Assembly: GCF_030065885.1 (NCBI RefSeq)
Contig: NZ_JASJCS010000022.1
Coordinates: 1 to 33,708 of the forward strand
Reading direction: 5' to 3'
DNA from: Ilumatobacter sp.
GTDB taxonomy: Bacteria > Actinomycetota > Acidimicrobiia > Acidimicrobiales > Ilumatobacteraceae
DNA length: 33,708 nucleotides
Made by a program: the position numbers and the translations under genes. The notes beneath the pieces are model-generated. The model was given only the letters and a program-made list of their open reading frames with translations, had not been told where the DNA came from and made no database searches. This document shows, piece after piece, positions 1 through 33,708 of the stretch (position 1 is the stretch's first letter; the number at the start of each line of letters is the position of its first letter).

Positions 1-1
1 C

Positions 2-1108
2 GCCGTCCCCGAAGCGCGGGCCGTCGGGCGCGGGTCGATCCGCCCGATCGATCGGCTCGACCAGCTCGTCGAGGCGCTCACCGGCGCCGGCCCGTGGCCG
101 ACTCACGACGTGCCGACGACGTCGTTCGTCGAGCCCGACATGCCCGATCTCGCCGACGTCAAGGGGCAGCCGCACGCACGGCTCGCGCTCGAGGTCGCGG
201 CAGCGGGTGGCCACCACCTGCTGTTCGTCGGTCCTCCGGGGTCGGGCAAGACCATGCTCGCCCGCCGGCTGCCCGGACTGCTTCCCGACCTTGATCACGA
301 CGTCGCATTGCACACGACCATGATCCACTCGGCGGCGGGGCTGCAGCTCCCCGGCGGCGGCCTGGTCCAGCGGCCGCCGTTCCGCGCACCCCACCACAGC
401 AGCTCGCTGGGGGCGCTGGTCGGCGGCGGGTCCCACACGATGCGCCCCGGTGAAGCCAGCCTCGCCCACGGCGGCGTGCTGTTCCTCGACGAGATGGGTC
501 AGTTCGCACCCCGCGTGCTCGACTCCCTGCGAGAACCGCTCGAGACCGGTTCGGTCATGGTCGGGCGCGTCGAGAACGACCGGTTGCCGATGCCCGCGCG
601 GTTCCAGTTGATCGGCGCGACGAACCCGTGTGCCTGCGGTGGTGGCGGCCCGGGTGGGTGCGAGTGCGACGAGCGGGTCCGCAACCGTTACGTCGGACGA
701 CTCTCGGGGCCGTTGCTCGACCGCTTCGACCTGCGGGTCGCCGTCCACCGGCCCGATGTCGCCGATCTCCTCGGCGGCCAACCGGGGGAGTCGACGGCCG
801 ACGTGGCGGTTCGGGTGGCCGCGGCCCGCCGCAACGCACTCCGGCGCGGCGGTCGTCTCAACGCCGACCTCGGCGAGCAGCAGCTCGACGAGGTGGCGCC
901 GCTCGACGATGCCGCACACGAGCTGCTGTTCGCCGAGGTCGAACGCGGCCGCTTGACCGGCCGCGGCCTCCACCGCATCCGTCGGGTCGCGCGGACGCTG
1001 TCCGATCTCGCCGGCTACGCCGACGAGGCGGTCGGCGAAGAGCACGTCGCGTCGGCGCTGGGGATGCGGGCGCAGGTCGGGCTCAGCTCGCTGGGCCTGG
1101 CGGCATGA
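2..1108 (+). CDS. comM: ComM/YifB-type Mg-chelatase-like AAA+ ATPase (5' partial)
   Basis: The reading frame is open from the first bases of the window, so the N-terminal part (roughly 130 residues by family length) lies outside; 368 residues are visible. Walker A (GPPGSGKT) is at visible residues 77-84, followed by a Walker B (VLFLDEM), an ATNPCACG segment with clustered cysteines, and the arginine-finger region around GPLLDRFDLRV. The C-terminal Mg-chelatase-like helical domain follows. The family acts in DNA processing, as a hexameric branch-migration helicase in natural transformation where studied. The stop overlaps the dprA start (ATGA), and the ComM-DprA pairing is common in bacteria. 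The family call is secure; a role in DNA uptake in this organism is inference. Confidence 0.93.
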   Translation, partial: AVPEARAVGRGSIRPIDRLDQLVEALTGAGPWPTHDVPTTSFVEPDMPDLADVKGQPHARLALEVAAAGGHHLLFVGPPGSGKTMLARRLPGLLPDLDHDVALHTTMIHSAAGLQLPGGGLVQRPPFRAPHHSSSLGALVGGGSHTMRPGEASLAHGGVLFLDEMGQFAPRVLDSLREPLETGSVMVGRVENDRLPMPARFQLIGATNPCACGGGGPGGCECDERVRNRYVGRLSGPLLDRFDLRVAVHRPDVADLLGGQPGESTADVAVRVAAARRNALRRGGRLNADLGEQQLDEVAPLDDAAHELLFAEVERGRLTGRGLHRIRRVARTLSDLAGYADEAVGEEHVASALGMRAQVGLSSLGLAA

Positions 1109-2220
1109 GCGCGGGTTCGCTGGCGATCCTGGCCGGTCTGCCCGCCATCGGTCCGAAGCGCCTGCGGCTGATGCTCGCCCACCATCGCCCCGACGAGGCG
1201 GTGGCGCTGTTGCGGAGCGGCCGCGCCCTGCACCCGATGGTGCGGCGTGGCGTCGACGCGAACCTGTTCGACCGGTGGCGTGTCGTGGCAGGCGCCGAGC
1301 ATCCCGACGCAGCGGCCGCCCGATGTGCTGCCCTCTCGGTGAACGTCGTGGCACACGGCGACACCGAGTATCCGGCGGTGCTCGTCAACGATCCCGAGGC
1401 GCCGGCCGCCCTGTTCGTCCAGGGCAGCCTCGAGGCACTCCACGGTCGTCGGGTCGGCGTGATCGGTACCCGCAACGCCACGGCGTCCGGCCGGGCGACG
1501 GCCTCCGAGCTCGGCGAGGTGCTCGCCGCCGAGGGGGTCGCGGTCGTCTCCGGGCTCGCGCGCGGCATCGACGGCGCCGCGCACCGTGGTGTTCGTACGT
1601 CGGGCGGTCCGGGTCGGCCGGTGGCCGTCGTCGGCAACGGCGCCGATCGGCCCTATCCGAAGCAGCACGCCGATCTGTGGGCTTGGGTCGCGTCGGCGGG
1701 CGTCGTGATCTCCGAGTGGCCGCCCGGGGTCCAGCCCGACGCCTGGCGGTTCCCGCTCCGCAACCGTGTGTTGGCCGCGCTCTGCGAGGTGCTCGTGGTG
1801 GTCGAGAGTCGCGAGACCGGCGGCAGCCTGATCACCGCCCGTGCGGCCGCCGAGCGGGGCGTCGAGGTCATGGCGGTTCCCGGCTCGCCGCGATGCCGCT
1901 CGTCGGCGGGCACCAACCAGCTGCTCGTCGATGGTGTCGCCCCGGTCACCTCTGCGCTCGACGTGCTCACCATGCTCGGCCTCGATCACCGGCGGCAGGG
2001 GTCGTCGCCGTTCGATCCCCGGCCGGTTCCCCACGGCGTGCAGGCCCGGGTCCTCGACTGGTGCGCCCGCGAGCCCTCGACGCTCGACATGCTCGTCGCC
2101 GGCCTCGACGTACCGGTCGCCGAGGCGGCGCTCGCGGTCGCCCGGCTCGAGCACCAGGGGTGGCTGCTCGAGGCAGGCGGCTGGTTCGAGCCGGCTGGGT
2201 CCCGACTGGCGCCCTCATGA
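1105..2220 (+). CDS. dprA: DNA-processing protein DprA
   Basis: Predicted 371 aa. DprA binds incoming single-stranded DNA and loads RecA. The start ATG at 1105 overlaps the comM stop, which fits translational coupling. An N-terminal helical (SAM-like) region is followed by a Rossmann-type domain from about residue 115 (VGVIGTRNAT), then SGLARGIDGAAHRG and the signature SRETGGSLITARAA near residues 234-248. The glycine-rich turn GTR replaces the more usual GSR. A C-terminal winged-helix-like region covers about residues 312-371. The length is normal for the family. The gene sits between comM and a tyrosine recombinase; this arrangement is widespread, so it does not by itself prove natural competence. 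Confidence 0.95.
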   Translation: MSAGSLAILAGLPAIGPKRLRLMLAHHRPDEAVALLRSGRALHPMVRRGVDANLFDRWRVVAGAEHPDAAAARCAALSVNVVAHGDTEYPAVLVNDPEAPAALFVQGSLEALHGRRVGVIGTRNATASGRATASELGEVLAAEGVAVVSGLARGIDGAAHRGVRTSGGPGRPVAVVGNGADRPYPKQHADLWAWVASAGVVISEWPPGVQPDAWRFPLRNRVLAALCEVLVVVESRETGGSLITARAAAERGVEVMAVPGSPRCRSSAGTNQLLVDGVAPVTSALDVLTMLGLDHRRQGSSPFDPRPVPHGVQARVLDWCAREPSTLDMLVAGLDVPVAEAALAVARLEHQGWLLEAGGWFEPAGSRLAPS

Positions 2221-2225
2221 GCGAA

Positions 2226-2231
2226 TACCGT
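2226..2231 (+). promoter_or_regulatory. Putative -10 box of leaderless xerC-like gene
   Basis: TACCGT ends 7 nt before the ATG at 2239. The same spacing recurs before frr, ispG and mscR. It favours ATG 2239 over the in-frame GTG at 2230, which would lie inside the -10 box. No convincing -35 is seen. Confidence 0.5.
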
Positions 2232-2238
2232 GATCGCC

Positions 2239-3120
2239 ATGGCGGAGCACGGCCACTGGCGCCTCCACGACTTCGAGCGGGCGCACCCGTCGCTGTCCGC
2301 CCGAACGCACGCCGCCTACCAGGCCGACCTCCGGCTCTTCGCGGACTGGGTCGCCAGGTCGCAGATCGACACGCCCGCCGGCGTGACCCGCACCCTCGTG
2401 CGCCGGTACGTCGCCTCGCTGTCGACTCGCGAGTTCGCCCGCCGCAGCATCGCCCGCAAGGCGGCTGCCCTGCGCCGCTACTTCGGGTGGGCCACAGCCG
2501 AGGGGATCGTCGACACCGACCCGACCATCGGCCTGCACGTCAGCGCCGGTTCGGGTCGGCTGCCCCGCGTCCTCGATCGGCGCGAGCTCGATCGGCTGCT
2601 CGAGGGTCCGGTCCCCGACGGCGAGCCGATCTGGCGCAAGTTCCGCGACGACGCGGTGCTCGAGATCCTGTACGGGTCCGGCGTCCGGGTGTCCGAGCTG
2701 TGTTCGCTCGAGCTACACCAGGTCCGCCTGTCCGAGCGGGTGCTGGTGGTGTGGGGCAAGGGCTCCAAAGAGCGCCGCGTGCCGCTCGGCGAACCGGCCG
2801 TGGCAGCGGTCGAGACGTGGCTGCGGGTTCGCGGCGAGGTCGTGCCCGCCGAGATCGGACCGATCCTGTTCGGCAACGAGCGCGGCAAGCCGTTGACGCC
2901 CCGCGACGTTCGGCGCATCCTCGACCGGCGTTCGCCGACGCCGACCCACCCGCACGCCCTGCGGCACACGTTTGCGACGCATCTGCTCGACGGCGGTGCC
3001 GACCTCCGCTCGGTGCAAGAGATGCTCGGCCACTCCGATGTCGCGACCACGCAGCGTTACACTCACGTGAGCCGAGAGCGGCTCCGGGCGGCCTACCGGA
3101 AGAGTCATCCACGCGCATGA
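2239..3120 (+). CDS. xerC: XerC/XerD-like tyrosine recombinase
   Basis: Predicted 293 aa, close to the usual 295-300 for chromosome-dimer-resolving recombinases. It has an N-terminal SAM-like core-binding domain (about residues 1-95) and a C-terminal catalytic domain. The whole catalytic set is visible: R150 (GSGVRVSEL), K174 ([13 protein letters not shown]), H239 and R242 ([12 protein letters not shown]), H265 (LGHSDVATT) and the nucleophile Y274 (RYTHVS). Position between dprA and a sigma factor near rpsB matches XerC in many Gram-positive genomes, so a housekeeping role at a dif site is more likely than integrase function. XerC and XerD cannot be separated from sequence alone. No mobile-element context is visible. 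Confidence 0.9.
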
Positions 3121-3878
3121 GCATCGTTCCCGAAGATCCCGACCTCCAGATGCACTGGACGAGGTGGCTGAACCGCAAGAACAACGCGTCCCGGGACCAC
3201 CTCATCGTCCACTACTCGCCGCTCGTCAAGTTCGTCGCCGGTCGCATCGGCGCCGGCCTGCCGAACAGTGTCGATCCGGGCGACCTCGTCAGTTCGGGCG
3301 TGTTCGGGCTGATCGACGCCATCGACCGGTTCGACCCCGAGCGCGGCGTCAAGTTCGAGACGTTCGCAGCGCCCCGCATCCGAGGCGCGATCTACGACGG
3401 GCTGCGCCAGCTCGACTGGGTGCCCCGATCCGTACGCAGCCGTGCCCGTGAGGTCGAGCGAGCGTTCGCCCAGCTCGAGCACGAGTACGGGCGGGCCCCC
3501 ACCGACCCCGAGCTGGCCAAGCAGCTGCACATCAGCGAAGAAGAGCTCGCCCGTTGGCTGGCGTCCATCGCGGCCACCACCATCGGTCCGCTCGATCGCG
3601 CCGTCGCCGCAGGCTACGAGCCCGAGTCGGTCGACTCCGCGGGCATGGAGTCACCGGTCGCCGCCATCGAGGACCGCGAGTTGCGCGACATCATGAAGAG
3701 CGAGATCCTCCGGCTGCCCGAGCGCGAGAAGCTCGTGCTGTCCCTCTACTACGACGAGGGTCTCACCCTCGCGGAGATCGGCGACGTGCTGGGCGTCACC
3801 GAGAGCCGCGTGTCGCAGATCCACACCAAGTCGGTGCTCCACCTGCGGTCGCGCATGACCGCAGCCGGCGTCGGCTGA
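3117..3878 (+). CDS. whiG: WhiG/FliA-type sigma factor
   Basis: Predicted 253 aa. The start ATG at 3117 overlaps the preceding stop (ATGA). Region 2 is clear ([14 protein letters not shown], then [18 protein letters not shown] and [18 protein letters not shown]), as are region 3 (about residues 105-150) and region 4 with its helix-turn-helix ([32 protein letters not shown]). The pattern is that of group-3 sigma factors of the WhiG/FliA class, which drive sporulation genes in Streptomyces or flagellar genes in motile bacteria. whiG lies just before an M23 gene and rpsB in Streptomyces too. No flagellar or sporulation gene is in the window, so the regulon is unknown. Confidence 0.9.
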
Positions 3879-3935
3879 CCGGCCCCGCCCGCCACTCGGC
3901 CCTCCGGCCCGCTCGCCGATCTCGGCCGCACGCGT

Positions 3936-3950
3936 GCCCGTCGCACGGGC
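3936..3950 (+). other. Short inverted repeat after the sigma factor gene
   Basis: A 6-bp stem (GCCCGT/ACGGGC) with a 3-nt loop lies in the 89-bp gap before the M23-like gene. There is no T-run. It could be a weak terminator or chance in GC-rich DNA. Confidence 0.25.
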
Positions 3951-3967
3951 CCGACGAGAGGTGACCG

Positions 3968-4477
3968 ATGTTTCGACCGATCCAGATCGCGCTCGCGATC
4001 ACCGCGCTGGCCACGCTGGCCCCGTCCACCGCCCACGCCGCTCCGTGCTGGGCGCCGCCCGTGACCGCTCGCGTCACCGATCCCTTCCGTGAGCCGGCGT
4101 GCCGGTGGTGTGCCGGCAACCGCGGCATCGAGTACGGCACTCCACCGGGTACGACCGTGCGGGCGGTGGCCGGTGGCCGCGTGAGCTTCGCCGGCGACGT
4201 GGCGGGCACCACCTACGTGGTGGTGCGGCATCGCGACGGCCTGCGCACCACCTACGGCAACCTGCGCCACACCCACCTCGACGACGGCGACCTCGTGGTG
4301 CGCGGCGCCCGAGTCGGCACGACCGACGGCCGCCTGCACTTCGGCCTTCGCGACGGGTCGCGGTACGTCGACCCGTCGCCCTACCTCGGCCGCTGGATGC
4401 GTCGACCCCGGCTGATCCCGGTCGACGGCAGCCCCGGCCGGCCCTCGCCGCCCGCCACGCTCCGGTGCACGCGCTGA
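3968..4477 (+). CDS. Secreted M23/LytM-like protein, catalytic residues lost
   Basis: Predicted 169 aa. A Shine-Dalgarno-like GAGAGGTGA precedes the ATG. Residues 1-25 form a signal peptide ending near AHA-A, so the protein is exported. The rest resembles a LytM/M23 beta-barrel fold: PPGTTVRAVAGGRVSFAG, then TTYGNL and RLHFGLR with YVDPSPYL. The expected zinc and catalytic residues are mostly replaced. HxxxD is N51-R-G-I-E55, YxHL is Y96-G-N98-L, and HxH is R122-L-H124. This makes it a likely pseudo-peptidase that may bind peptidoglycan or regulate another enzyme. M23 genes next to rpsB are common in actinobacteria. The fold call rests on motif spacing. Confidence 0.75.
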   Translation: MFRPIQIALAITALATLAPSTAHAAPCWAPPVTARVTDPFREPACRWCAGNRGIEYGTPPGTTVRAVAGGRVSFAGDVAGTTYVVVRHRDGLRTTYGNLRHTHLDDGDLVVRGARVGTTDGRLHFGLRDGSRYVDPSPYLGRWMRRPRLIPVDGSPGRPSPPATLRCTR

Positions 4478-4503
4478 GCGGCCGCAATCGGCGTCGCTCC
4501 GGT

Positions 4504-4509
4504 TAGGCT
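4504..4509 (+). promoter_or_regulatory. Putative -10 box of rpsB-tsf
   Basis: TAGGCT lies in the 143-bp gap before rpsB and would give a leader of about 105 nt. No clear -35 is seen. Confidence 0.4.
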
Positions 4510-4555
4510 TGTCCGCTGGCTCAGCGCCCGCTGCGTCACCGACAACGATTCAGCC

Positions 4556-4595
4556 ACCCGTGCCACCTGCGGTCGCTCCGGCGCCCGGCACGGGT
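4556..4595 (+). promoter_or_regulatory. Hairpin in the rpsB leader
   Basis: A perfect 9-bp inverted repeat (ACCCGTGCC / GGCACGGGT) with a 22-nt loop ends about 12 nt before the AAGGAG ribosome-binding site. S2 represses rpsB-tsf through its leader in some bacteria, so this could be such an element. That role is inference; the pairing is seen directly. Confidence 0.4.
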
Positions 4596-4620
4596 CGGAA
4601 ACCGCACAAGGAGAACACTC

Positions 4621-5775
4621 ATGGCCGTCATCAGCATGCGTCAGATGCTGGAAGCGGGTGTCCACTTCGGGCATCAGACCCGTCGCTGGAACCCCAAGAT
4701 GCGGCGCTTCATCTTCGGAGAGCGCAACGGCATCTACATCATCGACCTCGAGCAGACGCTCACGCGGGTCGAAGGCGCCTACGGATTCGTCCGTGACCTC
4801 GTCGCGAACGGCGGCACCGTGCTGTTCGTCGGCACCAAGAAGCAGGCCCAGGACCCGGTGCAGAGCTACGCCGAGAAGGTCGGCATGCCCTACGTCAACG
4901 AGCGCTGGCTCGGCGGCATGCTCACCAACTTCGAGACGATCTCGAAGCGCGTCGGCAAGATGCTCGAGTACGAGCGCATGAAGGCGTCGGGCGAGTTCGA
5001 CGCGATGATCAAGAAGGAGGCGCTGCTGCTCGATCGCGAGCTCGCCAAGCTGCAGCGCAACCTCGGCGGTCTCCGCGACATGAAGCAGCTGCCCGAAGCG
5101 GTCTTCGTCATCGATACGAAGAAGGAGCACATCGCCGTCACCGAGGCGAACAAGCTCGGCATCCCCGTCGTCGCGGTCGTCGACACCAACGTCGACCCCG
5201 ACGTGATCCAGTTCCCGATCCCCGGCAACGACGACGCGATCCGCGCCAACAGCCTGCTCGTCCGGGTCATCGCCGAGGCCGTCGAGGAGGGCCGCTACAT
5301 CGCCTCCCGCCGCCCGAAGGCCACCGCGGCCGAGGACGCGCCCGAGCCGAAGCCCGAGCGCACGCCCGAAGAGGAGGCGGCGTTCGCTCAGGCGCAGGCC
5401 GAGGCCCGTGCCGCTGCTGCCAAGGCCCAGGCCGACCGGGAAGCCCGTCTCGCCGCCAGCAAGTCCAAGCCGGCCGAGGCCGACACGGCAGACGCGGCGC
5501 CCGCCGAGGCCACGCCCGAGCCCGCCGCCGAGGAGAGCGCCGCCGAGGCGAGCGCTCCGGCGTCGTCCGACGATCCGCCGTTCGGCGACGGGTCGCATGC
5601 TCCGCTCGCCGACGACGCGCAGCCCGACGGCTTCCCGATCAAGGGCAACGCCGACTCGAGGCTGTACCACACCCCCGACAGCCCGTTCTACGGCCGCACC
5701 AAGGCCGAGGTCTGGTTCGCCTCCGAGGAGGCCGCCGAAGCTGCCGGGTTCTCCAAGCCGGCGAGCCAGCAGTAA
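4621..5775 (+). CDS. rpsB: Ribosomal protein S2 with a long C-terminal extension
   Basis: Predicted 384 aa, against about 230-300 for typical S2. Residues 1 to about 228 are normal S2 ([60 protein letters not shown]). A linker of about 110 residues rich in Ala, Pro and Glu follows. Residues 338-380 then form a compact conserved-looking unit with [28 protein letters not shown] and AAEAAGF. That tail resembles the small IKGN...YH...Y..T domain that I recall being called 'sunset' in databases. It may tether another factor or face solvent on the 30S subunit. A ribosome-binding site (AAGGAG) precedes the ATG, and tsf follows as usual. Confidence 0.97.
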
Positions 5776-5820
5776 CAGCGAGCGTCGACGCAGAACACGA
5801 ACGAAGGAAGACCGACCCCC

Positions 5821-6609
5821 ATGTCATTCACCGCCCAAGATGTGAAGGCCCTGCGCGAGAGCACCGGCGCGGGCATGATGGACTGCAAGAAGGCCCTCGA
5901 GGAGACCGGCGGCGACCTCGAGGCCGCCAAGCAGCTCCTCCGCGAGAAGGGCCTCGCCGCCAGCGCCAAGCGCGACGACCGCGACAGCAACCAGGGTGTC
6001 GTCGCGGTCAAGGTCGACGGCGACGTCGGTGCGATGGTGTTGCTGAAGAGCGAGACCGACTTCGTCGCCGGCAGCGACCAGTTCAAGGCCGAGGCGGCGG
6101 CGCTCGTCGACCTGGTCGCCGCGAAGGGCGCCGAGGCCGTCGCCGACCGGGCGGCCGACCTCGAGGAGCTGAAGATCACCCTGAAGGAGAAGATCGAGCT
6201 GGGCGACATCGTGCACATGGCGGCAGGGGACGGCAACGTCATCGGCCACTACGAGCACGTGCAGGGCGGCCGTGGTGTCAACGGGGTCCTCGTCGAGGTC
6301 GCCGGCGGCAGCGACGAGCTCGCTCACGACATCGCGGTCCACATCGCCTTCGCCCGCCCGAAGTACCTCACGCGTGACGACGTCCCCGCCGACGTCGTCG
6401 AAGCCGAGCGACAGACGCTCGAGACGATGACGCTCAACGAGGGCAAGCCCGAGCAAGCTGTCCCGAAGATCGTCGAGGGTCGCCTCAACGGATTCTTCAA
6501 GGACGTCTGCCTCCTCGAGCAGCCGTACGCGAAGGACGACAAGCAGTCGATCGCGCAGTTCGTCGGCGACGCCTCGATCATCCGCTTCGCCCAAACCGAG
6601 ATCGGCTGA
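5821..6609 (+). CDS. tsf: Elongation factor Ts
   Basis: Predicted 262 aa, the nucleotide exchange factor for EF-Tu in translation. The N-terminal UBA-like domain is clear (VKALRESTGAGMMDCKKALE), followed by the EF-Tu-contacting core with SETDFVA and two dimerisation-type subdomains (HIAFARPKYLTRDDVP, GRLNGFFKDVCLLEQPY). A GGAAG lies upstream of the ATG. It follows rpsB by 45 bp, the standard order. The TGA stop is embedded in the left end of a 110-bp hairpin repeat, so the 3' end of this message is expected to be strongly structured. Confidence 0.97.
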   Translation: MSFTAQDVKALRESTGAGMMDCKKALEETGGDLEAAKQLLREKGLAASAKRDDRDSNQGVVAVKVDGDVGAMVLLKSETDFVAGSDQFKAEAAALVDLVAAKGAEAVADRAADLEELKITLKEKIELGDIVHMAAGDGNVIGHYEHVQGGRGVNGVLVEVAGGSDELAHDIAVHIAFARPKYLTRDDVPADVVEAERQTLETMTLNEGKPEQAVPKIVEGRLNGFFKDVCLLEQPYAKDDKQSIAQFVGDASIIRFAQTEIG

Positions 6610-6715
6610 GGCGGGCCGGTTCGTTCGAGCGCGGCGTTCCGTCTCGCCGCTCGTTGCCGCCAGGCAACGAGGGGCTCACCGCGCCTTGCGCTCCAACGAA
6701 CCGATCCCGCCTCAG
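6606..6715 (+). repeat. 110-bp structured hairpin repeat, copy 1 (after tsf)
   Basis: The element starts at the last base before the tsf stop codon. Its outer arms pair as CTGAGGCGGG/CCCGCCTCAG, GGTTCGTT/AACGAACC and GAGCGC/GCGCTC, with small internal loops. A GGCG/CGCC step then continues the stem past a two-base TT bulge. Inside is a perfect 9-bp hairpin (CTCGTTGCC, GCCA loop, GGCAACGAG, 6650-6671). The core 6631-6658 matches copy 2 (12176-12203) at 27 of 28 positions, while the outer arms differ but remain complementary. It may be a REP/MITE-like element or a structured RNA. No nearby transposase is seen. Confidence 0.8.
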
Positions 6716-6837
6716 GGAGACGATCTGGGCGGCGCCTACCGAGCTTGCCCGCCTTGCGGCGGGCTCGCCCACCGTAGGCCCTTCTTCTCGCGTCCGATGG
6801 AGGAGCGGCGCGTTCGGAGCCGCAGGGCGCGCTCTGG

Positions 6838-6843
6838 CAGACT
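6838..6843 (+). promoter_or_regulatory. Putative -10 box of leaderless pyrH
   Basis: CAGACT ends 8 nt before the GTG at 6852. The same 8-nt spacing precedes the GTG starts of manA, nucS and cysQ on the other strand. The first base departs from TANNNT. Confidence 0.4.
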
Positions 6844-6851
6844 GACGGCTC

Positions 6852-7595
6852 GTGAGCGACGACGTGCCCGACCAGCCGACCCCTCGCTGGAAGCGCATCG
6901 TCTTCAAGCCATCGGGTGAGGCGATGGCCGGGCCGTCCGGTCGTGGCCTCGACGGCCCGACGCTCGACCAGACCGCCGCGGAGATCATCGACATCCGGCA
7001 GAACCTCGGTGTCGACGTCGCCGTCGTCGTCGGCGGTGGCAACTTCTGGCGTGGCCGAACCGGCGCGATGGAGGGCATGGACGCCACCCAGAGCGATCAC
7101 ATCGGCATGCTCGGCACCGTCATGAACGCCCTGGCGCTGCAGGACGCGCTCGAACGCCGCGGCCAGCCGACCCGGGTGCAATCGGCGATCGAGATGCCGC
7201 GCATCGCCGAGCCGTACATCCGCCGGCGGGCGATGCGCCACCTCGAGAAGGGCCGCGTCGTCATCTTCGCCGCCGGCACCGGCAACCCGTTCTTCACCAC
7301 CGACACCGCCGCCGCGCTGCGCGCCGCCGAGATCGAGGCGGGTGCGCTCCTCAAGGGGACGCACTCGGGTGTCGACGGCGTCTACGACGCCGACCCGCGC
7401 ACGAACACCGACGCCAAGAAGTACGACGAGATCGCCTACATGGACGTCATGAACAAGAACCTCAAGGTGATGGATGCCACCGCGATCGCGTTCTGTCGCG
7501 ACAACGACATCCCGATCGTGGTGTTCGACATGTCGGCCGATCACGCATTGCGCAGCATCCTGACCGGCGGGCACGTCGGCACGATCGTCCAGTAG
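6852..7595 (+). CDS. pyrH: Uridylate kinase (UMP kinase)
   Basis: Predicted 247 aa, starting at GTG. It makes UDP from UMP with ATP in pyrimidine nucleotide synthesis. The amino-acid-kinase fold is clear: a nucleotide-binding segment at K19-P-S-G-E23, [57 protein letters not shown] and [21 protein letters not shown]. The first motif is KPSGE where nearly all relatives have KLSGE, an unusual proline next to the ATP-contacting lysine. Position between tsf and frr is the standard order. The 3' end is followed by 71 bp before frr. Confidence 0.96.
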
Positions 7596-7653
7596 ACCAC
7601 GGCGAGTCGGCGCCCGCGTCGGGCGTATCTCCGCTGTTCCGGCCGGGCATGGT

Positions 7654-7659
7654 TACGCT
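7654..7659 (+). promoter_or_regulatory. Putative -10 box of leaderless frr
   Basis: TACGCT ends 7 nt before ATG 7667. It lies downstream of the alternative in-frame ATG at 7649, which argues against that upstream start. Confidence 0.5.
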
Positions 7660-7666
7660 GGACCCG

Positions 7667-8224
7667 ATGATCGACGAAACCATGCTCGACGCCATGGAGA
7701 AGATGGACAAGGCGGTCGAGCACACACAGACGCAGTTCTCGACCGTTCGTACCGGCCGAGCGGCGCCGGCACTGGTCGAACGACTCAACGTCGAGTACTA
7801 CGGTGCCCCGGTCCCGCTGCAACAGCTGGCCGCCATCCAGGTGCCCGAGGCGAGGATGCTGCTCATCAAGCCGCACGACACCGGCGCGCTCGCCGGCATC
7901 GAGAAGGCGATCCGCGACAGCGACCTCGGCGTCGCCCCCAACAACGACGGCGTGGTGATCCGCCTGAACTTCCCCTCGCTGACCGAGGAGCGACGTCGCG
8001 AGTACGTCAAGGTGGTCAAGCACATGGCGGAGGAGGGCCGCATCGCGGTCCGCAACATCCGCCGGGACGCTCGCAAGCACATGGAGCACGCCGAGAAGGA
8101 CGGTGAGATCTCCGCCGATGAGCTCGACCGTGCCGAGAAAGAGCTCGAGAAGGTGACGCACGACCACGTCGAGCGCATCGACCGCGCCCTCGGCAACAAG
8201 GAAGAGGAGCTGCTCGAGGTCTGA
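7667..8224 (+). CDS. frr: Ribosome recycling factor
   Basis: Predicted 185 aa, exactly the common length of RRF, when begun at ATG 7667 (MIDETML, like other RRFs). An in-frame ATG at 7649 would add six residues but puts the putative -10 box inside the gene. RRF splits post-termination ribosomes with EF-G. Motifs include FSTVRTGRAAPALVE, IEKAIRDSDLGVAPNNDG, IRLNFPSLTEERRREYVKVV and the hinge region VRNIRRDARKHM. The triple-helix bundle is complete. It lies between pyrH and cdsA in the conserved cluster. Confidence 0.96.
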   Translation: MIDETMLDAMEKMDKAVEHTQTQFSTVRTGRAAPALVERLNVEYYGAPVPLQQLAAIQVPEARMLLIKPHDTGALAGIEKAIRDSDLGVAPNNDGVVIRLNFPSLTEERRREYVKVVKHMAEEGRIAVRNIRRDARKHMEHAEKDGEISADELDRAEKELEKVTHDHVERIDRALGNKEEELLEV

Positions 8225-8251
8225 GGTGCGGGCCGAGGGGAAAGGACATCG

Positions 8252-9661
8252 ATGAGCGACGACAGGCGGCGTGATCGCCGGGCCGAGGACGACTTCAGCG
8301 AGTTCGGCTCGCTGTTCGACGATGCCGAGCCCACGCAGAACCTCGGCGAGGTCGACGGCAACATCAGCTTCGGCGACAGCGACACCGGTTCGCTCCCGCA
8401 CTGGACCGAGCCGGCCACCGGCGAGCTCCCGCAGTTCGATCATTCCGGCGCCGACGCCGAACCCGACGAGGCCACCGACGACGAGCTCGACGTGTGGTCG
8501 TCGTTCTCGTCCGAATCGCCGGTGTGGAAGGACGACCAGCCGGCCGACGAACCCGACGTCGCCGGCGAGACCGCCGTCCAGTCGACCCAGCCGCAGCGGC
8601 GCGTCACCGATCAGCCCACGTCGGGCCAGCACCGGCGCGTCACCGGCGAGTCCGAGGCCGTGGCCCGCGAGCCGAGCCGCATCACCATCGGTACCGACCC
8701 GTCCGGCATGCCACGGCGACCGCCGACGCAGGGCGGCTCGGGCCGGCGGCGCGGCGCACCGCCCCCGGCGGGCGCCCGGCCCGGCGCGCCCGTCGCCGCA
8801 CCCAGTGGCCGCGACATGCCGGCCGCGATCGCCGTCGGTCTCCTGCTCGCTGCGGCGTTCATCGCCGCGCTGATGTACCGACCCTGGGCGGCCGCGGCGT
8901 TCATCACGATCATCCTCGGTCTCGCAGCTGTCGAGTTCTACGACAAGGTCGCCGAGCGCGGGTACCGGCCGGCGGTCGTTCCCGGCATCGTGACTTGCGT
9001 CGCGGCGCCGCTCGCGTCCTACTGGCTCGGCGTCGGCACACTGCCGCTCGTCCTGTCGTTCGGGTTCATGGCCACGGCCGGCAGCTTCATCGGCGCCCGC
9101 AGCGTCGAGGCCGGCCCCATGCCGAACGTATCGATCACCACGCTCGGCATCATCTGGATCGGACTCCTCGGCTCGTTCGCCATGCTGATCCTGCGGTTCT
9201 CGACCAACGCCGGGAGCCTGCTGCCCGTCGCCGAGCACCGCGGCACCGACACCCTGTTCCTGCTCGCCCTCGGCGTCGTCGCCAACGACGTCGGGGCGCT
9301 CTTCATCGGTTCCGCCGTCGGCCGCACGCCGCTGCGTGGCTGGATCAGCCCGAACAAGACCGTCGAGGGGCTCATCGGTGGGGCGATGTTCACGATCATC
9401 GCCATGATGCTGGTCGGCATCAGCGAGAGCAGCGACACCTGGTCCGACTACGGCCCGCTCCTCGCGCTGGCAGTCGTGATCTCGGTGATGGCGCCGATGG
9501 GCGACCTCGTGGAGAGCATGTTCAAGCGCAACCTCGACGTGAAGGACTTCGGTTCGATCGTCAAGGGCCACGGCGGGATCCTCGATCGCTTCGACGGCTT
9601 CCTCTTCACGTTGCCGGCGGTCTACTACCTGACGCTCGTGCTCGAACCCTGGGCCAGCTGA
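8252..9661 (+). CDS. cdsA: Phosphatidate cytidylyltransferase (CDP-diglyceride synthase)
   Basis: Predicted 469 aa. It converts phosphatidic acid and CTP into CDP-diacylglycerol at the cytoplasmic membrane. Roughly residues 1-185 are hydrophilic, acidic and then Pro/Arg-rich, and probably disordered. The rest is a multi-helix membrane domain starting near AAIAVGLLLAAAFIAALMY. The family signature is near the C-terminus: MGDLVESMFKRNLDVKDFGS, then KGHGGILDRFDGF, with Lys where Pro is usual before GHGG. A ribosome-binding site (GGGGAAAGGA) precedes the ATG. N-terminal extensions occur in actinobacterial CdsA, but this one is long. Confidence 0.93.
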   Translation: MSDDRRRDRRAEDDFSEFGSLFDDAEPTQNLGEVDGNISFGDSDTGSLPHWTEPATGELPQFDHSGADAEPDEATDDELDVWSSFSSESPVWKDDQPADEPDVAGETAVQSTQPQRRVTDQPTSGQHRRVTGESEAVAREPSRITIGTDPSGMPRRPPTQGGSGRRRGAPPPAGARPGAPVAAPSGRDMPAAIAVGLLLAAAFIAALMYRPWAAAAFITIILGLAAVEFYDKVAERGYRPAVVPGIVTCVAAPLASYWLGVGTLPLVLSFGFMATAGSFIGARSVEAGPMPNVSITTLGIIWIGLLGSFAMLILRFSTNAGSLLPVAEHRGTDTLFLLALGVVANDVGALFIGSAVGRTPLRGWISPNKTVEGLIGGAMFTIIAMMLVGISESSDTWSDYGPLLALAVVISVMAPMGDLVESMFKRNLDVKDFGSIVKGHGGILDRFDGFLFTLPAVYYLTLVLEPWAS

Positions 9662-9680
9662 GTCCGGTCGCCGGCTGATC

Positions 9681-10850
9681 GTGGCCCCGGTTCGCGTCGC
9701 CGTCGCCGGCTCGACCGGTTCGATCGGCACGCAGACGCTCGAGGTCGTCGAAGCCGAGGGACCGGACGCCTACGACGTCGTCGGCCTCGGTGTCGGCTCA
9801 TCGGTCGACGTCGTGGTCGAACAGGCGCGCCGGCACCGTCCAGACGTGGTCGCGGTCGCCGACGAGACGGCCAGGGCCGAGGTGTCAGCCGCGCTTCCCG
9901 GCGTCGACGTCGTGGCCGACCAAGCCGACCTCGTCGAGCCGGCCGACGTCGTCATCAACGGCGTGGTCGGGTTCGCCGGTCTCCCGGTCACGACCGCGAC
10001 GCTCCGCGCCGGCAAGCGCCTCGGGCTCGCGAACAAGGAGAGCCTCATCGCCGCCGGCCCCGTCGTGCAGCCGATGAGGGCCACACCCGGAGCCGAGCTG
10101 GTGCCGGTCGACAGCGAGCATTGCGCCGTCCACCAGTGCCTGCGGTCCTCGTCCGGGTTCGCCGACGGCTCGCAGCGCGAGGTCGACCGGATCGTGCTCA
10201 CCGCCAGTGGCGGGCCGTTCCGTGGTCGGACCGCCGCCGACCTCGCTGCGGTCACCGTCGACGATGCCCTCGCACATCCGACCTGGGCGATGGGCCCGAA
10301 GATCACCGTCGACTCGAGCACCTTGATGAACAAGGGACTCGAGGTGATCGAGGCGCACGAACTGTTCGGCGTCGGCTACGACCACATCGAGGTCGTCGTG
10401 CACCCGCAGTCGATCGTGCACTCGATGGTCGAGTTCTCCGACGGCAGCACGATCGCCCAACTCAGCATGCCCGACATGCGGCTGCCGATCGGGTACGCAC
10501 TCGGGTACCCGAACCGGATCACGACCCCGTTCGGCCGGATCGACTGGTCGCAGCTCTCGCAGCTCGACTTCGAGCCTCCCGACCTCGCCACGTTCCGGTG
10601 TCTGCAGCTCGCCTACGACGCCGGTCGGCTCGGCGGTACCGCACCGGCGTGGCTCAGCGCGGCCAACGAAGTCGCCGTCGACGCCTTCCTGTCGGGGCTC
10701 ATCCGCTGGAATCAGATTGCCGATGTGTGTGTTGCCGTACTCGACGAGCATGACGGCGCCGTACCCGGTACCGTCGATGACGTGATCGCCGCTGATGCGC
10801 AGGCTCGGCGCCTGGCGGAAGCGGCGGTTCGGCAACGAGACCCCCGATGA
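9681..10850 (+). CDS. dxr: 1-deoxy-D-xylulose 5-phosphate reductoisomerase
   Basis: Predicted 389 aa, starting at GTG 19 nt after cdsA. It catalyses the NADPH-dependent committed step of the MEP isoprenoid pathway. The NADPH motif GSTGSIGTQTLEVVE is near the N-terminus. The metal and substrate sites are intact: ANKESLIAAG, PVDSEHCAVHQCL, TASGGPFRGR, HPTWAMGPKITVDSSTLMNK and GLEVIEAHELFG, and HPQSIVHSMVEF follows. The stop overlaps the start of the membrane protease (ATGA). ispG later in the window belongs to the same pathway. Confidence 0.96.
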   Translation: MAPVRVAVAGSTGSIGTQTLEVVEAEGPDAYDVVGLGVGSSVDVVVEQARRHRPDVVAVADETARAEVSAALPGVDVVADQADLVEPADVVINGVVGFAGLPVTTATLRAGKRLGLANKESLIAAGPVVQPMRATPGAELVPVDSEHCAVHQCLRSSSGFADGSQREVDRIVLTASGGPFRGRTAADLAAVTVDDALAHPTWAMGPKITVDSSTLMNKGLEVIEAHELFGVGYDHIEVVVHPQSIVHSMVEFSDGSTIAQLSMPDMRLPIGYALGYPNRITTPFGRIDWSQLSQLDFEPPDLATFRCLQLAYDAGRLGGTAPAWLSAANEVAVDAFLSGLIRWNQIADVCVAVLDEHDGAVPGTVDDVIAADAQARRLAEAAVRQRDPR

Positions 10851-12154
10851 CGACCCACGACGAACTCCCAGCCCCGCCGGCTCCGAACGACGAGCCTCCC
10901 CACGGCCGCTTCACGAGCGAGGTCATGGCGGGCGGCGCCGTCGTCGAGAAGGCCGACGACGAGTTGGTCGGCGGTTGGCGAGGTGCCTTCGGTGTGCTCG
11001 GTGTCGTGGCGCTGATCGCGCTGCTGGGCCTGTTCAGCCTCTGGTGGCTCGTCTTCGTCATCGGGGTCCTGATCGCGATCTTCCTGCACGAGCTCGGCCA
11101 CTTCTCGACGGCCCGCTGGACGGGCATGAAGGCCACGCAGTTCTTCATCGGATTCGGTCCGCGGGTGTGGAGCTTCCGCCGCGGTGAGACCGAGTACGGC
11201 ATCCGGGCGCTGCCGCTCGGCGCGTTCGTGCGGATCATCGGCATGAACTCCATGGACGAGGTCGCCCCCGAGGACGAGGGGCGGACCTACCGGTCCAAGA
11301 GCTTCCCCAAGCGGCTGCTGGTGATCTCGGCCGGCTCGATCATGCACATGTTGCTCGCCATCGTGCTGCTGTTCACCGTGTACGTGGCCGACGGCGAGGT
11401 CGTGCAGCGCGACGGTGCCGAGATCGGCATCGTCGAACAGACGGGCCCGGCGTTCGTCGCCGGGATCCAACCCGACGACGTGGTGCTGTCGATCGACGGC
11501 GAGGCCGTCGAGAGCTCGGTCGATCTCGGTCGCATCGTCCAGTCGAACGAGCCACAGGAGGTGCTCACGTTCGAGGTGCTCCGTGACGGACGTGAGATCT
11601 TCGTGCCGGTCGCCCTCGGCGCCAACACCGACGAGGAGTCCCCGCTGTTCGGGAAGCCGTACATCGGCGTCTCGAGCGGCACCTACTACGAGACGATCGA
11701 ACACTCCACCGGCGCGGCGGCGGTCAACGCAGTGACCGACATCTTTCCGACGTCGTGGGAGATGACGAAGGGTGCGGTCAAGGTCCTGAACCCGGTCAAC
11801 ATCTTCACCCACCTGGCCGGTACCAACGAGGATCTCGAGACCCGCCCGACCACGCTCGTCGGTGTCACCGGACTGTCCGACGACGTCGGTGAGTCACAGG
11901 GTCTCATCGGCATCCTCTTCCTGCTCGCCGTGCTCAACGTGTTCATCGGCGTCTTCAACATGTTCCCGCTCCTGCCGCTCGACGGTGGTCACGCCGCGAT
12001 CGCCACCTACGAACGGTTGCGAGAGGGCCGTAGCCGCCAGCGCTACTACGCCGACGTCGCGAAGATGATGCCGTTCGCGATGGCGGTGATGACAGTGCTG
12101 CTGTTCCTGTTCATGTCCGGGCTCTACCTCGACATCACCGACCCTGTCGGCTGA
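10847..12154 (+). CDS. rseP: Site-2 membrane metalloprotease (RseP/Rip1 family, M50)
   Basis: Predicted 435 aa. It is an intramembrane zinc protease that cuts membrane-anchored regulators in regulated proteolysis. The catalytic HELGH (H81, E82, H85) lies in a transmembrane helix after a hydrophilic N-terminus of about 45 residues. A PDZ-like domain follows (GPAFVAGIQPDDVVLSIDGE). The C-terminal metal motif is FNMFPLLPLDGGHA, and a final membrane helix is present. The ATG overlaps the dxr stop. Its TGA is embedded in the second hairpin repeat. The ECF anti-sigma factor in this window has no membrane helix, so it is an unlikely substrate. Confidence 0.95.
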   Translation: MTTHDELPAPPAPNDEPPHGRFTSEVMAGGAVVEKADDELVGGWRGAFGVLGVVALIALLGLFSLWWLVFVIGVLIAIFLHELGHFSTARWTGMKATQFFIGFGPRVWSFRRGETEYGIRALPLGAFVRIIGMNSMDEVAPEDEGRTYRSKSFPKRLLVISAGSIMHMLLAIVLLFTVYVADGEVVQRDGAEIGIVEQTGPAFVAGIQPDDVVLSIDGEAVESSVDLGRIVQSNEPQEVLTFEVLRDGREIFVPVALGANTDEESPLFGKPYIGVSSGTYYETIEHSTGAAAVNAVTDIFPTSWEMTKGAVKVLNPVNIFTHLAGTNEDLETRPTTLVGVTGLSDDVGESQGLIGILFLLAVLNVFIGVFNMFPLLPLDGGHAAIATYERLREGRSRQRYYADVAKMMPFAMAVMTVLLFLFMSGLYLDITDPVG

Positions 12155-12261
12155 GCCGGGCCTGTCGCACCGCTTGCGGCGTTGCGTCTCGCCGCTCGTT
12201 GCCCGAAGGCAGCTCGGCACTCGCCGCGCCTTGCGAGCGGTGGCGACAGGCTCCGGCTCAG
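12151..12261 (+). repeat. 111-bp structured hairpin repeat, copy 2 (after rseP)
   Basis: Like copy 1, it starts at the last base before the stop codon (of rseP). The outer stem is CTGAGCCGG/CCGGCTCAG, GCCTGTCG/CGACAGGC and CACCGCTTGC with GCGAGCGGTGG. That gives about 27 pairs with two single-base bulges, followed by the same GGCG/CGCC step with TT bulge. The core 12176-12203 differs from copy 1 at one base. Outer-arm sequences differ from copy 1 but stay paired. The inner hairpin is weaker (TGCC-CGAA-GGCA). A degenerate stretch of the core (GCTCGTTGCC) recurs about 20 bp after the repeat. Confidence 0.8.
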
Positions 12262-12339
12262 CTTCGCTGACTGTCGCGGCTGCTCGTTGCCGGCGTCGGT
12301 GGGGCGGGAACTTCAGCGGGTTGGGGCGTTGCTGTTCGC

Positions 12340-12345
12340 TAGCTT
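12340..12345 (+). promoter_or_regulatory. Putative -10 box of the VOC gene
   Basis: TAGCTT lies 21 nt before the GTG start, leaving room for a short leader with the GGAGGAG ribosome-binding site at 12354-12360. Confidence 0.35.
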
Positions 12346-12366
12346 CCACGGCGGGAGGAGGCGAGC

Positions 12367-12801
12367 GTGCGATTCACGATGCATCCTGAGTTGCCGGCCG
12401 TTGACATCTTGCGGGCGAAGGAGTGGTACCGGGACAAGCTCGGGCTCGATCCGGTCACGGTTGACGGCGAGCCGTACGAGCCGGACGCCGTCCAGTCGTT
12501 CGGGGAGATGCTCTACGACACCGGCACCGCGAAGTTCGGGGTGTACGAGTCGCCCCACGCCGGAAGGAACCTCGCCACGGCCGCGCGGTTGGTGACCGAT
12601 GACTTCGACGCCGTCCACGCCGAGCTGCTCGCCAACGGTGTCGTCTTCGAGACGTACCCGGTCGAGGGGAACTTCGGATCGGACGATGACAGTCCGCCGC
12701 CCTACTGGGACGATGGCGCCCTCGTGTTCCCCGACGGCGCGAAGACCGCCTGGTTCAAGGACTCCGAAGGCAACATCCTCGCAATCGGATCCTGCGAGTA
12801 A
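12367..12801 (+). CDS. VOC (glyoxalase/dioxygenase superfamily) protein
   Basis: Predicted 144 aa. The GTG start is chosen because GGAGGAG ends 6 nt upstream; the ATG at 12379 is too far from it. The single VOC module is recognised from PAVDILRAKEWYRDKLGL, the middle segment ending in a substrate-facing strand (KFGVYESPHAGRN) and the C-terminal FKDSEGNILAIG, whose Glu (DSEGN) matches the metal-ligand position. Reaction unknown; relatives include lactoylglutathione lyases and antibiotic-resistance proteins. It interrupts the rseP-ispG pair that is adjacent in many actinobacteria, and follows hairpin repeat copy 2, so it may be a later insertion. Confidence 0.82.
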   Translation: MRFTMHPELPAVDILRAKEWYRDKLGLDPVTVDGEPYEPDAVQSFGEMLYDTGTAKFGVYESPHAGRNLATAARLVTDDFDAVHAELLANGVVFETYPVEGNFGSDDDSPPPYWDDGALVFPDGAKTAWFKDSEGNILAIGSCE

Positions 12802-12832
12802 CTCAGGCCCGCAGGGCAACATGTCGCGGCGG

Positions 12833-12838
12833 TAGCGT
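12833..12838 (+). promoter_or_regulatory. Putative -10 box of leaderless ispG
   Basis: TAGCGT ends 7 nt before ATG 12846, matching the spacing before xerC, frr and mscR. Confidence 0.5.
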
Positions 12839-12845
12839 CCTCACC

Positions 12846-14075
12846 ATGGACGTCACCGAGTGGAAGACCGAGCGGCGGCCGACGCGGCAGATCACGGTCG
12901 GCAAGGTGCCGGTCGGCGGCGGCGCGCCGGTGACGGTGCAGTCGATGACGATCACGAAGACGGCCGACGTCGAGGGGACGCTGCAGCAGATCTACGCCCT
13001 CGCCGCAGCCGGGTGCGACATCGTCCGCTGCACCTGCAACGAATCCGAGGCTGCCGAGGGCTTGGCCCAGATCGTGCCGCGGTCGCCGATCCCCGTGATC
13101 GCCGACATCCATCACCAGTACCGGATGGCCCTGGCCGCGATGGAGGCCGGCGTGCACGGTCTGCGTCTCAACCCGGGCAACATCCGCAAGCCCGACCACA
13201 TCAAGGCCGTCGCCAGCGAGGCCAGGGACCGCGATCTCCCGATCCGGATCGGCGTCAACGCCGGCTCGCTCGACCCGTCCCTGTACGAGAAGTACGGCGG
13301 AGCCACACCCGAGGCGATGGTCGAGTCGGCCCTGCGCGAGATCGCCTACTTCGACGAGGTGGGCTTCGATCTGATCAAGATCTCGGTCAAGGCGTCGAGC
13401 GTGCCCTTGATGGTCGAGGCCTACCGCCAGCTCGCCGAGGTCACCGACCACCCGCTGCATCTCGGCGTCACCGAAGCGGGCCCGCCCCCGGCCGGCCTGG
13501 TCAAGGCGACCGCCGGGATCGCCACGCTGCTGATGGAGGGCATCGGCGACACGATTCGCTACTCGCTCACCGCCGATCCGGTCGAGGAGGCGCGGGCGGG
13601 CCGGCAACTGCTCGAAGCGCTCGGTCTGCGCGAGCGCAAGAACGTCGACCTCATCGCATGCCCGTCCTGCGGCCGCGCCGAGGTCGACGTCATCGACGTC
13701 GCCAACCGCGCCATGGATGCGTTCGGCGAGCGCAAGCTGCCGCTGCAGGTCGCAGTGATGGGCTGCGTGGTCAACGGTCCGGGTGAGGCCCGAGAGGCCG
13801 ACCTCGGCATCGCCGCAGGCAACAAGCGCGGCCACCTCTTCGTGAAGGGTCGCAACATCGCAGTGGTGCCCGAGGACGAGATGGTCGACGCGCTGGTCGA
13901 ATGGGCCGAGTTCATCAACGAGCACGGCATCGAGGCCGCCATCGAGCGGGCCGACACCGCCCGCGCCGAGCGCGAAGCGGCCAAGGATCGGTCGGCGCTG
14001 CTCGCCGCCCAGGGCGACGACGCCAACCAGTCGGCCGAGAAGATCGTCGAGATCCGCAAGACGGTCTCCGGCTGA
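12846..14075 (+). CDS. ispG: 4-hydroxy-3-methylbut-2-en-1-yl diphosphate synthase
   Basis: Predicted 409 aa. It carries out the reductive step from methylerythritol cyclodiphosphate to HMBPP in the MEP pathway, using a [4Fe-4S] cluster. The TIM-barrel N-terminal part has VTVQSMTITKTADVEGT, HGLRLNPGNI and LHLGVTEAGPP. The cluster ligands C272, C275 (CPSCGR), C307 (GCVVNGPGEA) and the nearby E314 are all present. A charged tail of about 40 residues follows the domain. Its predicted leaderless promoter means it can be transcribed apart from the upstream VOC gene. Confidence 0.96.
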   Translation: MDVTEWKTERRPTRQITVGKVPVGGGAPVTVQSMTITKTADVEGTLQQIYALAAAGCDIVRCTCNESEAAEGLAQIVPRSPIPVIADIHHQYRMALAAMEAGVHGLRLNPGNIRKPDHIKAVASEARDRDLPIRIGVNAGSLDPSLYEKYGGATPEAMVESALREIAYFDEVGFDLIKISVKASSVPLMVEAYRQLAEVTDHPLHLGVTEAGPPPAGLVKATAGIATLLMEGIGDTIRYSLTADPVEEARAGRQLLEALGLRERKNVDLIACPSCGRAEVDVIDVANRAMDAFGERKLPLQVAVMGCVVNGPGEAREADLGIAAGNKRGHLFVKGRNIAVVPEDEMVDALVEWAEFINEHGIEAAIERADTARAEREAAKDRSALLAAQGDDANQSAEKIVEIRKTVSG

Positions 14076-14112
14076 TTCGCCGTTCCACCCGGCAGGGTGT
14101 GAACATCGCCGC

Positions 14113-14838
14113 ATGCAACCAACTGAGGTCATGCGAGCCACCGAGGCGATCGGGCGGATCGGTGCTGCGTTCTACTTCCGAAGCGAGACGGTCGCCTGCG
14201 GCAAGGAGGCGGGCCTCGACGGGTTCCGCTTCTACGTGCTCGGGCGGGGCGGCGTGCTGGGCGATGTCGAGTCCGACGTCGTGCGTGCCGCCTTCGGGTA
14301 CTTCCACCCCGGACTCGTCGCCAAGATGTGGAACTCGGCCCGCGAGGTGATGGCGCCGCGCGACGCAGCCCGGCTCTACATCGGGTGCGCACACGACCTC
14401 GGACGCGCCCAGTTCGGCGACATCGAGGGCCTCGACGGCTTCGTCGATGCCGCGACCCAGGTGATCGGCTCGGTCGAGGGCATCTCGATGCCGCTGTTCG
14501 TAGCGGTGCGGGCCGAGCCGGTGCCCGACGACACGCCGGCCGCCGCCATGCACCAGGCCATGGTGCTGCGCGAGCTGCGCGGCAGCGTTCACCTGCTGGC
14601 GATCGCGGCGCAGGCCCTCAAGAGCGAGGTCGCACACGCGATCCGGCGCCCCGACGACATCGCGATGTTCGGCTGGACCGAGCCGCCCGAGGTCTCCGAC
14701 CAGGATCACGACAAGTGGCACGACGCCGAGCGGCTCACCGACGAGCTGCTCGACGAGGCGTACTCGAGCCTCGGCGCGGAGCAGATCGACGCACTGGTCT
14801 CGGGCACCGAGGCGATGGCGGCAGCGCTCGGCGTCTAG
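14113..14838 (+). CDS. SCO6745-family-like protein of unknown function
   Basis: Predicted 241 aa, mostly helical. The layout resembles the actinobacterial SCO6745-type family: an N-terminal segment ending in FYFRSETVACGKEAGLDGFR, then YFHPGLVAKMW and AARDAARLYIG-like helices, and a C-terminal half with HQAMVLRELRGSVHLLAI and FGWTEPP. No catalytic motif, signal peptide or membrane helix is visible. A GAACAT 6 nt before the ATG could be a -10 box of a leaderless message. The stop codon overlaps the manA stop on the other strand within a CTAG, so the two genes converge with no spacer. Family assignment is from memory of conserved phrases and is moderate. Confidence 0.6.
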   Translation: MQPTEVMRATEAIGRIGAAFYFRSETVACGKEAGLDGFRFYVLGRGGVLGDVESDVVRAAFGYFHPGLVAKMWNSAREVMAPRDAARLYIGCAHDLGRAQFGDIEGLDGFVDAATQVIGSVEGISMPLFVAVRAEPVPDDTPAAAMHQAMVLRELRGSVHLLAIAAQALKSEVAHAIRRPDDIAMFGWTEPPEVSDQDHDKWHDAERLTDELLDEAYSSLGAEQIDALVSGTEAMAAALGV

Positions 14839-15797
14839 GGGTTCGAGTCGGTGACGACGTAGGTGATCTCGTCCGGCACGAACACGTCGCCGGGCTCGCA
14901 GTACCACGTGGTGCCGGTCAGTTCGATCGCCAGTTCATGGGTGGTCGCGGTGTGCGGCTCGCCCGGCGCGAGGCGCACCAGCGCGACGCCTGCCGCCGGG
15001 AGTTCGTAGCGGGCTCCGTCGGCGAGTACCGGAGTGTCGAGCGGCGTCGCGTCGACGGTGCGCAAGAGCTCGTCGACGTCGACCGGTTTCACCGTGAGCC
15101 CGCCCCGAACCACGTTGTCGCTCGCACCCATGAGCTCGATCCCCGCGCCGTGGAGGTAGGCGTGCAGGTTGCCGGCGTCGAGTCGAAGCGCCTGCCCCGG
15201 TTCGAGGACGACGAGGTTGAGGAGCAGCGTGGCAGCGACGCTGGGCTCACCTGGGTAGCGGACATCGAGCTTGCGGACCCACTCGGCTTCGGGACGGTCG
15301 CCCGTTCGACACGCCTCGATCGCCGGCCGCGCATCGATCGCCCCCCGGTACAGGCCGTTCAGTGCGCGTGCCGGCCCGTCCGCTGCGAGCACGTCCGCGA
15401 GCTGCTCGATCCCGAGGTCGTGCAACAGGTCGAGCGTCGCCTCGACGGGCCGGACGCCGCACAGCGCCTGGAACGGTGTCAGCGCACAGAGCAGCTCGGG
15501 CTTCGGGTTGGGGTCGGGGAAGATGCCGCGGGCGTGGCCGTCACGCGCCTGATCGACGGTGGGGTGCGTCTGCAGCGACAGGGGCTCGGCGGCCGCGAGC
15601 ACCTTGAGGAGGTAGGGAAGCGGGCCGGTGCGATCCTCGAGCGGCGTGCCATCGTCCAACCGGGACGGACCGTTCGGGTGCGTGCCGAGCCAGAGCTCGG
15701 CCCACGGCCTGCCGTCGGGCTCGAGGCCGAGCAGATCGGGGATGAACGCCGGATCGCCCCATGCGTAGTGTTGGACGACACCTTCGACCCGCTGCAC
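14835..15797 (-). CDS. manA: Mannose-6-phosphate isomerase, class I
   Basis: Predicted 320 aa. It interconverts mannose 6-phosphate and fructose 6-phosphate, feeding GDP-mannose and glycan synthesis. Zinc ligands are visible at Q76 and H78 (LQTHP) and E101 (KPEL). The class I signature region follows (LRLDAGNLHAYLHGAGIELM, then SDNVVRGGLT). The C-terminal cupin-like domain is complete though the protein is shorter than the roughly 390 aa of enteric ManA, as is usual in actinobacteria. The GTG start is supported by a -10 box 8 nt upstream. Confidence 0.92.
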   Translation of the reverse strand: MQRVEGVVQHYAWGDPAFIPDLLGLEPDGRPWAELWLGTHPNGPSRLDDGTPLEDRTGPLPYLLKVLAAAEPLSLQTHPTVDQARDGHARGIFPDPNPKPELLCALTPFQALCGVRPVEATLDLLHDLGIEQLADVLAADGPARALNGLYRGAIDARPAIEACRTGDRPEAEWVRKLDVRYPGEPSVAATLLLNLVVLEPGQALRLDAGNLHAYLHGAGIELMGASDNVVRGGLTVKPVDVDELLRTVDATPLDTPVLADGARYELPAAGVALVRLAPGEPHTATTHELAIELTGTTWYCEPGDVFVPDEITYVVTDSNP

Positions 15798-15805
15798 GAT
15801 CGCCG

Positions 15806-15811
15806 AGACTA
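15806..15811 (-). promoter_or_regulatory. Putative -10 box of leaderless manA
   Basis: On the minus strand TAGTCT ends 8 nt before the GTG start at 15797. It lies in the 90-bp gap between manA and the MBL hydrolase. Confidence 0.5.
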
Positions 15812-15887
15812 CGAGAACCGCGGCGGCCGGCGCGGCACCGCACGAGGCTGCGCAGAGGACGAACCGATGAGCGCCCGCCGGGTGTGT

Positions 15888-16517
15888 TCAGGCGAGTCCG
15901 AGCTCGCCGGCTCTCGCCGTCACCGCGTCCGACTCCGCGCCGATCGTCGTCGACTCGCCGTGGCCGGTGTGCACCACAGTCTCGGGCGGCAGCGTCAGCA
16001 GGGTCGAGATGATCGACCGCAGGATCGTCGGCTCGTCGCTGTAGCTGCGCCCGGTCGCGCCGGGGCCGCCGCAGAACAGCGTGTCCCCGGAGAACACGGT
16101 GTCCGAGCCGGCGTCGTGGAAGCAGCAGCACCCGGGGGAGTGCCCCGGCGTGTGCAGCACGCGGAGCTCGTGCCCGGCGACCGAGATCGCCTCGCCGGGA
16201 GTCAGGTCGCCGTCGGGTGCCTCGCCGGGCCACACGACGTCCCAGAGCATCCGGTCGTCGGGGTGGATCAGGACGGGTGCATCGACCGCGTCACGGAGCG
16301 GCACGGCAGCGTTGATGTGGTCGTTGTGGCCGTGCGTCAGGACGATCGCACGGACTCGCCGGCCGCCGACACCCTCGACGATCGGCTCGTGGTCGTGAGC
16401 GGCGTCGAAGACGATCACCTCGCGGTCGTCGCCGACCAGCCAGATGTTGTTGGTGACCTCCCACTCGCCGCCGTCGAGGGCGAAGATGCCGTCGGTCGTG
16501 ATCAGCTCGACGGGCAC
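15888..16517 (-). CDS. MBL-fold hydrolase linked to mycothiol-dependent dehydrogenase
   Basis: Predicted 209 aa, glyoxalase II-like metallo-beta-lactamase fold. Zinc ligands are seen in HGHNDH (residues 62-67), HTPGHSPG, FSGDTLFCGG and HTGHGES. The GTG start lies 4 nt after the mscR stop, so the two are translated together. In actinobacteria the same pair is common, and the hydrolase is thought to hydrolyse the S-formylmycothiol made by the dehydrogenase. That pairing is known from other genomes; the substrate here is inferred. Confidence 0.87.
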   Translation of the reverse strand: MPVELITTDGIFALDGGEWEVTNNIWLVGDDREVIVFDAAHDHEPIVEGVGGRRVRAIVLTHGHNDHINAAVPLRDAVDAPVLIHPDDRMLWDVVWPGEAPDGDLTPGEAISVAGHELRVLHTPGHSPGCCCFHDAGSDTVFSGDTLFCGGPGATGRSYSDEPTILRSIISTLLTLPPETVVHTGHGESTTIGAESDAVTARAGELGLA

Positions 16518-16521
16518 GACG

Positions 16522-17607
16522 TCACATCACCACGACGCTGCGGAGCACCTCGCCGCGCTCCATCTTGTGGAACGCCTCCTCCACGTCGTCGATCGAGATC
16601 GTCTCGGACACGAACCGGTCGAGATCGAGGCGGCCCTGCTGGTACAGATCGATCAGCATCGGGAAGTCACGGCTCGGCAGGCAGTCGCCGTACCACGACG
16701 ACTTCAGTGCCCCGCCGCGCCCGAACACCTCGATGAACGGCAGCTCGATCGTGTGGTCCGGGTGCGGCACGCCGACGAGCACCACCGTGCCGGCCAGGTC
16801 GCGGGCTTCGAACGCCTGCTTGTACACCTCGGGATTGCCGACCGCCTCGATGCACACGTCCGCGCCGTTGCCGTCGGTGACCGACTTGACGTACTCGACC
16901 GCGTCGTTGTCGTTGGCGTTGCAGGTGTGGGTGGCCCCGAACTCCTTCGCCCACTCGAGCTTCTGGTCGTCGATGTCCACCGCGACGATCCTCGACGCGC
17001 CGGCCAGGCTCGCGCCGGCGATCGCCGCGTCGCCGACACCGCCGCAGCCGAACACGGCGACCGAGTCGCCGCGGGTCACGTCGCCAGTGTTGATCGCCGC
17101 GCCGATGCCGGCCATGACGCCGCAACCGAGGAGGCCGGCCGCCGTCGCCGGTGCGGCGGGGTCGACCTTGGTGCACTGGCCTGCGTGCACGAGCGTCTTC
17201 TCGATGAACGCGCCGATGCCCAGTGCCGGGGACAGCTCGGTGCCGTCGGCGAGCGTCATCTTCTGTTCGGCGTTGAACGTCGAGAAGCAGTACCAGGGCT
17301 TGCCCTTCAGGCACGAGCGGCACGACCCGCACACCGCTCGCCAGTTGAGGATGACGTAGTCGCCGGGTGCGACATCCGTGACGCCCTCGCCGACCGATTC
17401 GACGACGCCGGCCGCCTCGTGGCCGAGCAGGAACGGGAACTCGTCGTTGATCCCGCCCTCGCGGTAGTGCAGGTCGGTGTGGCACACCCCGCACGCCTGG
17501 ATCGCGACGATCGCCTCGCCGGGCCCTGGGTCGGGCACGACCACTGTCTCGATGCTGACCGGTTCGCCCTTGGCTCGGGCGACGACTCCACGTACTTCTT
17601 GCGGCAT
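16522..17607 (-). CDS. mscR: S-(hydroxymethyl)mycothiol dehydrogenase / S-nitrosomycothiol reductase
   Basis: Predicted 361 aa from ATG 17607; an upstream in-frame ATG would add 53 residues unlike the family. It is a zinc-dependent medium-chain alcohol dehydrogenase. Catalytic zinc ligands are in CGVCHTD (C39) and GHEAAG (H63). The structural zinc has four cysteines, C93, C96, C99 and C107. The Rossmann motif is [15 protein letters not shown]. The enzyme oxidises the formaldehyde-mycothiol adduct with NAD and can reduce S-nitrosomycothiol. It implies that this organism makes mycothiol. Overall phrasing ([24 protein letters not shown]) fits the mycothiol subgroup. Confidence 0.9.
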
Positions 17608-17614
17608 GGCCGAG

Positions 17615-17620
17615 AACGTA
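17615..17620 (-). promoter_or_regulatory. Putative -10 box of leaderless mscR
   Basis: TACGTT on the minus strand ends 7 nt before ATG 17607. Confidence 0.5.
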
Positions 17621-17737
17621 GCCCATCGCTGCCATACCGCTTCCGTCCGCGCGATCGCCGCGACTTTCGACGGCTCGGGCGCGTCGTACATCTGTCGCCG
17701 TTCCGCCCGGAGCGGCGCGACCACATCGGAGGAACGC

Positions 17738-17983
17738 ATGCTCGCAGTCGAATGGGCCCGACGCATCGAACATGGCGGGGGCTTCGCCGCCTTCGATCAG
17801 CTCGAAGTCGCGAGCGATACCGTTGTCACCTTGTTCCAGACGTTGACGTACAGCCCGGGCCTGATCCTGGTGATCATGTTCGGCGTCGGCGGTTTCTGGG
17901 CCGCACGCGATCGATGCTGGCCGGGTGTGTACGACAGCGTGTCGACGAGTCGGTCACGGTCCGCTGCGAGCGACGAGGACTGA
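17738..17983 (+). CDS. Small single-span membrane protein next to the ECF sigma operon
   Basis: Predicted 81 aa. A strong ribosome-binding site (GGAGGAA, 17728-17734) precedes the ATG. There is one hydrophobic segment ([18 protein letters not shown], about residues 39-56) flanked by an acidic N-terminal part and a basic-then-acidic tail. It matches no family I recognise. It ends 8 nt before the likely GTG start of the ECF sigma factor, so it is probably the first gene of that operon. It might be a membrane sensor or anchor for the system; that is inference only. Confidence 0.65.
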
Positions 17984-17991
17984 CACGACTC

Positions 17992-18546
17992 GTGCAGCGA
18001 GCGGGGCACACGCCAGTCGCAGGCACGGGTACGGCCGCGTCCGCACACGGGCCGGAGGCCTCGCTCGCTGCACTCATCGACGACCACTCGGCCGCCGTGT
18101 ACCGGCTGGCGAGATCTGTCGTTCGTGACTCGTCACTGGCCGACGACGTCACGCAGGACACCTTCATCAAGGTGTGGAAGCACCTCGACGAGTTCCGTGG
18201 CGACGGCTCGATCCGTGGATGGATCCTGCGGATCGCACATCGCGAGGCGATCTCGGCGCTGCGACGCCGGCGCGACCAGGCCACCGACCCCGACGACCTC
18301 GATCTGCCGGTCGACCGTGCGCCGGTCAGCCGGGTGGTCGAGGGCCGGATGGCCTACGAGCGCTTCACCGATGCTCTCGATTCGCTCGACGAGCTGTCGC
18401 GTTCGATCCTGGTGCTCCGCGAGGTCGAGGGTCTGCCCTACGACGAGATCGCCGAGGCGCTCGACGTCCCCGTACCCACCGTCAAGACGCGGCTCCTTCG
18501 GGCGCGGCGACGAATGTCGACACTGCTGGAAGGATGGCGGCCATGA
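17992..18546 (+). CDS. ECF (sigma-70 family) RNA polymerase sigma factor
   Basis: Predicted 184 aa from GTG 17992, the only good in-frame start after the preceding gene. Region 2 is seen in LIDDHSAAVYRLARSVV, DVTQDTFIKVWKHL and IRGWILRIAHREAISALRR. Region 4 is LDELSRSILVLREVEGLPYDE, followed by the helix-turn-helix ALDVPVPTVKTRLLRARRR. The gene overlaps the next (ATGA), which encodes a zinc-finger anti-sigma factor, the classical ECF pair. No ECF-type autoregulatory promoter (GGAAC / CGTC-like with correct spacing) was convincingly found upstream. Confidence 0.9.
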   Translation: MQRAGHTPVAGTGTAASAHGPEASLAALIDDHSAAVYRLARSVVRDSSLADDVTQDTFIKVWKHLDEFRGDGSIRGWILRIAHREAISALRRRRDQATDPDDLDLPVDRAPVSRVVEGRMAYERFTDALDSLDELSRSILVLREVEGLPYDEIAEALDVPVPTVKTRLLRARRRMSTLLEGWRP

Positions 18547-18953
18547 GGCGTCGGTTGGGCCTGTTCCACCCCTCTACCCACCGCTTGCGCCAATGGCTGG
18601 CGACCGGTGCGCCCGAGGGCGTGGGCGACCACGTCGAACAGTGCGAGCGGTGCGCCGACCGCCTCGAGGAGCTCGACGACGCCGAGCTCGAGGCCGGCGA
18701 CATGCCGTCGACGCTGCAGCACGTGCTGGCCAGCGTGCTGGCGCCTCCCGACGATCTCAGCGAACGGGTGTTGCAGGGTGTCGCCGTCCGGAGCCGTGCC
18801 GACGAAGAGCTCCGGCTGCTCGGCAGCCTCTTCTCGATCGGCGTGGAGACGGCCCAGTTGATGCTCGACCCCGAGCTCGGCCAGGATCATCAGTCGAGCG
18901 CACACCAGGGCGGCAGCGACGACAGCGAGGACCAGGAGGACGACCGCTCATGA
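18543..18953 (+). CDS. Soluble zinc-finger anti-sigma factor
   Basis: Predicted 136 aa from ATG 18543, with GGAAGG 9 nt upstream. The motif H30-x3-C34-x2-C37 (HVEQCERC) is the ZAS-type zinc centre of redox- or zinc-responsive anti-sigma factors. The rest is helical and acidic, ending in a Ser/Asp/Glu-rich tail. No membrane helix is seen, so it acts in the cytoplasm. It probably holds the adjacent ECF factor until oxidation, a partner or loss of zinc releases it. Overlaps at both ends (with the sigma factor and the channel gene) suggest fixed stoichiometry. Confidence 0.82.
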   Translation: MRRRLGLFHPSTHRLRQWLATGAPEGVGDHVEQCERCADRLEELDDAELEAGDMPSTLQHVLASVLAPPDDLSERVLQGVAVRSRADEELRLLGSLFSIGVETAQLMLDPELGQDHQSSAHQGGSDDSEDQEDDRS

Positions 18954-19672
18954 ACGAATGGATCAGTGCGGCGATCGCCGTGGGCGCCGGCTTCGTCGTC
19001 GGCGCCATCGCAGCCCGCATCGTCCGCAACCTCCTGCTGAAGGCGCCGCGCGAGGCGATCAGGAGCGCGGCGGCTCCCTTGGCGAGCCTCGTCTTCTCGA
19101 CGGCGTTCATCATCGGCCTGGTGGTGGCGCTCGGTATCGTCAACCCCGACTCGCTCGACACCATCCCGGCCGACCTGGTCGAGTTCCTGCCGCGAGCGCT
19201 CGCGGCGGCGATCGTGGTGATCGGCGGCAACGTCGTCGGGACGCTGGCCCGCACGGCCACGCAGCAGGCCCTGCGGGGTGCCGGCCCGATCGAGCGGTTC
19301 GGCCCCAGCGCCGTTCGCATCGCAGTCCTCGCCTTCGCGCTCATCCTCGGCGCGGCCCAGCTGGGGATCGACACGACGATCATCAACATCGCCGCGGCGG
19401 CGCTGCTGTTCGGCGGCGCGGCCACGATGGCGTTGCTGGTCGGGCTCGGTGGCCGCCGCGTCGCCGGCGAGATCGCCGCCGGCCGCGCATGGCGCAACGC
19501 GCTCGAGGTGGGCGACCGGGTGCGGGCGTCGGGGCTGGCCGGGGGCGAGGTCGACGGGATCGTCGTCGAGATCCGTCCCACCTCGGTCGAGCTCGACTGC
19601 GCCGGCCGGTCGCTGCTCGTGCCGAACTCGCAGCTCCTCGACGTCGTCGTCGAGCGCATCCGCTCCGAGTGA
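18950..19672 (+). CDS. MscS-like mechanosensitive channel protein
   Basis: Predicted 240 aa. Four hydrophobic segments are visible (residues about 4-22, 42-62, 78-98 and 120-165), the last long and Gly/Ala-rich like the pore-lining TM3 of MscS (AAAALLFGGAATMALLVGLG). A short beta domain follows (NALEVGDRVRASGLAGG, VDGIVVEIRPTSVEL, LLVPNSQLLD). The large C-terminal MscS domain is missing. It overlaps the anti-sigma gene by four bases. A channel in the same operon as an ECF pair points to osmotic or envelope stress; ion selectivity cannot be told. Confidence 0.78.
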   Translation: MNEWISAAIAVGAGFVVGAIAARIVRNLLLKAPREAIRSAAAPLASLVFSTAFIIGLVVALGIVNPDSLDTIPADLVEFLPRALAAAIVVIGGNVVGTLARTATQQALRGAGPIERFGPSAVRIAVLAFALILGAAQLGIDTTIINIAAAALLFGGAATMALLVGLGGRRVAGEIAAGRAWRNALEVGDRVRASGLAGGEVDGIVVEIRPTSVELDCAGRSLLVPNSQLLDVVVERIRSE

Positions 19673-19682
19673 GCCTGACGCC

Positions 19683-20354
19683 TCAGAACAGGCGCAGCTC
19701 GTCGGGCGCCATGCCGCGCAGCTCGTCGTAGTCGACCTCGACCCAGCGGAAACCCCGTGACTCGGCGAGCACCTTCGCCTGCGGCTTGATCGACTGCGCG
19801 ACGAAGACGCCGCGGATCTCGCCGAGCGACGAATCGAGCTCGAGGCGCTCGACGTAGCGCGCCAGCTGCTCGACCCCGTCGATCTCGCCGCGGCGCTTCA
19901 CCTCGACGGCGACCACGGCGTCGGACTCGTCGCGACAGACGAGGTCGATCGGCCCGATCGCCGTCGGGTACTCGCGCCGCACGAGCGTCAGGCCGTCCTC
20001 GATCGCATCCGGCGACGCGGCCAGCAGCTCCTGCAGGTGCGCCTCGACGCCGTCCTTCTGCAGCCCGGGATCCTCACCGAGCTCGTGCGCCGAGTCGGCG
20101 AGAACCTCGTGGAGCGTGATCGTCAACGTCTCGTTCTTCGGGTTCGTGACGATCCACTGCGCAGGCTCGGCGTCGGTCACCTCGACCAGCGTGTTCGGCG
20201 CGTTCATCCAGTTGAGCGGCTTGTAGGCGCCGCCGTCGGCGTGAATCGCCACGCAGCCATCGGCCTTCACCATGATGAGCCGGTTGGCCTCGGGCAGGTG
20301 AGCGGCGAGGCGACCGGCGTAGTCGACGGAGCAGCGGGCGATGACGAGACGCAC
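19683..20354 (-). CDS. nucS: Mismatch-specific endonuclease NucS/EndoMS
   Basis: Predicted 223 aa, the typical length. NucS performs the MutS/MutL-independent mismatch repair of actinobacteria and archaea by cutting both strands at a mismatch. N-terminal DNA-binding domain includes AYKPLNWMN (W49). The restriction-like nuclease centre is D137 (GPIDLVC), E151 and K153 (VEVKRRG), with Q163 and Y167 after. The protein ends in ELRLF, like the sliding-clamp-binding tail of mycobacterial NucS. GTG start with a -10 box 8 nt upstream. Confidence 0.95.
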
Positions 20355-20362
20355 GGTGGGCG

Positions 20363-20368
20363 ATTGTG
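20363..20368 (-). promoter_or_regulatory. Putative -10 box of leaderless nucS
   Basis: CACAAT on the minus strand ends 8 nt before the GTG start at 20354. It departs from TANNNT at the first base. Confidence 0.4.
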
Positions 20369-20393
20369 GCAGCCCGAGTGCGGCGCCGCACGT

Positions 20394-21998
20394 TCACCGG
20401 GTCCGTTCGACGTGGCTCCGCATGCGCTTCTGGATGACCTGGCGTCGTTCTTGCAGCTCGCGATACGTGAGCCCGTCGACGTGCGACTCGAGCCCCAGGC
20501 CGGCCTTGACGCTCTCGAAGTCGAACTCGACGTTGGTGGCGTCGATGCCGAGGTCGCGGCTGATCCGCTCGCCGTGGCGCTGTGCGAACATCATCGAGAT
20601 CGTCGCCACCTCGGCGAGGATGTCGAGGTCGGGCGCCAGGCGGGCGATCGCACCGTCGAGGAACACCATGTTCTTGACGTAGAGCATCAGCTCCTTGGGG
20701 AGCCGGGCGCCGTAGCCGAGCAGCGCCTTGACGACCCGTTGGACCTCCTTGACCATCTCGTCGCCGGTCAGCGTCGTCGGATCGACGGTCGGGAGGTCGA
20801 GACCGAGATCGCTGATGACCGCCTTGAGGTCGGTGTCGGCCGGGAGAGCGCCTAGATCGCGGAGTGCCGCCATCTGGCCGGTGAGGTCGTTGGTGGTGGC
20901 ACCGAGCATCAGGCGGAGGAACGCGAGCCGGCGTTCGTCGGACAACCTGGCGACGATGCCGAAGTCGAGCAGCGCCGTGCGGCCGTCCGGCAGCACGAAG
21001 AGGTTGCCACCGTGCAGGTCGCCGTGGAAGACGCCATGGATCATGGCGCCCTCCATGAACGCGATCATCCCGGTGCGGATGACCGCCTCGGTGTCGACGC
21101 CAGCGCCGTGCATCCCCGCCACGTCGTCGAAGTTGAAGCCGGACACCCGCTCCATCACCAGCACCCGCCGGGTCACCAGTTCGGGGTGCGGCCGCGGCAC
21201 GACGTAGCCGTCCTGGCCGAGGTCGCGCAGCATGGTCGCGACGTCGAGCATGTTGGCAGCCTCGACCCGGAAGTCGAGCTCTTCCATGATCGTCTCGGCG
21301 AAGAGCTCGACGAGCGCCGGCGGGTTGGCGAGCGCCGTGACCGGGATCCGGCCGACGAGGTGCGGTGCGATCCACGCCATCGCCTTCAGGTCCTTGCGGA
21401 CGAGTTCGCCGACCGCCGGGCGCTGCACCTTGATGACCACGTCTTCGCCCGTGCGGAGGCGGGCGGCGTGGACCTGGGCGATCGACGCCGCCGCGAGCGG
21501 CACCTCGTCGACGTACTCGAAGACGTCCTCGAGCCGGGCACCGAGGTCTTGCTCGACCGTGAGGCGGGTCACCGCGAAGCTCTCGGCGGGCACCTGGTCC
21601 CGGCACTTCTTGAACTCGTCGACGAGCTCGGCGGGGAACAGGCCCTCGCCCGACGAGATGATCTGGCCGAGTTTGATGTAGCTCGGCCCGAGCGTCTCGG
21701 CGGCGCGACGCAGCCGTCGCGACAGATCGGCGCGGCTGACCTCGGGACCGGCGTACGACCGGCGGCGCTTGCGCCATGCCCATGGCGCGATCGCGCGGCC
21801 GAGATGGGCGACCACGGTGCCGACGCGAGCGCCCGGCGGCAGGCGCCGCGGCGTCGTGAGCGACGGCACCTCGTCGCGGGCGGCACGGCGCAAGCGATCG
21901 ACGCTCGACATCCAGCTGATCTCGTCGCGGTCGAGCACCCACGGCGGATGTTCGGTGAAGGCGCCCCACGCTCGGTCGGCCGGTGTGCTGTCGGGCAT
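20394..21998 (-). CDS. UbiB/ABC1-family atypical kinase
   Basis: Predicted 534 aa from ATG 21998. Family hallmarks are present: the KxGQ motif ([13 protein letters not shown]), the alanine-rich loop replacing the P-loop ([16 protein letters not shown]), the ion-pair lysine (VVIKVQRPA), the catalytic-loop [10 protein letters not shown] and the metal-binding [10 protein letters not shown]. Basic residues and hydrophobic stretches near the N-terminus suggest membrane association. In other organisms such proteins act on quinone or lipid metabolism through ATPase-like activity; the target here is unknown. It is transcribed in the same direction as nucS, 39 bp upstream of it. Confidence 0.9.
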
Positions 21999-22005
21999 GG
22001 CAACC

Positions 22006-22011
22006 ATCATG
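22006..22011 (-). promoter_or_regulatory. Putative -10 box of the UbiB-like gene
   Basis: CATGAT on the minus strand ends 7 nt before ATG 21998. It is a weak match (C at position one) but has the recurring spacing. Confidence 0.3.
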
Positions 22012-22050
22012 CCGGGAACCCGCCCGTTCGTCTCGCTCAACGCCGTCGGC

Positions 22051-22056
22051 TACCGT
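22051..22056 (+). promoter_or_regulatory. Putative -10 box of the PEP-utilising protein gene
   Basis: TACCGT lies 60 nt before the ATG in the divergent gap. The resulting leader carries a GAGGGGGA ribosome-binding site at about 22104-22111. Confidence 0.35.
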
Positions 22057-22116
22057 GACGCCGGTCACACGCGGAGGCCGGTCGATGCCCCAGGAGGGCG
22101 GCCGAGGGGGAAGGTC

Positions 22117-23790
22117 ATGTTCGCCACAACCGACACCGTCCTGTCCGAGCGATTCCCCGTGTACACGCGGGCCAACGTGGGGGAGGTGTTCCCCGACCCG
22201 GTCGTGCCGCTGACCCGGTCGACCTATCTCTGGGAGTCCGAGCTGGGTTGGCGTGACGCCTACGCGAGGATGGGCGCGTTCGAGCTCGACGAGTTCCCGT
22301 CCGACGAGTTCTGCATCCTCGGCGTGAACGGTGGCTACTGCTACCTCAACGCGTCGGTGATGCGCCTGTTCGGCGAGCGCGCCCCGGGGTTGTCGTGGCG
22401 GATGATCGACGAGCAGTTCTTCGGCGCCCAGCCGGGCGTCCCGGACTACGTCGAGCGCGACGGTGACGTCCGCCCCGACCTCACCGAGCAGCTGCAGCAG
22501 ACCTTCGGCTGGGTCTTCACGCAGACCTCGATCGACGACCTCGGGCGCTTGACCGACCATCGGAACCGGACGATCGCGCTGCATCGGGAGCGGCCCGACT
22601 TCGCCGAGCTCTCCGACGTCGAGCTCTGGGACCTGATGGAGTCGTTCCGGCCCATGCACCGCGAGCTCTTCCAGGAACACCTCTTCGTCTCGACCTTGAC
22701 CACGGTGCCGGTCGGCGTGATCCAGAGCACCGCCGAGGCCGTCGGCCGCCCCGATCTGATCTTGCCGATCATGGCCGGGATCGGCGACGTCGACTCGGCC
22801 GAACCGAGCTACGCGATGTGGCAGCTCTCGCGTCTCGACCCCACGAGCCCCGCCTTCCGTGACGGCTTCGAGGCGTTCGTCGACGAGTTCGGCAGCCGAG
22901 GCCCCAACGAGTGGGAGACCCGGTCGCCGACCTGGGAGACCACCCCGAACATCGCACTCGCCGCCATCGATCGGATGCGGGCTGCCGACGAGTCCGCGGA
23001 CCCGCGGCGCCAGCAGGCGCAGCGGGCAGCCGAACGCGACGAGGCCGCTGCGACGCTGCTCGGCATGGTCGACGGGGACCCCGAGGCGCACGGACAACTC
23101 GCCGCGGCCGTCGCCTGCAGCGCAGCGTGGCTCCCGGCGCGCGAGCGCACCAAGACGAACAACATCCGTCTGATCCACGAGATCCGGATGCCGGCTCGCG
23201 AGCTCGGCCGGCGGTTCGTCGAGCGTGACGTGTTCGACGAACCCGAGGACATCTCGTTCGTGGTCGAAGCGGAGTTCGACGACCTCTTCGGACCGGTGCC
23301 GGAACGGCTCAGCGAGCGCGTCCGCGAGCGGAAGGCCGAGCACGAGGCCATGGCCGCACGTGTCCCCGAGTTCGTCTTCGCGGGCCGCCCGAGCGACCCC
23401 TCGACGTGGTCGACACGCACCGATCGGACAGCGCCCAAGCTGGTCGGGGGCGAATCGATCCAGGGCTTCCCGGGATGCCCGGGGGTGTCCGAGGGCCGGG
23501 CACGTGTCATCCTCGACTCGCACGACCCGACCGCGCTCGAACCGGGCGACGTGCTGGTCGCTCCGATCACCGACCCGTCGTGGACGCCGTTGTTCGTCCC
23601 GGCCGGTGGCGTCGTCGTCGACGTCGGCGCCGCGTTGAGCCACGCGATCATCGTGAGCCGCGAGCTGGGGATCCCGTGCGTCGTCTCGGCGACCGATGCG
23701 ACCCAACGGATCCCCGACGGGGCGCTCGTCCGCGTCGACGGTTCGACCGGCATGGTGACGGTGCTGGAGGAGGCGTCGCCGAACGTCTGA
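22117..23790 (+). CDS. PEP-utilising swivel (phosphohistidine) domain protein without ATP-grasp domain
   Basis: Predicted 557 aa from ATG 22117, which has a good ribosome-binding site. The C-terminal 100 residues are the swivelling phosphohistidine domain of PEP synthase and rifampicin phosphotransferase: GCPGVSEGRARVI, GDVLVAPITDPSWTPLF and GAALSHAIIVSRELGIP, with H509 as the phospho-acceptor. Residues 1 to about 440 resemble the substrate-side helical region of rifampicin-phosphotransferase-like enzymes (FPDPVVPLTRSTYL at the start). No ATP-grasp nucleotide-binding domain is present or nearby. It might work with a separately encoded ATP-binding subunit, or transfer phosphate differently. 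Substrate unknown. Confidence 0.83.
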   Translation: MFATTDTVLSERFPVYTRANVGEVFPDPVVPLTRSTYLWESELGWRDAYARMGAFELDEFPSDEFCILGVNGGYCYLNASVMRLFGERAPGLSWRMIDEQFFGAQPGVPDYVERDGDVRPDLTEQLQQTFGWVFTQTSIDDLGRLTDHRNRTIALHRERPDFAELSDVELWDLMESFRPMHRELFQEHLFVSTLTTVPVGVIQSTAEAVGRPDLILPIMAGIGDVDSAEPSYAMWQLSRLDPTSPAFRDGFEAFVDEFGSRGPNEWETRSPTWETTPNIALAAIDRMRAADESADPRRQQAQRAAERDEAAATLLGMVDGDPEAHGQLAAAVACSAAWLPARERTKTNNIRLIHEIRMPARELGRRFVERDVFDEPEDISFVVEAEFDDLFGPVPERLSERVRERKAEHEAMAARVPEFVFAGRPSDPSTWSTRTDRTAPKLVGGESIQGFPGCPGVSEGRARVILDSHDPTALEPGDVLVAPITDPSWTPLFVPAGGVVVDVGAALSHAIIVSRELGIPCVVSATDATQRIPDGALVRVDGSTGMVTVLEEASPNV

Positions 23791-23806
23791 GCCCGGCCGA
23801 CGCGGC

Positions 23807-25762
23807 TCAGTGCGACCCGTGGGCGTGGTCGCAGAGGACCTCTTCGCCCTCGGGTACCTGGCCGCCGGCGATGCCGTCGAGTGCGGCGAACGGACCGCAT
23901 TCGTGCGGCCTGATCCACACGTGGATCATCGGCGCCATCGTGCCGTCGACGAGGGGAGGGGTGCACGACGTGCCGAGCGGTTTGACGCCGGCCACCTTCG
24001 GCGCCACGGGATCGTCGGTGAAGCAGAGATCGCCGTGCACGTGCCACTGCATCAGTTCGCCGCCCCAGTCGGGGACGTCCTCGAGGTCGGTGTCGCCCGG
24101 CAGCATGAACATCGCCGACACCAACTCCTTCGAGCCGTCGGGTCGGGGTTCGAAGACCAGGCTCTCGGGATAGTCGGGGTCGAGCCAGACGTCGTCGTCG
24201 ATCCAGTCCCACTGGATGTAGTGCTCGTGACCCGTGGCGCCGTCGCCGATCGAGTGGAAGCCGGCGGCCTCGACGGCATCGAGGTCGGCCCACTGCGGCA
24301 GGTCGCGGACGGTGGCCGCAACCAGGTTCTCGGCGAAGGCCTGCTGCTGCGGCGTGACCCCGTCGATACCCCCGAGATCGATCGGCAGCTCGGGGTCGTA
24401 GGGTTTCGTCGCGGTCTCGGCCGACTCGTCGTGACCGTCGTGGGCCTCGTGCCCGCCGTGGTCGTGATCGCACTGGTCCATCCGTGCCCCGTCGGACACC
24501 GAGGCCTGGCCGGCGCCATGGCCCTCGAGCGCGGCGAACGGACCGCACACGTGGGGCGCGATCCAGACGTGCACCATCGGGTTGTCGCCGCCTGCGTTGA
24601 CGGTCTGGCGCGGACAGGTGCCGCCGAACTGCTCGAGCACGCCCTTGACGACCGGGACGCCGTCGTCGTTCAGGCCCCAGCAGAGGTTGTCGTGCACGTG
24701 CCACTGCATCAACGGACCGGCGAACTCGGTCAGCTTCGGGTCGTCGATCGGCGACTCGGATGCGATGAACATCGCTGACACGAGGGTCCGCGAGTCGCCG
24801 TCGACCTCGAAGACGAGCGACTCGGGCGCCGTCGGGTCGAGGAACTTGCCGTCGTTGATCAGCTCGGTGTTGATGTAGTGCTCGTGGCCGGTGCTCGCGT
24901 CGCCGATCGAGCGATAGCCCAATGAGGCGATCGAACCGACGTCGGCGAAGGCCGGCAACTCGCGCAGCGTGTCGGCGACGAGTTGCTCGGCACGCGCCTG
25001 CTGCTCGGCGCTCACGCCGTCGACGCCCGAGAAGTCGATCGCGTCCGTGGGGTTCCACGGCCGCGGCCAGGTGGGCGGTTCGCTCGCGTCGTGGTCGTCG
25101 TGACCGGCATGGTCGTCGGGATCGGCATGGTCGTCGGGATCGGCATGGTCGTCGGGATCGGCATGGTCGTCGGCGCCGTGGTCGCTGTGGTCCGCGCCGG
25201 TCGCCGCCGGGGTTGCGACCCCTGTGTCGTGGTCGTGCGCTGCCCCGCCCTCGTGTGCCGCGCCATGGTCGGTGCGGTCGTCGGCGTGGGCGCCGTGGTC
25301 GTGGTTCGTCGCATCGGCCAGGCCGGGGACGACGAGGACGGCGGCCAGGATCGATGCGCTCGCCAGCGACCGTGACGGCACCGACGGCGCGCGGTCGGTG
25401 GCGCACGCTCCGGCAGCGACGACGGCGACGATCGCGAGCACCGCGGCACTCGTGTCGGCGAGCTGCGGTCGCTCGGCGACCTCGAGTCCGCCGATGAACG
25501 AGATGCCGGTGAACCTCGTCACGAGCCATCCGATGGCGGCACCCAGGTTGACCCCGGCGAGCACGCCGCACGACGGCCGCCCGTCGCGGAGGAAGCCGAG
25601 CACCGCCGCACCGGCTTGGGCGACGGCCAGCGCCACGAACAAGCGCGACAGGCCGACGTGCTCGGCGTGGATGCCGGCCGCGGCGCCGTGCAGCACGGCG
25701 GCTCCGGCGGAGGCGATCGCGGCGATCGCCAGCGGGTTGGCCGCGCCTGCGGGTTCGTCCAT
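23807..25762 (-). CDS. Unrecognised membrane protein with His-rich linker and duplicated WHVH/CGPFAA domain
   Basis: Predicted 651 aa. Five hydrophobic segments fill residues about 9-150. A His/Asp-rich linker (about 152-225) contains HADPDD repeats. Two homologous extracytoplasmic-looking domains follow (about 236-420 and 456-640). Each has a GVDGV/GIDGV start with a QQ pair, GHEHYI, LMQWHVH followed by a C, HVWI.PH.CGPFAAL and a GQ end. About ten His and several Cys are kept between the two copies, which suggests metal binding (copper, zinc or iron). The protein ends in CDHAHGSH. I do not recognise the family. It faces the PEP-utilising gene across a 16-bp convergent gap holding a 7-bp stem (CTGAGCC/GGCTCAG). 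Confidence 0.8.
   Translation of the reverse strand: MDEPAGAANPLAIAAIASAGAAVLHGAAAGIHAEHVGLSRLFVALAVAQAGAAVLGFLRDGRPSCGVLAGVNLGAAIGWLVTRFTGISFIGGLEVAERPQLADTSAAVLAIVAVVAAGACATDRAPSVPSRSLASASILAAVLVVPGLADATNHDHGAHADDRTDHGAAHEGGAAHDHDTGVATPAATGADHSDHGADDHADPDDHADPDDHADPDDHAGHDDHDASEPPTWPRPWNPTDAIDFSGVDGVSAEQQARAEQLVADTLRELPAFADVGSIASLGYRSIGDASTGHEHYINTELINDGKFLDPTAPESLVFEVDGDSRTLVSAMFIASESPIDDPKLTEFAGPLMQWHVHDNLCWGLNDDGVPVVKGVLEQFGGTCPRQTVNAGGDNPMVHVWIAPHVCGPFAALEGHGAGQASVSDGARMDQCDHDHGGHEAHDGHDESAETATKPYDPELPIDLGGIDGVTPQQQAFAENLVAATVRDLPQWADLDAVEAAGFHSIGDGATGHEHYIQWDWIDDDVWLDPDYPESLVFEPRPDGSKELVSAMFMLPGDTDLEDVPDWGGELMQWHVHGDLCFTDDPVAPKVAGVKPLGTSCTPPLVDGTMAPMIHVWIRPHECGPFAALDGIAGGQVPEGEEVLCDHAHGSH
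25106..25173 (-). repeat. 18-bp tandem repeat coding for HADPDD units
   Basis: Three identical copies of an 18-bp unit (plus strand GGCATGGTCGTCGGGATC) and a 14-bp partial fourth lie inside the His-rich linker of the membrane protein. Identical codons in every copy point to recent slippage, so copy number may vary between strains. Confidence 0.9.
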
Positions 25763-25768
25763 CGCAGC

Positions 25769-25774
25769 AGTCTA
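25769..25774 (-). promoter_or_regulatory. Putative -10 box of leaderless His-rich membrane protein gene
   Basis: TAGACT on the minus strand ends 6 nt before ATG 25762. Confidence 0.45.
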
Positions 25775-25816
25775 CGATCGGGCGCTCGTCCCCGAGAGTC
25801 GACTGCGTCGCAGCCG

Positions 25817-26629
25817 TCAGAAGTGTGGCGCCCGGCGTTCTCGAAGCGCTGCGACACCTTCGCGGTACTCAGCCGTGCCCATGGCCTCGACGAGCAACCG
25901 CTTCGAGTCCGAGACCGATGCGGCGACGTCGTGACGCAGCAGGTCGGCGTACAGCTGCTGCTTGGTGGTGGTGACGGCCGCCGGGCCCGCGCTCGATGCC
26001 ACGAGATCGGCGTATCGCAGCGCCTCGGCGAGTGTCTGCTCGCCGTCGTCGAACACGCCGTTCCAGAGCCCCCAGTCGGCGGTGTCGGCCACGGTGACCG
26101 TGCGGCCCGAGAGGAGGAGATCGGCGGCACGCGTCACACCGCACAGCCGGGGGAGGACCCAGCTCATGCCGTACTCGGCCGGAAGCCCGAGCCGCGGCGC
26201 AGCGGTCGTGAGCTTCGCCGGGGCCGCGCCGAACCGCAGATCGCTGAAGAGGGCGAGCGCGAGCCCGACGCCGGCTGCGGCGCCGTTCACGGCGGCGATG
26301 ATCGGGACTCGATACGCGAACATCCAGGCGAAGTCCTCGTCGAGCTCGGGCCGCACGTTCACGCCGGGGCGAGCGGGCTCGGGCGGCAGGCCGGCGTCGT
26401 AGGTGCCGCGGTCGGCATGTCCCGCGAGCGCCTCGCTGTCGCCGCCGACGCAGAAGGCCGGTGGGGTCCCCGTGATCACGACGGCGCGGACCCGGTTCTC
26501 GAGCTCGGCCATCACCCAGCGGAGCTCCGTGTGCATCCGACCGGTCCAGGCGTTGTGCCGGTGCGGACGGTCGAGCCAGACCGTCGCGACGTGGCCGTCG
26601 GTCTCGTGGCGGATCGCCTTCAGCTCCAC
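25817..26629 (-). CDS. Enoyl-CoA hydratase/isomerase family (crotonase) protein
   Basis: Predicted 270 aa. Crotonase fold: the first oxyanion-hole segment is FCVGGDSEAL (GGD in the usual place of AGAD), and the second is IIAAVNGAAAGVGLALAL. A glutamate in LGLPAEYGMSWVLPRLCG occupies the position of a usual catalytic acid. Probable substrate is a CoA thioester in fatty acid or aromatic degradation, but this cannot be specified. The GTG start is 4 nt after the upstream cysQ-like stop, so the two are translationally coupled although their functions are not obviously linked. Confidence 0.85.
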   Translation of the reverse strand: MELKAIRHETDGHVATVWLDRPHRHNAWTGRMHTELRWVMAELENRVRAVVITGTPPAFCVGGDSEALAGHADRGTYDAGLPPEPARPGVNVRPELDEDFAWMFAYRVPIIAAVNGAAAGVGLALALFSDLRFGAAPAKLTTAAPRLGLPAEYGMSWVLPRLCGVTRAADLLLSGRTVTVADTADWGLWNGVFDDGEQTLAEALRYADLVASSAGPAAVTTTKQQLYADLLRHDVAASVSDSKRLLVEAMGTAEYREGVAALRERRAPHF

Positions 26630-26633
26630 GACG

Positions 26634-27404
26634 TCACCCCCAGAGCGCTCGAAGCACCGGATCGGCCAGTTCGGGTCGGCAGATGATCAGGTCCGGTAAC
26701 CATGGGTCAGGATCGTTGTACACGATCGGCGTGCCGTCGATGCGACTCACGTGGAGCCCTGCCGCCAGCGCGACCGCGGCCGGGGCTGCCGAGTCCCACT
26801 GGTACATGCCGCCGTCGTGCACGTAGATGTCGGCTTCGCCGAGCACGACGGCCATGGCCTTGGCGCCGGCCGACCCGAGGCGCACGGCGTCGCACTCGAG
26901 CGCGTTCGCCACCAGCACGGCCGCGTACGGTGCTCGGAAGCGCGACGTGATGATCCGCGGTCGGGTTCGGCTCGCCGGTGGGAGCTCGGGCGGTGGCTCG
27001 GTGCCGAGCACGACGTCGAGCGCCGGGAGCGCGACCGCACCCGCGGCCAGCCGGTCGTGGTCCCACAGCGCGACGTGCACCGCCCAGTCGTGACGACCCG
27101 CCTCGCCGTACTCGCGGGTGCCGTCGAGCGGATCGATGATCCAGACCCGGTCGGTGGAGAAGCGGCGAGGGTCCTCGGCGCCTTCCTCGTCGAGCACGGC
27201 GTCGTCGGGCCGGTGGCGGCGGAGTTGCTCGCCGATGAAGTGGTGGCCGGCGGCATCGCCGTGGTCCATCACGTCCCAGGAGCGCGCGCCCGACTGCCAC
27301 AGCTGCTCGCGAAGCTCGACCAGTTGCTCGCCCGCCTCGCGTGCGAGGCGCACGGCGAGCTGCGGGTCGCTCTCTGGCTCGGGTCGGGGATCGGGTTCGG
27401 GCAC
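26634..27404 (-). CDS. cysQ: CysQ-like inositol monophosphatase-family phosphatase
   Basis: Predicted 256 aa from GTG 27404; an in-frame GTG at 27428 would add 8 residues but covers the putative -10 box. The metal-dependent phosphatase motifs are LDEEGAEDP, WIIDPLDGTREYGE and the C-terminal YQWDSAAPAAVAL. The phrase VMDHGDAAGHHFI replaces the K-x-D segment of inositol phosphatases, as in mycobacterial CysQ, which hydrolyses 3'-phosphoadenosine 5'-phosphate in sulfate assimilation. The substrate is inferred by resemblance. It is divergent from dinB, 74 bp away. Confidence 0.83.
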   Translation of the reverse strand: MPEPDPRPEPESDPQLAVRLAREAGEQLVELREQLWQSGARSWDVMDHGDAAGHHFIGEQLRRHRPDDAVLDEEGAEDPRRFSTDRVWIIDPLDGTREYGEAGRHDWAVHVALWDHDRLAAGAVALPALDVVLGTEPPPELPPASRTRPRIITSRFRAPYAAVLVANALECDAVRLGSAGAKAMAVVLGEADIYVHDGGMYQWDSAAPAAVALAAGLHVSRIDGTPIVYNDPDPWLPDLIICRPELADPVLRALWG

Positions 27405-27412
27405 GGACGACC

Positions 27413-27418
27413 AGTATG
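27413..27418 (-). promoter_or_regulatory. Putative -10 box of leaderless cysQ
   Basis: CATACT on the minus strand ends 8 nt before the GTG at 27404, the same spacing as for other GTG-start genes here. Confidence 0.4.
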
Positions 27419-27464
27419 ACGGACCCACCGGTCCGGGCAGCTGGACACGGGGCGGCGCCGTCTG

Positions 27465-27478
27465 CGAACATGTGTTCG
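27465..27478 (+). promoter_or_regulatory. LexA-binding SOS box abutting dinB
   Basis: CGAACATGTGTTCG agrees at every position with the Gram-positive LexA box CGAACRNRYGTTCG. It ends at the base before ATG 27479 and overlaps the likely -10 (GAACAT, 27466-27471). LexA bound here would block transcription of dinB. Confidence 0.88.
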
Positions 27479-28690
27479 ATGAGTTGGATTCGCGCGTCGG
27501 GGCGGGCCACGATCCTGCACGCAGACCTGGACTCCTTCTACGCGTCCGTCGAACAACGCGACCACCCCAACCTCCGGGGCCGGCCGGTCATCGTGGGTGG
27601 AGGTGTCGTGCTCGCTGCGAGCTATGAGGCCAAGCGGCGCGGCGTGTACACACCGATGCCCGAGTTCCAGGCCCGCCGGCTGTGTCCGGACGTGGTCGTC
27701 GTCCCGGCCCGCTTCGACGCGTACTCCGAGGCCAGCAAGGAGGTGTTCGCCCTGTTCGACGACACGACCCCACTGGTCGAAGGGTTGTCGATCGACGAGG
27801 CGTTCCTCGACGTCGGTGGGCTGGGTCGCATCAGCGGCACGCCCGAGGCGATCGGCCGCCGGCTGCGAGCGCAGGTGCTCGAGCACGTCGGTCTGCCCAT
27901 CACCGTCGGCGTCGCTCGTACGAAGTTCCTCGCCAAGGTGGCCAGCGGCGTCGCCAAGCCCGACGGCCTCCTCGTCGTCGAGCCCGAGCACGAGCTCGAG
28001 TTCCTGCACCCCCTGCCGGTGGGCAAGCTGTGGGGCGTCGGCCCGGTCACCGAGCGAAAGCTCCACGAGCGTGGGATCAGGACCGTCGGCGAGGTCGCCC
28101 AGCTCGGTCAGCAGCATCTCGTCGCGATGCTCGGCGTCGCGTCCGGCCGACACCTCTTCGCCCTCGCGCACAACCGCGACCCACGTCCGGTCGAGACCGG
28201 TCGGCGGCGAGGCTCGATCGGCTCGCAGCAGGCGCTCGGGCGGGGCCGCAAGCCGTTCGACACCATCGAGGCGTTGCTGCTCGGCATCGTCGACCGCGTC
28301 ACGCGCCGCATGCGCAACGCGGGGCGCGCCGGACGTACCGTCACGATCCGGATGCGATTCGACGACTTCACGCGGGCCACCCGGAGCCGCTCGCTCCAGC
28401 ACCCGACCGCCGCCACCGAACCCATCCGCGATGTCGCCCTCGCCGTGCTGCGCGACGCCGCGGTGATGATCGCCGAGCGAGGGCTGACCTTGATCGGCCT
28501 GTCGGTCGGCAACCTCGAGAACCTCGACGAGACGTATGAGCAGCTGCTGTTGCCGTACGGTCGCAAGGATCGATCCCAGCTCGACGGCGTGGTCGACGAT
28601 CTGCGCGAACGGTTCGGTCACGGCGCGCTCACGCGCGCATCGCTCCTCGGCAAACGCACGGGGCTCCAGGTGCCGATGCTGCCCGATTGA
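27479..28690 (+). CDS. dinB: DNA polymerase IV (Y-family, translesion)
   Basis: Predicted 403 aa from ATG 27479; ATG 27470 is in frame but lies inside the LexA box. Y-family polymerase for bypass of DNA damage. The palm active site is ILHADLDSFYASVE (D16) and SIDEAFLDV (D106, E107); fingers carry ASYEAKRRGVYTPM. The thumb helix-hairpin-helix is LPVGKLWGVGPVTERKL, followed by the little-finger domain. QLLLPYG (residues 355-361) looks like a sliding-clamp-binding peptide. With its SOS box and the clamp motif, this is a damage-inducible bypass polymerase. Confidence 0.94.
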   Translation: MSWIRASGRATILHADLDSFYASVEQRDHPNLRGRPVIVGGGVVLAASYEAKRRGVYTPMPEFQARRLCPDVVVVPARFDAYSEASKEVFALFDDTTPLVEGLSIDEAFLDVGGLGRISGTPEAIGRRLRAQVLEHVGLPITVGVARTKFLAKVASGVAKPDGLLVVEPEHELEFLHPLPVGKLWGVGPVTERKLHERGIRTVGEVAQLGQQHLVAMLGVASGRHLFALAHNRDPRPVETGRRRGSIGSQQALGRGRKPFDTIEALLLGIVDRVTRRMRNAGRAGRTVTIRMRFDDFTRATRSRSLQHPTAATEPIRDVALAVLRDAAVMIAERGLTLIGLSVGNLENLDETYEQLLLPYGRKDRSQLDGVVDDLRERFGHGALTRASLLGKRTGLQVPMLPD

Positions 28691-28744
28691 TCTTGTGACG
28701 ACCGGCCCTGGACCCATCTGACGGGTTGCGCCCACGATGGGCTG

Positions 28745-29677
28745 GTGACCCACCCGGTCGTGACCGTGACCGTCAACCCTGCCCTCGACGTGGCGCTGAC
28801 GGTCGATCGTCTGGTTCCCGATCACAAGCTGCCCGCCCGCGAGCACCGGCGCGACCCGGGCGGCGGCGGCATCAACGTGTCGCGGACACTGGCGCGGCTG
28901 GGCGTCGAGAGCGATGCCTGGGTCGCTGCCGGTGGCCCGGTCGGCGACGAGCTCGTCGAGCGTGTCCGGGCCGACGGCGTCGAGCCGATCGTGTACCAGA
29001 TCGACGGCATCACCCGCGAGGCCTTCGCATTCGGCGACCTCGCCGGCGGCGAGCAGTACCGGATCGTCGTCGACGGACCCGTCATCACCGACGCCGGGGC
29101 GATGTTCGACGCGGTCCTCGCGGCCTGTTCGCACGCCGAGATCGTCGTGCTGTCCGGTGGCCTGGCTCGTGGCCTGCCGGATGGCTTCTACGCCGAGCTG
29201 ATCGATGCGCTCGAGGCGCCGGTGGTGATCGTCGACGCGTTCGGTCCGTCGCTGCCGCTGGCGGTCGAGCGGGCGCCGACACTCGTGAAGCCGAGCCGCC
29301 GTGAGCTCGCGACGCTCGCAGGCAGGGATCTGCGCGGCCGCTCGGAGCTGGAGTCTGCCGCCCGCGAGGTCCTGGCGCGTGGCGGTGTCGGGGCGCTGCT
29401 GGTCTCCCTCGGCGGCGATGGGGCGATGCTGGTCCACCGGGGCGGCCCGGCGACCTGGCTTCCCTGTCCGGACGTCGAGGCGGTGGCGAGCACGGTGGGT
29501 TCGGGCGATGCCATGGTCGCCGGTCTGGTCGCCGGCACGCTGGCCGGCCACGATCTCTCGGGTGCCGCCGTCTGGGGTGTCGCGGCCGGCACCGCCAGCG
29601 TGCTCGCGCCGGGCACCGGTCTGCTCGATCCGGCCGACTTCCACCGGCTGCTCGATTCGGTCGAGGTGTCGGCATGA
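28745..29677 (+). CDS. pfkB: PfkB-family sugar kinase (phosphofructokinase-like)
   Basis: Predicted 310 aa, GTG start. It belongs to the ribokinase/PfkB family. The N-terminal VTVTVNPALDVALTVDRL and the DPGGGGINVSRTLARLG segment match 1-phosphofructokinase or PfkB-type 6-phosphofructokinase. The catalytic motif near the end is STVGSGDAMVAG, with Ser where GAGD is usual and the catalytic Asp kept. Substrate could be fructose 1- or 6-phosphate, tagatose 6-phosphate or a related ketose phosphate. The stop overlaps the start of a sugar-isomerase-like gene, which suggests joint use of one sugar. Confidence 0.86.
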   Translation: MTHPVVTVTVNPALDVALTVDRLVPDHKLPAREHRRDPGGGGINVSRTLARLGVESDAWVAAGGPVGDELVERVRADGVEPIVYQIDGITREAFAFGDLAGGEQYRIVVDGPVITDAGAMFDAVLAACSHAEIVVLSGGLARGLPDGFYAELIDALEAPVVIVDAFGPSLPLAVERAPTLVKPSRRELATLAGRDLRGRSELESAAREVLARGGVGALLVSLGGDGAMLVHRGGPATWLPCPDVEAVASTVGSGDAMVAGLVAGTLAGHDLSGAAVWGVAAGTASVLAPGTGLLDPADFHRLLDSVEVSA

Positions 29678-31047
29678 CACCTCGAACGGTCGGGGTGATC
29701 GCTGTCGGCCGACCGACGTTCGACCTCGATCTCGGGCGCACGCAGGCGTCGGCGGCGATCGATGCGCTCACCGCTGCCGGCATCGACGTCGTCGGAGACG
29801 CCGAACCGGTGCTCGAGCCCGAGGCGGTCGGCCCTGCGATCTCGCGCTGGCCGGCGCAGCCCGATCTCGTCGTCGTCCTCCAGGCGACGTTCACCGACAG
29901 CCGCTTCGTCGAGGAGGTGTTCGCCGCCACACCGATCGACGTCGGTGTCTGGGCGTTTCCCGAGCGTCGCGGTGGTGGGAGGCTGCGGCTGAACTCGTTG
30001 TGCGGCATGATCCTCGCCTCGTTCGCCGCCGGCGTGGCCGACCGGCCGATGCGCCACCTCTACCTCGATCCGGGTGCCGCGGCGAGCGGCGATCGGATCC
30101 GACGCTGGATCGAGGACGACCTCGTGCCGCGTCCACCGATCTCACTGCCGGCCGCCGGCGAGGTCGGGCCCGCGGCGCGTGCCGTGCTCGACCGGCTGAG
30201 CGGGAGCCAGATCGGAGTCGTCGGTGACCCGCCGCCGGGCTTCGGCCCGTGCCGCGTGCAACCCGACGCCGAGGTGCTCGTGCGGCGCGCCGGTGTGAAG
30301 CTCGAACCGACGCCGATCGGCCCCGTGCTCGCACGGGTGGGACCTGACGCACGTCCCGCACGACCGGATCTTCCGGGGGTGGGCGAGCTCGACGGCCGGG
30401 CGGTGGCCCGCGCCGTCGAGCTGCGCACGGTGCTGCACGACCTCGCCGACGAGAGTCGCTGGGACGCACTCGCGGTCCGCTGTTGGCCGGAGACGTTCGA
30501 CGAGCTCGGCTGTGCCGCGTGTGCCGCGCTGGCCGAGCTCAACGAGGGCGGCCTGCCCGCGGGTTGCGAGGCGGATGCGCTCGGCGCCCTGACGATGCTC
30601 GTGCTCGGCTGGCTGGGCGAGACGCGGCCGTTCCTCGCGGATCTCGTCGACGCCGACCCCGGTGACGACACTGCTGCCGTGTGGCACTGCGGCGTCGCAC
30701 CCGCCGACATGGCCGCGCCGGACACGGTGCGAGCCGGCGTCCACCCCAACCGCCAGGTGCCGCTCGTCCAGCTGTCGGCACTCCGGCCGGGGACGGCAAC
30801 GGTCGCACGCCTGTCGCAGTCGCGGGGTGTGCCGAGAATGGTCGTGGGCCGAGTCGAAGTGCTCGACGCGCCCTGTCCGTACGTCGGATCGGGTGGGATC
30901 GTCCGGTTCGAACGACCCGTCGACGCCGTGCTCGAGACGGTGCTCGCCGAGGGCCTGGAACACCACCTGGCCCTCGTCTATGGCGACGTCGTCGACGACG
31001 TGCGAGGGTTGGCGGCAGGGCTCGGCGTGCCGATCGTCGAGTTGTGA
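29674..31047 (+). CDS. L-fucose/arabinose isomerase-like protein
   Basis: Predicted 457 aa; the ATG overlaps the kinase stop. The N-terminal half is a Rossmann-type fold (TVGVIAVGRPTFDLDLG). The C-terminal half carries the isomerase-like segment CWPETFDELGCAACAALAEL and EADALGALTMLVLGWL, plus a final HHLALVYGDVVDDVRGLA. Family members interconvert aldoses and ketoses using a metal ion. With the kinase, an aldose could be isomerised and then phosphorylated. Other possibilities include sulfosugar isomerases of the same superfamily. The exact sugar cannot be read from the sequence. Confidence 0.72.
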   Translation: MTPRTVGVIAVGRPTFDLDLGRTQASAAIDALTAAGIDVVGDAEPVLEPEAVGPAISRWPAQPDLVVVLQATFTDSRFVEEVFAATPIDVGVWAFPERRGGGRLRLNSLCGMILASFAAGVADRPMRHLYLDPGAAASGDRIRRWIEDDLVPRPPISLPAAGEVGPAARAVLDRLSGSQIGVVGDPPPGFGPCRVQPDAEVLVRRAGVKLEPTPIGPVLARVGPDARPARPDLPGVGELDGRAVARAVELRTVLHDLADESRWDALAVRCWPETFDELGCAACAALAELNEGGLPAGCEADALGALTMLVLGWLGETRPFLADLVDADPGDDTAAVWHCGVAPADMAAPDTVRAGVHPNRQVPLVQLSALRPGTATVARLSQSRGVPRMVVGRVEVLDAPCPYVGSGGIVRFERPVDAVLETVLAEGLEHHLALVYGDVVDDVRGLAAGLGVPIVEL

Positions 31048-31063
31048 CGCCGAGGAGGCTGCG

Positions 31064-31588
31064 ATGTCCAAGGTTCTGGTAGCGATCGACGGTTCGGATC
31101 ACTCGACCAAGGCGCTGATCGAGGCCGTGCACTTGTTCGGGGGCTCGGCCGACTACGTCCTCGCTTCGGTCGTGCCGTCACCGTCGATCTTCTCGGCGTT
31201 CGGCGCGATGGCGGCGGACGAGCTGGGCACCGGCATCGCCGCAGGCACCGCGACGCACGGCACCTCGACCGGGTCGATGCCGTTCGCCCCGACGCCGGAA
31301 GGGGTCACGGCGCTCCAGGAGCAGGCGTACGACTACTACCGCACGGTGCAGGACCAGGCGGCGACGACGGCCGGGATCAGTGCCGAACGGATCATCGAGG
31401 AGGCCAAGCCTCGCAAGCGGCGCATCGGCCGCGCGATCTGCGACATCGCCGAGGAGCAGAGCGCTGATCTCATCGTCGTCGGCTCGCACGGCTCCAGCTA
31501 CGCCGGCGAGACCATGCTCGGTTCGGTCAGCCAGTACGTGCTCCACAACGCAAGCTGCCCGGTGCTGGTCGCCCGCGAGAACGACTGA
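31064..31588 (+). CDS. Universal stress protein (UspA family)
   Basis: Predicted 174 aa with AGGAGG 5 nt before the ATG. Single Usp domain: KVLVAIDGSDHSTKAL at the N-terminus and the ATP-binding loop in LIVVGSHGSSYAGETMLGSV near the C-terminus, with the G-x2-G-x9-G-S pattern, so an ATP-binding subtype. A loop of about 40 residues rich in Ala, Gly and Thr (residues about 45-75) is longer than in simple Usps. It probably joins the kinase-isomerase operon, as the gap to the isomerase is 16 bp. It converges on the peroxiredoxin-like gene. Confidence 0.9.
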   Translation: MSKVLVAIDGSDHSTKALIEAVHLFGGSADYVLASVVPSPSIFSAFGAMAADELGTGIAAGTATHGTSTGSMPFAPTPEGVTALQEQAYDYYRTVQDQAATTAGISAERIIEEAKPRKRRIGRAICDIAEEQSADLIVVGSHGSSYAGETMLGSVSQYVLHNASCPVLVAREND

Positions 31589-31594
31589 GCCGAC

Positions 31595-32154
31595 TCAGGC
31601 TGCGGCCTGCCGGACGGCCGCGACGAGCTCGTCGACGCTCGGGCGATCGTCGGGGCCCTCACCCCAGAATCCGTATGCCAGCCTGCCGTCGGGTGCGACG
31701 ACGAAGTCACCTCCCAGCTGGAGTGGATCCTCGGTCGGCCGGTGGAGTCCGGCGATGCCCTCGGCGCGGATGATCTCCCAGTACCGATGCGCAGCCTTGG
31801 CACCCCACACGCGCCACACCGAACCGCGGCCGAGGCCGAACGCCCGATACGCATCGCGATCGGCGTCGACCAGCACCGGGAACGGGAGGTGGCGCTCGGC
31901 GCCGTAGGCGGCCGCGGCCGCGAGCCCGGTGAAGGTGACGAGCGCCACCTCGGTGTCGCCGAAGTCGTCGAGCCGGTCGCGGACCGCAACGGCGTGTGCC
32001 GCGCACGGCAGTCAATGGATGTGGCGGTGGAAGATCAGCACGACGGTGGAACCGAGCTGGTCGGCGAGCCGCCAGCGTTGTCCGGTGGCGCCGGCGAGCT
32101 CGATGTCGGGCGCCGGCTCGCCGACCGCCGGGCGCGCCAGCGAGCGGCCATGCG

Positions 32155-32158
<4 letters not shown>
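31595..32158 (-). CDS. Peroxiredoxin-like (AhpC/TSA) selenoprotein candidate with in-frame UGA
   Basis: Reading from ATG 32158, the frame gives 187 residues if the TGA at 32014-32012 is read through. Codon 49 is TGA, flanked by VVLIFHRHIH and LPCAAH. So the site is U49-L-P-C52, at the place where thioredoxin-fold AhpC/TSA-like proteins have their redox-active CxxC cysteine. The same frame then continues through VALVTFTGLAAAAAYGAE, FPVLVDADRDAYRAFGLG and GDFVVAPDGRLAYGFWG, a complete peroxiredoxin-like fold. A SECIS-compatible hairpin follows the UGA. The ATG overlaps the ettA stop (ATGA). The alternative is a nonsense mutation, but it would have had to hit exactly this codon without further decay. 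Confidence 0.82.
31972..31993 (-). promoter_or_regulatory. Candidate bacterial SECIS hairpin
   Basis: On the minus strand, 19-40 nt after the UGA, GCC-GTTGCG pairs with CGCGAC-C-GGC (9 pairs including one GU, one bulged C). The apical loop is GUC, with G first, 28 nt after the UGA. Published bacterial SECIS rules ask for a 4-16 bp stem, a 3-14 nt loop with G among the first two bases, and a 16-37 nt distance. All are met. GC-rich DNA makes hairpins easily, so this is supportive only. Confidence 0.55.

Positions 32159-33708
<1,550 letters not shown>

Follow-up and report, generated by a model that had tools for sequence, protein, structure and literature searches.

Introduction

A marine survey calls the eukaryotic SelL a peroxiredoxin (Prx)-like selenoprotein and cites work by Shchedrina et al. 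(2007) on a diselenide redox motif (PMC2398784). The active site of SelL has a UxxU pair of selenocysteine (Sec) residues. A Prx-like thiol:disulfide oxidoreductase is tabulated as PF00578 with the motifs UxxC/UxxU in a further paper (PMC13188914). For actinobacteria, a third source puts in print CUA anticodons in Geodermatophilaceae as well as an AhpC selenoprotein of Blastococcus saxobsidens with a UAG Sec codon (PMC5330540). Two curated NCBIfam models are of relevance here, the SelL-related redox protein NF040769 and the HUIPC motif, thioredoxin-like selenoprotein NF047660.

Here we describe a gene in a 33,708-nucleotide stretch of DNA from Ilumatobacter sp. (contig NZ_JASJCS010000022.1), referred to in its whole length as the window. 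The encoded protein passes the curated cut-off of NF040769. It has a UxxC motif where eukaryotic SelL has UxxU, a comparison made by motif, and none of the 128 loci in which the column was read has UxxU at the active site, which sets them apart from SelL proper. Both its Pfam domain and its Sec motif agree with the PF00578 entry as far as the tabulated description goes. The UxPC motif is common to the window protein and NF047660, yet the protein scores 14.9 bits against that model's cut-off of 105 and is not a member. The B. saxobsidens protein resembles a Modestobacter relative presented below in being of the actinobacterial AhpC type, with Sec at UAG, in Geodermatophilaceae; this likeness is one of published description, and the protein may represent another AhpC branch. 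Our literature search, which left most subscription papers outside its reach, returned nothing on a selenoprotein in Ilumatobacter, and its matches to Acidimicrobi were off-subject by title.

Results

A single reading frame interrupted by UGA

On the minus strand one frame extends from ATG 32158 to 31598, followed by the stop codon TGA 31597-31595, and its sole interruption is the TGA at codon 49, surrounded by the residues FHRHIH-U-LPCAAH (Table 1). The initial annotation had described exactly this frame, broken just by the TGA in HRHIH-TGA-LPC, and had argued against a frameshift; both statements hold, as homologues are colinear and in frame on both flanks of the codon. We put the probability that this is a genuine selenoprotein gene, with Sec predicted at codon 49, at roughly 97%, a confidence that derives mainly from conservation of the codon, the presence of the Sec machinery, and a UAG/CUA pair of codon and anticodon in one relative.

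Table 1. Features of the selenoprotein locus in the window
Feature	Position	Strand	Basis
Selenoprotein CDS, 187 aa, Sec predicted at residue 49	31598..32158	(-)	NF040769 score; homologues colinear on both sides of TGA
UGA codon 49, read as Sec (HRHIH-U-LPC)	32012..32014	(-)	128 loci: TGA 123, TGC 4, TAG 1
Codon 52, Cys, UxxC partner	32003..32005	(-)	invariant in 23 aligned members
Candidate SECIS hairpin (bacterial type), 19-40 nt past UGA, loop GUC	31972..31993	(-)	-12.0 kcal/mol as 26-nt piece; place kept in relatives
Upstream ABC transporter-type ATPase gene (ABC-F-like)	32155..33672	(-)	PF00005 twice, PF12848

The stop codon of the ATPase gene overlaps the ATG of the selenoprotein gene by four bases (ATGA), and translational coupling of the two genes is therefore possible. 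Neighbours of the ABC type and the universal-stress type were not found at the other 127 loci (within flanking sequence of up to about 3 kb), and for this reason we do not claim an operon. Elsewhere in the window, positions 16444-18546 (+) hold a 700-aa frame (mechanical start) with sigma-70 regions 2 and 4 at residues 544-691, near its C-terminal end, and no Pfam match at E <= 1e-5 in the rest of the frame; a Y-family DNA polymerase frame (IMS domains) lies at 27341-28690 (+).

The Sec column in relatives

A scan of 200 genomes of the taxonomic family (E <= 1e-15) yielded 28 matches in 27 genomes, the window included. In every one of the 28 the HRHxxULPC motif has TGA at the Sec position; five contain a further TGA within the span, at its C-terminal end. 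The gene is patchily distributed, with 27/200 genomes of the family and 3/10 genomes of the genus carrying strong matches. The class sample (E <= 1e-20; 27 matches in 27/395 genomes) gave 23 Sec and 4 Cys forms, five of the Sec forms repeating family loci. The named-genome scan gave 80 loci, the motif being readable in 78 (L176 and L178 stop short of it), with 77 TGA and one TAG. Pooling these sets, with the window included and the five repeats removed, led to the column of 128 loci summarized in Table 1. The pooled loci are not independent in that some named and unnamed ones represent one organism (in the tree, L137, a homologue of Ilumatobacter nonamiensis YM16-303 that shares the window's motif, is identical in sequence to L058); with identical downstream stretches removed, 96 TGA, four Cys, and one TAG forms are left. 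A phylum sample (E <= 1e-20; 31 matches in 30/396 genomes), from which two repeats and one match without a locus were left out, added 28 further loci, 27 with TGA and one with Cys. The nearest named relatives of the window gene, in the named-genome scan and in the tree, are Acidimicrobiia and Ilumatobacter records. No phage record matched the selenoprotein, and among plasmid records there were two weak matches of 28.9% identity.

Alignment of homologues had been proposed initially as a check on the Sec reading, and in the 128 loci column 49 is TGA, a Cys codon, or TAG with a matching anticodon, and nothing else. The same TGA turns up in many genomes assembled independently of one another, which rules out a local error of sequencing.

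Selenocysteine machinery and linked changes

Contig C161, the window, belongs to a 5.04-Mb genome in 200 contigs (90.7% complete, 5.06% contaminated). The genome search suggested along with the original reading recovered the whole set of Sec genes, all four above their cut-offs: a tRNA-Sec (66.6 bits; gathering score 47) with anticodon TCA according to ARAGORN, selA (402 bits) adjoining selB (277 bits) on contig C12, and selD (377 bits) in a Sec form with one in-frame TGA in HGAG-U-ACK. Within the window itself ARAGORN found no tRNA, and there was no Rfam match at gathering score.

Other candidate Sec codons were noted on the way. The selD gene (L045, G000:C37), by virtue of its TGA in HGAG-U-ACK, probably encodes a second selenoprotein of this genome. 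Three Prx-like frames of the same genus (L017, L022, and L032, in G007, G008, and G005, respectively) have TGA in PKAATPG-U-TVEGQ and are candidate TxxU-type Sec peroxiredoxins. A redox-like frame of a further genome of the genus (L025, G006:C87, minus strand) has TGA in RSAVW-U-PPC and is a candidate UxxC selenoprotein.

The relative in Modestobacter sp. DSM 44400 (L170) has TAG at the Sec column (L170 3091-3093). The tRNA-Sec of this organism (L182 1501-1596; 66.9 bits), labelled tRNA-Pyl by ARAGORN, has anticodon CTA, in contrast to TCA in the tRNA-Sec of three comparison genomes. In the Modestobacter lineage, the Sec codon and the predicted anticodon of tRNA-Sec have thus changed together.

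Among 22 genomes of the class, tRNA-Sec was present in 17/18 carriers of the Sec form and in 1/4 carriers of the Cys form (Fisher p 0.010, kinship ignored). The one Sec-form genome without tRNA-Sec is 68% complete. The three Cys-form genomes without a detectable tRNA-Sec are 95, 88, and 74% complete and include two of one genus, while Cys-form genome G475 has the tRNA. Within the taxonomic family, tRNA-Sec occurs in 23/27 gene-bearing and 112/173 other genomes (p 0.045, hand count), an association that weakly backs the Sec reading; the four of 27 gene-bearing genomes without it are drafts of 69-92% completeness.

A candidate SECIS hairpin

The initial annotation had placed a hairpin satisfying bacterial SECIS rules 19-40 nt downstream of the UGA. 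Such a hairpin can indeed form at +19 to +40. It consists of 9 bp with one bulged C and a GUC loop, lies 27 nt from UGA to loop, and has a folding energy of -12.0 kcal/mol. As a 26-nt piece it fits the bSECIS rules as printed in PMC13188914, namely a loop of 3-9 nt with G in the first two places, at most -7.5 kcal/mol, a stem of 4-16 bp, and a spacing of 16-37 nt; 7/200 dinucleotide shuffles of this piece fold equally well. The claim stands less well for a longer piece, as the 51 nt from the UGA prefer a different best fold (-22.6 kcal/mol; equalled by 39/200 shuffles), and the perfect-stem version of the rules is failed owing to the bulge.

Plain minimum free energy z-scores were weak in this G+C-rich DNA, and we therefore adopted tests of fixed hairpins against synonymous shuffles; the folding energy of the 48 nt after TGA in 96 Sec sequences was hardly under that of the shuffles (mean z -0.40). 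The HRH branch, in the same place as the window hairpin, has an 8-pair stem and a 5-nt loop, mostly CGUGC (39/70) or CGUGA (20/70). Its paired fraction was 0.805 compared with 0.652 in synonymous shuffles, none of which (0/500) reached 0.805. The four Cys forms showed no pairing excess at this position (0.531 vs 0.564 shuffled). The RHR branch (14 sequences) and the RHFG/RYYG branch (11 sequences) have hairpins of their own, with paired fractions of 0.988 vs 0.801 and 0.833 vs 0.530 shuffled, respectively, both hairpins having been chosen post hoc.

Pairs were counted in an alignment of 64 of the 70 distinct HRH-branch sequences; L084, L085, L131, L133, L134, and L162 were omitted by eye as divergent, an omission that favours structure. 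In these 64 rows 84.6% of the cells were paired (shuffled mean 79.1; 0/500 equal), and 44 cells were changed on both sides, as against a shuffled mean of 16.8 (0/500) and 0 to 16 for slid structures. Neither the number of pairs with both-side change (4; 155/500 shuffles) nor that of further pair types (11; 113/500 shuffles) was unusual in the same rows, and pairs 22-42 and 24-40 were unpaired in 27 and 24 of them, respectively. Rule-meeting hairpins with a perfect stem were found in 54/96 Sec forms, compared with 18% of synonymous shuffles, the window's own being absent from this group; they occurred in 0/4 Cys forms and in the single TAG form (1/1).

When the test was corrected for the choice of hairpin, with sets thinned to 25/97, 10/14, and 7/12, the stretch after TGA was significant in all three branches (0/300 each); the strongest hairpin of the RHFG branch then differed from the one chosen post hoc. 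Control windows responded as well: in the HRH branch the 48 nt preceding TGA (maximum z 5.9; 0/300) and the next downstream stretch (z 3.9; 4/300), and in the RHR branch one downstream stretch (z 4.2; 1/300), with none of the remaining control windows below 18/300. The enrichment test is thus not specific. A SECIS element is likely here, and the RNA evidence by itself would not carry the case, which rests on codon and anticodon.

Protein family and fold

The window protein scored 126.8 bits against NF040769 (cut-off 120; residues 15-181) and was above the cut-off of each of the Pfam models AhpC-TSA, AhpC-TSA_2, and Redoxin. Eight relatives scored between 82.8 and 140 bits against NF040769, some over partial spans, and three of them exceeded the cut-off; in a separate scan L010 reached 136.8 bits. 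The other five of the eight, all with Sec in the column, stayed under it (118.7, 107.1, 92.5, 88.6, and 82.8 bits, some partial), so the model may cover the branch of the window protein only in part. SelU was absent from the matches of the protein in the NCBIfam scan. The label "SelU-related" given initially is replaced by SelL-related, although AhpC-TSA_2 is above its Pfam cut-off. The window gene is an actinobacterial member of an already named, SelL-related family.

Columns invariant in 23 aligned members include H44, R45, H46, residue 49, L50, P51, C52, and H55. A structure model with Cys replacing Sec (mean pLDDT 91.7) has a Prx/ResA-like fold, in which residue 49 sits immediately before a helix. 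Bcp (Bcp4), AhpC2, AhpE, and ResA were among its 50 best PDB matches (TM by query 0.60-0.73), and a profile search of PDB sequences likewise retrieved Bcp-type peroxiredoxins and ResA. In the Prx motif PxxxTxxC/U, as given in PMC13188914, a Thr stands at position -3 of the attacking residue; the window protein has His46 there, invariant in 23 rows. It is thus not a classical peroxiredoxin despite its fold. The original description as a peroxiredoxin-like protein with UxxC redox chemistry was right as to the chemistry, and is narrowed here to a non-classical, SelL-related protein.

Evolution of the Sec column

The 124-row tree places the four Cys rows among Sec rows, where they require three changes; the root is a midpoint root, and L094 sits on a long branch. 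This topology suggests that Sec would be ancestral in the SelL-related branch. Two loci labelled Acidobacteriota (L164 and L177, isolate REEB343) group with good support inside the otherwise actinobacterial RHR branch, and either contamination of the bin or gene transfer would explain their placement. The genus also has weaker matches that no stop interrupts; of those inspected, L018 reads HDCVPC. The dominance of Sec holds for the nearer relatives only.

Discussion

A plain reading would truncate the gene at 48 codons, although it is whole and encodes a conserved redox enzyme. That the TGA might be a nonsense mutation or a base-call error in a Cys gene has some initial appeal, given that a single base change converts TGC or TGT to TGA and that the assembly is a draft of 200 contigs. 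Such an accident is highly improbable with the same TGA in 28/28 family matches (27 genomes) and 123/128 loci and with in-frame homology on both flanks, and it would leave the TAG of Modestobacter with its matching tRNA-Sec anticodon unexplained. Hardly more credible is the idea that UGA terminates translation or encodes another residue, with translation of the downstream part starting anew at the GTG of a 117-aa frame. A frame of this kind does exist on the minus strand (31595-31948), yet alone it would be devoid of the UxxC site; moreover, the residue in the column is Cys wherever the codon is not a stop (4/4), and the codon changes together with the anticodon of tRNA-Sec. The gene is not a broken one, and insertion of Sec at codon 49 is the reading we adopt.

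With regard to function, a role in thiol-disulfide exchange is somewhat favoured. The UxxC pair resembles that of ResA and thioredoxins, and the Thr of peroxiredoxins at -3 is replaced by an invariant His, which is why we regard the protein as more probably a thiol-disulfide oxidoreductase, or else a peroxidase of non-classical type, than a standard peroxiredoxin. A selenoprotein that is a true peroxidase, in which peroxides are the direct substrate of Sec49 and Cys52 is the resolving residue, seems doubtful to us. Its appeal lies in Pfam AhpC-TSA and Redoxin scores above cut-off and in Bcp, AhpC2, and AhpE being among the best fold matches, but the Thr of PxxxTxxU (PMC13188914) is an invariant His here, and the UxxC pair together with the ResA matches points to disulfide exchange.

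Based on the parts present in the genome and on the comparative evidence we propose that SelB, carrying Sec-tRNA(Sec, UCA), binds a hairpin directly past codon 49, and that Sec would then be inserted at this codon in place of termination. Sec49 may act as the attacking residue and be resolved by Cys52 as a selenenyl-sulfide, which in turn might be reduced by a thioredoxin- or mycothiol-type system.

According to the marine survey mentioned above, Cys members far outnumbered Sec members in most selenoprotein families (PMC2398784), in contrast to the nearer relatives of the SelL-related protein (E <= 1e-20), which are rich in Sec. It is an evenly balanced proposition that in Actinomycetota the SelL-related branch is nearly all-Sec, with Sec as the rule and probably the original state. 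The few Cys forms would then have arisen by later loss of Sec, mostly accompanied by loss of tRNA-Sec, and one line of descent would have retained Sec as its codon switched from UGA to UAG. If true, such a branch would reverse the usual prevalence of Cys over Sec, and its chemistry would need selenium. The locus indicates that selenoproteins are used in Acidimicrobiia-type actinobacteria. Because nearly all nearer relatives sampled keep Sec, one lineage even through a change of codon, the family is suited to asking why some active sites fail to revert to cysteine.
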